DNA of 64,000 nt from Polaromonas sp. JS666. GTDB lineage: Bacteria; Pseudomonadota; Gammaproteobacteria; Burkholderiales; Burkholderiaceae_C. Both the position numbers and the translations under genes were made by a program. Positions 1 to 64,000 of the stretch are shown here, in pieces. The notes under the pieces are model-generated. The model saw only the letters and a program-made list of their open reading frames with translations. It was not told the DNA's origin and did not search any database. The number at the start of each line of letters is the position of its first letter. Positions within the stretch are counted from its first letter, which is position 1. Location of the stretch: contig NC_007948.1 of assembly GCF_000013865.1 (NCBI RefSeq), forward strand, positions 2,976,001-3,040,000, read 5' to 3'.

Positions 1-1
1 C

Positions 2-589
2 GCCATGCCGGCCAGCGTGAGCATGACCTTCCTGGGCGCGGCCGGCGCCTACCAATCGTCCCTGGCCAACCAACTCTGGCTGATCCTGGCGGCGATCGTC
101 TGCGTCTACATCGTGCTGGGCGTGCTCTATGAAAGCTACATCCACCCGCTGACCATTCTGTCCACCCTGCCCTCCGCCGGCGTCGGCGCATTGCTGGCGC
201 TGATGATCAGCGGCTCCGACCTGGGGGTGATTGGCATCATCGGCATCATTTTGCTAATCGGCATTGTGAAAAAGAACGCCATCATGATGATCGACTTTGC
301 GATTGACGCCGAGCGCAACGAAGGCAAGTCAGCGCAGGAGGCGATCCACCAGGCGGCCCTGCTGCGCTTTCGCCCCATCCTCATGACGACGCTGGCGGCG
401 CTCTTTGCGGCCCTGCCGCTGATGCTGGGCTGGGGCGAAGGCGCCGAGCTGCGGCGGCCGCTGGGCCTCGCGATCTTCGGCGGCCTGATCGTGAGCCAGA
501 TGCTGACGCTGTTCACCACGCCGGTGATTTACCTGGCGTTTGATCGGATGGGGCGCAGGTTTGGACGCAAGAAGGAGATTCTTGCGTGA
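2..589 (+). CDS. RND multidrug efflux permease, C-terminal part (MdtB-like)
   Basis: This is the last ~195 residues of an inner-membrane RND (HAE1/AcrB-type) proton-driven efflux pump; the gene starts before the window. The visible part has the family's final membrane helices, including the conserved [14 protein letters not shown] helix, [19 protein letters not shown] and [12 protein letters not shown], and it ends with the usual basic tail after [13 protein letters not shown]. It is followed by a second RND permease at 1353 and an outer-membrane channel at 4777. Two adjacent RND genes plus a channel is the MdtBC/MuxBC arrangement, in which the two permeases form a mixed trimer, so this copy is probably the B subunit. 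The membrane-fusion protein expected in such operons would lie upstream of the window. The family is certain; the substrate is unknown. Confidence 0.9.
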
Positions 590-633
590 AGGCCTCTTTC
601 TGCCTTCAAGCCGGGCGGTCTTTGCTGAGGACT

Positions 634-658
634 GCTGGCCGGGGGTTGCCCGGCCAGC
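634..658. repeat. Small hairpin after the RND gene
   Basis: GCTGGCCGGG (634-643) and CCCGGCCAGC (649-658) form a perfect 10-bp stem with a 5-nt loop, 45 bp after the RND stop codon. No T-run follows, so it is not a classical intrinsic terminator. The same core (CTGGCCGGG) recurs at both ends of the larger inverted repeat at 698-1251, so the hairpin probably belongs to the same repeat family. Confidence 0.6.
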
Positions 659-697
659 GATGGCTCATGGGTGCTTATACCGGGGTTCTTGTGAATG

Positions 698-1251
698 CTG
701 CTGGCCGGGACTCGCCCCGGCGGGCGACTTACTTTTCTTTGCTTCGCCAAAGAAACCTAAGGAAAAGAAAGGCGACCCGCAGTCTGGGTCCCTGCGCTGC
801 GCTTCGGGCAACCTGTGCTGCTCGACTCCGGCGGGGGTCCGCAGAACTCGCCTGCGGCTCAAACAGCTGCGGCCCTGATCCCGCCTCCATCTGCGCTGCT
901 CGGCCCAGCCAGGACGGGTGGGGCGCGGATACCAATACCGAATACCTGAAGAAACAAGGACACGCCATGGCGTGTCCTTGTTTGTCCTTGTCTTTTTTGT
1001 CTTGGGGTTCGGTATTTGCTATTCGGACTGCCCCGTTCTGGCTGGGCCGAGGAGCGCAGAGGCAAGCGGATGAGGGCTCGCGATTGTCTGAGCCGAAGGC
1101 GAGTTCGAGCGAGACCCCGCTTGCCTCGAGCACCGCAGGTTGCCCGCAGCGCAGCGCAGGGACCCAGACTGCGGGTCGCCTTTTCTTTGGTGACTTTCTT
1201 TTGGCGAAGCAAAAGAAAGTTACTGGCCGCCGGGCCACTCCCGGCCAGCAA
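698..1251. repeat. Large imperfect inverted repeat between two RND genes
   Basis: The 763 bp between the two RND genes hold no convincing gene. The left arm (about 698-935) and the right arm (about 1016-1251) are imperfect reverse complements over roughly 230 bp. They share the runs GGCGACCCGCAGTCTGGGTC, CCCTGCGCTGCGCT, GGGCAACCTG, TTGCTTCGCCAAA and CGGCCCAGCC. The arms flank a perfect palindrome (952-983). Long reading frames cross this region on both strands, but they are low-quality translations of the repeat and match no family I know. It could fold into a long RNA hairpin, or it could be a non-autonomous repeat. I recall similar GGCGACCCGCAGTCTGGGTC blocks as repeats in Comamonadaceae intergenic DNA, but cannot verify this here. 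Confidence 0.8.
952..983. repeat. Perfect 32-bp palindrome at the centre of the repeat
   Basis: The sequence is self-complementary over 32 bp, with centre CGCCATGGCG and ends AAACAAGG / CCTTGTTT. It sits between the two arms of the 698-1251 inverted repeat. Outside it, AATACCGAA (left) and TTCGGTATT (right) extend the symmetry with gaps, so the whole block is one nested dyad. Confidence 0.9.
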
Positions 1252-1352
1252 GCCTCAGCAATGAGCGCACTCGCCAAGACAAGAGCAGGCTTCGCCCCCT
1301 TCGTCTTCGCTCAGGACAGGCACCTCAACCCGAACGGTGAAGGCAGGTCCGC

Positions 1353-4300
1353 ATGAACCTCTCCGAACCCTTCGTCCGCCGCCCGGTCGCCACCGTCCTC
1401 CTGACCATAGGCATCGCCCTGGCCGGCATAGGCGCATTCTTTGTACTGCCCGTCTCGCCCCTGCCGCAGGTCGATTTCCCGGTCATCTCGGTCAGCGCCT
1501 CGCTGCCCGGCGCCAGCCCCGACACCATGGCCAGCAGCGTCGCCACGCCGCTGGAGCGGCGCCTCGGCGTGATTGCCGGCGTGAACGAAATGACCTCCAA
1601 CAGCGGCACGGGCTCCACCCGTGTCAGCCTGCAGTTTGACCTCAACCGCAGCATCGATGCCGCCGCGCGCGAAGTGCAGGCCGCCATCAATGCCTCGCGC
1701 GCGGACTTGCCGGCCACGCTGCGCAGCAACCCGACCTACCGCAAGGCCAACCCGGCTTCGGCGCCCGTCATCATCCTGGCGCTCACCTCCAAAACCCGTT
1801 CACCGGGGCAGATCTACGACGAAGTGTCGAATGTGGTGCAGCAAAAAATCGCCCAGGTGCCGGGGGTGGGCGATGTCGAGCTGGGCGGTGGTTCGCTGCC
1901 TGCCGTGCGCGTCGAGTTGAACCCGTTCGCCCTCAACCGCTATGGCGTCAGCATGGAAGATGTGCGGGCGGCCCTGCAGGCATCCAACGCCAACCGGCCC
2001 AAGGGAGCGATTGAAGGCAATGGCCAGCGACTGCAGATTTACTCGGGCGCCAACACCGCCACGGGCGGGCTCAAGGCGGCCGACTACCGCGGCCTGGTGG
2101 TGGCCTGGCGCAATGGCGCGGCCCTGCGGCTGGGCGATGTGGCCGAGGTGGTGGATGGCGTGGAAAACACCAACACCCTGGGCCTGTTCAATGGCAGCCC
2201 GGCCGTCATTGTGCTGATCACGCGTCAGCCCGGCGCCAACGTGATCGAGACCGTGGATGGCGTGCGCGCCCTGCTGCCCGAGTTGCAGGCCCAGTTGCCG
2301 CAGGATGTGCAGTTGCAGGTGGCCTCGGACAGTACCAACTCGATACGCGCCTCGCTCCGCGAGATTGAGCTCACCCTGCTGATCTCGATTGCACTGGTGG
2401 TGCTGGTGGTCAGCGCATTTTTGCGCAGTGCGCGCGCCACAGTCATTCCGGCGGTGGCCACCATCGTCTCCCTGCTCGGCACCTTTGGCGTGATGTATCT
2501 GCTCGGGTTCAGCCTCAACAACCTGAGCCTGATGGCGCTCACCGTGGCCACCGGCTTTGTGGTGGACGACGCCATCGTCGTGCTGGAGAACACCAGCCGC
2601 CACATCGAGGCCGGCATGGACCGCTTCAAGGCCGCGCTGCTGGGTGCGCGCGAAGTCGGCTTCACGGTGCTGTCCATCAGCCTGTCGCTGGTGGCGGTGT
2701 TCATTCCGCTGCTGTTCATGGGCGGGCAAACCGGACGGCTGTTTCGCGAATTTGCCGTGACGCTGTCGGCGGCGGTGATGATTTCCCTGCTGATTTCGCT
2801 GACCACCACACCGATGATGTGTGCCTGGATGCTCAAGCCCACAACCGTGGCCGGGCAGGCACGCAAGCGGCCCGGGCGCCTGGCCTTCATCCCGCGCTGG
2901 CTTGAAAGCGCTTATCAGCGTGTGCACCGCAGCTACGAGGTGAGCCTGGACTGGGCGCTGGCCAGCAAGCTGCTGGTCATGCTGATTTTGCTGGCGGTGG
3001 TTGCGCTCAATGTCTACCTCTACATCAAGGCGCCCAAGGGCTTTTTCCCGCAACAGGACACCGGGCAGATCAACGCCGGCCTGCGCGCCGACAGGAGCAT
3101 TTCCTTTCAGGCCTTGCAGGCCAAGCTGCGGCAGCTGGTCGACATCATCCGGCGCGACCCGGCGGTGGACACCGTGGTCGGCTTCACCGGCGGCTCGCGA
3201 GCGGGTGGTGGCTTCATGTTCATCAACCTCAAACCTGTGGCCCAGCGCACCGAATCCGGCCAAGCCGTCATTGCCCGGCTGCGCCCGCAGCTGGCGCAAG
3301 TCACTGGCGTCAGCCTTTTCCTCAACACCGTGCAGGACCTGCGGGGTGGTGGCCGCCAGAGCAGTTCGACCTACCAGTACACCCTCAAAAGTGACAACGC
3401 GGCCGACCTGCGCGACTGGGCGACGCGGCTGGCCGACCAGATGAAGCGCCAGGACGCGCTGACCGACGTGGACACCGACCAGCAGGAAAACGGCGTGGAG
3501 ACCATGGTCACGGTGGACAAGGACAGCGCGGCACGTCTGGGCATCAGCTCGCGCGACGTCGACAACGCCTTGTACAACGCCTTCGGCCAGCGCCAGGTGG
3601 CCACCATCTATGCCGACCTGAACCAGTACCGGGTGGTCATGGAGGTGGCGCCACGCTTTATCCGCAGCCCCGAGGCGCTCAAGGACATCTACGTTCCGGC
3701 GAAGGCCAGCAGCCTCACCACTTCCGGCACAAATTCAAGCACCACCTCGGGCACCAGCTCCACCACGACTACCGCATCCGGCTCATCCGGTACTTCCAGC
3801 GCATCCACAACCGTCATCAACCCGGCCTTGCGCGACCCGTCCAGCGGCCAGGCCCTGAGCTCGTCGGCCACCACCATGGTGCCGCTGTCGGCCATTGCGC
3901 GCTTCAGCGAAAACGCCAAGGCCGCATCCGTCAGCCACGAGGACGGCGAACTCTCCACCACGATTTCCTACAACCTGGCGGAGGGCAGCACACTCAGCGA
4001 TGCCCAGGCTGCCGTGAAACAGGCCGAAGCCGAGATTCGCCTGCCCAACAATGTGCGCGGCAGTTTTGCCGGATCGGCGCGTGATGCCCAGGAATCGCAA
4101 AGCAAGCAGCCGCTGCTGATACTGGCCGCGCTGGTGGTGATCTACATCGTGCTTGGCATTTTGTACGAGAGCCTGATCCATCCGATCACCGTGCTGTCTA
4201 CCCTGCCCTCGGCTGGCGTGGGCGCGGTGCTGGCGCTGCTGCTGTTCAAGATGGACTTTTCCATCATCGCGCTGATCGGCATTTTCCTGCTGATCGGTAT

Positions 4301-4676
4301 CGTGAAGAAAAATGCCATCCTGATCATCGACTTTGCGCTGGAAGCCGAGCGGGCACGCGGCCTCACCGCCACGCAGGCGGTGCGCGAAGCCTGCCTGCTG
4401 CGCTTTCGCCCCATCCTGATGACCACGCTGGCCGCCATCCTCGGTGCGCTGCCGCTGGCCATAGGCTTTGGCGAGGGCGCCGAGTTGCGCCGCCCGCTGG
4501 GCGTCTCCATCATTGGCGGGCTGATTGCCAGCCAGCTGCTCACCTTGTTGACCACGCCGGTGGTTTATGTACTGCTCGACAAGCTGCGCCACCGCAGCCC
4601 GTCCGAGAAGCAGCTGAGCCGCCATCCGGATGACTCCAGCGAACCGCCTTCCGGCGCCCCGCTGCAACTGCAATGA
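1353..4676 (+). CDS. RND multidrug efflux permease (MdtC/MuxC-like)
   Basis: This 1107-residue protein is a full-length RND (HAE1) proton antiporter of the inner membrane that extrudes drugs or other small molecules through the channel encoded at 4777. The N-terminus MNLSEPFVRRPVATVL and first helix are typical. The paired Asp of helix 4 (GFVVDDAIVVLEN, about residue 404) that carries protons is present, and the end repeats the [14 protein letters not shown] and GAELRRPLG motifs of the neighbour at 2-589. An odd Ser/Thr/Gly-rich stretch of about 40 residues (roughly 786-825) lies in the second periplasmic domain, just before the VPLSAIARF motif, where relatives usually have a short SSSG-like loop. 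The gene follows the large inverted repeat, which separates it from its partner. The symbol is withheld because mdtC and muxC cannot be told apart by eye. Confidence 0.93.
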   Translation: MNLSEPFVRRPVATVLLTIGIALAGIGAFFVLPVSPLPQVDFPVISVSASLPGASPDTMASSVATPLERRLGVIAGVNEMTSNSGTGSTRVSLQFDLNRSIDAAAREVQAAINASRADLPATLRSNPTYRKANPASAPVIILALTSKTRSPGQIYDEVSNVVQQKIAQVPGVGDVELGGGSLPAVRVELNPFALNRYGVSMEDVRAALQASNANRPKGAIEGNGQRLQIYSGANTATGGLKAADYRGLVVAWRNGAALRLGDVAEVVDGVENTNTLGLFNGSPAVIVLITRQPGANVIETVDGVRALLPELQAQLPQDVQLQVASDSTNSIRASLREIELTLLISIALVVLVVSAFLRSARATVIPAVATIVSLLGTFGVMYLLGFSLNNLSLMALTVATGFVVDDAIVVLENTSRHIEAGMDRFKAALLGAREVGFTVLSISLSLVAVFIPLLFMGGQTGRLFREFAVTLSAAVMISLLISLTTTPMMCAWMLKPTTVAGQARKRPGRLAFIPRWLESAYQRVHRSYEVSLDWALASKLLVMLILLAVVALNVYLYIKAPKGFFPQQDTGQINAGLRADRSISFQALQAKLRQLVDIIRRDPAVDTVVGFTGGSRAGGGFMFINLKPVAQRTESGQAVIARLRPQLAQVTGVSLFLNTVQDLRGGGRQSSSTYQYTLKSDNAADLRDWATRLADQMKRQDALTDVDTDQQENGVETMVTVDKDSAARLGISSRDVDNALYNAFGQRQVATIYADLNQYRVVMEVAPRFIRSPEALKDIYVPAKASSLTTSGTNSSTTSGTSSTTTTASGSSGTSSASTTVINPALRDPSSGQALSSSATTMVPLSAIARFSENAKAASVSHEDGELSTTISYNLAEGSTLSDAQAAVKQAEAEIRLPNNVRGSFAGSARDAQESQSKQPLLILAALVVIYIVLGILYESLIHPITVLSTLPSAGVGAVLALLLFKMDFSIIALIGIFLLIGIVKKNAILIIDFALEAERARGLTATQAVREACLLRFRPILMTTLAAILGALPLAIGFGEGAELRRPLGVSIIGGLIASQLLTLLTTPVVYVLLDKLRHRSPSEKQLSRHPDDSSEPPSGAPLQLQ

Positions 4677-4711
4677 ATGATGACCGCCATAAACAATACT
4701 TGGCTTTGCCT

Positions 4712-4744
4712 CTTGCTCCTTCCCCCGCTGGTGGAAGGAGCAAG
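4712..4744. promoter_or_regulatory. Strong hairpin between RND and channel genes
   Basis: CTTGCTCCTTCC (4712-4723) and GGAAGGAGCAAG (4733-4744) form a perfect 12-bp stem with a 9-nt loop, 33 bp before the channel start codon. No U-tract follows. It may stabilise the upstream mRNA end or cause partial termination inside the efflux operon (inference). Confidence 0.6.
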
Positions 4745-4776
4745 CGTGACGGTATGACACCCAAAGGTGGAAAAGT

Positions 4777-6213
4777 ATGTACAAGGAATTGAAATTTCGC
4801 CGCTACCACTACGTGATGGCCGCGGCACTGGCCCTGCTGGCCACAGGCTGCGCGGTCGGCCCGGATTACAAGCGCCCGGCCACCGCCGATGTCAGCGCCT
4901 TCAAGGAAGCCGAAGGCTGGGTGCCCGCCGCGCCGGCCGATGCGCTGGAGCGCGGCCCGTGGTGGACGCTGTTTGGCGACCCGGTGCTGGACCAGCTGCA
5001 GTCGCGGGTCGAGGTGTCCAACCAGAACGTGGCGCTGGCGGTGGCCGCCTATGCGCAGGCGCGTGCCCTGGTACGCGAGCAGCGGGCATCGCTCTTTCCT
5101 TCGGTCACGCTCGATGGTGGAGCCAGCCGTTCGAAGAGCAGCGGCAGTGGCAGCAGCAGTTCTGGCGCTGGCGCTGGCGGGCGCATTGGCAACAACTACC
5201 AGCTCAGCATAGGCGGCAGCTGGGAGCCCGACGTCTGGGGCCGGCTGGGCCGGGCCGTCGACGGCGCCAGTGCCGGCGCCCAGGCGAGTGCGGCAGACCT
5301 GGCCTCGGCCAAGCTGTCGGCCCAGGGCGAACTCGCCGTCAATTACCTTTCGCTGCGCCAGACCGATGCGCAAAAGGCCTTGCTGGAAAGCACGATTGCC
5401 GGCTACGAGCGTGCACTGGAGATCACGCAAAACCGCTACGCGGCCAGCATTGCCGCCAAGACCGATGTGCTGCAGGCGCAAACCCAACTGGCCAACGCCA
5501 GGGCTGAAGCCGCAGGGCTGGTGCGCCAGCGCGCCCAGCTCGAGCATGCCATCGCGGTGCTGGTGGGCGAGGCGCCCGGTAATTTCACGCTCGCACCCGC
5601 CGCCTGGACACCCGTGGTGCCAGAGATTCCGGTCGGCGTGCCTTCCACGCTGCTGCAGCGCCGGCCCGATATCGCGGCAGCCGAGCGCCGCGTGGCCCAG
5701 GCCAACGAGCAGATCGGCATCGCCAAAAGCGCCTACTTCCCCAGCCTGTCCTTGAGCGCATCGGCCGGCTCTGGCGCCAGCCGCCTCGCGGACCTGTTCA
5801 AGGCCTCCAGCAGTGTCTGGTCGCTGGGCATTTCGGCCGCGCAGGTGCTGTTCAATGCTGGCGCGACGGGGGCCCGCGTCGAAGGTGCGCAGGCCTCGCA
5901 CGAGCAGGCAGTGGCGCGCTACCGGCAGGCCGTGCTGACAGCATTCCAGGATGTCGAGGACCAGCTTTCCGCCACCCGCGTGCTGCTGGTCCAGCAGGAC
6001 TTGCGGCGCCAGGCCTCTGACGCCGCCGACCAGGTCGAGCAACAGGTGTTCAACCGCTACCGCGGCGGTCAGGTCGGCTACACCGAGGTCATCACCGCGC
6101 AGGCCACCGCGCTGAGCGCGCGCCGCGCGCTGGTGCAGGCCATGGCCGACCGCCAAACCACCGCCGTGGCCTTGATCCAGTCGCTGGGCGGCGGTTGGCA
6201 GGATGGACGGTAA
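4777..6213 (+). CDS. RND efflux outer-membrane lipoprotein channel (NodT family)
   Basis: This is the outer-membrane factor of the tripartite efflux system, a TolC/OprM-type trimeric tunnel. The protein has 478 residues. Its signal peptide ends in a lipobox (LATGC, Cys25), directly followed by AVGPDYKRP, the hallmark of the NodT subfamily. Two related halves of helical repeats follow, with the motifs LRQTDAQKALLE, NRYAASIAAKTDVLQAQ and LLQRRPDIAAAERRV, and it ends in ALIQSLGGGW. The ATG at 4777 is preceded by an AGGTGGA ribosome site. It lies 100 bp after the second RND gene on the same strand and is probably co-transcribed with it. A short copy of its 3' end reappears at 8633. Confidence 0.95.
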   Translation: MYKELKFRRYHYVMAAALALLATGCAVGPDYKRPATADVSAFKEAEGWVPAAPADALERGPWWTLFGDPVLDQLQSRVEVSNQNVALAVAAYAQARALVREQRASLFPSVTLDGGASRSKSSGSGSSSSGAGAGGRIGNNYQLSIGGSWEPDVWGRLGRAVDGASAGAQASAADLASAKLSAQGELAVNYLSLRQTDAQKALLESTIAGYERALEITQNRYAASIAAKTDVLQAQTQLANARAEAAGLVRQRAQLEHAIAVLVGEAPGNFTLAPAAWTPVVPEIPVGVPSTLLQRRPDIAAAERRVAQANEQIGIAKSAYFPSLSLSASAGSGASRLADLFKASSSVWSLGISAAQVLFNAGATGARVEGAQASHEQAVARYRQAVLTAFQDVEDQLSATRVLLVQQDLRRQASDAADQVEQQVFNRYRGGQVGYTEVITAQATALSARRALVQAMADRQTTAVALIQSLGGGWQDGR

Positions 6214-6236
6214 AGCGGCCACGCGGCGGCAGTCAC

Positions 6237-6251
6237 TATAATTTTGATAGC
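6237..6251 (-). repeat. Dispersed GCTATCAAAA-type repeat, copy 1
   Basis: On the minus strand this reads GCTATCAAAATTATA. It lies in the gap between the efflux channel gene and the cystathionine beta-synthase gene and resembles copies at 41281, 49811, 50721, 54361 and 55951. The rest of the 6214-6448 gap shows no gene. Confidence 0.5.
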
Positions 6252-6448
6252 AAATTACACCCAAATCCATTGGGCTGGGCACTGACTTCCCATCAAAACC
6301 CGGCCAAACGTGTAACGAGGCGCGGCAGAAGGCAGAACCGATGACCGGGCGGCTTCACGAACCGGCGTGAAGCGACTACAGTGGATGAACAGCCCGTGCC
6401 GCTCCCACTGCCGGGCTCACATGTCGCAACACGCCAATGGGGGCTGCC

Positions 6449-7447
6449 ATGAGATATGAAAGCATCCTGGACGCGATCGGCCACACGCCGCTGGTGCGCC
6501 TGAACCAGCTGACTCGGCACCTGTCCTGCGCGGTCTACGCCAAGCTGGAGTTCCTGAGCCCGGGTGGTTCGGTCAAGGACCGCATCGGCATGTACATGAT
6601 CCAGCAGGCCGAGCGGCGCGGCGAGATCGGCCCCGGCGCGACCATCGTGGAATGCACCTCGGGCAACACCGGCATGGGCCTGGCGCTGTTCGCCGCCGGG
6701 CGCGGCTACAAGACGGTGTTCACCATCGCCGACAAGCAATCGAAGGAAAAAGTCGACATGCTGCGGGCCATGGGCGCCGAGGTCATCGTCTGCCCCACCG
6801 ACGTGCCGCCCGACGATCCGCGCGGCTACATCCAGGCGGCGCAGCGGCTGGCGCGTGACATCCCCGGCGCCTTCCTCTGCAACCAGTACGACAACCCGGA
6901 CAACACGCTGGCGCACTACGCGAGCACCGGCCCCGAAATCTGGAACGACACCGGGGGCATGGTCACCCATTTCGTCTGCGGCATGGGCACTTGCGGCACC
7001 ATCAGCGGCGCCGGCCGCTACCTCAAGGAACAAAACGCCATGGTCCGGGTGATTGGCGTCGATCCGCAGGGCTCGATCTTCCATGAGCTGTTCCACCGCG
7101 GGGTGACGGTGCAGCCCCACGTCTACCGGCTCGAAGGCATAGGCGAAGACTTCATCCCCAAGGCGCTGGACTGGCACGTCATCGACGACGTGATCCAGGT
7201 CAGCGACCAGGGCAGCTTCCTGATGGCGCGCCGGCTCGCCCGCGACGAGGGCATCTTCGCCGGCGGCTCCTCGGGCGCCGCGATGCTGGCCGCGCTGCAG
7301 GTGGCTGAAAAGCTGGGCCCGAACGACCTCATGGTGGTGCTGCTGCCCGACGGCGGCCGCCAGTACCTGGGCAAGCTCTACAACGACGACTGGATGCGGG
7401 AGCATGGCTACCTCGACGCCAAGCCCGATTCAGCACCGCGATCCTGA
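6449..7447 (+). CDS. Cystathionine beta-synthase (PLP fold type II)
   Basis: This enzyme condenses serine (or O-acetylserine) with homocysteine to make cystathionine, the first step of reverse transsulfuration. It is a fold-type II PLP enzyme. The cofactor lysine is in SPGGSVKDR (about K43), the substrate loop is TSGNTG (about 70-75), and the phosphate-binding loop is GTCGTISGAG. It has only the catalytic domain (332 residues) with no CBS regulatory pair. EGIGEDFIP and the pairing with a cystathionine enzyme 24 bp downstream favour CBS over a plain cysteine synthase, although CysK/CysM homologues look very similar. The ATG at 6449 is chosen over the in-frame ATG at 6437 because TGGGGG at 6438-6443 is a good ribosome site. 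Confidence 0.82.
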   Translation: MRYESILDAIGHTPLVRLNQLTRHLSCAVYAKLEFLSPGGSVKDRIGMYMIQQAERRGEIGPGATIVECTSGNTGMGLALFAAGRGYKTVFTIADKQSKEKVDMLRAMGAEVIVCPTDVPPDDPRGYIQAAQRLARDIPGAFLCNQYDNPDNTLAHYASTGPEIWNDTGGMVTHFVCGMGTCGTISGAGRYLKEQNAMVRVIGVDPQGSIFHELFHRGVTVQPHVYRLEGIGEDFIPKALDWHVIDDVIQVSDQGSFLMARRLARDEGIFAGGSSGAAMLAALQVAEKLGPNDLMVVLLPDGGRQYLGKLYNDDWMREHGYLDAKPDSAPRS

Positions 7448-7470
7448 TTTCAGATTCAGTGAGGCACGCC

Positions 7471-8616
7471 ATGCGCTTTTCCACCCAAGCCATTCACGCC
7501 GGCCAGCCGGCGGACCCGACCACCGGCGCGATCATGACGCCGGTGTACCTGAGTTCAACTTTCGTGCAGCAAGCGCCCGGCCAGCACAAGGGCTACGACT
7601 ACGGGCGCACCGCCAATCCCACACGCAGCGCGCTGGAGGCGAACATCGCGGCGCTGGAGGACGGGACTTACGGCCTGGCCTTCGCCAGCGGCCTGGCGGC
7701 GGAGTCCACCGTGCTGCAATCGCTCAGCAGCGGCGACCATGTGGTCTGCGGGCAGGACCTGTATGGCGGGACCTACCGGCTGATGACCAAGGTCTTTGCG
7801 CGCTTCGGCATCGAGGCCAGCTTCGTCGACGCGACTTCGCCGGGCGCGATCCGCGCCGCGCTGCGCCCGCAAACCCGGCTGGTCTGGCTGGAGACCCCGA
7901 GCAATCCGCTGCTGACCGTGTGCGACATCGCCGCCATCGCCCAGCTCGCGCACGAACACCAGGCCAGGCTCGCGGTCGACAACACCTTCGCCTCGCCCTA
8001 CCTGCAGCAGCCGCTGCGCCTGGGCGCGGACATCGTCATCCACAGCACCACCAAGTACCTGGGCGGCCACTCGGATGTGATAGGCGGCGCCCTTGTGATG
8101 AATGACGAAGCGCTGTACCAGGAGCTCAAGTTCCTGCAAAACGCGGTGGGCGCGGTGCCGGGTCCGCTGGACTGCTTCCTCGTGCTGCGCGGCATCAAAA
8201 CCCTGGCCGTGCGCATGCGCCAGCATTGCGACAACGCGCTGCAGCTGGCGCGCCACCTGGCCGCCCACCCCGAGGTCAAACAGCTCGCCTACCCCGGCCT
8301 GGAGTCCAGCCCCCATCACGCGCTCGCCAGCCGGCAGATGCGCGCCTACGGCGGCATGATCTCGCTGGAACTGCAAGGCGGCGTGGAGCGTAACATTCGG
8401 TTCACGACCCAGACGAAGCTGTTCGCGCTGGCCGAGAGCCTGGGCGGCGTCGAGTCCCTGATCGGCCTGCCCACGGTGATGACGCACGCCGCTATCCCGC
8501 CCGCGCAACGCCAGCAGGCCGGATTGCCCGACGCGCTGGTGCGCCTGTCGGTCGGTCTCGAAGACATCGAGGACCTGATCGAAGACGTGGACCGGGCGAT
8601 CGAAACATCGCGCTAA
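7471..8616 (+). CDS. Cystathionine gamma-synthase/gamma-lyase family (PLP)
   Basis: This is a Cys/Met-metabolism PLP enzyme (fold type I) of about 381 residues. Family motifs are YDYGRTANPTR, FASGLAAE (cofactor phosphate contact), VDNTFASPYLQQP and the cofactor lysine in HSTTKYLGGHSD. The C-terminus has the typical RLSVGLED-IEDLIEDVD ending. As the partner of the beta-synthase just upstream, it most likely cleaves cystathionine to cysteine (gamma-lyase). Sequence alone does not separate this from gamma-synthase activity. The start at ATG 7471 follows GTGAGG at 7459; an in-frame GTG four codons earlier is possible. Confidence 0.88.
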   Translation: MRFSTQAIHAGQPADPTTGAIMTPVYLSSTFVQQAPGQHKGYDYGRTANPTRSALEANIAALEDGTYGLAFASGLAAESTVLQSLSSGDHVVCGQDLYGGTYRLMTKVFARFGIEASFVDATSPGAIRAALRPQTRLVWLETPSNPLLTVCDIAAIAQLAHEHQARLAVDNTFASPYLQQPLRLGADIVIHSTTKYLGGHSDVIGGALVMNDEALYQELKFLQNAVGAVPGPLDCFLVLRGIKTLAVRMRQHCDNALQLARHLAAHPEVKQLAYPGLESSPHHALASRQMRAYGGMISLELQGGVERNIRFTTQTKLFALAESLGGVESLIGLPTVMTHAAIPPAQRQQAGLPDALVRLSVGLEDIEDLIEDVDRAIETSR

Positions 8617-8632
8617 GGGCGGTGTTGCGGCA

Positions 8633-8659
8633 TGATCCAGTCGCCGGGCGGCGGCTGGC
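8633..8659 (+). repeat. Copy of the efflux-channel gene 3' end
   Basis: These 27 bp match 6173-6199, the codons for LIQSLGGGW at the end of the outer-membrane channel gene, at 25 of 27 positions. The copy sits 17 bp after the cystathionine gene stop codon. The two copies therefore bracket the transsulfuration pair like a scar of insertion or duplication. It encodes nothing complete here. Confidence 0.65.
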
Positions 8660-8731
8660 CGGGTTTCGATGCGACGTTTCATAGGGGGCATAACGGATGC
8701 TCCGGCAGACCTGCGCACTTACACTGATGCG

Positions 8732-10432
8732 ATGCTGATTTCACCCACAACCAGCCCCACTTTCGGGGACACAACCGCCGAATCCAGCACACCAGCCGTG
8801 AAGCAGTTTCGCCAATCCCTGCTTTGGCCGTTGCGTCTTATAGCGGCGGCAGACGCTGAGCGCCTACACCACGGCCCCTGGGAGGTTCTTCGGGAGCTGG
8901 GTGATGCCACACCCTGGCGCGAAGAGTTTGACGAGTACACCGGCGACCGGGAAGATTTTCATGAGCGCCACTACAGCGAGTTTGTGAGCTTTTTGCCCTA
9001 TGTGCAGCGCTTTCTGTATGGCGAAGGACGCTCGCAAAACCAGGGCAGCAAAGCGCCCGGCAGCGATGGCGATTCACCCATGCGGGTCTTCCGGCGCCGC
9101 GACATCGCCGCGGTACGCGTGGTGGCGCAGCCCGGTGATGCGCCAGTCACGCTCGCCGTGGAGCATTGCAACCTCCATTTTTTCTTTGATATCGACGTGG
9201 TGCTGCTCAACCTTGAGATTTGCGCCAACGACCTGAGCCTGGCGCAGGCCCAGGATCTGCTTTACCGCTTTGGCCGCGCCTACCCCGCTGGCTGGGATGC
9301 CGAAGGTGCCGCGCAGCACTGCATGGCCAGCGTGGAGTGGCTGGCCGCCGACGGCACCGTGCTTGCCAGCTCCGACGCGCAGCAACGCGAAACATTTCTG
9401 TCGCATGTCGCCCAGCACCGGGCGCCGCGCATTGCCGCCCACTGGGCCTATCTGATGCAGCCCTTGGTGAGCGACCATTCGGAGGAGCCCGGCGCCCTGC
9501 GCTACCGCCAGATTGAGTACTACCGGATGCCGCTGATGGCCTACCTGTCGCTCGACGACCCGCGCCGTCTCACGCGTACCGACTTCGTCCGGCTCGGGCT
9601 GGTCACTGGCGCGGGCGCGACCGACGGAAATCTGCCTTACGCCGCACAACACCTGGCTGATTTTGAGCAGCGCTACTGCTACGACCGCTTCTGGGGCGAT
9701 ACCGGCGCGGCGCCCAACACACGCTACCTGTGCAACGGCCACGCCCTGATTGTGGTGGGCGACGCACGCTCAGCCTTTTTTTGCTGCGGCGACCGCGGCG
9801 TGCTGGCGCAGTTTCGGCACCAGCACTTCCTGCTGTTCCTGATTGCGCACTTTCAAAAAGCCGCCTTGCTGATGTTTTCAGACCAGTTGGTCGAGGCGCT
9901 CAAGCAGCTGGACATCCACCACACGCCCAGCGTCAAGGACTTCAAGCGCGCCATTCGCGCCAGTTTTGAGCGCTTTCTGCGCTTCACCCACCGCTACTGG
10001 TTTCACGAGATTTCAGAGCAAGCCCAGGTACGCGCACTGTCACACCTGTGCACCACCCACCTGGGGCTCGACCCGCTCTACAACGAGGTCAAGGAGCGCA
10101 TTGCCGACATGAACACCTACCTGGACGCCGACAGCCTGCGTCGCCAGGCCAGCACGGTGGTGCGGCTGACCGTGGTCACGTTGTTCGGTTTGATAGGCAC
10201 CGTCACGACCGGCTTTCTGGGTATGAACCTGCTGGCCGAAGCGGACGCGCCGCTGTGGCGCAAGGCAATCTGGTTTTGCGTGGTGTTTGTCGCCACCACC
10301 ACGCTTACGCTGTACACCATGGTCAAGTCAAAACAGCTGTCCGACTTTATCGACGCACTGTCGAACGACCGCCTCAGCGTGCGCGGCAAGCTCGCTACGC
10401 TGGCGCGGGTGTGGCGGTCGGGGGCGGATTGA
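8732..10432 (+). CDS. CorA-like two-helix membrane protein
   Basis: This protein of about 566 residues has a long soluble N-terminal region and two membrane helices close to the C-terminus. The first helix (VTLFGLIGTVTTGFLG) ends in GMN, the selectivity signature of CorA-type magnesium channels, and the second is IWFCVVFVATTTLTLY. The region before them (LSHLCTTHLGLDPLYNEVKERIADMNTYLD) resembles the long CorA stalk helix. The N-terminal ~350 residues do not look like ordinary CorA, and after GMN the usual acidic MPE loop is replaced by LLAEADAP. A divalent-cation channel or sensor role is an inference. ATG 8732 is chosen; an upstream in-frame ATG at 8669 would add 21 residues overlapping the repeat scar region. 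Confidence 0.7.
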   Translation: MLISPTTSPTFGDTTAESSTPAVKQFRQSLLWPLRLIAAADAERLHHGPWEVLRELGDATPWREEFDEYTGDREDFHERHYSEFVSFLPYVQRFLYGEGRSQNQGSKAPGSDGDSPMRVFRRRDIAAVRVVAQPGDAPVTLAVEHCNLHFFFDIDVVLLNLEICANDLSLAQAQDLLYRFGRAYPAGWDAEGAAQHCMASVEWLAADGTVLASSDAQQRETFLSHVAQHRAPRIAAHWAYLMQPLVSDHSEEPGALRYRQIEYYRMPLMAYLSLDDPRRLTRTDFVRLGLVTGAGATDGNLPYAAQHLADFEQRYCYDRFWGDTGAAPNTRYLCNGHALIVVGDARSAFFCCGDRGVLAQFRHQHFLLFLIAHFQKAALLMFSDQLVEALKQLDIHHTPSVKDFKRAIRASFERFLRFTHRYWFHEISEQAQVRALSHLCTTHLGLDPLYNEVKERIADMNTYLDADSLRRQASTVVRLTVVTLFGLIGTVTTGFLGMNLLAEADAPLWRKAIWFCVVFVATTTLTLYTMVKSKQLSDFIDALSNDRLSVRGKLATLARVWRSGAD

Positions 10433-10443
10433 ATTTCAGGTAG

Positions 10444-11394
10444 CTACACCCCATCGGCAAGGCCAGACGGCGCCCGCTGGTGCAGCGCCCCGAGGAAAAA
10501 CCGCGCCGCCTCGCTGAGCGGCCTGTCCTTGCGGGTGATGGAGCCGAACGACTCCATCTTGTGCCGGATCTCGCAAGGCAGGACCTTGAGCAGGCCGTGT
10601 TGGGCATAGGTGTCGGCAATCGACCGCGGCATGACGGCAATCATGTCCGTCTTGTCGATCAGGTCGGTGGTGGTCAGGATGGAAGCGGTTTCAATCAGGC
10701 TTCGGGGCGCCGGCATCTGCAGCATGCGAAACTCCTGGTCCAGCACCTCACGCATCGGGCTGCCGGTAGGCTGCAATATCCAGGGGTAGTCCAGCAGGCT
10801 GGCAAACTTCACCGATTTTTTGTGGCCCAGCGGGTGGTGCGCCCCCACCACCACCGACAGCGCTTCGTTATCCAGCGACGCAAAGCTGTAGTCCTGCCAG
10901 TGTTCATCACGCATACGGCCAATCGCCACGTCCAGCGCGCCTTCGCGCAGCAACTCCAGCAGTCGGTCGCTGGTGTCCATGGTGATGCCGACCGACAACA
11001 GTGGGTAGGCCTTCTTGAGCGCAATGATGGCGTTCGTCAGCAAGGTGGGTGACGGCGCCATGATGGTACCGATTGAGAGCCGCCCCGAAGAGCCCAGCTG
11101 CAACTCGGCCAGCTCGCGCGTCATCGATTCCATCGAGCCCCGCATGCCGCGAAAGTAGCCCAGCACGCTGGTGCCCGCTGCGGTGAGCTTCTGCCCGCGC
11201 CCGACCCGTTCAAACAGGCGCTGACCCAGGGCCGACTCCAGCTCCTGGATCATTTTGGTGGCCGCCGGCTGCGTCATGCCCAGCTCGGCCGAAGCCTTGC
11301 GCAGGGTGCCGTGCTCGCCCACCGCCAGGATGAGGGCCACCTGGCGCATGCGCAGGCGGTTGAGAAGCTGGGGAATGGGTGCAGGATGGGACAT
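10444..11394 (-). CDS. LysR-family transcriptional regulator
   Basis: This is a 316-residue LysR-type regulator. It has an N-terminal winged helix-turn-helix (LRMRQVALILAVGEHGTLRKASAELGMTQPAATKMIQELE) and a two-lobed effector domain (SGRLSIGTIMAP through DVAIGR to the end). It is transcribed divergently from the Bug receptor gene at 11577 and faces the sugar-acid island, so it probably controls that island in response to a pathway intermediate. The frame stays open upstream to ATG 11481. That longer version would start with a Ser/Arg-rich stretch encoded by a 9-bp tandem repeat, so the ATG at 11394, giving the normal family length, is preferred. Confidence 0.9.
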   Translation of the reverse strand: MSHPAPIPQLLNRLRMRQVALILAVGEHGTLRKASAELGMTQPAATKMIQELESALGQRLFERVGRGQKLTAAGTSVLGYFRGMRGSMESMTRELAELQLGSSGRLSIGTIMAPSPTLLTNAIIALKKAYPLLSVGITMDTSDRLLELLREGALDVAIGRMRDEHWQDYSFASLDNEALSVVVGAHHPLGHKKSVKFASLLDYPWILQPTGSPMREVLDQEFRMLQMPAPRSLIETASILTTTDLIDKTDMIAVMPRSIADTYAQHGLLKVLPCEIRHKMESFGSITRKDRPLSEAARFFLGALHQRAPSGLADGV

Positions 11395-11416
11395 GGAAGC
11401 AGCGCAGAAAAAAGAT

Positions 11417-11443
11417 GATGACCTTGATGACCTTGATGACCTT
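11417..11443. repeat. Three tandem copies of GATGACCTT
   Basis: Three perfect 9-bp repeats lie just upstream of the preferred LysR start. Because 9 is a multiple of 3, copy-number changes would not shift a frame if the longer regulator start is used; they would change the leader length if the shorter start is used. Confidence 0.9.
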
Positions 11444-11471
11444 GAGGGGGCCTCGATGAGCATCTTTTGAA

Positions 11472-11490
11472 TGATAACCACAGATTATCA
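11472..11490. promoter_or_regulatory. Probable LysR-type operator
   Basis: TGATAA (11472-11477) and TTATCA (11485-11490) form a perfect dyad with a 7-bp centre. It contains T-N11-A (11475 and 11487), the standard LysR recognition pattern. It lies in the divergent gap between the regulator and the Bug receptor gene. A second AT-rich half-site (AATAATCATC) follows immediately. The functional assignment is inference from pattern and position. Confidence 0.6.
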
Positions 11491-11576
11491 AATAATCATC
11501 AATTTTCAATTTACGTTAACTGTCAGGGTCTCTACCATCAGCGCATTCGTTCACAACAATGATCTGGAGACACCTG

Positions 11577-12560
11577 ATGATGAAACCCTCGCAACTATCG
11601 AGAATATTTCCCGCCGTTGTGCTGGCCGCCTGCGCGCTGGCCAGCGCAACCCAGGTGCTTGCCCAGGATTGGCCGACCAAGTCCGTCCGCATCCTGGTCG
11701 GTTCGGCCCCCGGTGGCGGCACCGACGCCATGGCCCGTGCCGTGGCGGACCGGCTGGGCCCGCTGCTCAAGCAACCGGTGGTGGTGGAAAACCGCCCCGG
11801 CGTGTCCAACACGCTGGCCGCCGACGTCACCGCCAAGGCCACCGACGGCCACACCATGGTGATGGGTGTTTCCACCGCTCACGCCATCGCACCGCACCTG
11901 CTCAAGCTCGGCTACGACAACAACAAAGACCTGGTGCCGGTGGTGTTTGTCGGTGCGGTGCCCAATGTGCTGGTGGTCAACAACGCCCTGCCCGCGGATT
12001 CGGTCCAGTCGCTCGTCAAGCTCGCCAAGAGCCAGCCCGGCAAACTGAACTACGCCACCAGCGGCGCCGGCAGTACCCAGCACATCGCGGCCGAGCTGTT
12101 CAAGGACCAGGCTGGCGTCTTCATCACGCACATTCCATACCGCGGCAGCGGCCCGGCGCTGGTCGACCTGGTCGGTGGTCAGGTGCAGCTGAGTTTTGAC
12201 ACCATGCCCTCAGTCATCGGGCAAATCAAGAACGGCCGCATCCGTGCCCTGGCCGTGGCGGCTTCCCGCCGCAACCCGCAGCTTCCCGATGTGCCCACCA
12301 TGGCCGAAGCCGGTCTCAAGGGTGTGGAAATGAGCGCCTGGTACGGCATCTACATGCCGGCGTCCACGCCGAAAGCCGTGCAGGATCGCGTCCATGCCGA
12401 AGTCACAAAAATTCTGGCCATGCCCGAAACGCAGACCCGCCTGGGCGCCATCGGGGCGGACCTGACACCGATGACGCAGGCGCAATTCGCCCAGTTTCAC
12501 ACTGCTGAAAACAAACGCTACGGCGACCTGATCGCCAAAAAGAACATCAGACTGGATTGA
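11577..12560 (+). CDS. Bug/TctC-family periplasmic solute receptor
   Basis: This is a periplasmic binding protein of the Bug (tripartite tricarboxylate receptor) family, about 327 residues with a signal peptide (cleavage near VLAQ|DWPTK). Family motifs are GSAPGGGTDAMAR, VVVENRPG, FDTMPSVIGQIKNGRIRALAV and PDVPTMAEAG. Such proteins bind carboxylates, often without a dedicated membrane partner nearby, and none of TctA/TctB is seen here. It is the first gene of the putative island, divergent from LysR, and is followed after 4 bp by the PdxA-like gene. GGAGA at 11566-11570 serves as ribosome site; ATG 11580 is an equally possible start. Confidence 0.92.
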   Translation: MMKPSQLSRIFPAVVLAACALASATQVLAQDWPTKSVRILVGSAPGGGTDAMARAVADRLGPLLKQPVVVENRPGVSNTLAADVTAKATDGHTMVMGVSTAHAIAPHLLKLGYDNNKDLVPVVFVGAVPNVLVVNNALPADSVQSLVKLAKSQPGKLNYATSGAGSTQHIAAELFKDQAGVFITHIPYRGSGPALVDLVGGQVQLSFDTMPSVIGQIKNGRIRALAVAASRRNPQLPDVPTMAEAGLKGVEMSAWYGIYMPASTPKAVQDRVHAEVTKILAMPETQTRLGAIGADLTPMTQAQFAQFHTAENKRYGDLIAKKNIRLD

Positions 12561-12564
12561 ACCC

Positions 12565-13614
12565 ATGAGCCAACAAACCACACCGGCAACTACACCGGCA
12601 GCCACACCGGTCATTGCCCTGACGTTGGGCGATGCTGCAGGCATCGGCCCCGAGCTGATTGCGCGGCTGCTGAGCCAGCCCGGCATCACCGCCAACGCCA
12701 ATATCGTGCTGGTCGGCGACCCCTGGCTCTGGCAGGACGGCCAGGCCATTGCCAAACTCACCGTGCCCACGCAGGCCGTTGCCAGCCTGGCCGAGGTGCG
12801 AAAACGCCCCGCCCAGCGCCTACCAGCCTTCCTTGCCGTCGACACCATTCGCCCGGAGCAGGTGCAGCGCAGCCAGGCGCAGGCCGCTTGCGGCAGCGCG
12901 GTGCTGCGGGTGCTCAACCTGTGCATGGACGGCGCCAAGCGCGGCGAGGTCGACGCCATTTGCTTTGCCCCGCTGAACAAGCAGGCGATGAAGCTGGGCG
13001 GCCTGAAGCACGAGGACGAACTGCACCACTTTGCCGAATATCTGGGCGTGACCGGCTACTTCTGCGAGTTCAACACCCTCGGCGACTTGTGGACCTCGCG
13101 CGTGTCCTCGCACATCCCGCTGAAGGACGCGGCGTCCATGCTCAGCAAGGAGCGCATCGTGGATGCCGCCCGCCTGATTTACCGGTCGCTGCAGGCCAGC
13201 GGCACCGCCAGCCCCAAAGTGGCGATTGCGGCCTTCAACCCGCACGGCGGGGATGGTGGTATGTGCGGACGCGAAGAGATTGACATCATCGAGCCGGCCG
13301 TGCGCGAGTTGCGCGCCAGCGGCTTTCCGGTCGATGGCCCCTTCCCCGCCGACACCATCTTTCTCAAGGCGCGCGATGGTCAGTACCAGGCCATCGTCAC
13401 CATGTACCACGACCAAGGGCAGATTGCCATCAAGCTCATGGGCTTCAGCAAGGGCGTGACGGTGCAAGGCGGCTTGCCGGTGCCCATCACCACGCCGGCA
13501 CACGGCACGGCTTATGACATTGCGGGTCAGGGTGTGGCCGATGTGAATGCCACGCTCAACGCCTTTCAGATTGCCCAGCGCATGGGTACCGCCCGGCGGG
13601 AGCAGACTGCTTGA
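12565..13614 (+). CDS. PdxA-family 4-phospho-acid dehydrogenase (PdxA2-like)
   Basis: The protein has 349 residues and the PdxA fold: LTLGDAAGIGPELI at the N-terminus, a metal site built from conserved His and Asp residues (HIPL, MYHDQGQIAIK) and the AHGTAYDIAGQG loop. True PdxA oxidises 4-phosphohydroxythreonine in vitamin B6 synthesis. Paralogues in catabolic clusters oxidise threonate or erythronate 4-phosphates, or cyclic diols such as the terephthalate dihydrodiol. Its place between a Bug receptor and an acid-sugar dehydratase, away from other B6 genes, argues for a catabolic paralogue. No DUF1537 kinase, the usual partner for phosphorylated tetronates, is seen in the window, so the substrate is open. 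Confidence 0.85.
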   Translation: MSQQTTPATTPAATPVIALTLGDAAGIGPELIARLLSQPGITANANIVLVGDPWLWQDGQAIAKLTVPTQAVASLAEVRKRPAQRLPAFLAVDTIRPEQVQRSQAQAACGSAVLRVLNLCMDGAKRGEVDAICFAPLNKQAMKLGGLKHEDELHHFAEYLGVTGYFCEFNTLGDLWTSRVSSHIPLKDAASMLSKERIVDAARLIYRSLQASGTASPKVAIAAFNPHGGDGGMCGREEIDIIEPAVRELRASGFPVDGPFPADTIFLKARDGQYQAIVTMYHDQGQIAIKLMGFSKGVTVQGGLPVPITTPAHGTAYDIAGQGVADVNATLNAFQIAQRMGTARREQTA

Positions 13615-13676
13615 GTGTTCACAGTCTCGCTACAACAAGCGACACATTCATTTTTTTAATCCGTTAAAGAATCATC

Positions 13677-14849
13677 ATGAAAATCAAATCAGTTCGCGCG
13701 CGTGTGTTTGAGTGGAAAGGCAAAACCGTTCCGCCGCAGGGTAATTTCTGCTCCAACGCCATGGACCTGCTCTACTCCAACAAGGAGACCATGAGCACCT
13801 TCCGCTTCCACTCCTGGACGGTGGTTGAAATCGAAACCGACGACGGCATCATCGGCCTGGGCAACGTGGCGCTGGCGCCCGCCATCGCCAAAGCCATCAT
13901 TGACCAGTACCTCACGCCGCTGGTGCTGGGCCAGGACCCGTGGGATTACGAATACCTGTGGCAGCGCATGTACCGCGCCACGCACGCCTGGGGCCGCAAG
14001 GGCGTGACCATGGCCGCCATCTCGGCGATTGACCTGGCTATCTGGGACATCCTGGGCAAATCGGTGAACAAGCCGGTGTTCAAGCTGCTGGGCGGCCGCA
14101 CCAAGGAAAAAATCCCCTGCTACTACTCCAAGCTCTACCGCACCGACATCAAGGCCATGCAGGACGAAGCGCAGAAATACCTGGACCAGGGTTTCACCAT
14201 GTTCAAGTCGCGCTTCGGCTATGGCCCGGCGCACGGCACCAGGGGCGTGGCGGAAAACCTGAAGGCGGTGGAAGCGATTCGCGAAGTCATTGGCTACGAC
14301 AACGACCTGATGCTCGAGTGCTACATGGGCTGGAACCTGGAGTACGCCAAGCGCATGCTGCCCAAGCTGGAGAAATTCCAGCCGCGCTGGGTGGAAGAAC
14401 CGGTGATCGCCGACGACATTGACGGCTATGCCGAACTCAACCAGCTCACCAGCATCCCGATCTCTGGCGGCGAGCATGAGTTTTCGCTCTACGGCTTCAA
14501 GCAGCTGCTCGACAAAAAAGCGGTGTCGGTGGTGCAGTACGACACCAACCGCGTGGGCGGCATCACGGCGGCCCACAAGATCAATGCCTTGTGCGAGGCC
14601 TACAGCGTGCCGGTGATTCCGCATGCCGGGCAGATGCACAACTACCACCTGACCATGAGCACGCTGGCCTCGCCCATGAGCGAGTACTTCCCGATGTTCG
14701 ACGTGGAAGTAGGCAACGAGCTCTTCTATTACATCTTCGACGGCGAACCGGTGGCAGAAAACGGCTTCCTGCAGCTTGACGACAACAAGCCCGGCCTGGG
14801 CCTGACGCTCAAGACCGAGTTCCTCGAAGACTTCAACATCATTGAGTGA
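13677..14849 (+). CDS. Enolase-superfamily acid-sugar dehydratase (RhmD-like)
   Basis: This is a 390-residue mandelate racemase/muconate lactonizing enzyme homologue that removes water from an aldonate to give a 2-keto-3-deoxy acid. Likely metal ligands are the Glu of LMLECYMGW, the Glu of WVEEP and the Glu of SGGEHE; the base/acid His lies in [23 protein letters not shown] and [11 protein letters not shown] resemble the L-rhamnonate dehydratase subgroup, which also contains L-lyxonate dehydratases. It is followed by the KdaD-like gene with only 5 bp between the stop and its ATG. Substrate assignment (L-rhamnonate, L-lyxonate or another L-aldonate) is inference. Confidence 0.85.
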
Positions 14850-14854
14850 GCACC

Positions 14855-15772
14855 ATGGCAGCCAGGTTCAAGGGCGTATTTCCGGTGGTGCCCACCACCT
14901 TCAACGATGCGGGCGAGCTGGACCTCGAAAGCCAGAAGCGCTGCATCGACTTCATGATTGACGCGGGCTCGAACGGCCTGTGCATTCTGGCGAATTTTTC
15001 CGAGCAGTTTTTGCTGTCGGATGACGAGCGCGAAACGCTCACGCAAACCATCCTCAAGCACGTCGCGGGCCGGGTGCCGGTGATTGTGACCACCACGCAC
15101 TTTGGCACGCGGGTATGCGCCGAGCGCAGCCGCCGCGCACAGGATGCCGGCGCCGCCATGGTGATGGTCATGCCGCCGTATCACGGCGCCACACTGAGAG
15201 CGAGCGAGGAGAAGATTTACGAGTTCTACGCCGCGCTATCCAACGCCATCGACATCCCGATCATGATCCAGGATGCCCCCATGAGCGGCACGACGCTGTC
15301 TGCAGCCTTTCTGGCACGCATGGCCAAGGAAATCAAGCAGGTCTCCTATTTCAAGATTGAAACTGCCGGCGCAGCATCCAAGCTGCGCGAGCTGATTCGC
15401 CTCGGCGGCGATGCCATTGAAGGCCCCTGGGATGGCGAAGAAGCCATCACGCTGCTGCCCGACATGGATGCCGGTGCGACAGGCGCCATGACTGGCGGGG
15501 GCTACCCCGACGGCATACGCCGCATTGTTGATGCCTATGCCGCAGGCCGCCGTGAAGAGGCGATCGCGCAATACACACGCTGGCTGCCGCTGATCAACTA
15601 CGAAAACCGCCAGGGCGGCATCCTGACGGCCAAGGCGCTGATGAAGGCCGGTGGCGTCATCGCCTGCGAAGCCCCGCGCCATCCGTTTCCCGCCATGCAC
15701 CCCGAGGTACGCAAAGGCCTGATCGAAACCGCCCGGCGGCTTGATCCCTTGGTCTTGCGCTGGGGTAAGTAA
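14855..15772 (+). CDS. L-2-keto-3-deoxyarabonate dehydratase-like (DapA superfamily)
   Basis: This 305-residue TIM barrel belongs to the dihydrodipicolinate synthase superfamily. The Schiff-base lysine is in SYFKIET (about K167). The stretches ILANFSEQF, MVMVMPPYHGAT, EGPWDGEEAIT, GATGAMTGGGYPDGI and the ending RRLDPLVLRW agree closely with my recollection of the L-2-keto-3-deoxyarabonate dehydratase of Azospirillum, which makes alpha-ketoglutarate semialdehyde. The matching semialdehyde dehydrogenase is encoded at 21609. ATG 14855 is chosen; a GTG at 14846 would overlap the previous stop codon. The subfamily call rests on memory of motifs, so an aldolase function cannot be fully excluded. 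Confidence 0.8.
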   Translation: MAARFKGVFPVVPTTFNDAGELDLESQKRCIDFMIDAGSNGLCILANFSEQFLLSDDERETLTQTILKHVAGRVPVIVTTTHFGTRVCAERSRRAQDAGAAMVMVMPPYHGATLRASEEKIYEFYAALSNAIDIPIMIQDAPMSGTTLSAAFLARMAKEIKQVSYFKIETAGAASKLRELIRLGGDAIEGPWDGEEAITLLPDMDAGATGAMTGGGYPDGIRRIVDAYAAGRREEAIAQYTRWLPLINYENRQGGILTAKALMKAGGVIACEAPRHPFPAMHPEVRKGLIETARRLDPLVLRWGK

Positions 15773-15825
15773 TTTTCTCGTTAGCTCCTTAAAAAATTCC
15801 AGATATATATATAGAGAGACAAATC

Positions 15826-16809
15826 ATGAAAACCCGTTCCTTTCTCAAACTCGCCCTGTCTGTGGCTGTGCTTGCATCCACCCTGAGCACCAACGCGCAA
15901 ACCACCAAAATCCGCTTTGCCCATGCCGGGCCGGAAACTGCGTCGCAACACCTGGCAGCGCTGGAATTTGCCAAGCTGGTCAAAGACCGCAGCAAGGGGC
16001 AATTGGAGATTCAGGTCTACCCGGGCAGCCAGTTGGGTAATGACTCGACCGTTTTAGGCGCTGTGCGCGGCGGCACCATCGACATGATGATGGCAGGCAG
16101 CGGCAACTTCTCGGGCATGGCCTCGCATTTCGAGGTGCTCGACATTCCATTTTTATTTCGTAACCCGGCCCATGCCTATGCCACGGTGGACGGTGTGGTC
16201 GGTCAGGGCCTGATGAAAGAGCTGGAAGGCAATGGATTGAAGCAACTGGCATTTTGGGAAGTCGGCTTTCGCTCCATCACGACCAAAACCCGCCCGGTCA
16301 AGACACCGGCCGATGTCAAGGGTTTGAAGATTCGCACCATGCCTAACCCGATTCACCTGCAAGCCTGGAAACTGCTCGGCACCAACCCGGTTCCGATGCC
16401 TTTGGGCGAGTTGTACCAGGCGCTTGAATCGGGTGCGGTGGATGCACAGGAACACCCGGTCGATATCACCTACGCGGCCAAGTTTTACGAAGTGCAAAAG
16501 CATCTCACCCTGACCCGGCACGCCTTTACCGCGATGCCTGTTGTCTTCAGCAAAACCAAATTTGACGCGCTCAGCCCGGACCTGCAAAAGGTGCTGCTGT
16601 CATCGGCCGCCGATGCAAAGCTTTTCCAGCGCACCATGAACCAGAAAAACGAGGCAGGAATCATTGCCGATCTCCGCAAAAACGGCATGAACGTGATCGA
16701 GACCTTTGACCCGACCCCCTTCAAAGCCGTGGTGGGCGAAGAAGTACGAAAAACTTACACCGCCAAAAACGGGCCCGACCTGCTTGTCGCAGTCGAAGCC
16801 GTCAAGTAA
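15826..16809 (+). CDS. TRAP transporter substrate-binding protein DctP (first copy)
   Basis: This periplasmic receptor of a TRAP transporter (327 residues) has a signal peptide of about 24 residues (ending near STNAQ). Family features are KIRFAHAG, the VYPGSQLGND strand, and the carboxylate-binding arginine in LKIRTMPNP, followed by the conserved Asn-Pro segment and GELYQALESGAVDAQEHP. It binds an organic acid and delivers it to the DctQ/DctM pair encoded directly downstream. TRAP receptors next to acid-sugar dehydratases usually bind uronates or aldonates, which fits this island. The upstream gap has GAGAGAC before the start codon. Confidence 0.95.
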   Translation: MKTRSFLKLALSVAVLASTLSTNAQTTKIRFAHAGPETASQHLAALEFAKLVKDRSKGQLEIQVYPGSQLGNDSTVLGAVRGGTIDMMMAGSGNFSGMASHFEVLDIPFLFRNPAHAYATVDGVVGQGLMKELEGNGLKQLAFWEVGFRSITTKTRPVKTPADVKGLKIRTMPNPIHLQAWKLLGTNPVPMPLGELYQALESGAVDAQEHPVDITYAAKFYEVQKHLTLTRHAFTAMPVVFSKTKFDALSPDLQKVLLSSAADAKLFQRTMNQKNEAGIIADLRKNGMNVIETFDPTPFKAVVGEEVRKTYTAKNGPDLLVAVEAVK

Positions 16810-16830
16810 GCAGCCAATCGTTAATGCTTT

Positions 16831-17334
16831 ATGGCAGTCAAAATGTTCACCCGCGCCGTGGACTGGTTGCTCATCGTCCTGCTTGGAACGATGGTCGTCC
16901 TGATTTTCGGCAACGTGGTTTTGCGCTACGGGTTTAACTCCGGCATCGTATTTTCTGAAGAGGTCTCGCGCTTTGTTTTCATGTGGCTCACCCTGATAGG
17001 CGCGCTGGTGGTGATGAAGGAAAACGCTCATTTGGGCATGACAAGCCTGATAGACCGCCTGGGCGAGAAAGGCCAGCGTATCTGCCGTTTTTTGGCCGAC
17101 AGCCTGACATTTACATGCTGTGCCCTGCTGGCCCACGGCACCTGGAAACAGGTGGTGCTTGGCATGGATAACCGGGCCCCTGTGACCGATATCCCTTTGG
17201 GCCTGATCTACATGAGCCTGTTCATCAGCAGCGTCGGCATGGCTCTGGTCCTGCTCTGGTCGCTTTGGCGGCAAGTCACGGGACGGATGCCCAGAGAAGA
17301 GCTCGTTCCCCATAGCGGCGACGGCGGCGAGTAA
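16831..17334 (+). CDS. TRAP transporter small membrane subunit DctQ
   Basis: This is the small permease subunit of the TRAP transporter, 167 residues with four predicted helices (LLIVLLGTMVVLIFGNVVLRY, RFVFMWLTLIGALVVM, LTFCCALLAHGTW, GLIYMSLFISSVGMALVLLW). The EEVSRFVFMWL motif after helix 1 is typical of DctQ. It lies 21 bp after dctP and 15 bp before dctM on the same strand, which indicates one operon. It works only with DctM, as a scaffold for the sodium-driven import of the ligand captured by DctP. Confidence 0.94.
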   Translation: MAVKMFTRAVDWLLIVLLGTMVVLIFGNVVLRYGFNSGIVFSEEVSRFVFMWLTLIGALVVMKENAHLGMTSLIDRLGEKGQRICRFLADSLTFTCCALLAHGTWKQVVLGMDNRAPVTDIPLGLIYMSLFISSVGMALVLLWSLWRQVTGRMPREELVPHSGDGGE

Positions 17335-17349
17335 ACGCGAAAGACCTTC

Positions 17350-18627
17350 ATGACCATTGCAATCTTTTTGACATCCCTGATGGGAGCCATGACGCTGGGC
17401 GTTCCCATTGCCTTTTCCCTGCTGGTGTGCGGCGTCGCCCTGATGGTGCACCTGAACAGTTTTGACACACAAATCCTGGCGCAAAACCTGCTCGAAGGCG
17501 CCAACAACTACCCGTTGATGGCTGTGCCGTTCTTCATGCTCGCCGGCGAGCTGATGAACGCTGGTGGCCTGTCCCGGCGAATCGTTGATGTAGCCAACGC
17601 GCTGGTCGGCCATGTTCGGGGCGGGCTGGGTTACACCGCCATCATTGCGGCGGTCGTGATGGCCAGTATCTCTGGCTCTGCGGTCGCTGATACGGCCGCT
17701 TTGGCCGCGCTGCTGATACCCATGATGCGCAAGGCGGGCTACAACGTGCCGCGTGCTGCAGGCCTCATTGCCTCTGGCGGCATCATTGCGCCCATCATTC
17801 CGCCCTCGATTGGCTTTGTGGTCTTTGGAGTAGCCGCGCAGGTGTCCATCACCAAACTTTTCATGGCGGGCATTGTTCCAGGTGTGATGATGGGCGTGGC
17901 CCTCGGGATCACGTGGTGGTTTTTGGCCAAGAAGGAGCCGCTGGTCAACGGCGGCGAGTTCAGCCTGGCCAAAGTGGCCAGCGCCATCGTAAGTGGCACC
18001 TGGGCGCTGGCATTGCCCATCGTCATCATCGGCGGCATGAAATTTGGTGTGTTCACGCCAACCGAAGCGGCCGTGGTTGCGGTGGTGTATTCCCTCGGGG
18101 TTGGCCTGTTTGTCTATGGCGAGCTCAAACTGGCAGAGCTGCCCGAACTAATGCTAGCCGCCGCCAAGACCTCCAGCACCATCATGTTTTTGGTGGCTAC
18201 CGCACTGGTCTCTGCCTGGCTCATCACCATCGCCGACATTCCAGCACAGGCCGTTGCGTTGCTGCAGCCGTTCATGGACAGCCCCAGGCTGCTCATGCTG
18301 GTGATGATGCTGCTGGTCATTGTGGTGGGCACCGCGCTGGACTTCATGCCCACCGTCTTGATCTTGACGCCCATTTTGATGCCGGTGGTCAGGCAAGCGG
18401 GTATTGACCCTGTCTATTTCGGCGTGATGTTCATCATCAACAACGCGATTGGTTTGCTGACACCCCCCGTGGGAACGGTACTCAATGTGGTGGCAGGCGT
18501 CGCCAGGGTCAACCTCGACAAAGTCATCAAGAGCGTCTGGCCCTTCCTGCTGGCGCAAACGGTTTTGCTGTTTCTGTTCGTGTTGTTCCCGCAACTCATC
18601 ACGGGGCCGGCGGCCTGGTTCCGCTGA
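17350..18627 (+). CDS. TRAP transporter large membrane subunit DctM
   Basis: This is the large permease subunit (425 residues, about 12 helices), the actual sodium-coupled channel for the acid. It shows the DctM features LGVPIAFSLLVCG, SISGSAVADTAAL, IIPPSIGFVVFG, a repeated second half with DFMPTVLILTPILMPV and NAIGLLTPPVGTVLNV. It follows dctQ and is followed 52 bp later by a second dctP gene, so two different receptors may feed the same membrane pair. Confidence 0.96.
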   Translation: MTIAIFLTSLMGAMTLGVPIAFSLLVCGVALMVHLNSFDTQILAQNLLEGANNYPLMAVPFFMLAGELMNAGGLSRRIVDVANALVGHVRGGLGYTAIIAAVVMASISGSAVADTAALAALLIPMMRKAGYNVPRAAGLIASGGIIAPIIPPSIGFVVFGVAAQVSITKLFMAGIVPGVMMGVALGITWWFLAKKEPLVNGGEFSLAKVASAIVSGTWALALPIVIIGGMKFGVFTPTEAAVVAVVYSLGVGLFVYGELKLAELPELMLAAAKTSSTIMFLVATALVSAWLITIADIPAQAVALLQPFMDSPRLLMLVMMLLVIVVGTALDFMPTVLILTPILMPVVRQAGIDPVYFGVMFIINNAIGLLTPPVGTVLNVVAGVARVNLDKVIKSVWPFLLAQTVLLFLFVLFPQLITGPAAWFR

Positions 18628-18679
18628 ACACCCGGCGAGTGCTTCCAACCCCTTCCACCCCTTCATGCCAGGAATCACC

Positions 18680-19648
18680 ATGCGCACCGTCCATCGCCTC
18701 GCGCTGTGCTCACTGCTGGGGTTTTGCAGCCTCACGGTGTCTGCCCAGACCATCTTGCGCCTCAGCCACGCAGGATCTCTGAGTTCCAGCCAACACCTGG
18801 CGGCACTCAGGATGGCCGAGGTCGTGAAGGAAAAAACGCAGGGCGCGCTACGCATTGACGTTTACCCAGAAAGCCAGCTGGGCAACGATGCCAAGGCAAT
18901 TGCCGACACGCAAAAGGGCGCACTGGACATGGTGATGGCCGGCAGCCCCAATTTCGTGCCACTGGCGCCGCGGCTGGTCGAGATCGACCTGCCCTATTCA
19001 TTCGACACGCCGCAGCGGGCCTACGGGGAGCTGGACTCGAAATTCTATGGCCAGTCACTGCTCAATGAGCCACTGGCCAAAGGCATCAAGGGTCTGGCCT
19101 TCTGGGAAGTGGGCTTTCGCATCATCACCAGCAACAAAGGGTTTGTGAAAACGCCCGATGACCTGAAGGGACTCCGGCTGCGTGTGGTGGGCAACCCTGA
19201 ACAACACGAGTTTTTCAAGGCCCTGGGGGCACAGACCGTGGCCATGCCGCTGGGTGAGGTCTACGAAGCCATACGGGCCGGCAAGCTCGATGCACAGGAC
19301 CATCCGCTGCCCATCACCTACAGCTCCAGGCTCTATGAAGTGCAAAAGTACGTCACGATGACGCGGCATGCCTACACGGCGTTGATGGTAGCGATCAACG
19401 CGGGCCGCTTCGAATCGCTGACCGCGGTGCAACAAAAAGCGCTGATGGAAGCGGCCGTGGCCGGTCGCAATTTCCAGCGGGAGCTGAATGCAAAGAACGA
19501 AAAAACCATTCTGGCCGACCTCAGGCGTCAGGGTGTGAACGTGCTGGAGTCGGTGGACTCCAGGCCGTTCCGCCTGCTGGCCACCAAGCAGAGCGCAAAC
19601 TATTTCTCCCGCAGGCTCGGCTTACCCGAGCTGGCCCAAAACAAATAA
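18680..19648 (+). CDS. TRAP transporter substrate-binding protein DctP (second copy)
   Basis: This 322-residue TRAP receptor has a signal peptide (MRTVHRLALCSLLGFCS...VSAQ). It is clearly homologous to the product of 15826 (shared FAHAG/LSHAG start, SQHLAALR, QLGND, LAFWEVGFR, MPLGE-Y-A, VQK..TMTRHAYTA) but strongly diverged. The arginine position is in GLRLRVVGNP, like the GLKIRTMPNP of the first copy. No second DctQ/DctM follows, so it probably shares the membrane pair encoded upstream, giving one transporter with two ligand specificities. The start at 18680 follows CCAGGA. Confidence 0.93.
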   Translation: MRTVHRLALCSLLGFCSLTVSAQTILRLSHAGSLSSSQHLAALRMAEVVKEKTQGALRIDVYPESQLGNDAKAIADTQKGALDMVMAGSPNFVPLAPRLVEIDLPYSFDTPQRAYGELDSKFYGQSLLNEPLAKGIKGLAFWEVGFRIITSNKGFVKTPDDLKGLRLRVVGNPEQHEFFKALGAQTVAMPLGEVYEAIRAGKLDAQDHPLPITYSSRLYEVQKYVTMTRHAYTALMVAINAGRFESLTAVQQKALMEAAVAGRNFQRELNAKNEKTILADLRRQGVNVLESVDSRPFRLLATKQSANYFSRRLGLPELAQNK

Positions 19649-19677
19649 TCCATCAACGAATCTCACGAAAGTTTGCC

Positions 19678-20622
19678 ATGTCATCCCGCGAAACCTTGCT
19701 CCTGGTGCAGAAATGCGCCCACACCTTCAGCTTTTACGACCTGGCCACCGGTCAGGCTAAAAAACACATCGTGCTGCCCAACTTTCCGCACGAGTTCACG
19801 GTAGACCCGGTGCGCCGGCGTGCCTATGTGGGCCACTACGGCATCGAGACCGCCAGCCACCTGGGCGACGTGGGCGGGCACTCGGTCTTCGTGATCGATC
19901 TTGACAAGCAAGAGCATGTGGCAACGCTGAATATCTGGCCCTTTTACCGCCCGCACGGCCTGACGGTAGATGCCGAAGGCCGTCTGTACGTGATGTCGGA
20001 GGCACACAACACGCTGCTGCGATTCTCCGACCCGATCAACCGTCATGTACCCGACCTGGCCGTGCCCTCCGGCGGCTACAAGACCCATTTGTTTGCATTG
20101 ACGAAAGATGCACAGACAGCCTATGCGCTGAACCTGCTGTCGAACACGGTCACCAAAATCAAGCCGCACGACCCGACCTTCACACCGGTGGCCATGGTGC
20201 CGGGCCCGGTGCCCGAGGGCAATGTGCTGTCAGCGGATGAGTCGCTGCTGTATGTAGCCAACCGGGGCGACGACACCATCGTCGCCGTCGACACGGCCAG
20301 CATGAAAGTCGTTGCGTCGGGCAAGACGCGGCGCGACCCGAACCGGGTCTACCGATTCCGCGGTGCGCAGGGCCAGGACCTGTTGCTCACCACCAATTCG
20401 GGCGAGCAGTCGCTGTCCATCTTCGGCACCAATCTGCAGGAGCAGCGCTGCTTCGCCCTGCCCAGCAACCCGCTGGCCCTGTCCTTTCATCCGATGGACC
20501 GTGCGGTCTACATCTCGTTCCAGGACGAGACGGTGCGCCGCCTCAACCTCGACAGTTTCGAGTTCGAACAGGAGATCAAGACCCTGCGCGAACCGGATTC
20601 TTCCTACGTGTGGCAACACTGA
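19678..20622 (+). CDS. Cytosolic beta-propeller protein (YncE / lactonase-like)
   Basis: This 314-residue protein has no signal peptide and is made of repeating beta-strand blades (for example RPHGLTVDAEGRLYVMSEAHNTLL, GNVLSADESLLYVANRGDDTIVAVD, NPLALSFHPMDRAVYISFQDETVRRL). The blade spacing of roughly 40-45 residues suggests seven blades, as in YncE proteins and 6-phosphogluconolactonases. Its position among sugar-acid genes, just before an amidohydrolase of the lactonase type, suggests it opens or senses a sugar lactone, but no catalytic residues can be identified by eye. It could equally be a non-enzymatic binding protein. Confidence 0.7.
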   Translation: MSSRETLLLVQKCAHTFSFYDLATGQAKKHIVLPNFPHEFTVDPVRRRAYVGHYGIETASHLGDVGGHSVFVIDLDKQEHVATLNIWPFYRPHGLTVDAEGRLYVMSEAHNTLLRFSDPINRHVPDLAVPSGGYKTHLFALTKDAQTAYALNLLSNTVTKIKPHDPTFTPVAMVPGPVPEGNVLSADESLLYVANRGDDTIVAVDTASMKVVASGKTRRDPNRVYRFRGAQGQDLLLTTNSGEQSLSIFGTNLQEQRCFALPSNPLALSFHPMDRAVYISFQDETVRRLNLDSFEFEQEIKTLREPDSSYVWQH

Positions 20623-20659
20623 CGTTCGCCCCACCTCATAAAGAAGCCGGGTACCCCCA

Positions 20660-21604
20660 ATGAACCCCTCGCCCGCATCCAGAAATGTCATCTCCGTTGT
20701 GGACGCCCACCATCATCTGTGGGACTTGTCGCTGGGCCGCTATCCCTGGTTGCAGCAGGCGTATGACCCAAAGACCTTCTTTCTGGGCGACTATGCCGCG
20801 TTGCGCCAGGACTTTTTGCCAAAGGACTACCGCGCCGCCAGCGCTGGTGTTCAGGTGCTGGCGACGGTGCACGTAGAGGCCGAACGCGACCGCAGCGAGC
20901 AGGTGGCAGAAACCGCCTGGCTGCATGACATGAACGCCGCGCACGGCATCCCTAACGCGGTGGTGGCGCATGCCTGGTTCGACCGGCCAGATACGGAAGA
21001 GTACCTGCTCAGCCATTTGCGCTATCCACTGGTGCGAGGTATTCGCAGCAAGCCTGTGACTTCTGCAACGCCAGCGCAAAGCGTGGCCGGGCAACCGGGC
21101 TCCATGCAGGACGAAGCCTGGTTGCGCGGCTTCTCACTGCTGCGAAAACACGGTCTGAGCTGGGACCTGCGGGTACCGGCCTGGCATTTGCCCGAGGCTG
21201 CGCAGGTGGCGCAGATGTTCCCGGATGTGCCCATGGTGCTCAATCACCACGGCTTTGCCTGGGACCGCAGCGAGGAAGGCCTCAAGCGCTGGCGTGGCTG
21301 GATGGAAGTGCTGGCACGACAGCCCAACGTGCATGTGAAGCTGTCCGAATTCGGCCTGCGCGACCAGCCCTGGAATGAACAGTCCAATGCACGCATAGTG
21401 CGCGACACGCTGGCCATCTTCGGCTGGGAGCGCTGCATGTTCGCCAGCAACTTTCCGGTGGCCAGCTTGCGCATCGGATTTCGACCCCTGGTAGAGGCTG
21501 TGTGGCGCATGCTGGACAAGCTCGCACCCGATCAGCGCCAGGCCGTGATGAGCGGTAACGCGCTGCGCTTTTACCGTATCAATCTTCCACCTGCCCAGAC
21601 CTGA
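20660..21604 (+). CDS. Amidohydrolase-2 family lactonase (COG3618-type)
   Basis: This 314-residue TIM-barrel metal-dependent hydrolase belongs to the amidohydrolase-2 group. It has the N-terminal metal motif VDAHHHLWD, LGRYPWLQ, HVEAERD, LNHHG and the end motif RCMFASNFPVA with SGNALRFYRI. Relatives are L-rhamnono-1,4-lactonase, L-fuconolactonase and the 2-pyrone-4,6-dicarboxylate lactonase. In this island it probably hydrolyses the sugar lactone to the aldonate used by the dehydratase at 13677. It ends 4 bp before the aldehyde dehydrogenase gene, which supports co-transcription. Confidence 0.85.
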   Translation: MNPSPASRNVISVVDAHHHLWDLSLGRYPWLQQAYDPKTFFLGDYAALRQDFLPKDYRAASAGVQVLATVHVEAERDRSEQVAETAWLHDMNAAHGIPNAVVAHAWFDRPDTEEYLLSHLRYPLVRGIRSKPVTSATPAQSVAGQPGSMQDEAWLRGFSLLRKHGLSWDLRVPAWHLPEAAQVAQMFPDVPMVLNHHGFAWDRSEEGLKRWRGWMEVLARQPNVHVKLSEFGLRDQPWNEQSNARIVRDTLAIFGWERCMFASNFPVASLRIGFRPLVEAVWRMLDKLAPDQRQAVMSGNALRFYRINLPPAQT

Positions 21605-21608
21605 CTCC

Positions 21609-23057
21609 ATGAACAACTTCAACAACCTCATCAATGGCCAATGGTTGGCCGGCAACAGCACCAGCGCCAACCGGAACCCATCCAACCTCGCTGACGTCAT
21701 CGGCGAGTACGCGCAAGCCGATGCTGCAGGCCTTGATGCGGCCGTGCAGGCGGCGCAAGCGGCCTTCCCTGCCTGGTCCACCTCCGGCATCCAGGCCCGC
21801 TCGGACGCGCTCGACAGGATCGGCACCGAGATTCTGGCGCGCCGCGAGGAGCTGGGCACCCTGCTCTCGCGCGAAGAAGGCAAAACGAAACCGGAAGGCA
21901 TTGGCGAAGCCACCCGCGCCGGCCAGATCTTCAAGTTTTTCGCCGGTGAATGCCTGCGCCTGTCGGGTGAAACCGTTCCATCGGTGCGTCCCGGCATCGG
22001 CGTGGAAATTACCCGCGAGCCCGTCGGTGTGGTTGGCCTGATCACGCCCTGGAATTTTCCGATTGCGATTCCGGCCTGGAAGGTTGCACCGGCGCTGGCC
22101 TTTGGCAACTGCGTGGTCCTGAAGCCGGCCGACCTGGTGCCGGGCAGCGCGTGGGCCCTGGCCGAGATCATTTCGCGCTCCGGCATTCCGGCGGGTGTCT
22201 TCAACCTGGTGATGGGGCCGGGACGCGTGATCGGCGACGCGCTGGTCAACCACCCCGGCATCAACGCCATCAGCTTCACCGGCTCGGTCGGGGTGGGCAG
22301 CCGCATTGCGGAAGCCTGCGCAAAGAACCTCAAGAAGGTGCAGCTTGAGATGGGCGGCAAAAACCCGCAGGTCATCCTGGACGATGCGGACCTCACCCAG
22401 GCGGTGGAACTGAGCGCGCAGAGCGCGTTTTACTCGACCGGCCAGCGCTGCACGGCATCCAGCCGCCTCATCGTGACCGACGGTATTTACCCGGCCTTTG
22501 TCAAAGCCCTGCAGGAACGCATGACCCGGATCAAGGTGGGCGATGCGCTGACCACTGGCACCGACATGGGTCCCGTGTCCTCCCAGGCACAGCTGGAGCA
22601 GGATCTGAGCTACATCGCGATCGGCAAAGCCGAAGGCGCCACGCTGGCATTCGGCGGCAACCGCGTGCCGTGCCACACCGGCAGCGGCGCCGAGGGTTAC
22701 TTCATGGCGCCGGCGCTGTTCAGCGAAAGCACGGCCGGCATGCGCATCAACCGCGAGGAGATCTTTGGCCCGGTCGCCAGCATCATCCGCGTCAAGGACT
22801 ACGAGGCCGCCCTGGCCGCCGCCAACGACACGCCGTTTGGCCTGTCTGCGGGCATTGCCACCACGTCGCTGAAGTACGCCACGCACTTCAAGCGCCACAG
22901 CCAGGCCGGCATGGTGATGGTCAACCTGCCCACCGCCGGGGTGGACTACCACGTGCCGTTCGGCGGGCGCAAGGGCTCCAGCTATGGCCCGCGCGAGCAG
23001 GGCAGGTATGCGCAGGAATTCTTCACGACCGTCAAGACCGCCTACACGCTGGCCTGA
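21609..23057 (+). CDS. Alpha-ketoglutarate semialdehyde dehydrogenase
   Basis: This is an NAD(P)-dependent aldehyde dehydrogenase of 482 residues. The catalytic Cys is in FYSTGQRCTASSR (about C280) and the general-base Glu in LEMGGKNP (about E247); the cofactor site includes PWNFPIAIPAWK and FTGSVGVG. The start (NPSNLADVIGEYAQAD) and the end (TAGVDYHVPFGGRKGSSYGPREQG) resemble the 2,5-dioxopentanoate dehydrogenases of glucarate and pentonate catabolism. It would oxidise the semialdehyde made by the KdaD-like enzyme to 2-oxoglutarate, joining the pathway to the TCA cycle. It is the last enzyme gene of the island, 85 bp before the interrupted Bug gene. Confidence 0.9.
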   Translation: MNNFNNLINGQWLAGNSTSANRNPSNLADVIGEYAQADAAGLDAAVQAAQAAFPAWSTSGIQARSDALDRIGTEILARREELGTLLSREEGKTKPEGIGEATRAGQIFKFFAGECLRLSGETVPSVRPGIGVEITREPVGVVGLITPWNFPIAIPAWKVAPALAFGNCVVLKPADLVPGSAWALAEIISRSGIPAGVFNLVMGPGRVIGDALVNHPGINAISFTGSVGVGSRIAEACAKNLKKVQLEMGGKNPQVILDDADLTQAVELSAQSAFYSTGQRCTASSRLIVTDGIYPAFVKALQERMTRIKVGDALTTGTDMGPVSSQAQLEQDLSYIAIGKAEGATLAFGGNRVPCHTGSGAEGYFMAPALFSESTAGMRINREEIFGPVASIIRVKDYEAALAAANDTPFGLSAGIATTSLKYATHFKRHSQAGMVMVNLPTAGVDYHVPFGGRKGSSYGPREQGRYAQEFFTTVKTAYTLA

Positions 23058-23142
23058 CGCAGCAGTGCCCGCTCGGCGAACTGGTCCCACCGCAGGGGGC
23101 GTCCCAATTGTTCTGCCCTCAAATTTTAATAACGGAGACACC

Positions 23143-23342
23143 ATGAACATCCCCCTGACACTCGCTCGCACGGCTCGCGCTTTGACCCTTGCCCTGCTAC
23201 CACTGGCCACTTCGGCAGCGCTGGCCGCCGATTACCCGACCCGTCCGCTCGAACTGGTCGTTGCGGCCTCGGCCGGCGGCGGCACTGACGTGATGGCGCG
23301 GGCCTTCGCCGATGCGGCGCGCAAGCACTTCCCGCAACCTAT
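23143..23342 (+). pseudogene. Bug receptor gene, 5' fragment (interrupted)
   Basis: ATG 23143 follows an ACGGAGAC ribosome site and encodes a signal peptide (ending near ALAADYPTRP) and the family motif VAASAGGGTDVMAR. Reading stops after the residues PQPIV at a TGA (23347-23349) created by an insertion. The 3' part is at 26689-27463. Joining 23342 to 26689 restores CCT-ATC-GTC-GTG-ATC-AAC (P-I-V-V-I-N) and a complete receptor of 324 residues. The original protein would be a periplasmic carboxylate-binding receptor of the sugar-acid island. As it stands the gene is broken. Confidence 0.93.
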
Positions 23343-23349
23343 CGTTTGA

Positions 23350-23382
23350 GTTCAGCGGCTGCCGTAGGCAGTCCGCTGGAAC
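23350..23382 (-). other. attC hairpin (L''/L' side), separated from its R'' box
   Basis: On the plus strand GTT-CAGCGG-CTGCC (23350-23363) pairs with GGCAG-CCGCTG-AAC (23367-23382) around the loop GTA. Two unpaired bases, T23372 and G23379, lie on the same side. A hairpin with an extrahelical T and G is what the recombined bottom strand of an attC site shows, and here the plus strand is the bottom strand because the cassette lies on the minus strand. The partner box GTTAGGC (R'' complement) is now at 24865-24871, pushed away by the IS1111-type element. The R' half is completed by the far cassette end at 26683-26689. Confidence 0.75.
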
Positions 23383-23392
23383 GGAATACGAA

Positions 23393-23404
23393 GGGACTTC
23401 CCAC
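23393..23404 (+). repeat. IS1111-type left subterminal inverted repeat
   Basis: GGGACTTCCCAC is the exact reverse complement of 24846-24857. It is preceded by ATACGAA (23386-23392), which has a 7-nt complement in the element's 3' non-coding region. Confidence 0.85.
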
Positions 23405-23477
23405 TTCCGGGTAACGGCATCGAGTGCCAAGATTGGTTTTGGAAAGTCAATCTGAAACCTTTGGAAGGAGAAGTCCC

Positions 23478-24545
23478 ATGAGCGAGATTACACGAGTTGG
23501 CGTTGATCTGGCAAAGCGCGTCATCCAGGTTCACGCCGTCAATGCCGCCGGCCAACGGGTTACCAGCCGTGCGCTGGCCCGCGACAAGTTCATGGCCTGG
23601 TGTGCGCAATTGCCCGCAGGCTGCCTGGTTGCCATGGAAGCCAGCTCCAGCGCCCACCACTGGGCTCGCCGGCTGGTTGCATTGGGGCTGGATGCGCGCA
23701 TCATCGCCGCCCACCTGGTGGCGCCCTACCGGCTGCAGGGCAAGTCTGGCAAGAACGACGCCAATGACGCCGCCGCCATCTGCGAAGCCGCCTCGCGCCC
23801 GCAAATGCATTTCGTGCCCGTCAAGAGCGTGGAGCAGCAAAGCATGCTGTGCATCCATCGCCTGCGCGAGGGCTTCAAGGCCGAGCGCACTGCCTGCGTC
23901 AACCGGATTCGCGGTCTGCTGGCCGAGTTCGGTCTGGTGTTCGCGCAAAAGCCCGCTGTCTTGCGTCAAGCTTTGCCCGACGTGATCGAAGATGCCTGCA
24001 ACGAACTGGGCACCCTGGCACGCCTGGCGCTGCAACGCGCCTGGGCGCAGTGGCAGGAACTCGATGCCCATCTGGCCTGGTGCGACGAGCGCATCGCCGC
24101 CCACCTCAAAGTCAATGAGCAGGTACGCCAGGCGGAACAGCTCATGGGTGTAGGGCCTGTCACAGCCTCTGCGGTGGTGGCCACGGTGGGCGACTTCAAA
24201 CAGTTTCGCAACGGCGCGCAGTTCGGCGCCTGGCTGGGGTTGACGCCACGGCAAAACTCCAGCGGTGGCAAAAACAATCTCGGTGCCATCACCAAGCGCG
24301 GCGACATGTACTTGCGCATGCTGCTGATTCAAGGGGCCAAGTCGGCGGTGATGACGGCGCACCGGCGGGATGACCCGATTTCAAAATGGTTGCACCAACT
24401 GCGCGAGAAGTCAGGCTGGCAAAAGGCGGCTGTGGCCCTGGCCAACAAGAATGCACGCATTCTGTGGGCGGTGTTCGTGCGGGGCAAACCATTTGATGCG
24501 CGCCATGTGAGTGTGAAGCCAGGGATGGCTGCCGCAGCTGTGTAA
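23478..24545 (+). CDS. IS110/IS1111-family transposase
   Basis: This 355-residue transposase has the two IS110 domains. The N-terminal RuvC-like DEDD domain contains VGVDLAKRVIQVH (first Asp), VAMEASSSAHHWAR (Glu) and KNDANDAAAICEA (two Asp). The C-terminal transposase-20 domain contains LMGVGPVTASAVVATVGD, GAWLGLTPRQNSSGGK and the putative serine region ITKRGDMYLRMLLIQGAKSA. The enzyme makes and inserts a circular form guided by a non-coding RNA from the same element. The ATG at 23478 has a strong GGAAGGAG ribosome site. The gene is intact, so the element may still be active. Confidence 0.95.
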   Translation: MSEITRVGVDLAKRVIQVHAVNAAGQRVTSRALARDKFMAWCAQLPAGCLVAMEASSSAHHWARRLVALGLDARIIAAHLVAPYRLQGKSGKNDANDAAAICEAASRPQMHFVPVKSVEQQSMLCIHRLREGFKAERTACVNRIRGLLAEFGLVFAQKPAVLRQALPDVIEDACNELGTLARLALQRAWAQWQELDAHLAWCDERIAAHLKVNEQVRQAEQLMGVGPVTASAVVATVGDFKQFRNGAQFGAWLGLTPRQNSSGGKNNLGAITKRGDMYLRMLLIQGAKSAVMTAHRRDDPISKWLHQLREKSGWQKAAVALANKNARILWAVFVRGKPFDARHVSVKPGMAAAAV

Positions 24546-24845
24546 CGCCGCCCCAGAAAAATTGTTCGTTTCCCTGCAAGACGTGAGTTCGAAGATGCAG
24601 TAGACAGGTCAGACCGGCAGCGGGCAAGCTCGACTAACCCTTTGTGGCATTCCATTGGCAATGACCACGGGATCGGAATGGAGCCCCGCTGAGCGGTTCG
24701 TATCTGGGTCCGCACTGAAAAACCAGTGCAACAAGGCCGACAGTAGATGTGCAGTCTGTTCCTCGTTTCACCGCCGCTTCACTTCACGCCAGTGCAGGAA
24801 AATACCGTCACCAAGGAAAAAATATCGCGACCGCTACTTGACTTC
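24546..24845 (+). ncRNA. Candidate guide (seeker/bridge) RNA region of the IS
   Basis: The 300 bp between the transposase stop and the right inverted repeat encode no plausible protein. In IS1111-group elements this downstream region yields a guide RNA that pairs with target and element ends. Two short matches support this here. CTAACCCTTT (24634-24643) is the exact complement of AAAGGGTTAG at the right junction (24861-24870). TTCGTAT (24697-24703) is the complement of ATACGAA beside the left repeat (23386-23392). Chance matches of 7-10 nt are possible, so the guide assignment is tentative; the absence of a gene is clear. Confidence 0.5.
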
Positions 24846-24857
24846 GTGGGAAGTCCC
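24846..24857 (-). repeat. IS1111-type right subterminal inverted repeat
   Basis: GTGGGAAGTCCC is a perfect reverse complement of 23393-23404. Seven bases separate it from the attC R'' box complement (GTTAGGC, 24865-24871). Confidence 0.85.
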
Positions 24858-24864
24858 AGTAAAG

Positions 24865-24871
24865 GGTTAGG
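24865..24871 (-). other. attC R'' box of the cassette
   Basis: On the minus strand this reads GCCTAAC, 12 bp after the stop codon of the DUF1330 cassette gene, and fits the RYYYAAC core-site consensus. Its 11-bp context (TGACGCCTAAC in antisense) is inverted at 26679-26689, the other cassette end, which supplies the matching R' half (GTTAGGC). Confidence 0.75.
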
Positions 24872-25230
24872 CGTCAGTTGGCACTAGTTCGGAAGGCCTT
24901 CAACCACATAGGAGCGCCAGTTCGACGACTTGTCGCGGCCAGCCTTGAGCGCCACGTAGGCTGGAGATGTGTCGAAGGCCAACGCGTCGTCGACGCTGGG
25001 GAACTTGATGAGGGTGATGGTCTTTGGGGGGTCCCCGGCGAGCGGAACGCCCTTGGTGGCACGCACGATGAACGTGCCGCTGGTTGGAAGAGCGCGAGCG
25101 GCATCGACATACGTTTTCCAACCGACCGGGTCAGTGACTTGAAACTCGACGACCAGGTAACCGGGATGATCTTGTCCCCAAAAAACGTACTCCATAGCTG
25201 ATGTGAAAATTCAGCAATTGGAGATGAGGA

Positions 25231-25536
25231 ATGAGCAAGAGGAAAGACGGACAGGCCAGGGGCAAATACACCCTGGAATTCAAGCTGGAGGCGGTGCGGC
25301 TGGTCAAGGGCGGGCAGGCCGTGCCGGTGACGGCCAGGGTGCTGGGCGTGCCGGTGCAGACGCTGGGCAACTGGGTGCGCCTGAGCGAGAAAGGCCAGCT
25401 CAAGGGCGCAGGCGACAAGCCTGTGTCGCCTGAGCAAATGGAGCTGGCGCGGCTGCGAGCGGAGAACGCGCGGCTGCGCATGGAGCGCGACATTTTAAAA
25501 AAGGCCACAGCGTACTTCGCCAAGGAATCGCTGTGA
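25231..25536 (+). CDS. IS3-family OrfA (transposase DNA-binding part)
   Basis: This 101-residue protein has an N-terminal helix-turn-helix of the Tnp-8 type (KYTLEFKLEAVRLVKGGQ, ARVLGVPVQTLGNWVRLSE) and a C-terminal leucine-rich coiled coil (MELARLRAENARLRMERDILKKA) for multimerisation. It overlaps OrfB by 4 bp in the -1 frame. A slippery A-AAA-AAG sequence at 25497-25503, with no stop in the -1 frame up to OrfB, would let ribosomes make the OrfAB fusion, the active transposase in this family. Confidence 0.95.
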   Translation: MSKRKDGQARGKYTLEFKLEAVRLVKGGQAVPVTARVLGVPVQTLGNWVRLSEKGQLKGAGDKPVSPEQMELARLRAENARLRMERDILKKATAYFAKESL

Positions 25537-26441
25537 AGTACGCCTGGATTGCGAAACACAAGACGAGCTGGCCGGTGACGGTGGCATGCGAGGCGCTCGG
25601 CGTGAGCGCCAGCGGCTACTTCGAGCACTGGCGGCGCAAGGATGCGAGCAAGCCCAGCCGGCCGGGAGCGAACAAGCGCATCAGCGACGAAGCCCTGCTG
25701 GTTCACATCAAGGCCATCCATGCCGAGGTCAAGCAGGAATATGGCTGGCCCAAGGTGTGGAAGGAACTGCTGGCCCGGGGCGTTCGGGTGGGCAAGGAGC
25801 GTGTGCGCAAGCTGATGCAGCGCCACGGCATCAAGGCCAGGGGCAAGAGGAAATTTGTCGTCACCACCGACAGCAAACACGACCTGCCCATTGCGCCGAA
25901 CCTGCTGCAGCGCAACTTCGCGCCTGAGGCGCCGAACCAAGTGTGGAGCAGCGACATCACTTACATCGCCACCGATGAGGGCTGGCTGTACTTGACAGCA
26001 GTGATCGACCTGTTCAGCCGCCAAGTGGTGGGCTGGAGCATGAGGGAACACATGCAGGCCAGCGTGGTGACGGATGCGTTGCGCATGGCGTGGTTTCGCC
26101 GCCGCCCTGCACCGGGCCTGATCTTTCATTCGGATCGGGGCAGCCAGTATTGCGGCCATGAGTTCCAGCAGGCCCTGCAGGGCTACGAGATGAAGTCCTC
26201 AATGAGCCGCAAGGGTGACTGCTGGGACAACGCGCCCACCGAGAGCCTGTGGGGGCGCCTGAAGGTCGGCAGGCTATATGGCAGAAGGTTTGCCACACGG
26301 CGCCAGGCCATGGACGAGGTGATGGACTGGATCAATTTCTACAACCACAAAAGATTGCACTCGACGCTGGGCTATGTCAGCCCGATGACGTTTGAGCAAC
26401 GCTGGATCGCGGCCCAGCAGCAAGAAAGAAAGTCCGCATAA
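25533..26441 (+). CDS. IS3-family OrfB (DDE integrase part)
   Basis: This 302-residue catalytic part begins at a GTG that overlaps the OrfA stop. It has the HTH-21 region (EVKQEYGWPKVWKELLARG, RVRKLMQRHGI) and an rve integrase core with the acidic triad in WSSDITYI, HSDRGSQY and DNAPTESLWGRLK. It ends with the typical FYNHKRLHSTLGYVSP. It is probably mostly expressed as a frameshift fusion with OrfA. The reading frame is full length and shows no damage. Confidence 0.96.
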   Translation: MKYAWIAKHKTSWPVTVACEALGVSASGYFEHWRRKDASKPSRPGANKRISDEALLVHIKAIHAEVKQEYGWPKVWKELLARGVRVGKERVRKLMQRHGIKARGKRKFVVTTDSKHDLPIAPNLLQRNFAPEAPNQVWSSDITYIATDEGWLYLTAVIDLFSRQVVGWSMREHMQASVVTDALRMAWFRRRPAPGLIFHSDRGSQYCGHEFQQALQGYEMKSSMSRKGDCWDNAPTESLWGRLKVGRLYGRRFATRRQAMDEVMDWINFYNHKRLHSTLGYVSPMTFEQRWIAAQQQERKSA

Positions 26442-26688
26442 TGGGCAGCCTATGGAGTGCGGACAACAGGGGCAAGGTCAGGAGGCTTGCTTTGAGCTCG
26501 ACTACTCTCGATGCCAACTGCACAGATGGCAACGCCGGCGAGCATGGCGCCAATGAGCTTGAGGTTAGCGTTCACGTGTTTTCCTTTGGTTCGTTGGAGG
26601 TAGGGAGTACCGCGAACGCCGACTGTTTCGACGTGCCGGTGCTTGGCAGTGTGCCTGAAGGCACGTACTTATGCTGTGTGACGCCTAA

Positions 26689-27463
26689 CGTCGTGATCAA
26701 CAAGCCCGGCGCCGCCAGCGCGATCGGCTTCGGCGATGTGGCCAATGCAAAACCTGACGGCTACAAGGTCGCCGTAGTCAGCGTCAACCTGGTGATCCTG
26801 CCGGCGCTGAACCTCATGAAGCTGACCAGCGATGATTTCATTCCGATCGCTCGCCTGAACTACGACCCCTCGGCGATCACGGTGCGGGCCGATGCTCCCT
26901 GGAAGACGATTGAGGAATTCATTGCCGACGCCAAAAAGCGGCCGGGCGCGATGCAGGTTGGCAACGGCGGTGTCGGCGACATCTGGCATGTGGCAGCCGC
27001 CGCTTTTGAGGACCGAACCGGCACCCAGTTCAATCATGTGCCGTTCCAGGGCGCGTCGCCGGCCATTCTCAGCCTGCTGGGTGGCCACGTGGACGCCGTC
27101 TCCGTCAGCCCCGGCGAGGTGATGTCGCACGTGCAGAGCGGCAAATTGCGCACGCTGGCGGTGATGTCCGAACAGCGGCTGGGCGGCGTGTTTGCCGATT
27201 CGCCGACGCTCAAGGAAAGGAAGATCGACCTCACCATCGGCGTGTGGCGTGGTCTTGCCGTGCCCAAAAATACGCCGCCAGACGTGGTGGATGTGTTGAA
27301 GAATGCAGCGCGCAGCACGGCGAGCGACGCGGCTTACAAAGAGACGCTGGTCAAGGCCAACCTGGGTGAGGCTTATCTCGATGCAGCGCCCTTCAAGGCA
27401 TCGATCGAGAGGGACCGCGAGTCACTGAAGAAGGTGCTGGCGAAGCTGGTCATCCAGAAGTAA
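26689..27463 (+). pseudogene. Bug receptor gene, 3' fragment
   Basis: This is the continuation of the receptor begun at 23143. From codon GTC 26690 it encodes the family segments VVINKPGAASAIGFG, AKPDGYKVAVVSVNLVILP, GGHVDAVSVSPGEVMSHVQSGKLRTLAVMSE and the C-terminus. The first base (C26689) completes the ATC codon split by the cassette. The frame remains open upstream to 26441 through the antisense cassette leader and the IS end, but that N-terminus is meaningless and has no signal peptide, so any product from it would not be a working periplasmic receptor. Confidence 0.92.
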
Positions 27464-27481
27464 ACGCGACACAAGCGCTTG

Positions 27482-28813
27482 TCAGGAGCGCACCGTATCG
27501 GCCACACGCTCGGCACAGGCCTTGGCCTGCCGGGCGTCGCGCGCTTCAACCATCACCCTTAGCAGCGGCTCGGTGCCGCTAGCACGGATCAGCAAGCGGC
27601 CGGTGTCGCCCAGCTCAGCCTCCACGGCTTTGGTCTCCAGCGCCAGTTTCTCGCTGGCTTTCCAGTCCTGCCCGGGCTTGAGCCGCACATTGACCAGCGT
27701 CTGGGGGAAGAGCACCACATCGCCCAGCAACTGGGCAATGGTCTTGCCGCTGCGCACACAGGCCTGCAGCACCTGCAGCGCGCTGATCAGGCCATCGCCG
27801 GTGGTGTGTTTGTCCAGGGCCAGCAAATGGCCGGATCCTTCACCGCCCAGCAACCAGCCGCGCTTTTCCAGTTCCTCCAGCACATAGCGGTCGCCCACCT
27901 TGGCGCGCACAAATTCAACCCCCCTGCTTTTCAGGGCCAGCTCCACGGCCATGTTGGTCATCAGGGTGCCGACAGTGCCAGGCACTTTCTCGCCGCGCGC
28001 CAGTCGCTCGCTGACCATCAGGAACAGCACTTCATCGCCGTTGAAAAGCCGTCCGTCAGCGTCCACCATCTGCAGGCGGTCGGCATCGCCATCGAGTGCA
28101 ATGCCGTAATCGGCCTGGTTGGCCTTGACTGCCGTGATCAGCGCTTCAGGGTGGGTAGCGCCGACCTCGTGGTTGATGTTCAGGCCATCCGGCGCACAGC
28201 CGATGGCGATCACTTCGGCACCCAGTTCATGAAACACCTTGGGCGCAATGTGATAGGCCGCGCCGTGGGCGCCATCCACCACGATCTTCAAGCCCTTGAG
28301 CGTCAGGTCATGGGCAAACGTGCTCTTGCAAAACTCGATGTAGCGCCCCGCCGCGTCGTCCAGGCGGCGCGCCTTGCCCAGCGTGGCCGAATCCACCCAG
28401 ACCGGCGGCTCCTCAAGCGCGGCCTCCACGGCCAGTTCCCACTCGTCGCTGAGCTTGGTACCCTGGGCGCTGAAAAACTTGATGCCGTTGTCAGGGTAGG
28501 CATTGTGGCTGGCACTGATGACCACGCCCAGGCTGGCGCGCTGGGCCCGCGTGAGGTAGGCCACGCCCGGCGTAGGCAAAGGCCCGAGCAGCACCACGTC
28601 GACGCCGGCGGAATTGAAACCGGACTCCAGCGCACTTTCGAGCATGTAGCCGGAAATCCGGGTGTCCTTGCCGATCAGTACGGTCGGGCGAGACTCCACC
28701 CGGCGGAGCACCCGGCCCACCGCATGTGCAAGCCGCAGCACGAAGTCTGGCGTGATGGGCGGCTGGCCCACCGTGCCGCGGATGCCGTCGGTGCCGAAGT
28801 ATTTTCTGGTCAT
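27482..28813 (-). CDS. glmM: Phosphoglucosamine mutase
   Basis: GlmM converts glucosamine-6-phosphate to glucosamine-1-phosphate for peptidoglycan and lipopolysaccharide precursors in the cytoplasm. The 443-residue protein has [13 protein letters not shown] at the start, the phosphoserine loop [14 protein letters not shown] (about S103), the metal loop ALDGDADR and the sugar loop GGEGSGH, with the phosphate loop [12 protein letters not shown] near the end. This is the normal family length. It lies downstream of folP and ftsH on the same strand, the order found in many proteobacteria. Confidence 0.98.
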
Positions 28814-28978
28814 GTGTTGTTTCCGGTAAACCTGGTTTTACAGCAGGTGTGACTCTATTTTAAGTTTGCAGGACTGGCGGCTTGCCTCGTCGAAATACGA
28901 GAGTGTTTTGAAACCCTCCCCAGCGGAAAAGCTCCCGATCGCGACAGCAGCGCAGGAGGAATTTATTGCCCCAGGCTT

Positions 28979-29860
28979 TTAACTTGCAGCCGCCCAGACT
29001 TTGAGGGCCTGAACGGTTTCGCGCACGTCGTGAACGCGTACCACCCGGGCACCACGCTCCACGGCCAGCAAGGCCGCCGCCACGCTAGGCACCAGGCGGT
29101 CTTCAATGGCCAGGGGGGCGTCGGCTGGCGAGGTGCCGCTCACAGCCGCCAGTGACGATTTGCGCGACCACGCAGCCAGCAGCGGATAGCCAGCCGCAAG
29201 GAACTCACGCTGGTGCGCCAGCAGCGAGAAATTCTGTGCCACGGTTTTACCAAACCCGACTCCCGCGTCGAGCACGATACGGGCCCTGTCAACGCCGGCA
29301 GCTTGCAGATCACCTGCGGCACCCACCAGAAACGACAGCACCTGAGGCACCACATCCCCTTCCATGGGGGCCATCTGCATGGTTTGCGGCTCGCGATGCA
29401 TGTGCATCAGGCAGACTCCGCAACTCGGGTGACCGGCCACGATCTGCCTGGCGCCCGGCTGGCGCAGGGCCCAGATGTCGTTGATGATGTCGGCACCCAA
29501 ATCCAGCACCGCCTGCATGACTTCGGGCTTGTAGGTATCTACCGAAAGCGGTACGCCGAGGGTAGCCGCGTGGCGAACCACCGGCAACACGCGCGCTAGC
29601 TCTTCCTGCAGCGGCACCGGCGGCGCGCCCGGGCGAGTTGATTCGCCACCAATGTCGAGCAAGTCGGCACCGTCGCGGATCAACTGCTCGCAATGCGCGA
29701 ACACCCCCGAAAAACCGCCGCTTGGCGTGAAGTACTTGCCGCCATCGGAAAACGAGTCGGGCGTGACATTGACGATGCCCATCACGCGCGGCTGCGACAC
29801 ATCAATTTGAAAGCGGGAGGTTTGCCAAATCACGAAGCAGCTTTCCTGAAAATGGTCCAT
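28979..29860 (-). CDS. folP: Dihydropteroate synthase
   Basis: This is the folate-pathway enzyme that joins p-aminobenzoate to dihydropterin pyrophosphate and is the target of sulfonamides. The signature MGIVNVTPDSFSDGG, the pterin-site GGESTRPGA and the end motif VRVHDV are present on a TIM barrel of about 293 residues. ATG 29860 is preferred; a TTG at 29890 would add ten residues reaching back to the ftsH terminator. It sits between ftsH and glmM, the conserved location. Confidence 0.96.
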   Translation of the reverse strand: MDHFQESCFVIWQTSRFQIDVSQPRVMGIVNVTPDSFSDGGKYFTPSGGFSGVFAHCEQLIRDGADLLDIGGESTRPGAPPVPLQEELARVLPVVRHAATLGVPLSVDTYKPEVMQAVLDLGADIINDIWALRQPGARQIVAGHPSCGVCLMHMHREPQTMQMAPMEGDVVPQVLSFLVGAAGDLQAAGVDRARIVLDAGVGFGKTVAQNFSLLAHQREFLAAGYPLLAAWSRKSSLAAVSGTSPADAPLAIEDRLVPSVAAALLAVERGARVVRVHDVRETVQALKVWAAAS

Positions 29861-29892
29861 GAGGCTGTTGCGGCGCAATGCCCGCAACAAAG

Positions 29893-29917
29893 AAAAAACC
29901 GGGGACTAGCCCCGGTT
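29893..29917 (-). terminator. Intrinsic terminator after ftsH
   Basis: AACCGGGG (29897-29904) pairs with CCCCGGTT (29910-29917) around ACTAG. On the minus strand the hairpin is followed by TTTTTTCTTTG. It lies between the ftsH stop and the folP start, so folP may have its own promoter or depend on read-through. Confidence 0.85.
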
Positions 29918-29951
29918 GTCATAATTTTTACGGACTGTCTTCAGCAGACCA

Positions 29952-31874
29952 TCAGGCCACCGTGGGCGCGGGATCCGTGCTCACCGCCGGAGTACCGCCG
30001 CTGGGGCCACCGCCGCCGCCCACGGAGGAGTTGCGTGGCGTCCAGTCTTTGGGAGGACGCGGCTCCTTGCCGGCAATGATGTCATCAAGCTGCTCGCCGT
30101 CGATGGTTTCCCACTCGAGCAGGGCTTTGGCCATGGCGTGTATCTTGTCCTTGTTGTCTTCGATCAGCTTGCGCGCCTGGGCGTATTGCTGGTCAATGAT
30201 GCGGCGCACTTCGCCGTCGACCTTTTGCAAGGTTGCTTCACTCATATTGTTCGTCTTGGTGACCGAGCGGCCCAAAAACACTTCGCCTTCGTTCTCGGCA
30301 TACACCATGGGGCCCAGGGCCTCGGTCATGCCGTAGCGCGTGACCATATCGCGGGCCAGCGCGGTGGCGCGTTCGAAGTCGTTGCTCGCGCCGGTTGTCA
30401 TCTGGTTCATGAAGACTTCTTCGGCAATACGGCCGCCAAACAGCATGCTGATCTGGCTGAGCATGTACTCGCGGTCATAGCTGTAGCGGTCTTGTGCCGG
30501 CAGGCTCATGGTCACGCCCAGCGCGCGGCCACGTGGAATGATGGTGACCTTGTGCACCGGATCACACTTAGGCAGCAGCTTGCCGAGCAGCGCGTGACCG
30601 GACTCGTGGTACGCGGTGTTGCGACGCTCTTCTTCGGGCATCACCATGCTCTTGCGCTCAGGGCCCATCAGGATTTTGTCTTTGGCTTTTTCGAAGTCCT
30701 GCATTTCCACAGTGCGCGCATTGCGGCGCGCCGCCATGAGGGCGGCTTCATTGCAGAGGTTGGCCAGGTCGGCACCCGACATGCCGGGGGTGCCGCGGGC
30801 AATCACGCTGGCGTTCACGTCCTGGCCAAGCGGGACCTTGCGCATGTGCACATTCAGGATCTGCTCGCGACCACGGATATCGGGCAGCGTGACATACACC
30901 TGGCGGTCAAAACGGCCGGGGCGCAGCAAGGCGGCATCCAGAATGTCGGGGCGGTTGGTGGCGGCCACCACGATCACGCCCACATTGGTTTCAAAGCCGT
31001 CCATCTCGACCAGCATCTGATTCAGCGTCTGCTCGCGTTCGTCGTTACCGCCGCCCAGACCGGCGCCGCGCTGGCGGCCGACCGCGTCGATTTCATCGAT
31101 GAAGATGATGCAGGGGGCGTTTTTTTTGGCATTCTCGAACATGTCGCGCACGCGGGCCGCGCCCACGCCGACGAACATTTCGACGAAATCAGAGCCGGAA
31201 ATCGAGAAAAACGGTACTTTGGCTTCACCGGCAATGCCTTTGGCGAGCAGGGTTTTACCGGTCCCCGGAGGGCCGACCAGCAGCAACCCGCGCGGAATGC
31301 GGCCACCCAGCTTCTGGAATTTTTGCGGATCTTTCAGGAAATCAACGACTTCCTTGACCTCTTCCTTGGCTTCGTCGCAGCCGGCCACATCGGCAAAGGT
31401 CACGGGATTGGTGGACTCGTCGAGCATGCGGGCCTTGGACTTGCCAAAGCTGAACGCACCACCCTTGCCGCCGCCCTGCATTTGCCGCATGAAGTACACC
31501 CAGACACCAATCAGCAGCAGCATCGGGCCCCAGCTGACCAGCAACGTCATGAGCAGGGAGCCTTCTTCGCGGGGTTTGACGTCAAATTTCACGTCGTTGG
31601 CGATCAGGTCGCCCACCAGGCCACGGTCCAGATAGGTTGCCGTGGTGCGCACCTTGCGGTCGTCGGTCGTCGTGGCGGAAATCTCGGTGCCGCCCTGACC
31701 TTCTGCAATGGTCGCGGTCTTGATGCGCTTGCTGCGCACTTCTTCCAGAAACTCGGAATAACCCAGGTAATTGGAGCCTGCGCCACCACGTGTATCAAAT
31801 TGCTTGAAAACGGTGAACAGCACCATGGCGATCACCAGCCAGATTGCAATTTTTGAAAACCACTGATTGTTCAA
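29952..31874 (-). CDS. ftsH: ATP-dependent zinc metalloprotease FtsH
   Basis: FtsH is a hexameric inner-membrane protease that degrades misfolded membrane proteins and regulators such as LpxC and sigma-32. The 640 residues show two N-terminal membrane helices ([18 protein letters not shown] and [19 protein letters not shown]) around a periplasmic domain. An AAA module follows, with GPPGTGKT (Walker A), IIFIDEIDA (Walker B) and the second region of homology ([19 protein letters not shown]). The zinc site is HESGH (about 424), and a Gly/Pro-rich tail ends the protein. It is encoded downstream of rlmE. Confidence 0.98.
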
Positions 31875-32029
31875 GGACTACTCCGATGAAAGGGCCGAAA
31901 GAACCCAAAGCCGATGAGATGGCAGATGCGCCTGATTTTAGGCGTTTCAAGGACAAAAACGACATTAACCGGAGTACGCCCCTTGGTTTGAAGCGGTTTT
32001 AAGTGACTTTTGGCACTTCCGAGCGGCTT

Positions 32030-32773
32030 TCAGGCCAGTTCGGGCACTGTTTCCGCCCGCTTTTTCAGCCCCTTGCCGACCAAAAAGGTTTCGGAAGAAT
32101 TGGAACGCGAGGCTTTGGGCTTCATGGGTTTGACCACCTTGAAGGTGGCCCGGAACAGTTTGACCAGCTCGTCATAGCCGCTGCCGTGAAACAGTTTGAC
32201 CACCAGCGTGCCGTCCGGTTTCATCCGGTTCTGGGCAAATTCCACCGCCAGCTCGACCAGGTGGACAATGCGTGCGGCATCCGCCGATTCAATGCCCGAA
32301 AGATTCGGGGCCATGTCCGAAATAACCAGGTCAACCTTGACCTGACCCTTGTCCGTCGCCAAAGCCTGCTCCAGTTTCTGCAGCACTTCGGGCTCCCGAA
32401 AATCGCCCTGGATGAACGCCACCCCCTCGATGGGCTCCATCGGCAGCATGTCCAGGCCGATGATGCGGCCATTCAGTTCTCCCGCCGCAGCGCCCGTGGG
32501 CGACAGCTTGCGCCGCACATACTGGCTCCAGGCGCCGGGCGTGCTGCCCAGGTCCACCACGCAATCACCCGGCTTGATCAGGCCCAGGGTTTCGTCAATT
32601 TCCTTGAGTTTGTAGGCGGCCCGGGCGCGGTAGCCCTCTTTTTGGGCCAGTTTCACGTAAGGATCATTGATGTGGTCATGCAACCACGCTTTGTTCACCT
32701 TTTTGCCCCTGGCGCTCACCTTTGGGCTGTCTTTGAGGTTGTCCTTGGGGCTGTTCTTGGGATTTACTTTCAT
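32030..32773 (-). CDS. rlmE: 23S rRNA 2'-O-methyltransferase RlmE (FtsJ/RrmJ)
   Basis: RlmE methylates the ribose of U2552 in 23S rRNA during large-subunit assembly, using S-adenosylmethionine. Motifs are the SAM loop [22 protein letters not shown] and the catalytic Lys-Asp-Lys-Glu set (including [29 protein letters not shown]). With ATG 32773 (GGAGGA upstream) it has 247 residues, about 38 longer than the E. coli protein because of a Lys/Ser/Pro-rich N-terminal extension with near repeats (NPKNSPK, NLKDSPK), perhaps an RNA-binding tail. It is divergent from yhbY with only 42 bp between. Confidence 0.96.
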
Positions 32774-32815
32774 GCTGGCTATTGTCCTCCTGTGGACTCC
32801 ACCGATAATTGAGGC

Positions 32816-33289
32816 ATGGCTCAAATTCAACTTACCCCCGCCCAGCGCAAAGAACACCGCGCCGAGGCCCATCATCTCAACGCGGTCGTCATGATCGGCT
32901 CCGACGGGCTGACCCCTGCCGTTCAGAAAGAAACTGATGCGGCGCTGAATGCGCACGGGCTCATCAAGGTAAGGGTGCAGTCCGATGACCGCGCCGGCCG
33001 CGAAGAAATCTTTCAAACCCTGGCGAACGAACTCAATGCCGCGCCTATCCAGCACATCGGCAAGCTGCTGGTGTTGTGGCGGCCCATGCCGGAAAAAGAA
33101 AAAAAGGTCAACGAAGACCGCATGCCGGGCCCGCGCGACATCAAAGTGCTGAAAAACAGCTCGCGTTATGGCCAGCGGCCCGAGGTGAAAACCCTGCGCG
33201 TGCTCGGCAACCAGCGCCTGACGCCGGGCGGCACCGTCAAACGCGCCAAGCCCAAGCAGCGCAGCATCAAGAAAAGTTCGCAGGACTAG
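32816..33289 (+). CDS. yhbY: CRM-domain ribosome assembly protein YhbY
   Basis: This is a small RNA-binding protein of 157 residues with one CRM (CRS1-YhbY) domain: [40 protein letters not shown] and the loop [10 protein letters not shown], close to the usual GxxGxxLVLYR pattern. YhbY associates with pre-50S particles. The basic C-terminal extension ([13 protein letters not shown]) goes beyond the ~97-residue E. coli protein. Its divergent placement next to rlmE is conserved among proteobacteria and fits a shared role in 50S assembly. Confidence 0.93.
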
Positions 33290-33424
33290 CCCGCCGGTCG
33301 CCAGTGGTGCGGGGGTACGCCACCGCGCAGAAACAGCAGGCGCAATCGCCACGATAGCGACATTCCTGTTGCGCGGACCTGGCGAGCCCTTTAGATTTAA
33401 AGCTTTCGCCCACAGTTAGACACC

Positions 33425-35488
33425 ATGACCAATCCCCTGCTCGACTTCTCCGACCTCCCGCTGTTTGACCGTATCCTGCCCGAGCATGTGGGCCCAGCGG
33501 TTGACGAATTGCTGGTCAAGGCGGATGCCGCGCTGGAGGAGGTGACAGCGCCCGGCTTCCCGGCCTCCTGGACCGGCATTGCCCGTGTGCTGGACGTGGC
33601 CACCGAGAACCTGGGCCGCGCCTGGGGGGCGGTGAGCCACCTAAACAGCGTGGCCGACACGCCCGAGTTGCGCGCCGCCTACAACGCTGCCCTGCCGCGC
33701 GTGACCGAATTCTGGACACGCCTGGGTGCCGATGAACGCCTTTACGCCAAATACAAGGCCATTGATGTGGCCACGCTCAACGCCGAGCAGCGTCAGGCCC
33801 ACAAAAACGCCATCCGCAACTTTGTGCTGTCGGGCGCAGAGCTCACCGGTGCCGCCAAGGAACGCTTTGCCAAAATCCAGGAACGCCAGGCCGAACTGAG
33901 CCAGAAATTCAGCGAAAACGCACTGGACGCCACCGACGCCTTCGCCTACTACGCCAGCGCGGATGAAGTGGCCGGCATTCCTGCCGACGTGCTGCAGACC
34001 GCCCGCGCGCAGGCCGAGGCCGAGGGCAAGCCCGGCTACCGCCTCAGCCTGAAGATGCCGAGCTACCTGCCCGTCATGCAGTTTGCCCACAGCAGCGCGC
34101 TGCGTGAAACTCTCTACAGGGCCTACACCACCCGCGCCAGCGACCAGGCGCCAGCGGAATTCGCCCGGTTTGACAACAGCGCCGTCATGCGCGAAATTCT
34201 TGCGCTCCGCCTCGAGGAAGCCCAGTTGCTGGGTTACCGGAATTTCGGCGAAGTGTCGATCGTGCCCAAGATGGCCAAATCCCCCGATGAGGTCATCGGT
34301 TTCCTGCGTGACCTGGCCCGGCGCGCCCGCCCGTATGCCGAAAAAGACGTCGCCGACCTGCGCGCATTTGCGGCCGAAACGTTGAGCCTGAGCGATCCCC
34401 AATCCTGGGACTTCGCCTACATTGGCGAAAAGCTCAAGGAAGCCCGCTATGCCTTCAGCGAGCAGGAAGTCAAACAGTATTTCACTGCCCCCAAGGTGCT
34501 GGCGGGCCTGTTCAAGATAGTCGAGACCCTCTTTGAAGTGACTCTCCGCAAGGATTCCGCACCTGTCTGGACACCCGGCGTGGCGTTTTATCGCATTGAA
34601 CGCAACGGCCAGCTGGTAGGCCAGTTCTACCTGGACCAGCCGGCCCGCACCGGCAAGCGCGGCGGGGCCTGGATGGACGATGTGCGCGCACGCTGGCTGC
34701 GCCCCGACAACGGCAAGCTGCAAACCCCCGTGGCGCATCTGGTCTGCAATTTTGCCGACGGCGTGGGCGGCAAGCCTGCCCTGCTGACCCATGACGACGC
34801 AACCACGCTGTTCCACGAATTCGGCCATGGCCTGCACCACATGCTCACGCAGGTCAACGAGCGTGACGTTTCGGGCATCAGCGGTGTTGAATGGGATGCG
34901 GTGGAGTTGCCCAGCCAGTTCATGGAAAACTTCTGCTGGGAGTGGGATGTGCTCAAACACATGACATCCCATGTCGAAACGGGCGACCCCCTGCCTCGCG
35001 CGCTGTTTGAAAAAATGCTGGCGGCCAAGAACTTCCAGAGCGGGATGCAGACGCTGCGCCAGGTCGAGTTTTCGCTGTTCGACATGCTCCTGCACACCGC
35101 GCACAACCCTTCGGACAACCTGATGGACCTGCTCAATGAAGTGCGCAGGGAAGTGGCTGTGATTCCGGCTCCGCTCTACAGCCGTACCGCACACACCTTC
35201 AGTCATATTTTTTCGGGTGGCTATGCAGCGGGTTATTACAGTTACAAATGGGCCGAGGTGCTGTCGGCTGACGCTTATGCTGCTTTTGAAGAGACCGCGG
35301 CCGCGGCGCAAGCCTCAAGCGCGGGCGAGGCCGCAGGCACAACGACAGTGACGGTGCAAACGGGTAGAAAATACCGCGAGGCCATTCTGGAAGCCGGCGG
35401 AAGCCGCCCAGCCATGGAATCGTTCAAGGCCTTCAGGGGCCGGGAACCTTCCATTGACGCATTGCTGCGTCATCAAGGCATGGGTTAG
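33425..35488 (+). CDS. prlC: Oligopeptidase A (M3 family)
   Basis: This is a cytosolic zinc metallopeptidase that degrades short peptides, including cleaved signal peptides. The 687 residues have the M3 catalytic motif FHEFGHGLHHML (about 462-473) with the third ligand Glu in the following helix (SGVEWDAVELPSQFMENF). The N-terminal helical domain starts LLDFSDLPLFDRILPEHV, as in PrlC. Near the C-terminus there is a small Ala/Ser/Thr-rich insert (about residues 620-645) between SADAYAAFEE and GRKYREAILE, where relatives read straight on. It is probably a surface loop and not a defect. Confidence 0.95.
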   Translation: MTNPLLDFSDLPLFDRILPEHVGPAVDELLVKADAALEEVTAPGFPASWTGIARVLDVATENLGRAWGAVSHLNSVADTPELRAAYNAALPRVTEFWTRLGADERLYAKYKAIDVATLNAEQRQAHKNAIRNFVLSGAELTGAAKERFAKIQERQAELSQKFSENALDATDAFAYYASADEVAGIPADVLQTARAQAEAEGKPGYRLSLKMPSYLPVMQFAHSSALRETLYRAYTTRASDQAPAEFARFDNSAVMREILALRLEEAQLLGYRNFGEVSIVPKMAKSPDEVIGFLRDLARRARPYAEKDVADLRAFAAETLSLSDPQSWDFAYIGEKLKEARYAFSEQEVKQYFTAPKVLAGLFKIVETLFEVTLRKDSAPVWTPGVAFYRIERNGQLVGQFYLDQPARTGKRGGAWMDDVRARWLRPDNGKLQTPVAHLVCNFADGVGGKPALLTHDDATTLFHEFGHGLHHMLTQVNERDVSGISGVEWDAVELPSQFMENFCWEWDVLKHMTSHVETGDPLPRALFEKMLAAKNFQSGMQTLRQVEFSLFDMLLHTAHNPSDNLMDLLNEVRREVAVIPAPLYSRTAHTFSHIFSGGYAAGYYSYKWAEVLSADAYAAFEETAAAAQASSAGEAAGTTTVTVQTGRKYREAILEAGGSRPAMESFKAFRGREPSIDALLRHQGMG

Positions 35489-35542
35489 AAACGTTATAAG
35501 CTCTGGACTGAAAAACTTGTACTTGCGACCAACGGGGAAAAC

Positions 35543-36208
35543 ATGAGACTCAATGCTGCCAAATCCTTGATGCCCAACGCTCTCCTGGCCCTGGCACTCG
35601 CCGCAGGCAGTCTTTTTTCACCCCTGTCACAAGCCCAGCAGGTGTACCGCATCGTGGGGCCTGACGGCAAAGTGACCTTTTCCGACCAGCCACCACCCGC
35701 CTCCAGCAACGCCAAAGTCAGCGGCGCCAACACCAGTCCGGGTGGAAGCGCCGCTCCGACGGGCCTGCCCTTCGAGTTGAGGCAGGTTGCCACCAAATAT
35801 CCGGTCACGCTGTATTCAGGCGAGAACTGCAGTCCCTGCGGCGCTGCCCGCTCCATGTTGACCAGCCGCGGCATTCCCTTCACCGAAAAAACGGTCACCA
35901 CCAATGAGGATATTCAGGCGCTGCAGCGTTTGAGCGGTGCTGCATCGCTGCCATTCGCAACCATCGGAAGCCAGCAACTGAAGGGGTTTTCCGACTCCGA
36001 GTGGACACAGTTCCTGAACGCAGCCGGCTACCCGCCGTCGTCGGTCTTGCCTTCCAGCTATCGTCGTCCGGCGCCTACGCCCCTGGTAAGCGTGGCGACC
36101 GCGCCTCCCGCGCCGGCGGGCGGCGGAAACCCTGCATTCGTGGAACGCCCAATCCCGGCTCCCGCAGCAACCCAGCCGAACGATAATCCGGCCGGCATCA
36201 AGTTTTAA
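35543..36208 (+). CDS. Secreted DUF4124 plus glutaredoxin-like protein
   Basis: The 221-residue protein has a signal peptide (ending near LSQAQQ), then a DUF4124 segment (VYRIVGPDGKVTFSDQPPP) and then a glutaredoxin-like fold (YPVTLYSGENCSPCGAARSMLTSRGIPFTEKTV, with cis-Pro region SLPFATIG). The CSPC pair matches a redox-active CxxC. It ends in a Pro/Ala-rich tail. It probably acts in the periplasm as a thiol/disulfide or glutathione-linked protein, but the substrate is unknown. Similar DUF4124-glutaredoxin fusions occur in betaproteobacteria (from memory). Confidence 0.8.
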   Translation: MRLNAAKSLMPNALLALALAAGSLFSPLSQAQQVYRIVGPDGKVTFSDQPPPASSNAKVSGANTSPGGSAAPTGLPFELRQVATKYPVTLYSGENCSPCGAARSMLTSRGIPFTEKTVTTNEDIQALQRLSGAASLPFATIGSQQLKGFSDSEWTQFLNAAGYPPSSVLPSSYRRPAPTPLVSVATAPPAPAGGGNPAFVERPIPAPAATQPNDNPAGIKF

Positions 36209-36244
36209 GCACGCTGGCTTGCCACCTCGGGCCAAAAACCGCGG

Positions 36245-36928
36245 TTAAAACACCAGGGTCCTGACACCGTCCGACGCCCCCAGCAGGCACACATGAGCCT
36301 TCTGGAAGGCAAACACCCCCACCGTAACAACCCCTGGCCACTGGTTTACCTGGGACTCAAACCCCAAGGGGTCGGTGATCTTCAGGCCCGTCACGTCCAG
36401 AATATGCTGGCCGTTGTCGGTCACCAGCGGTTCGCCGCTCTCCGCTCCACCTTTAGACCGCAAGGTCGCCGTACCGCCCAGCGCGGCAAACTGGCGAGCA
36501 ATGCGCCTGGCGGCCATCGGAATCACCTCCACCGGCAAGGGAAAGCTGCCCAGCGTTTGCACCAGTTTGGACTCGTCGGCAATACAGACAAATTTGCGTG
36601 ACTGGGCCGCCACGATTTTTTCGCGCGTGAGCGCTGCGCCACCACCCTTGATCATGTAGCCCGCGTGGTCGATCTCGTCGGCTCCGTCGATGTACACGGC
36701 CAGCTCATCCACCTCAGTGGCATCAAACACCTTGATGCCGATGGCCTGCAGACGTTCGGTAGACGCCACCGAACTGGAGACCGCGCCGGCAATGCGGTCC
36801 TTCATCGTTGCCAGTGCATCTATGAATTTGTTGACAGTGGAGCCGGTGCCCACGCCGACAATGCTGCCGGGTTCCACGTATGGCAGGGCGGCCTGGCCGA
36901 CCAGGGCTTTGAGTTCGTCTTGAGTCAT
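36245..36928 (-). CDS. rpiA: Ribose-5-phosphate isomerase A
   Basis: RpiA interconverts ribose-5-phosphate and ribulose-5-phosphate in the pentose phosphate pathway. With ATG 36928 the protein has 227 residues, near the E. coli length. Motifs are [19 protein letters not shown], the active-site DGADEID, the [15 protein letters not shown] loop with the catalytic acid region, and IADESKLV. An upstream TTG at 36967 would add 13 residues without family support. It faces pyrD across a 109-bp divergent gap. Confidence 0.97.
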
Positions 36929-37037
36929 GTTGGGCTTGTAAGGATGAGAGGTTGGTTTTTGCGACAATCGGAGCCGATGTCCGGGCCACGCCCGGTCAAC
37001 TCACAGCAAGTAGCTTCAAATCAAGTCGAATTATCCA

Positions 37038-38090
37038 ATGTCCCTGCTCCCCTATGCCCTGGCCCGTCCCTTTTTATTTGGGCTCGACCCTGAAACGGCC
37101 CACGAGCTGACCATGGCCTCGCTGGCACGCACCCAAGGCACCCCGCTGTCGCTGGCATGGTGCTCCAGCCGCGTGAACGACCCGATCGCGCTGGCCGGCC
37201 TGAAGTTTGCCAACCGCGTGGGCCTGGCAGCCGGACTTGACAAGAATGCCCGCTGCATCGATGGCTTGGCGGCCATGGGGTTTGGCTTTGTCGAAGTCGG
37301 CACCGTCACGCCCAAGGGGCAGCCCGGCAACCCCAAGCCACGCATGTTCCGCTTGCCCGAGGCCAATGCGCTGATCAATCGCCTGGGCTTCAACAATGAC
37401 GGGCTGGACGCCTTTTTAGCCAACGTGCAGCAGTCCCGCGTTCGCAGGCAGAACACGCCCAACCCGCTGATCCTGGGCCTGAACATCGGCAAAAACGCCG
37501 TCACGCCGATTGAAAACGCGGTGGATGACTACCTGACCTGCCTGGATGGCGTATACCCCCATGCCGACTACGTCACCGTCAACATCTCCAGCCCCAACAC
37601 CAAAAACCTGCGCGCGCTGCAAAGCGACGAAGCCCTCGACGCATTACTGGGCCGGATTGCCGAGCGGCGCGAATCCCTCGCCAGACAACATGGCAAACGC
37701 GTGCCAATTTTTGTGAAGATCGCCCCCGACCTTGACGAAGCCCAGGTCGACGTGATTGCCGCCACGCTGAAGCGCCATGCCATGGACGGCGTGGTTGCCA
37801 CCAACACCACGCTGAGCCGCGATGCGGTCAAAGGGCTGCGTCACGCCGAAGAGGCCGGTGGACTAAGCGGCGCCCCCGTACTCGAAGCCAGCAACCGCGT
37901 CATCCGCCAGCTGCGTGCCGCGCTCGGTGCAGGCTTTCCCATCATTGGCGTTGGCGGTGTGATGAGCGGACAGGATGCCGTCTCCAAAATCAGGGCCGGT
38001 GCGGACGTGGTGCAGATTTACACCGGCCTCATCTACAAAGGCCCGGAACTGGTGAACGAAGCGGCACTTGCGATCAAAAAGAATCGTTGA
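37038..38090 (+). CDS. pyrD: Dihydroorotate dehydrogenase, quinone-type (class 2)
   Basis: PyrD oxidises dihydroorotate to orotate in pyrimidine synthesis, passing electrons through FMN to membrane quinones. The protein has 350 residues with the N-terminal membrane-associating helix region ([22 protein letters not shown]) that marks class 2. It then has [28 protein letters not shown], the catalytic-serine loop [12 protein letters not shown] and the FMN phosphate segment [10 protein letters not shown]. It is complete and ordinary. Confidence 0.98.
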
Positions 38091-38222
38091 CCCCACACGT
38101 TTGTGAGCCGTGTCTTGAAGTCGCGCATTGGAGCTGCGCATTGAGGTGTCAGAGGGATCGCTTGCGTTTGCACCTGTTTGGAATCAAACTGCCTACGGTG
38201 CGATTTTCCCAAGGGATACTTC

Positions 38223-39086
38223 ATGAGCACACTGAACCCGGAACAGTTCAAGACAGCTACCAGGCAAGCTTGGGACAAGTCTGCCAGCGGGTGGAACGAT
38301 CAAACACAGCATATCCATGACTGGCTCGCCGAGGCAACCCCGGCCATGCTCGATGCGGCCCGCATCACAGTCGGTATGCGGGTACTGGACATCGCCGCAG
38401 GCGCAGGGGACCAGACGCTGGACATCGCCCGGCGGGTTGGGCCCGGTGGTTATGTGCTGGCCACCGACATTTCCGCAGGAATTTTGGAATTCGCAAAAAA
38501 CAATGCGCGCCATGCCGGCTTGCTGAACGTGGAGACCAGCGTCTGCGATGCCGAAAATCTGGATGTCGATGCTGCGAGCTTCGATGCTGCCGTGTCCCGG
38601 CTCGGCCTCATGTTCTGCCCAAACCCCTTGCTGGCGCTGCAGCAGGCTCACCGCGCCCTGAAACCCGGCGGGAGTGCATCGGTACTGGTGTTCTCGGAGC
38701 CGCAATACAACCCCTGCATCGGCATCCTGATGTCAACGGCACTCAAGCATGCAGGCCTGCCGCCGCGCGATCCCTACCAACCAGGAAGCTTGATGAGCCT
38801 GGGCAAGCCGGGCCTGCTTGATGAGTTGTTCCTCGCTGCGGGATTTACAGACGTGGCAACCACCCGGGTCTCCGCGCCCTTCCGCCTGCCCTCGACGCGG
38901 GATTATTTGACTTTCATCCGCACTTCGGCGTCACCGATCGTGCAGATTCTGGGCAACCTGAACCAGGAAGCGCAGGACGCCGCTTGGGCGGAGATGGAAA
39001 GCAGGCTTGGTGCATTTCAGTCACCAGGCGGCTGGGAAGGGCCAAATGAGCTGCTGGTGGCCCGTGGAACCCGGCTGTCCAGTTGA
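38223..39086 (+). CDS. Class I SAM-dependent methyltransferase (UbiE-like)
   Basis: This 287-residue protein has the Rossmann methyltransferase motifs: VLDIAAGAGDQTLDIARR (SAM loop), VLATDISAGILEFAK, CDAENLDVDAASFDAAVSRLGLMF and RALKPGGSASVLVF. The layout is that of ubiquinone/menaquinone- or arsenite-type methyltransferases; no Cys cluster of ArsM is seen. ATG 38223 is preferred because of AAGGGA just upstream; an upstream in-frame ATG at 38178 exists. It stands alone between pyrD and a bidirectional terminator, so its substrate cannot be inferred. Confidence 0.85.
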   Translation: MSTLNPEQFKTATRQAWDKSASGWNDQTQHIHDWLAEATPAMLDAARITVGMRVLDIAAGAGDQTLDIARRVGPGGYVLATDISAGILEFAKNNARHAGLLNVETSVCDAENLDVDAASFDAAVSRLGLMFCPNPLLALQQAHRALKPGGSASVLVFSEPQYNPCIGILMSTALKHAGLPPRDPYQPGSLMSLGKPGLLDELFLAAGFTDVATTRVSAPFRLPSTRDYLTFIRTSASPIVQILGNLNQEAQDAAWAEMESRLGAFQSPGGWEGPNELLVARGTRLSS

Positions 39087-39113
39087 TCTGTCGGCCAGCT
39101 CGGGATAGACGTA

Positions 39114-39139
39114 AAAAAGCCGCCCGAAGGCGGCTTTTT
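39114..39139. terminator. Bidirectional intrinsic terminator
   Basis: AAAAAGCCGCC (39114-39124) pairs with GGCGGCTTTTT (39129-39139) around CGAA. The T-run on each strand lets it end both the methyltransferase transcript (+) and the tRNA-Ser transcript (-). Confidence 0.95.
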
Positions 39140-39143
39140 GTAC

Positions 39144-39236
39144 TGGCGGAAACGGAGGGATTCGAACCCTCGATGAGGCTCTACACCCCATACTCCCTTA
39201 GCAGGGGAGCACCTTCGGCCACTCGGTCACGTTTCC
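39144..39236 (-). tRNA. tRNA-Ser (anticodon GCU)
   Basis: On the minus strand the 93-nt sequence folds as a type II tRNA: acceptor GGAAACG/CGTTTCC, anticodon stem CTCCC/GGGAG with loop CTGCTAA (anticodon GCT, reading AGC/AGU), a long variable arm and the T-loop GGGTTCGAATCCC. The 3' end is an encoded CCA (39144-39146). The terminator lies directly downstream. Confidence 0.97.
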
Positions 39237-39271
39237 AATAAAGCGATTATCTCACGACTTAAAGCCGGTTT

Positions 39272-40540
39272 TCAGGCGGCGGGCTGGTCCAGGTCAAAAG
39301 CCTTGTGCAAGGCACGAACGGCCAGCTCCATGTATTTTTCATCAATGACCACGGAGGTCTTGATTTCGCTGGTGGAAATCATCTGGATGTTGATGCCCTC
39401 TTCGCTGAGCACGCGGAACATCTTGCTGGCAACACCCACATGGCTGCGCATGCCGATGCCTACGATGCTGACCTTGCAGATCTTGGCGTCGCCGGTGACT
39501 TCCTGCGCGCCGAGTTTGGGCAGCACCTGGGTTTTCAGCAGGTCAACGGCTTTGGAATAGTCGTTGCGGTGCACGGTAAAGCTGAAGTCGGTCTTGCCGT
39601 CCTTGCTGATATTCTGGATGATCACATCGACTTCGATGTTGGCGTCAGCCACGGCGCCGAGGATCTGGTAGGCAATGCCCGGAGTGTCTGGCACGCCGAG
39701 GACGGAGATTTTGGCTTCATCGCGGTTGAAAGCGATGCCCGATACGATGGCTTGTTCCATGTTTTCGTCTTCCTCAAAACTGATCAAAGTGCCTGATCTG
39801 GCTTCTTCGTTGATGTCGATGTCCCAGTCGGTGAAGCTGGACAGCACGCGCAGCGGCACCTTGTACTTGCCGGCAAATTCCACCGAGCGGATCTGCAGCA
39901 CCTTGGAGCCCATGGAGGCCATCTCCAGCATTTCCTCGAAACTCACGGTATGCAGGCGGCGTGCCTCGGGCACCACGCGCGGGTCGGTCGTGTACACGCC
40001 GTCCACGTCGGTGTAAATCAGGCACTCGTGGGCTTTCAGGGCTGCCGCGATCGCCACGGCAGAGGTGTCGGAGCCGCCGCGGCCCAGCGTGGTGACGTTG
40101 CCGCCCTCGTCCACACCCTGGAAGCCGGTGATGATGACGACCTTGCCGGCGTCCAGGTCGGCGCGCACGCGCTCGTCGTCAATCGACTCGATGCGGGCCT
40201 TGGTGTAGGCGTTGTTGGTCTTGATGGTGACCTGCCAGCCGGCGTAGCTCACGGCCTGCATGCCTTCGGACTGCAGGGCAATGGCCAGCAGCGCGCTGGA
40301 GGCCTGCTCGCCGGTCGCGGCCAGCGCGTCGAGTTCACGATGATAGTCGTCACCGGGCCGTGCGGGGGCCAGCTCTTTGGCCAGGCCCAGCAAACGATTG
40401 GTTTCGCCACTCATAGCGCTGGGAACCACGACCATCTGGTGGCCGGCCCGCGCCCACTTGGCGACGCGCTTGGCCACATTGCGGATGCGCTCGGTTGAGC
40501 CCATCGATGTGCCGCCGTATTTATGAACGATCAAAGCCAT
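39272..40540 (-). CDS. lysC: Aspartate kinase
   Basis: This enzyme phosphorylates aspartate, the first step to lysine, threonine, methionine and diaminopimelate. The 422 residues start with VHKYGGTSMGSTERI (ATP/aspartate site), then GRGGSDTSAVAIAAAL and YTDVDGVYTTDPR. Two ACT domains in the C-terminal part (ISVLGVPDTPG and VSIGVGM-type segment ICKVSIVGIGMRSHVGVASKMF) give feedback control by lysine and/or threonine. It is a single-function kinase with no homoserine dehydrogenase fusion. Confidence 0.98.
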   Translation of the reverse strand: MALIVHKYGGTSMGSTERIRNVAKRVAKWARAGHQMVVVPSAMSGETNRLLGLAKELAPARPGDDYHRELDALAATGEQASSALLAIALQSEGMQAVSYAGWQVTIKTNNAYTKARIESIDDERVRADLDAGKVVIITGFQGVDEGGNVTTLGRGGSDTSAVAIAAALKAHECLIYTDVDGVYTTDPRVVPEARRLHTVSFEEMLEMASMGSKVLQIRSVEFAGKYKVPLRVLSSFTDWDIDINEEARSGTLISFEEDENMEQAIVSGIAFNRDEAKISVLGVPDTPGIAYQILGAVADANIEVDVIIQNISKDGKTDFSFTVHRNDYSKAVDLLKTQVLPKLGAQEVTGDAKICKVSIVGIGMRSHVGVASKMFRVLSEEGINIQMISTSEIKTSVVIDEKYMELAVRALHKAFDLDQPAA

Positions 40541-40673
40541 TGCAGGATGTCAATTCAGGAGTTGGTTGCGAACATTGCGTGCTGCTTTTTGCAGGCCTCT
40601 CATGCCCTTTCTGCATTCTGCAGGGAAGGCTTTGGCTGCCAGCAAAGCCTTTAATTATACCTAGGGCTATTAC

Positions 40674-41675
40674 CTAATCGTCCGTCTGACCCGCCCCGGC
40701 GGTGTAGTGCAGCACCGTGCCGACGCGCGTCACGTGGCCTGTCGCCACCTTAAGGTGGATCTGGTGCCCGCGGGTGGTGCAGGCGGCCACTTGCGTCAGC
40801 AGTTGATCGAGTTGCGCCGCGCTGGGTGTGGCCTGTTGCAGCTGCAGCCAATGGCGCAGCACATTGGCCTGGCGTGGCTGCGACAAACCCTGCAGGGCCG
40901 TGATGGCAGGCGGCAGGCCGACCGTGGCCAGATCCTGCTGCGCCACCTCCACCAGCAGCGCCTGGGCCTGGGCCGCGTGTCGGGCACTGCGCGCAAAGGT
41001 CTCGCGGAACTGCGGAAAGGCGTCCGCCAGCGCGGGCAACAGCCGGGCCCGAATGCGGTTACGCGTGAACCGCTCATCGGTATTGGTCGGATCTTCCACC
41101 CAGGGCAAGCCCCGTTCGACCAGCCAGGCTCGCACCAGCGCCCCGGGCACCGCCAGCAGCGGGCGGTGGTAGACGATGCCGTCCCGCTCCCACCGCGCCG
41201 GCATGGCGGCCAGCCCCGGCAGCCCTGCCCCGCGCGACAGCGCCAGCAGCATGGTTTCAACCTGGTCATCGGCATGCTGGGCTATTGCTATGTCTTTGAT
41301 GGCATGCTGCGCCCATTCTTCACGAGCAACAGCCCCAAAAGCCGCATAACGGGCCTTGCGGGCCGCGTCCTCGGGACTTTCCCCGGGTGCATGGCGGGCC
41401 TGCACGCGTTTCACGGCAAGCGGCACGTTCAACTGCGCGCACAGGGCCTGGCAGTGCCGTTCAAAGTCGTCGGCTGCAGCCTGCAGGCCGTGATGGATAT
41501 GAACGGCCCGGACCTGACCAGGCCATTTCTCGGCGCAGCCCACCAGCAAGGCGGTTGAATCGGCGCCGCCGCTGAGCGCTACAGCGAAAGGCAGGCCCGG
41601 AGAGAAAGAAGCCAGCGCTTCGGGTAAGCCTTGCGCCGTCGCGCTACGAGCCACGGTGGCCCACCGAGAAATCAT
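40674..41675 (-). CDS. tilS: tRNA(Ile)-lysidine synthetase
   Basis: TilS modifies C34 of tRNA-Ile(CAU) to lysidine so that it reads AUA codons; it is essential in most bacteria. The protein from ATG 41675 has 333 residues. The ATP pyrophosphatase loop VALSGGADSTALL is present, as are HHGLQAAADDFE, QHADDQVETMLLALSRGAGLPGLAAM and DPTNTDERFTRNRIR. It is shorter than E. coli TilS, with a reduced C-terminal region. The start overlaps the 3' end of the PhyH-type gene by 32 bp, suggesting coupled translation. The codons around AIKDIAIA coincide with a dispersed GCCATCAAAGACATAGC repeat. Confidence 0.93.
   Translation of the reverse strand: MISRWATVARSATAQGLPEALASFSPGLPFAVALSGGADSTALLVGCAEKWPGQVRAVHIHHGLQAAADDFERHCQALCAQLNVPLAVKRVQARHAPGESPEDAARKARYAAFGAVAREEWAQHAIKDIAIAQHADDQVETMLLALSRGAGLPGLAAMPARWERDGIVYHRPLLAVPGALVRAWLVERGLPWVEDPTNTDERFTRNRIRARLLPALADAFPQFRETFARSARHAAQAQALLVEVAQQDLATVGLPPAITALQGLSQPRQANVLRHWLQLQQATPSAAQLDQLLTQVAACTTRGHQIHLKVATGHVTRVGTVLHYTAGAGQTDD
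41281..41303 (-). repeat. Dispersed GCTATCAAAA-type repeat within tilS
   Basis: The minus strand reads GCCATCAAAGACATAGCAAT, encoding A-I-K-D-I-A-I just before the QHADDQ motif of TilS. It matches the degenerate repeat seen at 54361 and 55951 in the same orientation, but it falls in a conserved part of the fold, so chance resemblance is possible. Confidence 0.35.
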
Positions 41676-42450
41676 TGCGCCCTGTCCGGTCCTCGCCCCG
41701 GAGCAGCCACAAAGGCCGCGTAGCAAAGCTGACCGGGACGCCGGTCTCGCCGTCCGATGGGCGCAGGCTGCGGTCGAACAATGAAGTGCCCGGCATATAG
41801 CGCAGCGCCACGCCGGTGCGCCGGATGCCGGAGGTATTGGCCTGGGCGCCATGGATCATGTAGATGTCGTGCAAAGACATCTGGCCGGGCTCAAGTTCCA
41901 GATCCACCGCGTCGTTCACGTCAAAGCTGCCTTCGGCCATGCGCTGGTTCAGCGTCAGATCGGTGCGGTCTTCATGCAGGTGAGGATGAAGCACTTTGGC
42001 GGCGTGCGAACCGGGGATCACGCGCAGGCAGCCATTCTCGCGCGTGCTCGGCTCCAGCGCCACCCAGACGGTGCAGTTGGCCAGCGGGCGGATGGGCCAG
42101 TAATGGCCGTCCTGGTGCCAGGGCGTTTCAAAACCTTCGCTGGCCGGCTTGCAGAATACGTGGCAGCCCCACAGGATGACGTCGGGCCCGATCACCTGCG
42201 TGACCAGGTCAACGATATCCGGGTTCATGGCGAGATCGAAAAAATCCCGGTTGCCCCGCACGCCCTCATCGTTGTGGCCCTCGATATGGGCGCTCACCAG
42301 TTTTTCGGGGCGCACGCCCGGGTTGTTGCGGATCAAGGTGTTCAGCGCATCCTGCATGCGGCGGACCCAGGCATCGCTGAGCCGGAACTGCGGAATGACG
42401 TAGCCCTGGTCCCGATAGTGCCGGATTTCCTGGTCGGACAGGCTGGCCAT
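41644..42450 (-). CDS. Phytanoyl-CoA dioxygenase family (Fe/2-oxoglutarate)
   Basis: This is a PhyH-type non-heme iron oxygenase, 268 residues from ATG 42450. The iron ligands are seen as TPWHQDGHYW (HxD) and a distal His in HDIYMIHGAQANTS, with the 2-oxoglutarate-binding Arg in GIRRTGVALRYMP. An upstream ATG at 42522 would overlap accA by 41 bp and add a Pro-rich leader. It lies between accA and tilS on the same strand. Members hydroxylate very different small molecules, so the substrate is unknown. Confidence 0.87.
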   Translation of the reverse strand: MASLSDQEIRHYRDQGYVIPQFRLSDAWVRRMQDALNTLIRNNPGVRPEKLVSAHIEGHNDEGVRGNRDFFDLAMNPDIVDLVTQVIGPDVILWGCHVFCKPASEGFETPWHQDGHYWPIRPLANCTVWVALEPSTRENGCLRVIPGSHAAKVLHPHLHEDRTDLTLNQRMAEGSFDVNDAVDLELEPGQMSLHDIYMIHGAQANTSGIRRTGVALRYMPGTSLFDRSLRPSDGETGVPVSFATRPLWLLRGEDRTGRNDFSVGHRGS

Positions 42451-42481
42451 GGGCTTGTTCGCTTGGGCTTGCCGTAGCGCC

Positions 42482-43462
42482 CTATTTGCCGGCGTCGGCT
42501 TTGGTGTCGGTGAAACGGCCATAGCTCTGCAGCCGTTCGTAGCGGCGGTCCAGCAGCTCCTTGACCTTCAGGTCGCTGACCTGCCGGAATGCGTCGTTGA
42601 GCGCCCGCTTCAAAAATGCGGACATCTGCTTGTGGTCGCGATGGGCGCCGCCCACTGGCTCATTGACGATCTTGTCGATCACGCCCAGGGCCTTGAGCCG
42701 GTGCGCCGTGATGCCCAGCGCGTCGGCGGCTTCTTGCGACTTTTCCGAGGTTTTCCAGAGAATGGATGCGCAGCCTTCCGGGCTGATCACGGAGTAAATC
42801 GAATACTGCAGCATCACCACCTGGTCAGCCACCGAAATGGCCAGCGCGCCGCCGGAGCCGCCCTCTCCGATGATGGTGGTGATGATGGGCACTTCGAGCT
42901 GCGCCATTTCAAAAATATTGCGGCCGATGGCCTCCGACTGGCCGCGCTCTTCTGCGTCGATGCCGGGGTAGGCACCGGGGGTGTCCACAAAGGTGAACAC
43001 CGGCAGCTTGAACTTCTCGGCGGTCTTCATGAGGCGCAAGGCCTTGCGGTAACCCTCGGGCTTGGTCATGCCGAAATTGCGCAGGCCGCGCTCCCGGGTG
43101 TCGCGCCCTTTCTGGTGGCCCAGCACCATGCAGGCAGTGCCGTTGAAGCGGGCCAGGCCGCCCACAATGCTCAGGTCGTCCGAGAAATGCCGGTCGCCGT
43201 GCAGCTCCACAAAATCGGTGAATATGTCGTTGACGTAATCCAGCGTGTAAGGCCGCTCCGGATGACGGGCGATCTTGGTGATCTGCCAGGGGTTGAGGTC
43301 GCTGTAGATGTCTTTGGTCAGTTGCTGGCTCTTTTTGGCCAGCTGGTCGATTTCTTCCGAGATATCGACTGCCGACTCGGTCTGCACGTAGCGCAGCTCT
43401 TCAATTTTCCCTTCAAGCTCCGCAATGGGCTGCTCAAAATCGAGAAAGGTCTTTTTCGCCAT
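42482..43462 (-). CDS. accA: Acetyl-CoA carboxylase carboxyltransferase subunit alpha
   Basis: AccA forms, with AccD, the carboxyltransferase that moves CO2 from biotin to acetyl-CoA to make malonyl-CoA for fatty acid synthesis. The 326-residue sequence is typical: [41 protein letters not shown] segment [38 protein letters not shown] and [11 protein letters not shown]. It lies in a minus-strand run downstream of the glycosylase and cysS genes. Confidence 0.98.
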
Positions 43463-43505
43463 GTCATGCTCCTCAAGGCTTCTTAAAACTTAAGGCCTGT
43501 TACCG

Positions 43506-44201
43506 TTATTTTTGCTCGGTACCCAGAACCGGTAATGGGTCCAGCGAGCGCCAAATATACCAAGTTGCGACACTGCAATACGGCGCCCAGGCCGCAGCCA
43601 CCTCGCGCGCATCACTGCGGCTGACGGATTCACCCGAAAAATAGTTCTGGCTGATGCCGTTGATCAGGCCGAGATCGTCCAGCGGCAGCACGTTGGGACG
43701 CATCAGGTAAAAAATCAGGAACATCTCGGCGGTCCAGCGGCCAATGCCGCGGATGGCCACCAGCTCGGCAATGATGGCTTCGTCGTCCATCGCCTGCCAG
43801 TCCTTCACATGGACCGTGCCGGTGTCGAAGTGTATCGACAGGTCTACCAGGTACTCCACCTTGCGCGCACTCAGGCCCGCAGCCCGCATGTCGTTAACCT
43901 TGAGCCTGAGCACGTTGGCGGGAGTGATTTTCTTGGGCAGGGCCGAGAACTTTGTCCAGACGCTCTGGGCCGCTTTCACGGAGATCTGCTGCCCCACGAT
44001 GCTGCGCGCCAGCGTGCTGAAGGCATCCCCCCTTGCATGAAGACAGGCGTCGCCAAACTGGGGAATCAGCCGCTTCATCACCCGGTCTTTCTTGACCAGG
44101 TGCCTGCAGGCGTCGCCCCAATACTCGGGCACCGTGGTGGCGGGCTCGGGAACATCGGCCAGCTCAACACTGGCAGGGCCGGTTTTTACTATCTTTTTCA
44201 T
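43506..44201 (-). CDS. DNA-3-methyladenine glycosylase II-like (AlkA/HhH-GPD)
   Basis: This base-excision repair glycosylase of 231 residues removes alkylated bases from DNA. It shows the HhH-GPD core: STLARSIVGQQISVKAA, the helix-hairpin-helix LVAIRGIGRWTAEMFLIFYL and the catalytic Asp in PNVLPLDDLGL. It lacks the N-terminal beta domain of E. coli AlkA, like many short bacterial versions. ATG 44201 (MKKIVKTG) is preferred over ATG 44213. Symbol withheld because several short AlkA-like types exist. Confidence 0.9.
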   Translation of the reverse strand: MKKIVKTGPASVELADVPEPATTVPEYWGDACRHLVKKDRVMKRLIPQFGDACLHARGDAFSTLARSIVGQQISVKAAQSVWTKFSALPKKITPANVLRLKVNDMRAAGLSARKVEYLVDLSIHFDTGTVHVKDWQAMDDEAIIAELVAIRGIGRWTAEMFLIFYLMRPNVLPLDDLGLINGISQNYFSGESVSRSDAREVAAAWAPYCSVATWYIWRSLDPLPVLGTEQK

Positions 44202-44265
44202 AACTGCCCGCACCCGCGCTGCAGCAACTGGTGGCCAGAATGATCTGAATATTTAAGCCCCAACC

Positions 44266-45654
44266 TCACGATTGCACTTCCCAGGTGGTGCCTGCCGGTG
44301 AATCCTTGAGCACAATGCCCTGACCCAGCAAATCATTGCGGATGCGGTCTGCCTCGGCGAAGTTTTTCGTTTTCTTGGCATCGGCGCGCTGAGCGATCAG
44401 CCGCTGGATGCTGGCATCGTCCAGCCCGGCGCCGGCCTGGAGGTAGCTGCCGGGGGCGCTCTGCAGCAAGCCCAGGCAGCCGCCCAGGCTCTTCAGCAAA
44501 CCAGCCAGCTCGGCAGAACGGGTTTTGTTGACTTCACCGGCCAGATCGAACAGCACCGCCACCGCTTCCGGTGTGCCGAAGTCTTCATCCATGGCGGCCT
44601 TGAAGCGCGCCGCAAACGGGTTGGTCCAGTCAATCGCCACCACGGCAGGGCTGACGAGGTCCAGCGCGGTATAGAGGCGCTTGAGCGAATTGCGGGCGTC
44701 ATCCAGGTGAGCATCGCTGTAATTGAGCGGACTGCGGTAGTGGGCTCGAATGATGAAAAAACGCACGGTCTCGGCGTCGTACTTCGCCAGGATTTCACGG
44801 ATGGTGAAAAAATTCCCCAGTGACTTGGACATCTTTTCGTTGTCCACCCGCACGAAGCCGTTGTGCATCCAGGTGCCGGCCAGGGGCTTGCCAAAGGCTC
44901 CTTCCGACTGGGCAATTTCGTTTTCGTGGTGCGGGAACTGCAGATCGGCGCCGCCGCCGTGGATGTCAAACGACTCCCCGAGCAACTCGCAGGCCATGGC
45001 CGAACATTCAATATGCCAGCCGGGCCGGCCGGGGCCGTAGGGGCTGTCCCACTTGGCGTCATCGGGCTCGCTCGGCTTGGCGCTTTTCCAGAGCACAAAG
45101 TCCAGCGGATCGTCCTTGCCATCAAGCACTTCCACCCGCTCACCGGCCCGCAACTCATCCAGCGACTTGCCGGACAGCTTGCCGTAGCCGTCAAACTTGC
45201 GCACGGCGTAGTTCACGTCGCCCTGGCCCGAGCCGCTTTGGGTTTGATAGGCCAGTCCCTTTTTCTCCAGGGTGCCGATCAGGCTGAGCATCTGCGGCAC
45301 AAAGTCGGTGGCGCGCGGCTCGTGGGTGGGGCGCTCAATGCCCAGCGCATCTGCATCCTGGTGCAGGGCGACCACCATGCGGTCGGTCAGCGATCGGATG
45401 GTTTCACCGTTTTCCACGGCCCGCTTGATGATCTTGTCGTCAATGTCGGTCACGTTGCGCACGTAAGTCACCTTCAACCCGCTCACCTTGAGCCAGCGCT
45501 GGACCACATCAAAAGCCACCATGGCGCGTGCATGGCCCAGATGGCAGAGGTCATACACCGTCATGCCGCACACATACATGCGCACGTGGCCGGGAAGCAG
45601 TGGAGAAAAAACTTCTACGTCACGCGACAGCGTGTTGTAAATGCGAAGGCTCAT
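44266..45654 (-). CDS. cysS: Cysteinyl-tRNA synthetase
   Basis: This class I synthetase charges tRNA-Cys. The 462 residues include the HIGH-type motif with its zinc cysteine ([17 protein letters not shown]), further zinc ligands in [13 protein letters not shown] and [11 protein letters not shown], and the KMSKS loop ([13 protein letters not shown]). The C-terminal part ends with [29 protein letters not shown], the DALR-like region. It has the normal length for the family and is divergent from the TPR protein gene at 45970. Confidence 0.98.
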
Positions 45655-45969
45655 GGAGTGTCTGAATGCGTGGCCTGACGAGAATCGGTCGATCGGTCAG
45701 AAGGGGACAAGAAGCGAAATACAACGAACGGTTACAGGCGCAGGCAAAGGTAAAAAAGAATGCGAAAGAACCTGGAAGAAAGGGGGGAAAGCGCGATTTC
45801 CGCGCGGCAACGAACTATACCCCCTCAGCTACAATTGACCAGTATATCCAGCCGACCTGACAGCATGCAGCATGCGGCAATTCCGGGGGCCACTGAAGAG
45901 CCAGGCTGTTTCATGGTGATTTCCCGCCCAACGGGTATCCAACGCTTCAAAACAATAGCGAGACTTCTC
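45655..45969. other. Divergent intergenic region cysS / TPR gene
   Basis: These 315 bp hold no convincing gene. Possible features are a TACAAT element (45830-45835) that could be a -10 box for the rightward gene and a GCATGC-A-GCATGC direct repeat (about 45863-45876). CTTCAAAACAATAGC at 45945-45959 resembles the dispersed repeat family. Reading frames that cross it start without ribosome sites. Regulatory roles are unproven. Confidence 0.4.
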
Positions 45970-46617
45970 ATGCCCACGCGCGCACCATCGTTCTCAAGCA
46001 ACTCAAGTAACTCACGCAAGCCCTTGCCGGCGGCACTGCGCGTGCTGTTGCTGGCCGCCATGCTGTCGGTATCCGCAGCTCATGCCGACGACTACGCCGA
46101 TGTCAGCCGCCTGATGCGTGCCGGCCAATACCCCGAAGCGCTTGCCAAGGCCGACCAGTACATCGCCAGCAAGCCACGCGACCCGCAGATGCGTTTCTTC
46201 AAGGGTGTGATCCAGACTGAAACCGGCAAGACCAGCGACGCGATCGCCACCTTCACCAAAATCACGGAAGAATATCCTGAGCTGCCTGAGCCTTACAACA
46301 ACCTGGCCGTGATCTACGCCGGCCAGAACCAGTTTGACAAGGCCAGGGCCGCGCTTGAAATGGCGATCCGCACCAACCCCAGCTATGCCACCGCCCACGA
46401 AAACCTGGGCGACGTCTACGCCAAGCTCGCCAGCCAGGCCTACGACAAAGCCCTGCAGCTTGACCGTGGCAACACCAGCGTGCCGCCCAAGTTGGCGCTG
46501 ATCCGCGAATTGTTCTCAGCCGGCACCAAAAACCAGAAGTCGGCCGCCACCGGCGTGCAGATATCCGGCCCGATGGTTGTCAAGCCAGCCCCTGCACCCG
46601 TGGCATCGCCCCGATAG
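45970..46617 (+). CDS. Secreted TPR-repeat protein
   Basis: This 215-residue protein has an N-terminal signal peptide or anchor (LRVLLLAAMLSVSAAHA|DDYADV). Three tetratricopeptide repeats follow (MRAGQYPEALAKADQYI; RFFKGVIQTETGKTSDAIATFTKI; YNNLAVIYAGQNQFDKARAALEMAI with an AHENLGDVYAKLA partial), and then a Pro/Ala tail. TPRs mediate protein contacts; here in the periplasm. The gene starts the run TPR-ppiA-ppiB-lpxH, so it may work with envelope protein folding (inference). An in-frame upstream region is open, but ATG 45970 gives the natural signal sequence. Confidence 0.85.
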   Translation: MPTRAPSFSSNSSNSRKPLPAALRVLLLAAMLSVSAAHADDYADVSRLMRAGQYPEALAKADQYIASKPRDPQMRFFKGVIQTETGKTSDAIATFTKITEEYPELPEPYNNLAVIYAGQNQFDKARAALEMAIRTNPSYATAHENLGDVYAKLASQAYDKALQLDRGNTSVPPKLALIRELFSAGTKNQKSAATGVQISGPMVVKPAPAPVASPR

Positions 46618-46802
46618 TGCCGTCCTACCAAGTGCACCAGCCGCTGCAGACGATCGGCGCTGGACCGACAGCAGCGACACGATGGTGGTAACCTTTAGCA
46701 AACTGGTCAGGGGCGTTGGAACAGGCCGGACCAGGCACCCGTAGTGGTAGTGGCCCTCGCCGGGGCAGCCAGTGAAAAATATTTTCTTGAAGAGGTAATT
46801 TG

Positions 46803-47537
46803 ATGGCATTTGCCAAGCTCGCCATGTCCGCCATGTCCGCCACGTTGACCCCATTCAGCGCGGCTCGCCGCGCAGCGCTCGCGGCAATGGCTGTCTCTGC
46901 CGTCATCACCGGCCTTGCCGGCCCCGCCTCGGCGCAGGGCGCACCCAAGGTGAAGTTTGTCACCAGCGAAGGCGATTTCGTGGTCGAGGTCTACCCCGAC
47001 AAAGCGCCCAAAACGGTCGATAATTTTTTGCAGTACGTCAAGGACAAGCACTATGACGGCATCATCTTTCACCGGGTCATCAGCAACTTCATGGTGCAGG
47101 GCGGTGGCTACGATGCGAAATATGCCGAGAAAAAGACCCGCCCCCCGGTGGTCCACGAAGGCCGCGAAGCCCTGGCCAAAGGCGGCGCCAAAAACGTGGT
47201 GGGCACACTGGCCATGGCCCGCACCAGCGACCCCCATTCGGCGTCATCGCAGTTTTTCATCAACGTCAAGGACAACGACTTTTTGAATCCGACGCTGATC
47301 CCGCCGGGCGACCCGGTGCCCCGGTTTGAGTACCAGGGCCAGGTCTATGAAAACACACCACGCGCGCAACTCGTCAACGCACCCCAACTCTACGGTTACA
47401 CGGTGTTTGGCAAAGTCATCAGCGGCATGGACGTGGTAAACAAAATCAAATTGGTTCCCACCGGCCCCGGCGGCCCCTTCCCCACGGACGTGCCTAAAAC
47501 GCCCGTTCTCATCAAATCTGCAACCCTCGTCAATTAA
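46803..47537 (+). CDS. ppiA: Periplasmic peptidyl-prolyl cis-trans isomerase (cyclophilin)
   Basis: This cyclophilin of 244 residues has a signal peptide (ending [10 protein letters not shown]), so it acts in the periplasm on proline bonds of envelope proteins. Motifs are [15 protein letters not shown] (catalytic Arg), [21 protein letters not shown] and [14 protein letters not shown]. Its loop around [19 protein letters not shown] is longer than in PpiB. ATG 46803 follows AGAGGT. The N-terminus carries a repeated MSA unit from a GCCATGTCC tandem repeat. Confidence 0.95.
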
Positions 47538-47566
47538 TCAATTGACTCACTGATACAGGAACCACC

Positions 47567-48076
47567 ATGAGCAACCCGAAAGTAGAACTCCATATCAAGA
47601 ACTACGGCGTCATCACGCTGGAGCTCGATGCCGCCAAGGCACCCAAGACCGTCGCCAACTTCCTGAGCTATGTCAACAAGGGCCACTACACCAACACCGT
47701 GTTTCACCGCGTGATTCCCGGCTTCATGGTGCAGGGTGGCGGCTTTGAAGTCGGCATGAAGCAAAAGCCTACCGACGCCGAGATCGAGAACGAAGCCAGC
47801 AACGGCCTGAAGAACGACAACTACACCGTCGCCATGGCCCGCACCAACGCGCCCCACTCGGCCAGCTCGCAGTTTTTCATCAACGTGGCAGACAACGGCT
47901 TTTTGAACCACACTGCGCCCAGCGCATCAGGTTGGGGCTATGCCGTGTTTGGCAAAGTGGTGGCGGGCGCCGAGGTCGTTGACAAGATCAAGGCCGTCAA
48001 AACCGGCCGCAAGGGCTTTCATGATGACGTGCCCCTCGAAGACGTGGTGATCGAAAAAGCAGTGGCACTGGCCTGA
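47567..48076 (+). CDS. ppiB: Cytoplasmic peptidyl-prolyl cis-trans isomerase (cyclophilin B)
   Basis: This 169-residue cyclophilin has no signal peptide. It has [59 protein letters not shown] and is the cytoplasmic counterpart of the ppiA product 29 bp upstream. The two probably share a transcript. It is full length and ordinary. Confidence 0.97.
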
Positions 48077-48111
48077 AGCCCCTTCGGACTGAGCCTGCCC
48101 AAGTCCGGCCC

Positions 48112-48957
48112 GTGACCTCCTCCTTGACCGTGCCCCAGATCGCGGAGCTCCATGCACCGCCTTCCTGGCGCACGGTCGATTTCATTGCAGACCTGCATTT
48201 GCAGGCCGGGGAGCCCGCCACCTTCACGGCCTGGCGGCATTACCTTGAGAGCACGCCTGCCGATGCGGTGTTCATCCTGGGAGACCTGTTTGAGGTCTGG
48301 GTCGGCGACGATGCGGTGAGCGCTGATTTACCGGCCCTGGCGACCGGCATGGAGACCCAGCCGGAGACCAGCTTTGAAGACCGCTGCGCCCGCCTGCTGG
48401 GCGAGACAGCAGGCCGGCTGGCTGTTTTTTTCATGCACGGCAACCGCGACTTCCTGGTCGGCCAGACACCGGCCGGCCCGACGCTGATGGACCTGTGCAA
48501 CATCACCTTGCTGGACGACCCGACCGTGCTGGTGTTTCAAGGTCAGCGCTGGCTGCTGTCACATGGCGACGCGCTGTGCCTGGGTGATGTGGACTACCTG
48601 CAGTTTCGCCAGCAGGTACGCAGCGCGGATTGGCAGAAGGCGTTTTTGGCCAGACCCCTGGCCGAACGCCAGGCCATTGCGCGCGGGCTGCGCCAGCAAA
48701 GCCAGCAACAGCACGAACGCCGCAGGCAGTCGGGAGCCGGCTATGCCGACGTGGACACCGAGGCCGCCCGCCAGTGGCTAGAGGCCGCGGGCGCGCGCAC
48801 CCTGATTCACGGCCACACCCACCAGCCGGCAGTGCATGACCTCGGCCAGGGCTTTGCCCGCGTGGTGCTCAGCGACTGGCATGCCGAGGGCAAGGTACCG
48901 CGCGCCGAAGTGCTGCGCCTGTCCGCCGACGGCTTGCGGCGCATTCCCCTGCTATAG
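48112..48957 (+). CDS. lpxH: UDP-2,3-diacylglucosamine diphosphatase
   Basis: LpxH cleaves UDP-2,3-diacylglucosamine to lipid X and UMP, the fourth step of lipid A synthesis, at the inner face of the membrane. The 281 residues show the calcineurin-type metal ligands FIADLHL, ILGDLFEVWVGDD, MHGNRDFLVG, LSHGDALCLGD and IHGHTHQPAVH. The start is a GTG at 48112, giving an N-terminus longer than the E. coli enzyme; no better ATG precedes the metal motif. It follows ppiB by 35 bp. Confidence 0.96.
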   Translation: MTSSLTVPQIAELHAPPSWRTVDFIADLHLQAGEPATFTAWRHYLESTPADAVFILGDLFEVWVGDDAVSADLPALATGMETQPETSFEDRCARLLGETAGRLAVFFMHGNRDFLVGQTPAGPTLMDLCNITLLDDPTVLVFQGQRWLLSHGDALCLGDVDYLQFRQQVRSADWQKAFLARPLAERQAIARGLRQQSQQQHERRRQSGAGYADVDTEAARQWLEAAGARTLIHGHTHQPAVHDLGQGFARVVLSDWHAEGKVPRAEVLRLSADGLRRIPLL

Positions 48958-49012
48958 GCCTGGCTGCCGGCCTGCTCACAAAGCCTGCGATCAAGACGAA
49001 GACGCCTGCCTC

Positions 49013-49798
49013 ATGCTGAACTGGCTGCGAACACTGCTGGGGCGCGTCCGCGCCGATCCCGACACCATTCCCGAGACCCTGTGGCAGCACACGCTGGCCC
49101 AGTACCCTTTCCTGGCCCAACGCGCAGCGGCCGAGCAGTCACAACTGCGAACCCTTGCCGGCCAGTTTCTGGCCGGCAAGGAATTCAGTGGCGCGCAAGG
49201 CCTTGTTGTCACCGATGAAATGGCGGTCGCGATTGCTGCGCAGGCCTGCCTTCCGGTGCTGCACCTGGGCCTTGACTATTACGACGACTTCAAAGGCATC
49301 GTGGTGCACCCGGGAGCCATGCTGGCGCGCCGCGAGGTGATGGACGACAGTGGCGTGGTGCACCGCTACAGCGAAGTCCTGCTGGGTGAAGCCATGGAGC
49401 GCGGCCCGGTTACCCTGAGCTGGCAGGATGTGGCTGCGGCAGGTGAATCAGCCAGCCAGGGCTACAACGTCGTGGTTCACGAATTCATTCACAAGATCGA
49501 CATGCGCGACGGCACTGCCAACGGCTGCCCACCCTTGCCCTCGCGTACGGCACGCGAGGCCTGGCAGGCCGTGATGCAACCAGCCTACGACGACTTTCGA
49601 GAACAGGTGGCCATGGCCGAACGTTTTGGCGGTGCGCCACCCTGGCTGGACAGCTATGCGGCAACGTCACCAGCCGAATTCTTTGCCGTGACCTGCGAGG
49701 CGTATTTTGTGAACCGCCCGCGGTTTGCGCAGGACTTCGCAGCTCTGGCTGGGTTGTTTGATGAATACTTCAGACGAAACAGACTTTCAACCCAGTAA
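49013..49798 (+). CDS. mtfA: MtfA-like zinc peptidase
   Basis: This 261-residue protein belongs to the MtfA family (M90). E. coli MtfA is a cytosolic zinc peptidase that binds the glucose repressor Mlc. The zinc motif is VVHEFIHKIDM (HExxH, about residue 155), with a likely third ligand in the SPAEFFAVTCEAYF helix. The N-terminus (RTLLGRVRADPDTIPETLWQHTLAQYPFL) and LVVTDEMAVAIAAQACLPVL fit the family. ATG 49013 is chosen; the frame is open upstream through the lpxH end. Confidence 0.92.
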   Translation: MLNWLRTLLGRVRADPDTIPETLWQHTLAQYPFLAQRAAAEQSQLRTLAGQFLAGKEFSGAQGLVVTDEMAVAIAAQACLPVLHLGLDYYDDFKGIVVHPGAMLARREVMDDSGVVHRYSEVLLGEAMERGPVTLSWQDVAAAGESASQGYNVVVHEFIHKIDMRDGTANGCPPLPSRTAREAWQAVMQPAYDDFREQVAMAERFGGAPPWLDSYAATSPAEFFAVTCEAYFVNRPRFAQDFAALAGLFDEYFRRNRLSTQ

Positions 49799-49810
49799 GG
49801 CAAAGGGGAA

Positions 49811-49832
49811 ATAGCTATTTATTTGATAGCAC
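49811..49832. repeat. Dispersed GCTATCAAA-type repeat, palindromic copy
   Basis: ATAGCTATTTATTTGATAGC lies 13 bp after the mtfA stop. It reads GCTATCAAATAAATAGCTAT on the other strand, the cleanest copy of the degenerate repeat found in this window. It might serve as a weak bidirectional signal between two convergent genes. Confidence 0.6.
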
Positions 49833-49912
49833 CTCTGCATCATGCGGTGCGACAGTGAGCATCCAGCGCTCCCCAAGCCCGAGGGCTGCGAGAGGCTAGT
49901 TCACAGGTCAGC

Positions 49913-52789
49913 TCATCGCTTGAGCAGCACCTTCAGCACGTTTTGCACGCGCCTGGCGTTGCCGGCATCGAAGTCAGCTGCCAGCACCTGAGCGGCGTCT
50001 TCACCCCAGGTTTCAGCGGGTGCGGGTGCGTTGCGCCGGGTCAGCAGCTGCAACTGCAACATGCGGCGGGCACTGAGGTGCTCGGCAGGCGTGGGCAGTT
50101 CGGCGGCGATCTCCAGACGCAACAAGGCTTCGGACGCATCCTTGCCTGAGGGCACGCCAACCGCCTGAACCCAGCGGTTGCGCACAGCGGGAGCGACCTG
50201 CTTGCCCAGTTCCTGCGCGCCGGGCAACAGCGACGGATCGCGCTTTTCCCAGGCGGTGATCAAGTGGGTCAGCACTTCACCATGGGCCTGCATGGCGAGC
50301 TTTTTGAGCGCGTGGTTGGCGGCCTCAAAGGCTTCGCGCTGGGCGCGGAAAGCGGCATCGCCCAGGCGCGGACCGCGGTCTTCGAAGGCCGGGCGGTCAT
50401 TGTCACGAGGGCCCCGGTCGTCACGGCCGGAACGGCTGCCATCGCGGTCGGGGCGGTAAGGCTCGAACTTGTTGTCCGTGCTTTGGCGCGGGCCGCCCGG
50501 GCGCGAATCCTTGCGGTCACCGAATTTACCGCCTCGTCCTGCGGGCGCTGCTTCAGCCTTGCGCATGCCGGGGCGGTCGTCACCGCGCATGGCCACGATG
50601 GGCCTGGGTGCGGCTTTGGGCGGTGGTGGGGGTTCAGCGGGTGCAGAGGCGGGCTCGCCGGCTTGCGCAAACTCGGTGGCGGCCGCTTCAGAAGCGGCTT
50701 CCATGACGGGCGATTGGTCTGCTACTGTTTCTGTAGCTTCCTGCGTAGATTCAACGGAGGCTTCGGCATCATCTCCTGCTGCAACAGGTGTTTCGTTGGC
50801 GGCGGCAAGCACAGCCTCGACCGAAGCCGCCGACGGCACTTCGGACTCCGATGTAGCCGCAGGTGCAGGCACGGGCGCAGGGGCCGGCACGGGAACCTGG
50901 CCACGAACAATCGCCTCAAGCGCCTTGGCGGCGGCGTGGATTTTTTGCGCATCGCCGCTGGCCGTGGCGGCCTCCACCGCTTTGGAGGCCTCGAGCACCA
51001 TGCGGTCGAACTCGCCGAGCGCAGCTGCTGCTTTTTCGCGCTCGGCGGTTTTCCGCTGGAAGGCGTCATCAATCGGCTTGCGAAAAGCGTCCCACAGTTT
51101 TTGCTCCTGCTTGCGCTCAATCGGCACACTTTGCGCCTCATGCTGCCAGCGCTGCTGCAGGGTCTTGACGGCATCAATGCGCAACTGGGGCTCAGCCCCC
51201 AGAACTTGCGCCTCTTCAATCATGGCCTTGCGGCGCGCCAGGCTCTCGTTGCGGGCGGCCGTCAGCGGTGCATCAGCCGCATCCATGGCGGCTTTCCAGA
51301 CAGGCTGGATTTCGGCAAAGGCCTTTTCACCCAGGTGCCCCGCTTCGCGCCATTTCTCCACAAACCCGTTGAGGCTGCGAATGTGGTGCTTCCAGTCGGT
51401 GTTGGTCTTGTGGGCTTCGGCCCAGGCCAGCACTTCTTCAATCAGTGCGTGGCGCTGCGCCTTGCTGGCCTCCGTCTGCTCCTTGACTTTTTCGAGCCAG
51501 GTTTCGACCACTTTATGGGCTTCATTGCAGGCATCGTCAAAGCGCTTCCACAGCGCATGGTTGGGCGTGCCGCCCTGGTCGCTGGTCTTCCACTGCTCGC
51601 GCATGGCGCGCAGGGCTTCCTGCTGCTTGCGGCCGCCCATGGGGTGTGCCACCAGCGCTTCGGCTTTCACGACCAGCTCTTCGCGGATCTGGTCGGCGCG
51701 CCAGCGCTGCCAGCCTTCCAGTTCGCCGGCCGCCGTCAGCGCAGCGTGCGCAGCGGCTTCGAGCTTGCTGTCGATGTGGCGGATATGCTCTTTCAGCGCA
51801 TGGCGCAGGTCAGCCGCGACTTTGGGCGTGGACTTGCCATGGCCTTCCGTCACTTCGTGCTCCAGCCTGGCCAGCGCTTCCTGCACAGCCGCCGTCGCCT
51901 TCTCGCGCATGTCCTTCAAGACAGCAGGATCGATTTTGGCCTTGGGCGCGCGCGCCGGCTGCTCGCCCGCGGGTGCCGGAACGCCACGCGCGGCGCGCAA
52001 CTCGTCGGCCCACACGGGCACGGCGGGCAGTGGCGCCGCCGCATCCTCCGCAGCTTTCACGGCCACGGCCAGTGCTCCCTGGAAGGCCTCCCAGACAGCC
52101 AGCAACTGGCCACGCGAGGCGTCCAGCAGCGGAGGAAATTTCGCGTCGACGCTGGCCCAGTTGGCGTCGTGCATGATTTCGTCGGCCTGGTTCTGCCAGT
52201 GCGTCACGTCGGTGCGCAGGGTATCGAGCGCGGCTTGCGCATCGCGCCAGGGTTTGATGGACAACACCTCGATGCGCTGCGCAATCAGCACGGCGGCTTC
52301 GCGCTGCACCTGGGTGCGGTGCTGCAGGTCTTCGATGGTCTTGACGCGCTCGGCCAGTTGTACCTTCAGGCCGGCCAGCGGTTCCCGGGACAAGGGCGCT
52401 CCAGCCTTGGCGGCGTCACGCTGCCAGGCCAGGGCATCAGCCAGATTGAGTTTGGGCAAGGCCAGCAGGCCCTGCGCTTTTTCAGCCCATTCGGCCGCCA
52501 CGGCTTCCTGGCCCTTGCTGCGCTTGACCTCGTCGAGCTTTTCCTTGAGGGGTTTGGCGGCGCCCTTGTCGCGGTTGGCCAGGTCCTTGTAAACCTCGGC
52601 CATCTGCTCCGCTGTGGGTTCCGTCGCCAGCCACTGACGGATGCGCGCCGCGCGCTCGCCCGAGGTGGGCGCTGAAAACGCGCCGCCCGTCAGGCCGTCC
52701 AGCGGATGGGCTTCGGCCGATTTGGCCGGGCCGGTTTTCACGGTGGATGCATGTGCCGGAGTAGCGTCGGCTTTGGAAGATTTGGACAT
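49913..52789 (-). CDS. DUF349 domain protein
   Basis: This large cytosolic protein of about 958 residues is rich in Ala, Lys and Glu. Several DUF349 helical repeats carry the typical spacing of W and basic residues (for example QLLAVWEAFQGAL, HALWKRFDDACNEAHKVVETW, QKLWDAFRKPIDDAFQRK, LAARRNAMIEEAQ-like ESLARRKAMIEEAQVL). The middle (about 640-770) is a Pro/Ala-rich, disordered linker, followed by an Arg/Asp/Gly-rich stretch (DRDGSRSGRDDRGPRDNDR) that looks RNA-binding, and then a compact C-terminal helical domain. DUF349 function is poorly known. An in-frame ATG five codons upstream (52804) is an alternative start. Confidence 0.88.
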   Translation of the reverse strand: MSKSSKADATPAHASTVKTGPAKSAEAHPLDGLTGGAFSAPTSGERAARIRQWLATEPTAEQMAEVYKDLANRDKGAAKPLKEKLDEVKRSKGQEAVAAEWAEKAQGLLALPKLNLADALAWQRDAAKAGAPLSREPLAGLKVQLAERVKTIEDLQHRTQVQREAAVLIAQRIEVLSIKPWRDAQAALDTLRTDVTHWQNQADEIMHDANWASVDAKFPPLLDASRGQLLAVWEAFQGALAVAVKAAEDAAAPLPAVPVWADELRAARGVPAPAGEQPARAPKAKIDPAVLKDMREKATAAVQEALARLEHEVTEGHGKSTPKVAADLRHALKEHIRHIDSKLEAAAHAALTAAGELEGWQRWRADQIREELVVKAEALVAHPMGGRKQQEALRAMREQWKTSDQGGTPNHALWKRFDDACNEAHKVVETWLEKVKEQTEASKAQRHALIEEVLAWAEAHKTNTDWKHHIRSLNGFVEKWREAGHLGEKAFAEIQPVWKAAMDAADAPLTAARNESLARRKAMIEEAQVLGAEPQLRIDAVKTLQQRWQHEAQSVPIERKQEQKLWDAFRKPIDDAFQRKTAEREKAAAALGEFDRMVLEASKAVEAATASGDAQKIHAAAKALEAIVRGQVPVPAPAPVPAPAATSESEVPSAASVEAVLAAANETPVAAGDDAEASVESTQEATETVADQSPVMEAASEAAATEFAQAGEPASAPAEPPPPPKAAPRPIVAMRGDDRPGMRKAEAAPAGRGGKFGDRKDSRPGGPRQSTDNKFEPYRPDRDGSRSGRDDRGPRDNDRPAFEDRGPRLGDAAFRAQREAFEAANHALKKLAMQAHGEVLTHLITAWEKRDPSLLPGAQELGKQVAPAVRNRWVQAVGVPSGKDASEALLRLEIAAELPTPAEHLSARRMLQLQLLTRRNAPAPAETWGEDAAQVLAADFDAGNARRVQNVLKVLLKR
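50721..50746 (-). repeat. Dispersed repeat copy in the DUF349 gene linker
   Basis: On the minus strand the copy reads GCTACAGAAACAGTAGCAGA and encodes A-T-E-T-V-A-D in the disordered linker. It is in the same orientation and reading frame as the copies in the DUF748 gene. Confidence 0.45.
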
Positions 52790-53030
52790 GGGAAAACGCA
52801 GCATAAAAAAATTAATAACACTCGGTTCGAGAAAACAGCCGAAGACGGCACGCGAGCCGGAGCGCCCTATGCTCCGGGATGCTTGCGCCTGCCAGCACTT
52901 GCTGCCATGGTCAGGGCAATGGGTGGTGAACCGTCAGCGGGGAAAGCGGGTCGCGGCGTACAAGGCCTTTGCCTCTTGCGCCCCGCCCTCACGCTTTAAA
53001 AATAAAGCACTGGGCGTATTTTCGCTGTTT

Positions 53031-56000
53031 TTAGGGCATCGCCAAATTAAGTTCAGCGCGTGGCGTCCATTTGGCCTCTGGCGGCACCGCTTTGGCGGCC
53101 CCCAGAAAGAGGCGATCAGGTGGCAGATTTCGGGTGGCGAGGTAGTCCTTGACGGCCATGCCGCGCTGCACCGCCAGCTCGCGCATGGCGTCATCGCTCA
53201 CCTTGATGTCGGCCAGCAGCAGACTTTCCATCTCGGACACGGGCAGCTCTTTGGCCAGGCCGATGAGGTTGCGCGGTTTGGGCATGTCCGCGCGTTTGTA
53301 CACCTCCTTGATCAAGGCGGGGTACTCGGCGGCGCTGATGCTGACCGCGGCCCCGGCGGTACCGCCCTCTTTGACCGTGCTGCGGCGCTTTTCGGCCCCC
53401 ACCAGTTCATCAAGCCGCTCGCGCTTGAAACCCTCACGCTCGGCCTCCAAACTGCTGGTGCCAACGACCGTGAGCTTGAGGGCTGGTCTATCTGCCAGCG
53501 CCTTGGCCACCTTGTCGAGCCCTGCCCTGGCTTCTGGCCCCAGCTGGGCGCTGCCGGCCTTGAAACTGACGGTGCTCAACTCCTCTCCACCACCGCCCAG
53601 CGCACTGGTCAGCAGGCTGAACGGTGCGGTAATTGCCTTGACGATCACATTGACAATGACCTTGACGATGATGGGGCCGAGGCTGAACTGCGGGTCGTTC
53701 AACGAGCCGCTGATGGGCAAGTCCAGGTCAATCACGCCATTGCGGTCGGCCAGCAGCGCTACCGCCAGCTTGACCGGCAGGCTGGCGGTGGAACCCTCGA
53801 CCTTGTCACCAAAACTGAGCTGATTGAGGATGAGCTTGTTTGTGGCGGTGAGCCGCCCGTCAGGCAGAACCACATAGTTGACGTCCATACTGAGCTTGCC
53901 GCGGCTGATACCGTACCCGGCGTACTTGACGGCATAGGGCGAAAGTGGCGGCAGCTCCAGGTCGCGCACCTTGCCGGTGATGTCAAGCGCGAGCGGCTTG
54001 GCCAGCGGGTTGAGCTTGCCCAAAATCTCCAGCGACGCCGTGCCCTCGGCCCGGCCTCGCAACTCCAGGTCGGCCATGTTGGGCGTCGTAGCCGTGCCAC
54101 TGCCCGGCGTGCTGGATGGCACCGCCGGGGACACCGAGGAGAACGCGCTGAGCTTGCCGGTCAGGTCGCTCAGGTTGGCCGAATAGTTGGGTTTAACAAA
54201 ACGGTCCGAAAACAGCACCTTGCCGTTGACCAGGCTCATGGGGCCAAAACTCACTGCCGGAGGCGGGCCGGGGCTGGCGGCGGCAGGGGCCGAAGCAGGC
54301 GATTGCGCTACGGTTTGCGAGCCTTTTGGCGCTACAGCCTCTGTTTGACGGGCACCACCAGCTATGGTTTTAGTAGCAGTTTGAGATGCAGGCGTGAAAG
54401 CGGCGATCGTTGCCGTGCCCCCCGCGGTGCTGGCAGAGGTGGCCGGCTTGAGCAGGTCCTGCAGGTTGATGCGGCCCTCGGGTGTGACGATCACGCGGGC
54501 GAAGAAGTCGGTCAGCACCGTTTCCGTTACGTCCACCCGCGTCGCCTTGGCCGGGTCCAGTGCCACATTCAGGCCGCGCAGGTTCAACGCCTTCCAGGCC
54601 AGCAAGTCCTCGCTGGGTGCCAGGGTATTGGCCCTGAATTCTTTCAGTGCCACATCGCCGGCAACCTGGGCCTGCGGCCCCGCCGGGGTCTGGCGGTAGG
54701 CCACGCGGCCCTTGAAGCTGGCGTCGGCGCGCAGCAGCTCGATGTTGAGCGCGTCGGCGAAGTAAGGCTCAAACGCCTGCGCCGGCAGCCGGTCCACCAC
54801 CAGCTGCCCCTGAGCCTGCAGCGGCACGAGGCCCACATTGCCCTTGAAATCAAGCTTGCCGGGTTCAAAATGCCCGGTGGCCAGACGCAAGGAGGCGGTG
54901 AGCGGCATCGGTTTGGCCGCTTGCGCCCTGGCCGAGGGCCGGTCATCAAGCACCAGCCCACCCAGTTGGGCCCTGGCCGCCGAGACCTCAAACACCACCG
55001 GCTTGGCGCCGGCCTTGTCGGAAAACGATATGGCGCCCCCCTCGAGCAGCACCTCGTTGATGGCCACGGCCCAGGAAGGTGCGTCGGCTTTGGGGGCCGT
55101 AAGCGCTGGCGACGGCGGTGGCGGCGATGACATGCCGCGGCTCACCATCCAGCGCTCGTACATCCAGCGTTTGTCGCTATCGCGGTCGACCTTCGCCCTG
55201 GGCTGGGTCAGCTGCATTTTGGCGGATTTGAAGGTCTGGCCGGCCACATCGATGCCCACCTCAAACAGGTCCACACGCTTGATGGACACCAGCGAGGTTT
55301 TGCCTTGCGCCAGCAACACGCCGCTGACGGCGATCTGCGGGGCCGTGACCTGCAGCGCCTGGCCCTTGTCGCCGCTAGCAGCCTGCCATGTCACGCCCAG
55401 TTGGGCATCGAGCTGGCCGTTCAACGCCGGCAGCAAAAACTGGCCAACGTACCTGGCTGCCATATTGAGTGGCCAGGCAGCCACCGTGGCAGTGACCTGG
55501 GCCGCCTGGTCCGTGGCCGTTCCGCTGAAGGTCAACAACGCGGGGGTGGCGGCCGGCTCGGGCGCGATGGCTTTCACGGAAACCCCGGCCGCCATCGCCT
55601 TCGCCTTTGTCTGTGCTTTTGTGTTGGCACCTGCCGCTGCAGCGAGCGGCTCCTGGACGGACTGATCCAGCCCTATCGATCCATTGAACTGCAGGGGGGC
55701 GCCGGCGGCAAACGGCACGGCAATTGCCGACGCGTCCAGTGCGATGCCTGCCAGCCGGATCTGGGCAGGCGAGCTCAGGGTTTCATCCAGCCAGTTCAGC
55801 GCGCCACCGCGCACGGTGACCTTGCCCACTTGCACTTTCCAGGGCGTCGAGGCCGTGGAAACCGCTGCGGCGGACGGGGCCGCCGGTTCGCTGACCGCGG
55901 CCTCTGGTTGGACATCGTTTGGCGGGTTTGCGCCCAATTTTTGGTCGTTAGCAGCTATGTTTTTTGTGGCGCCTTGTGTACTGGAGGGCAGTACATTCAG

Positions 56001-57125
56001 TCGCCCTGCCCGGTCCCGCGTGATCTGCACCGTGGGCGCGGTGAGCTCCACGGCAAAGAGTTTGACGAATTGCTCCAGCGGGCGCACGTCGTCCATGCTG
56101 ATCTGCAGCCGGTCGAAGGACAACAAATCCTGGCTTGACGAGGAAGCCGCCGGCAGGCCGGGGCCCGGGCTCGTCAGCAGGCGGACCTTCTCTGCCGTGG
56201 CAGTTCCCGATATCCTGACGACGGCGTCCGGGGTTTGCTCGAACGCCACCTTGGCATCGGCATGCAGCACCGCGCTTTGCAGCCGGAACGGCAGGCTGGC
56301 CGGCCAGTATGCCAGGTAGGGGCTCAGGTCAAAACCGCTGAGCGTGAAGCGGGCGTCGGTCTTGCGGGTCTGTGCAAAGGGCGTACCGACCGCCGCCGTG
56401 TCAAAACGGCTGCCATTGAGCCGGAAAGCCAGATGCGGCGCGGTTTTGATCTCGCGCTGGGACTTCAGGTTGCTCAAAAAAGGCACTGTGAGCTGCAGGT
56501 CCCGCAGCACGTGGGTCTTGCTCACCGACTGGTCGATAAAGTCCAGTTGACCGCCATTGAGCTCCAGGTTGTAGTGGGCAAACCGCGGAGGCTCGCCAGG
56601 CACCTCGCCTGCGGAGGCCTTGAAACGGTCCAGGATGTCGTCAATGTCGTAACGCCCTTCCCCAAGATAAGTCAGCGAAGCCGCGGGTTCCTGCACCACG
56701 ATCGCATCGGCCACCGGTGCCAGCCGCAGCAGGGACTCGAGTTCCGCATCTATATAGATACGCTTGATCGTGAGCTGAGGCGCTGCGCCGGCCTGGGCGC
56801 TGCCGGCTGTAACCGGTGTGGTGGCGCCGGCTGGGCTGGTTTTGGCGATGACGAGGTCGTTGAGTGTCAGCTCCAGCGACCACGGCTTGAAGTCCACTTG
56901 CCCCACGGTCACCCGGCGACCCAGCTTTTCAGAGGCAATTTTTTCCAGCTGCGATGTCAGGATGACGGGGACCGCCGCATAGGCCAGCGCCCACAACAGC
57001 AACAGCCCCCAAAAAGCCCAGCTCGCACGGCGCCGCCACGACGGTGACCGGACCCAAACGCCAACCTTGGCCTGAAATTTCCGCCCCCCCTCCCACCACT
57101 TGTTCTTCAATTCATTGCTTGGCAT
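53031..57125 (-). CDS. DUF748 (AsmA-like) envelope protein
   Basis: This very long protein (1364 residues) has one N-terminal membrane helix (ASWAFWGLLLLWALAYAAVPVIL). A beta-rich periplasmic body follows, starting with an AsmA-type segment (EKIASEKLGRRVTVGQVDFKPWSLELTLNDLVI). DUF748 blocks are seen around GRYDIDDILDRFK, LNWLDETLSSPAQIRLAG and LEILGKLNPLAKPLALDITGKVRDLELPPLSPYAVKYAGYGI. The C-terminus (VSFKAGSAQLGPEARAGLDKVAKAL...LKLTVVGTSSLEAEREG) resembles an OmpA-like fold. AsmA/DUF748 proteins are thought to bridge the envelope and move phospholipids (established for AsmA relatives, inferred here). Ala-rich linkers contain two dispersed repeats. Confidence 0.9.
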   Translation of the reverse strand: MPSNELKNKWWEGGRKFQAKVGVWVRSPSWRRRASWAFWGLLLLWALAYAAVPVILTSQLEKIASEKLGRRVTVGQVDFKPWSLELTLNDLVIAKTSPAGATTPVTAGSAQAGAAPQLTIKRIYIDAELESLLRLAPVADAIVVQEPAASLTYLGEGRYDIDDILDRFKASAGEVPGEPPRFAHYNLELNGGQLDFIDQSVSKTHVLRDLQLTVPFLSNLKSQREIKTAPHLAFRLNGSRFDTAAVGTPFAQTRKTDARFTLSGFDLSPYLAYWPASLPFRLQSAVLHADAKVAFEQTPDAVVRISGTATAEKVRLLTSPGPGLPAASSSSQDLLSFDRLQISMDDVRPLEQFVKLFAVELTAPTVQITRDRAGRLNVLPSSTQGATKNIAANDQKLGANPPNDVQPEAAVSEPAAPSAAAVSTASTPWKVQVGKVTVRGGALNWLDETLSSPAQIRLAGIALDASAIAVPFAAGAPLQFNGSIGLDQSVQEPLAAAAGANTKAQTKAKAMAAGVSVKAIAPEPAATPALLTFSGTATDQAAQVTATVAAWPLNMAARYVGQFLLPALNGQLDAQLGVTWQAASGDKGQALQVTAPQIAVSGVLLAQGKTSLVSIKRVDLFEVGIDVAGQTFKSAKMQLTQPRAKVDRDSDKRWMYERWMVSRGMSSPPPPSPALTAPKADAPSWAVAINEVLLEGGAISFSDKAGAKPVVFEVSAARAQLGGLVLDDRPSARAQAAKPMPLTASLRLATGHFEPGKLDFKGNVGLVPLQAQGQLVVDRLPAQAFEPYFADALNIELLRADASFKGRVAYRQTPAGPQAQVAGDVALKEFRANTLAPSEDLLAWKALNLRGLNVALDPAKATRVDVTETVLTDFFARVIVTPEGRINLQDLLKPATSASTAGGTATIAAFTPASQTATKTIAGGARQTEAVAPKGSQTVAQSPASAPAAASPGPPPAVSFGPMSLVNGKVLFSDRFVKPNYSANLSDLTGKLSAFSSVSPAVPSSTPGSGTATTPNMADLELRGRAEGTASLEILGKLNPLAKPLALDITGKVRDLELPPLSPYAVKYAGYGISRGKLSMDVNYVVLPDGRLTATNKLILNQLSFGDKVEGSTASLPVKLAVALLADRNGVIDLDLPISGSLNDPQFSLGPIIVKVIVNVIVKAITAPFSLLTSALGGGGEELSTVSFKAGSAQLGPEARAGLDKVAKALADRPALKLTVVGTSSLEAEREGFKRERLDELVGAEKRRSTVKEGGTAGAAVSISAAEYPALIKEVYKRADMPKPRNLIGLAKELPVSEMESLLLADIKVSDDAMRELAVQRGMAVKDYLATRNLPPDRLFLGAAKAVPPEAKWTPRAELNLAMP
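54361..54382 (-). repeat. Dispersed repeat copy in DUF748 linker 1
   Basis: The minus strand reads GCTACTAAAACCATAGCTGG and encodes A-T-K-T-I-A-G in an Ala/Thr-rich linker of the DUF748 protein. Confidence 0.5.
55951..55975 (-). repeat. Dispersed repeat copy in DUF748 linker 2
   Basis: The minus strand reads GCCACAAAAAACATAGCTGC and encodes A-T-K-N-I-A-A, almost the same peptide and frame as the copy at 54361, in another Ala-rich linker of the same protein. Confidence 0.5.
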
Positions 57126-57198
57126 AAGACCCGAGTTTTTTATGGCCGGGCCAAAAGGTCAATGATTTATTTGAAAAAAGTGGTGATTCAAAACGAAA

Positions 57199-57227
57199 AA
57201 CCCCGACCAGCTTGACTGACCGGGGTT
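57199..57227 (-). terminator. Intrinsic terminator upstream of the DUF748 gene
   Basis: AACCCCG (57199-57205) pairs with CGGGGTT (57221-57227), with an inner CAG/CTG stem. On the minus strand the hairpin is followed by TTTTCG and a further TTTT. It would stop a minus-strand transcript that starts somewhere in 57240-57500, before the DUF748 gene, where no clear protein gene exists. Confidence 0.75.
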
Positions 57228-57350
57228 GACGGCGGGCGTAATGCTCATGCCGTCGGGCTTCGCAAAGGAGAGAGTAATCGTCTCACAGTGCGATAGAAGC
57301 AAGTGATTGCTTCCAGTTTTACCGGGGTTGGTTACCCAGTGGGAGCCTGA
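57228..57350 (-). ncRNA. Candidate small RNA ending at the 57199 terminator
   Basis: Directly upstream (in minus sense) of the terminator there is a second hairpin (GACGGC 57228-57233 with GCCGTC 57249-57254) and then GTGAGACGATTACTCTCTCC. No ribosome site and convincing frame is present; a 28-codon frame from ATG 57245 runs into the terminator and past it. A short structured transcript with its own terminator fits a small regulatory RNA or a leader with attenuation for the DUF748 gene. No promoter was identified and no known RNA family recognised. Confidence 0.35.
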
Positions 57351-57832
57351 ATCAATCAGGCAGATAAAGATTAAACCTTCGGTAGGCGACGGGCAAGTCC
57401 AAATTTTCAATCGCGGAAATGGAAGTGATTGCCGTTTTCTTCGGGATGCCCGGGAGCCCCACGCCGACCACGGGGAGAAATCTCACAGCCACACGGGATC
57501 CTGGATGACATTGAAATTTGGGTAAGTAAATTTAACTGGGGCAGCCCGTCAAAAGGCAGCGCGGCGGCCCACTCTTAGGCTGCTTTTTGATATAAAACCG
57601 AGTGTTTATCAAGAAAATTGCATATCAAACTGATTTGTTATTCTTGACAGGTTATTAAAGCGGCCACTAAAATTCGACCTGTTCCCAAAACCTAGGGGCA
57701 ACCCGAACCCGCTGCCGAACCCGGCAACGTCAAACAAGGGGTCAACACCCACAAGGCCAGGCCTTGGTTTGATGGCGACCCAATCAAAGTCTGCATGGCC
57801 CCCGCGGCTGCGCAGGCGTAGAAAGGAGTGCT
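57351..57832. other. Intergenic region and leader before the transglycosylase gene
   Basis: No gene is supported in these 482 bp. GCCTGAATCAATCAGGC (57347-57363) is a small hairpin at the left edge. A plausible promoter for the rightward gene is TTGACA (57643-57648) followed after 17 bp by TAAAAT (57666-57671). Downstream lies a GC-rich leader of about 160 nt with several possible stems (GAACCCG twice, GGCCAGGCC at 57758-57766) before the AAAGGAG ribosome site at 57821-57827. It looks structured, but I could not match it to a known riboswitch. Confidence 0.45.
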
Positions 57833-58723
57833 ATGACAGCGCTAGGAAACCATGGCTTGATGCCGCACCTTGAGGCGCACTTTAAAAGTGTACGCAGCAG
57901 TCTTTCAAATATTGCTGACGATATTGCCCAGGGCTTTTTCGAGATCATCCACAACAGCTTTGCCCTCCTGGGGCTGGCCGTCGTGTTTGCGGTGATCACC
58001 CTTGTCGCCCGACCCGATTTGCGTCAGGCGGGTGAATCCGAGCTGATCACCTGGCTGCAGGAGCGCCGGGAGGCGGCGATCGGCTTTACCGAGCCCGCCG
58101 CCATTGACCGGGCCACCGCGTCCAACCCGAAAGACCTGCCATCCCAACAGGCAGCCGTGGCTTACTGGCTGAGCAAAAAGTACGGCGTGGCACCGGAGCC
58201 TCTGAGCGTTCTGGTGTCAGAGGCATTCGAGATTGGCCAGAAAGCCAAGCTCGACCCCACCCTGATTCTGGCCATCATGGCAATCGAGTCGGGTTTCAAC
58301 CCCTTTGCTCAAAGCCCGGTCGGCGCGCAGGGCTTGATGCAGGTGATGACCAAGGTGCATCACGACAAGTATGAAAACTTTGGCGGCAAACTGGCGGCGT
58401 TTGACCCGGTGACCAACCTTCGTGTCGGTGTCAAGGTGCTGCAGGAGTGCATTGCCCGGGCCGGCTCCATCGAGGGAGGTCTGAAATATTACGTGGGCGC
58501 GGCGAACATGGAAGATGATGGCGGTTACGCCGGAAAAGTCATGGCCGAGCACGCTCGCCTGCTGACCGTGGTGGGGAGCAAGCGCCTTCTGCCCTCGCCG
58601 TTCTTCGCCAATCCGGCTCCGGCCCGCCCTATCCCGGCGTCCTTGCCGGCAAAACCTGGCGCCGGGGACGCTGGCGACGGCAGCAAAATGCCTGAAAAGG
58701 TAGCCTTCCTCAGTCAGTCCTGA
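57833..58723 (+). CDS. Membrane-anchored lytic transglycosylase (SLT domain)
   Basis: This 296-residue enzyme cleaves peptidoglycan glycan strands with formation of anhydro-MurNAc. One membrane helix (SFALLGLAVVFAVITLVA, about 42-59) anchors it, and the SLT (goose lysozyme-like) domain follows. The catalytic Glu is in ILAIMAIESGFNPFAQS (about E152), with VGAQGLMQVM and GGLKYYVGAANM completing the fold. The Pro-rich tail may reach into the wall. The start has a strong AAAGGAG site. It has its own promoter region and possibly a regulated leader. Confidence 0.94.
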   Translation: MTALGNHGLMPHLEAHFKSVRSSLSNIADDIAQGFFEIIHNSFALLGLAVVFAVITLVARPDLRQAGESELITWLQERREAAIGFTEPAAIDRATASNPKDLPSQQAAVAYWLSKKYGVAPEPLSVLVSEAFEIGQKAKLDPTLILAIMAIESGFNPFAQSPVGAQGLMQVMTKVHHDKYENFGGKLAAFDPVTNLRVGVKVLQECIARAGSIEGGLKYYVGAANMEDDGGYAGKVMAEHARLLTVVGSKRLLPSPFFANPAPARPIPASLPAKPGAGDAGDGSKMPEKVAFLSQS

Positions 58724-58849
58724 CCCCTCGTCCAGCCCCCTGCCTTGGCTGGGTGGCTTGGGCTTGTAGAGCGCATCCTCGACGCCGGGCTCCATCCCGG
58801 CGTTCTTTTGCCCTCGCCCGCCGCACCAACCGCTCGTCAGTTACACTAG

Positions 58850-58974
58850 GGAGGTGCGCGACTGGCGATAGGTATCATGGTCTTGCCGGCCATTGATGCT
58901 GACGTGGGGACACCACTGGGAAGCGCACCGCTCAAAGCCGTTTGGCCACAGCGTTCAGCCGTTCGCCTGGGCAG
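58850..58974 (+). promoter_or_regulatory. ZMP/ZTP (pfl) riboswitch controlling glyA
   Basis: The 125-nt leader carries the conserved pieces of the pfl motif in order: GCGACTGGCG (58858-58867), a variable hairpin, CACCACTGGGAAGCG (58911-58925), and after a spacer CGCCTGGGCA (58964-58973). pfl riboswitches sense ZMP/ZTP, the signal of folate shortage, and turn on one-carbon genes. glyA is a known member of that regulon. Downstream, GGCAGCCCTT (58970-58979) can pair with AAGGACTGCC (59017-59026), which contains the AAGGA ribosome site. This suggests ligand binding frees the site by engaging GGGCA. Confidence 0.88.
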
Positions 58975-59026
58975 CCCTTGCTTCCTTGCTACCCAAGGAC
59001 AAGGATCAAAGTCTTGAAGGACTGCC

Positions 59027-60271
59027 ATGTACCATCGCAATATTCTGGTCGAACAGACCGACCCCGAAATTTTCGCTGCCATCCAGGCTGAAAACGCCCG
59101 GCAGGAACACCACATCGAGCTGATTGCCAGCGAGAACTACGCCTCGCCCGCCGTCATGGCAGCCCAAGGCTCGCAGCTCACCAATAAATACGCCGAAGGC
59201 TACCCCGGCCGCCGTTATTACGGTGGTTGCGAGTATGTGGACGTGGCGGAGCAGCTGGCGATTGACCGCATCAAGCAGATTTTTGGCGCGGATGCCGCCA
59301 ATGTGCAGCCGCATTGCGGCGCTTCCGCCAATGAGGCGGTGTTTCTTGCCTTCCTGAAGCCCGGCGACACCATCATGGGGATGAGCCTGGCCGAAGGCGG
59401 TCACCTGACCCACGGCATGGCACTCAACATGAGCGGCAAGTGGTTTAACGTTGTCTCCTACGGACTCAACGACAAGGAAGAGATCGACTACGACGCGATG
59501 GAGCGCAAGGCGCACGAGACCCGCCCCAAGCTCATCATCGCCGGCGCCTCGGCCTACAGCCTGCGCATCGATTTCGAGCGTTTTGCCAAAGTCGCCAAAG
59601 CCGTAGGCGCCATCTTCATGGTTGACATTGCGCACTACGCGGGCCTGGTTGCTGCGGGCGTGTACCCGAACCCGGTGCCGCACGCCGACGTCGTGACGTC
59701 CACTACGCACAAGAGCCTGCGCGGCCCGCGCGGCGGCATCATCCTGATGAAAGCCGAGCACGAGAAAGCCATCAACAGCGCGATCTTCCCCGGCCTGCAG
59801 GGTGGCCCGCTGATGCACGTGATTGCCGCGAAGGCGGTGGCTTTCAAGGAAGCGCTCTCCCCCGAATTCAAGACATATCAGCAGCAGGTGCTGACGAACG
59901 CGCGCATCGTGGCCGAAACGCTGACGCAACGCGGTTTGCGTATTGTCAGCGGCCGAACAGAGAGCCACTTGATGCTGGTCGACCTGCGCGCCAAGGGAAT
60001 CACCGGCAAGGAAGCTGAAGCCGTACTGGGAAGCGCCCACATGACTATCAATAAAAACGCGATTCCGAATGACCCGGAAAAGCCGATGGTCACCAGTGGC
60101 GTGCGCATCGGTACACCAGCGATGACCACGCGCGGCTTCAAGGACGAAGAGGCACGCGTCACGGCCAACCTGATTGCAGATGTGCTGGACAACCCCCGCG
60201 ATGCCGCCAATATCGAAGCGGTTCGCGCCAAGGTCAATGCCCTGACCAGCCGCTTCCCTGTTTACCGCTGA
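59027..60271 (+). CDS. glyA: Serine hydroxymethyltransferase
   Basis: GlyA converts serine and tetrahydrofolate to glycine and methylene-tetrahydrofolate, the main source of one-carbon units. The 414-residue PLP enzyme shows [48 protein letters not shown], and the cofactor lysine in [16 protein letters not shown]. It is full length. It is preceded by the ZMP/ZTP riboswitch and followed 27 bp later by nrdR, so the two may be co-transcribed. Confidence 0.99.
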
Positions 60272-60298
60272 AGCGCATTTCGACGTCTTGGCAAACCA

Positions 60299-60748
60299 AT
60301 GAAATGCCCTTTCTGCGGCAACCTCGAGACCCAGGTGGTCGAAACCCGGGTGTCGGAAGATGCAGATTTCATACGCCGCCGCCGCCAGTGCGGCGCGTGT
60401 GAAAAGCGCTTCACGACCTATGAACGGCCTGACGTCAATTTTCCGGCGATTGTCAAAAAAGATGGGCGCCGCATTGAATACAAGCGCGGCAAGATCCTCG
60501 GCTCGATGAACCTGGCGCTGCGCAAGCGACCGGTGAGCACAGAGCAGATCGACTCTGCCATCGAACGGATTGAAGAAAAACTCCTGAGCCTGGGCGTTCG
60601 GGAAGTGCCCTCCAACCGCCTCGGCGAATTGGTGATGCGTGAGCTTAAAAAGCTCGACAAAGTCGCCTACGTGCGCTTTGCCAGCGTCTATCGGTCTTTT
60701 GAAGACATCGACGAATTCAAGACACTGGTGGACGAGGTCCGGCGCTGA
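60299..60748 (+). CDS. nrdR: Transcriptional repressor NrdR
   Basis: NrdR represses ribonucleotide reductase genes according to the ATP/dATP state. The 149 residues start with a zinc ribbon (MKCPFCGN and [15 protein letters not shown], four Cys), followed by an ATP-cone ([29 protein letters not shown]). The glyA-nrdR order is common in betaproteobacteria. It is complete and has no unusual features. Confidence 0.98.
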
Positions 60749-60763
60749 TCTGGGCTGCCCGAT

Positions 60764-61366
60764 CTAAACGCAGGTGGCGACTACGACTTTCTGCACCCGG
60801 GGCCGACCCGCGCTGTTGATGACGATCTGCCTGGCCTCGCCATTCAACGCCGATTGCCGGCACAACGTCAACGTGCCCGCCTGGAAAGCCCCTGAAACAA
60901 GCCTGGTGCCGCCCGTGGCGTCGAATGACACGTACGTGGCAACATTCGAATTGCCGACCAGTTGAAAGCTCGCCGGCAGGGCCGGCGACTGATGCACCAT
61001 CACCTCCGTGTCGTCCTTCGCGGCATTGTGGTTGGGGTCGTGAAAGACGATCCAGCCCTGCTGCCAGCCGCCGCCTTCCGTGCAGCTCAACCCGTCAGCG
61101 GACTTGCATACGGTCATTCTGCTGTTGCGTTTGATCGCCTCGCTGCGCGTCAGGTGCAGCGCCGAGAGATAGGCATTGGCTTGTGAGGTCAGCCGCATCG
61201 AGTCGGCGAAGGTCCCAACCCATGGCACAGCCACGCCCAGCAAGATGCCCAGGATGGCGATCACGGCCACCAACTCGACCAACGTGAACCCGCGCATCGA
61301 GCGCTTGCGCAAAAGGGATTGCGGGCTCGATTCCGGCGCGGCAGGGAGGTTTGACTGTTTCGGCAT
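60764..61366 (-). CDS. Type IV minor pilin / FimT-GspH pseudopilin (second copy)
   Basis: This prepilin-like protein has the peptidase site RG|FTLVELVAVIAILGIL and a GspH/FimT domain after the hydrophobic helix (YLSALHLTRSEAIKRNSRMTVCKSADG, GGGWQQGWIVFHDPN). Starting at 61366 the leader is 25 residues (ending MRG); an internal ATG at 61297 would give a minimal MRG leader. Like the next gene, it has Cys pairs typical of these pilins. FimT proteins act in type IV pili and, in some bacteria, bind DNA for uptake. It follows the first fimT-like gene by 97 bp. Confidence 0.9.
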   Translation of the reverse strand: MPKQSNLPAAPESSPQSLLRKRSMRGFTLVELVAVIAILGILLGVAVPWVGTFADSMRLTSQANAYLSALHLTRSEAIKRNSRMTVCKSADGLSCTEGGGWQQGWIVFHDPNHNAAKDDTEVMVHQSPALPASFQLVGNSNVATYVSFDATGGTRLVSGAFQAGTLTLCRQSALNGEARQIVINSAGRPRVQKVVVATCV

Positions 61367-61463
61367 ATACCGAAAGATAGCCAGAATGTGCTAAACCCAC
61401 ATCCTCCAAAGTAATGAAAAAAAGATTTAATTAATGTGATAGAACCACTGAAGAATTATTTAT

Positions 61464-62042
61464 TTACGAGCAAATGCCGGTTCTGGTCGTGCTCACCGAG
61501 ACACGACCCGTCGTGCCGACGCCGATGGTCCGCTCCTGCGATCCCGCAGAGGGCGCCAAGCGGCACAAGTTCAGGCTGACAGTCGAAGCGACCAGGCCCG
61601 ACGGTTGGAAAGCGATCGAATAATTGTTGCCCGTGAAGGAATACTCGGTGGAAAGGGCTTGCTGATAGGAGATGCGAGTCTCGTCGCTGTCCACAGTGCC
61701 GTTGTCGGCGTTACCACCCGCGCCGTTGTCGCTGAAAATGATCCAACCCTGCTGCCAACCGCCCGCGGTCGCGCAACTTGTGCCGTTGGACGATCGGCAC
61801 ATCTTGACCACGGCATTGCGCTTTATTGCCTCGCTGCGCGCGAGCTGGGCGCTCGCGATAAAGGAGTTGCTGAACGACGCCAGCCGGTTACTCAGGAAAG
61901 CCTCGTTGAATGACGGCACCGCGATGGCGGCCAGAATGCCGAGCACGGTCATGCTGACCAGCAACTCGATCAGGGTAAAGCCGCGAGACGCCCTCGTTCC
62001 GGATGCGGATCGCTGAAGCCGTAAAGCCATCTTGCTTGTCAT
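61464..62042 (-). CDS. Type IV minor pilin / FimT-GspH pseudopilin (first copy)
   Basis: This 192-residue prepilin has the cleavage site SRG|FTLIELLVSMTVLGILAAIAVP and the GspH/FimT body (ASAQLARSEAIKRNAVVKMCRSSNG, GGWQQGWIIFSDNG, Cys near the end TRTGICS). It starts at ATG 62042, overlapping the pilY1 stop codon by 4 bp (ATGA), a sign of coupled translation. Its relation to the product of 60764 (shared RSEAIKRN and GGWQQGWI-F) points to an old duplication. It is probably a minor pilin that primes pilus assembly together with PilY1. Confidence 0.92.
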   Translation of the reverse strand: MTSKMALRLQRSASGTRASRGFTLIELLVSMTVLGILAAIAVPSFNEAFLSNRLASFSNSFIASAQLARSEAIKRNAVVKMCRSSNGTSCATAGGWQQGWIIFSDNGAGGNADNGTVDSDETRISYQQALSTEYSFTGNNYSIAFQPSGLVASTVSLNLCRLAPSAGSQERTIGVGTTGRVSVSTTRTGICS

Positions 62043-64000
62043 TTCTTTTCAAGGTACCAGTAGAGGCGCCCCTTGGGCATGGTGCTTGAAGACGAGGTCG
62101 TCGGTTGCTTCGATTCGAGAGGCGAGTCTCCGGTACAGCCAATGCAGAAAGGAACGGTCTGGCCTGTGTCGAGCGTGACTAGGCCCGCTGTCGCCGAAGG
62201 CGGGAGGCCGTCACCCACCACGTCCTCATAGCGAAGGTCGTCCACGGGTTTGGCGTACTCATAGCCCACGTTGTAGACACGTGTGGTGCCCAGATTGCTA
62301 CAGGAGCCGGAACTGACGACTCCCGTAACAGCCGGCTCATGAGTGCTGAAGGTGACGACGCTGAATATGGTCAGGGGTTGGGTCACGACCTGCTCTGTTG
62401 AATGAAGAGCCAGGTACCAGCCCTTCTTGGTTCCCAGGCTCGAGGGCGACGCCGCGTCCCGCTCGATCTTGAGCAGGGAATTGAGGCACACCACGGCGAT
62501 CCCGCAATCCGTGGTGCCAGGGTAGGAGGTGTCATCGGGCTTGTCCTTGAACATGAAGAAGTAATTAGTAACCGCCGTTGCCGCCGTATAGCCGGTGATC
62601 GGCTTCTCACGGTCGCCGGAGCCCACCAGCAGCGTGTACTCGCCTGTCGCCGTATTCACCACGCTGGGTGAGAACATCAGCTTGCGGTTCGCCGGGCAGC
62701 TGGTGGTGGTCGTATCGCAGCCGAACGACGCAATCTGCTTCATCGTCCAGGCTGACGGGGCGCCGGTCATGGTGATGCGAAATATGTTGCCGCCCAGGTC
62801 GGCAATGTAGGCGTATTTCGCATGACCGTCGCTGCCCGAAACGATGGCCATGTCGGCGATGACTCCGCGATACTTGTTGAACGAAGTCAGGACCGAGGCC
62901 GAGGTATCGAAGCTCTTTTCAACGGCACCCGTGTCGCCGTTGACGATATAGACATGGTTGCCGGTGGAACTTGACGTGCAGTTGTGGTTCGCGCCGGTCG
63001 TGCTGAACTGGTCGTAGTCTTCGCAGGCATCGTACCCACCGCCGAAGATCAGCAGGGGCGTATTGCCGGAACTGAAGCTGCCGTGCGTGAACGTCTTGAT
63101 CGAGCCCCAGGTCTGGCCGATGCCACTCATGCCGCTGGAGCAGGTGCCGTCCGCGGTGCAGCCGATCCGCCATTTGAGCGACGGGCTGGTCGGCGCGGTG
63201 TCGGCATTGCTCACGTCGAACGCGTAGATCGATCTTCCGCCGCGGCGCATGGTGGCATAGAGGAATGTCTTGGTGGCGGTTGAAGCGCCGATCGTCCCTC
63301 GGTACGCGGTGATTGGGCCATCGATGGCGTAGTCCTTCTTCTGGGTGCCCGTCGCCGGCGTGTTGAGATAGTAGTTGAGCGGCGTTTTTTCGCGGAGCCT
63401 GGAGAACTTCGACAGAAACTCAGGCGGCGCGAAAGACCAAAGCTCGCCCCCGGCTGGAACCGCGCCGATCGCGTCCGCTCGATTGCCGTTCACCGCCCTG
63501 AACCAGCCGTCGTTGGCGCCGTAAAAAACGACGACCTTGGGCGCCACCGTGGTTCCGAAATTCAACGCCACGGGGCGAGAATGAACCACATCACCGTGCA
63601 TGGACAACCTGTGGTCGGTAAAGGAGCCGTCGATATCTTCGTCATCCTTGTTGTCCATGCCCCCGGCCCAATTGATCACATTATCGCGGTCAGTCGTGGT
63701 GCTCACGCCAAGCTGTGTCTGCGAAACGTTCGTATTGTTGAAGGTGACGAGGCTCGTGCAAGTCGCGTCATTGCAAGTGAGCGAAGTCCTGGTGGAACTC
63801 AGTCTCAGCTGGTAAGCCTGCGCGCCTTTGGCAATGACGTTGCCATCCGGATAATTGGACGACTCCGCGCCCGCCACCGTGAGACAGTCGCTTTCCTGCG
63901 CGCTGTTCCACTCGGTATCCACCGTCGTCGGGGTCCAGTAACTTCGCGCGCACTCCGTAATGAACCCAGTCTGGCCGTTGATGGCCGCAGTTCCGTCTGC
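62039..64000 (-). CDS. PilY1-like type IV pilus tip protein, C-terminal part
   Basis: The gene runs off the right end of the window; at least 653 residues are seen, open from 64000. It is the PilC/PilY1 beta-propeller: VFYGANDGWFRAVNG, RGGRSIYAFDVSNADTAPTSPSLKWRIG, GQTWGSIKTFTHG, FGGGYDACEDYD, GNHVYIVNGDTGAVEKSF and YIADLGGNIFRI are the blade motifs of this family. It ends in MPKGRLYWYLEKK. PilY1 sits at the pilus tip with minor pilins and supports adhesion, pilus extension and surface sensing. A GTG at 63922 is not a real start because the frame continues upstream with matching sequence. Confidence 0.93.
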   Translation of the reverse strand, partial: ADGTAAINGQTGFITECARSYWTPTTVDTEWNSAQESDCLTVAGAESSNYPDGNVIAKGAQAYQLRLSSTRTSLTCNDATCTSLVTFNNTNVSQTQLGVSTTTDRDNVINWAGGMDNKDDEDIDGSFTDHRLSMHGDVVHSRPVALNFGTTVAPKVVVFYGANDGWFRAVNGNRADAIGAVPAGGELWSFAPPEFLSKFSRLREKTPLNYYLNTPATGTQKKDYAIDGPITAYRGTIGASTATKTFLYATMRRGGRSIYAFDVSNADTAPTSPSLKWRIGCTADGTCSSGMSGIGQTWGSIKTFTHGSFSSGNTPLLIFGGGYDACEDYDQFSTTGANHNCTSSSTGNHVYIVNGDTGAVEKSFDTSASVLTSFNKYRGVIADMAIVSGSDGHAKYAYIADLGGNIFRITMTGAPSAWTMKQIASFGCDTTTTSCPANRKLMFSPSVVNTATGEYTLLVGSGDREKPITGYTAATAVTNYFFMFKDKPDDTSYPGTTDCGIAVVCLNSLLKIERDAASPSSLGTKKGWYLALHSTEQVVTQPLTIFSVVTFSTHEPAVTGVVSSGSCSNLGTTRVYNVGYEYAKPVDDLRYEDVVGDGLPPSATAGLVTLDTGQTVPFCIGCTGDSPLESKQPTTSSSSTMPKGRLYWYLEKK

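Follow-up and report, generated by a model that had tools for sequence, protein, structure and literature searches.

A gene cassette precisely inserted in a receptor gene of Polaromonas sp. JS666 and split by two insertion sequences

Introduction

Insertion of gene cassettes away from integron platforms is already known, and the locus described here is a further natural, chromosomal example. The case of Segal 1999, which is said to be linked to pRAY, likewise concerns a single cassette outside an integron and, to judge by its title, a precise insertion; here, a chromosomal gene is the target, the cassette carries a DUF1330 gene, and its attC is split by an insertion sequence. In E. coli experiments, attG insertion has reportedly been described by Loot et al. 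2024 (Nat Microbiol), as related in a passage citing that work. In both instances a cassette lies in the genome away from attI and attC, but ours is a natural case whose site is empty in relatives. Insertion sequences of the IS1111-attC group are reportedly the subject of Tetu & Holmes 2008 and Post & Hall 2009.

For cassettes of class 1 integrons, insertion outside an integron is documented in excerpts from PMC1382264, according to which the site left after secondary-site insertion seems to be non-functional. In passages of PMC10127599, integrases also act off target under laboratory selection, their minimal motif is GNT, and secondary sites are cleaved between the G and A of GAT. Clusters of attC, or single attC sites, without an integrase are called CALIN and SALIN in portions of PMC12444791 and PMC12690207. 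Our cassette resembles these in bearing an attC with no neighboring intI, but its attC is interrupted, so that a model sees only part of it. As outlined in part of PMC11187229, ISKpn4 and ISPst6 of the IS1111-attC group share with the element reported below subterminal repeats, a downstream non-coding region, and a position at one attC end. This likeness is one of description, not sequence; copies of our element in other species (70-74% identity) occupy other targets.

Results

We analyzed a window of 64,000 nucleotides from Polaromonas sp. JS666 (NC_007948.1, positions 2,976,001 to 3,040,000). Within it, host sequence ends at 23342 and restarts at 26689, enclosing an insert:

23143..23342, + strand: Bug/TctC receptor gene, 5' part (66 codons plus 2 bases), from the joined frame and the empty site in L020
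23337..23343, - strand: host junction G^ATAGGT, the host half of the secondary site, from comparison with GNTRRRY
23343..26688, - strand: whole insert, one gene cassette with two insertion sequences
26689..27463, + strand: Bug/TctC receptor gene, 3' part (PF03401; Pfam TctC 1.9e-49, obtained with open frame 26441-27463)

Removal of 23343-26688 rebuilds the receptor frame (...KHFPQPI-VVINKPG...) without a stop or frameshift. There is no target duplication; ACG is all that both sides have in common, which fixes the crossover position to within 3 bases. The original prediction, which held that excision restores the frame without duplication, had the coordinates right, and the comparison with related genomes that it proposed supports it: the receptor is uninterrupted in three related loci (L020, L021, and L022). 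The joined flanks align with L020 over 1723 columns at 83%, and this related species also keeps the aldehyde dehydrogenase gene upstream of the receptor. The target, read on the minus strand, is GATAGGT. This fits GNTRRRY, a pattern occurring at 0.43% of positions, in line with the proposal that the host site follows the secondary-site pattern of integron integrases; the G^NT match alone is a weak test, expected by chance at about 1-2% given the 3-base ambiguity. Precision, lack of duplication, a G^NT crossover, and an empty site in relatives together characterize this as a secondary-site (attG-type) insertion.

The joined receptor frame has accumulated no stop or frameshift. Relaxed selection on the receptor since it was broken was considered and set aside. 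Compared with G003, to which the 3' part is 89% identical over 257 aa, the broken receptor has a dN of 0.088 and a dS of 0.66 (ratio about 0.13); pairs with G077 and G074 yield lower ratios, but with dS near saturation. We take the insertion to be fairly recent, as a relative judgment rather than a dated estimate.

On its minus strand, the insert displays the anatomy foreseen in the original prediction, with a TTAGGC start (26688-26683), a leader, one gene, a GCCTAAC box, a bulged hairpin, and the end CTCAAACG:

26683..26689, - strand: GTTAGGC box opening the cassette; crossover at G^TTAGGC, with the G belonging to either host or cassette (read from the sequence)
26576..26682, - strand: cassette leader, running from the GTTAGGC box to the GTG start codon (26575)
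26481..26575, - strand: DUF1330 gene, 5' part with GTG start, including one GGA copy; a match to 124-aa homologues at their N terminus
24884..25166, - strand: DUF1330 gene, 3' part and stop (PF07045 1.9e-19, obtained with open frame 24884-25195)
24866..24872, - strand: attC R'' box GCCTAAC (read from the sequence)
23344..23382, - strand: attC hairpin, including a bulged base (L''/L' arms), and spacer (matched by the model at 23387-23344; DNA fold)

The R'' and GTTAGGC boxes are complementary throughout, and the G^TTRRRY start and single gene pointing to its attC are those of an integron gene cassette. By arithmetic, the cassette without its insertion sequences is about 0.55 kb; the two elements account for about 2.8 kb of the 3.3 kb insert.

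The attC is recognized from its hairpin, by model and fold, and from its boxes, by reading, the R'' box having been split off by an insertion sequence. A model built from 32 attCs, with the window left out, matches 23387-23344 on the minus strand with 40.8 bits (genome-wide E 1.8e-6), a score for the hairpin part alone, as both 7-base boxes fall outside the match. The best background score in 34 other loci (123 kb) is 9.1 bits. Thus, although the proposed check envisaged a rebuilt attC and we used the sequence as it stands, the hairpin part scores far above background. Its DNA fold (23382-23344) has a z of -5.6, with 0 of 200 shuffles equally stable, and the core matches an attC beside intI in the same genus at 37 of 40 bases. 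Rebuilt by the 7/3 end rule, the spacer between R'' box and hairpin is 8 bases, against 5 in the attCs of L087 and L154. Rfam at gathering thresholds found no attC in the window, L097, or L100.

Both DUF1330 pieces match one family of 124-aa homologues, and the N terminus of the 5' part is signal-peptide-like by eye. The protein collection holds 105 DUF1330 homologues; among 399 family genomes, 2 have a match to the protein with E <= 1e-15, namely JS666 itself and a 43% relative, and a search of genome contigs and viral contigs for the gene found no relative. A different element type carrying the same DUF1330 gene to the same place in related genomes, which the original prediction had named as evidence against itself, was not seen.

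Two insertions that the first reading did not mention lie within the cassette, an IS3-type element that splits its one gene and an IS1111-type element that sits inside its attC:

25167..26480, + strand: IS3-type insertion sequence, 1314 bp, ends TGAYCTTGYCCC
25231-25536 and 25533-26441, + strand: IS3-type transposase frames
23386..24860, + strand: IS1111-type element inside attC, between R'' box and hairpin
23393-23404 and 24846-24857: IS1111-type subterminal repeats
23478..24545, + strand: DEDD transposase (PF01548 and PF02371; mechanical ORF start 23424)
24634..24643, + strand: putative seekRNA right guide, CTAACCCTTT, with complementarity to the right flank
24671..24679, + strand: putative left guide, GATCGGAAT, by eye resembling at 8/9 positions the GAACGGA of the left flank with AT added

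The first of these, which we take to belong to the IS3 family from its two-frame transposase, is bounded by a GGA duplication (25164-25166 and 26481-26483) within the DUF1330 gene that it interrupts. The bounds of the second follow the 7/3 end rule, as given in part of PMC11187229, with a margin of about 3 bp on the right end. A DEDD transposase, subterminal inverted repeats, and a downstream non-coding region with a putative guide matching the target mark it as an IS1111 family member, and insertion in an attC site as a probable member of the IS1111-attC group. The guide-like segment fits the target and varies with the target among relatives. A scripted search matched the right guide in 4 of 5 copies; L094 gave no match (5 bases) because its IS end is repeated, and there TAACAGGC was read by eye. 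For the left guides, a scripted reverse-complement test of the left flank was not significant; their direct-strand matches were seen by eye, and the left guide of the L010 copy fits poorly. The copies in the window and L010 lie directly after an R'' box, and of two remnants, L013 follows GTCCAAC and L014 is without such a box. The phage collection contained no near match to the element.

The proposed genome search for intI and other attC sites returned attC matches at many loci away from any intI, an intI remnant, and no intI above the TIGR02249 cut-off. The remnant, an N-terminal piece that shares 89% identity with the G053 intI over 71 aa, adjoins a cluster of four attC matches about 2.1 Mb from the cassette on the numbering, an arrangement that falls short of an integron platform. 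The proposed rarity of cassettes outside a platform therefore stands only in part: intI persists here as a remnant, but attC matches away from intI are common in this genome and in the genus, being present in 35 of 41 genomes, including 25 of the 31 lacking intI. Two Y-recombinases beside attC clusters were considered as a living integrase and set aside at 185.9 and 167.4 bits (cut-off 265); the gene in L123 is upstream of an IS91-family transposase gene, and that in L124 adjoins a frame similar to it. Elsewhere, L132 and L127 showed no clean empty site against five relatives. At L128, compared with four relatives, 1591 bp lie between flanks whose spacing is 243 bp in G003 and 216-387 bp in the remaining relatives, and the junctions are not clean.

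Discussion

We consider it highly likely (probability about 0.9) that an integron integrase inserted this cassette off-target and that later insertions disabled it. The integrase would have recombined the cassette attC with GATAGGT, a GNT-type site that happens to occur within the Bug receptor gene, on the minus strand. Later insertions would have split the DUF1330 gene (IS3-type element) and the attC (IS1111-type element), the latter element probably being directed to its target by a guide RNA that fits the attC end. As the genome now has no intI over the family cut-off, the enzyme would have been lost or have come from outside. The receptor is now broken, and we infer that the cassette is probably immobile; given the non-functional site that secondary-site insertion seems to leave, according to excerpts from PMC1382264, it may have been so before the IS1111-type element arrived.

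Other histories account for parts of this arrangement. A larger array (CALIN) might have inserted here and lost all but one cassette by deletion or excision, and clusters of at least two attC matches without intI do exist in the same genome. Yet the ends of one cassette rebuild the receptor frame to the base, and neighbors would have to have been lost exactly at those ends, as only integrase-type excision is expected to do; we consider this improbable. Still less plausible is compound transposition, in which the two elements brought the segment with passenger DNA. Although they constitute most of the insert, neither lies at its ends, a separate GGA duplication flanks the IS3-type element inside the DUF1330 gene, and the IS1111-type element is within the attC.

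Two further readings strike us as the least credible of all. A different tyrosine recombinase could have mobilized the cassette, for instance one from the genome's IS91-type elements; two such genes adjoin attC clusters, but they score below the TIGR02249 cut-off and belong to, or adjoin, transposase frames, and any role for them in attC recombination would be hypothetical. Alternatively, the hairpin and boxes might resemble an attC by chance, the insert being some other element. We found no point in support of this, and 40.8 bits against at most 9.1 elsewhere, with the 37/40 match to an array attC, argues against it. Off-target insertion by an integron integrase thus remains our preferred explanation. 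For the genus, we speculate, with considerable doubt, that integrases repeatedly scattered single cassettes to secondary sites on chromosomes and plasmids, that the integrase was lost in many lineages, and that attC-programmed, RNA-guided IS1111 elements then fixed the cassettes by splitting attC.

The agreement of guide and target among IS1111-type copies provides an evolutionary check on the seekRNA model. With attC matches in 25 of the 31 genomes without intI, the frequency of off-platform insertion can be asked in this genus. A natural chromosomal case, with its gene broken and the site empty in relatives, indicates that cassettes are able to knock out host genes even where no platform is present.

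An integron cassette very probably inserted at a secondary site

A gene for a Bug/TctC-type receptor (PF03401) in Polaromonas sp. JS666 is broken at 23342/26689, and rejoining its flanks leaves a frame that is open from start to stop. We found no target duplication at these two ends of the insert. The receptor orthologue of another genome (G003, locus L020) is intact, and the aldehyde dehydrogenase gene upstream is common to G003 and the window; the joined window sequence aligns to L020 with 83% identity over 1723 columns, and alignments to two further genomes (G077, locus L021; G074, locus L022) also span the junction. The insert comprises the following features.

Features of the insert (23343-26688), read on the minus strand
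G^TTAGGC, minus strand: cassette start
About 0.1 kb, minus strand: cassette leader
GTG start at 26575, minus strand: DUF1330 gene
1314 bp, within the DUF1330 gene: IS3-type element, with GGA duplication
3' of the DUF1330 stop, minus strand, in order: GCCTAAC (R'' box, 24866-24872), IS1111-type element, bulged hairpin, CTCAAACG, host ATAGGT

Removal of the IS3-type element and one copy of the GGA duplication restores a DUF1330 gene for a 124-aa protein that resembles its homologues.

The attC was assessed with a model built from 20 stretches adjoining integron integrase (intI) genes over the TIGR02249 family cut-off, picked from the 168 of 399 same-family genomes that have such an integrase. 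A script yielded 91 candidate attCs, reduced to 47 by thinning, and 32 entered the model; the window was left out. The model matches 23387-23344(-) at 40.8 bits, though both boxes fall outside the matched stretch. The background, taken from 34 other loci (123 kb) retrieved for different purposes, reached 9.1 bits at best. Among 109 attC-like sequences compared, the closest (L154, 37 of 40 bases identical to the window attC) lies beside an intI in a different member of the genus. Several longer attC-like sequences with high raw identity were disregarded, as their alignments were gap-rich and scored negatively.

A single base sets the target, GATAGGT, apart from GTTRRRY, and GNTRRRY occurs at 522 of 121,308 positions (both strands, insert excluded). 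GNT is given as the minimal integrase motif, and cleavage at secondary sites as falling between G and A of GAT, in PMC10127599. The clean junction, the attC score and the target together bear out the main claim of the original prediction, an integron cassette at a secondary site in the Bug receptor gene. After the insertion, R'' can still pair with the hybrid box over six of its seven bases, counting one wobble, and the site may thus have kept its activity up to the arrival of the IS1111-type element. What speaks against continued activity is PMC1382264, according to which the site that results from secondary-site insertion seems to be non-functional. We consider the locus very probably a natural secondary-site insertion that was later disabled by two insertion sequences.

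Putative guides of the IS1111-type element

The IS1111-type element encodes a DEDD transposase and carries subterminal repeats together with a downstream non-coding region of about 300 bp. A second copy (L010/L132, C1:1255527-1257034) is 89% identical to it, and the two sit directly after the R'' box of two different attCs (GCCTAAC in L010). The window non-coding region contains the complement of the right flank's first ten bases, CTAACCCTTT. This putative right guide was equalled by 2 of 300 and 1 of 300 shuffles in two runs; for that of L010, none of 300 shuffles did as well in either run. In the corresponding alignment position, related copies carry CTTGCCCCT (L165; 4 of 300 shuffles as good), TAGCAGGC (L095; 9 of 300) and TAACAGGC (L094; fit judged by eye only), each fitting its own target. 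On the direct strand, visual inspection picked out a putative left guide in L094, L095 and L165, and one matching at 8/9 in the window; a scripted test of the left flanks for a guide match was not significant. The right boundary of the element is uncertain by about 3 bp, and the original attC spacer is therefore 5-8 bases. Inspection by eye of the L094, L095 and L165 copies revealed no R'' box with hairpin. As read from these sequences, attC targeting goes with the window-type putative guide and does not extend to all IS1111-type relatives.

Traces of integrons elsewhere in the genome

The 5.9-Mb genome (three contigs of 5,200,264, 360,405 and 338,007) contains no intI over the cut-off. An N-terminal intI remnant (NF011946, TIGR02249) lies at C1:5119233-5119517(-) (L123:3234-3518) and shares 89% identity with the intI of genome G053 across 71 aa. 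It points away from four clustered attC matches, and between the remnant and the cluster lies an IS91-type element that carries a Y-recombinase gene.

Across thirteen stretches of the genome, picked for attC or IS matches, the model gave 28 attC matches (one being the opposite strand of the same site), 23 of them with at least 20 bits. Matches were present in 12 stretches, those in L134 being doubtful. The count for the whole genome is a lower bound, because the genome-wide search scored only 150 of 7924 candidates and the thirteen stretches held further sites.

Six attC matches end in CGTTGAGG (L123:8289, L125:4564, L126:3228, L126:4299, L127:3563 and L132:5736) and continue with similar starts, (C/G)TGTA..., an IS1182-like transposase frame coming next in L123 (scanned) and L125 (by eye only). 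The six possibly mark another element targeting attC ends. The 3' sides of three other matches share GTTGAACGACTGCT... (L124, C1:1631568; L129, C2:179944; L130, C2:79650). L128 (C1:4378.4-4380.0 kb) holds two cassette-like genes and one attC match, as well as an R'' box that is accompanied by an IS1111 remnant. Relative to G003 it has about 1.35 kb extra, flanked by genes that were named by eye as carboxylase-like and as a likely AraC-type regulator. Separately, the window carries a ZMP/ZTP riboswitch at 58848-58979 (58.1 bits).

attC sites across the genus

Natural secondary-site cassettes are already documented for class 1 integron cassettes, as PMC1382264 records. Literature searches on Polaromonas turned up one paper on Cupriavidus metallidurans and one on a wastewater plant; with most subscription journals outside this coverage, we do not claim the present case to be unreported.

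Thirteen of 87 genus genomes have an intI over the cut-off, four of these being partial matches, and intI may be missed because many of the genomes are drafts. Among the 41 genomes at least 95% complete, searched under stricter filters with 128 candidates scored per genome, 35 have attC matches of any kind, secondary-site or otherwise, at E <= 0.001 (model E-values are rough, the sole measured background being the 34 loci and 123 kb). All 10 genomes with intI are included, as are 25 of the 31 without it, JS666 among them. This genus-wide attC pattern merits a survey.
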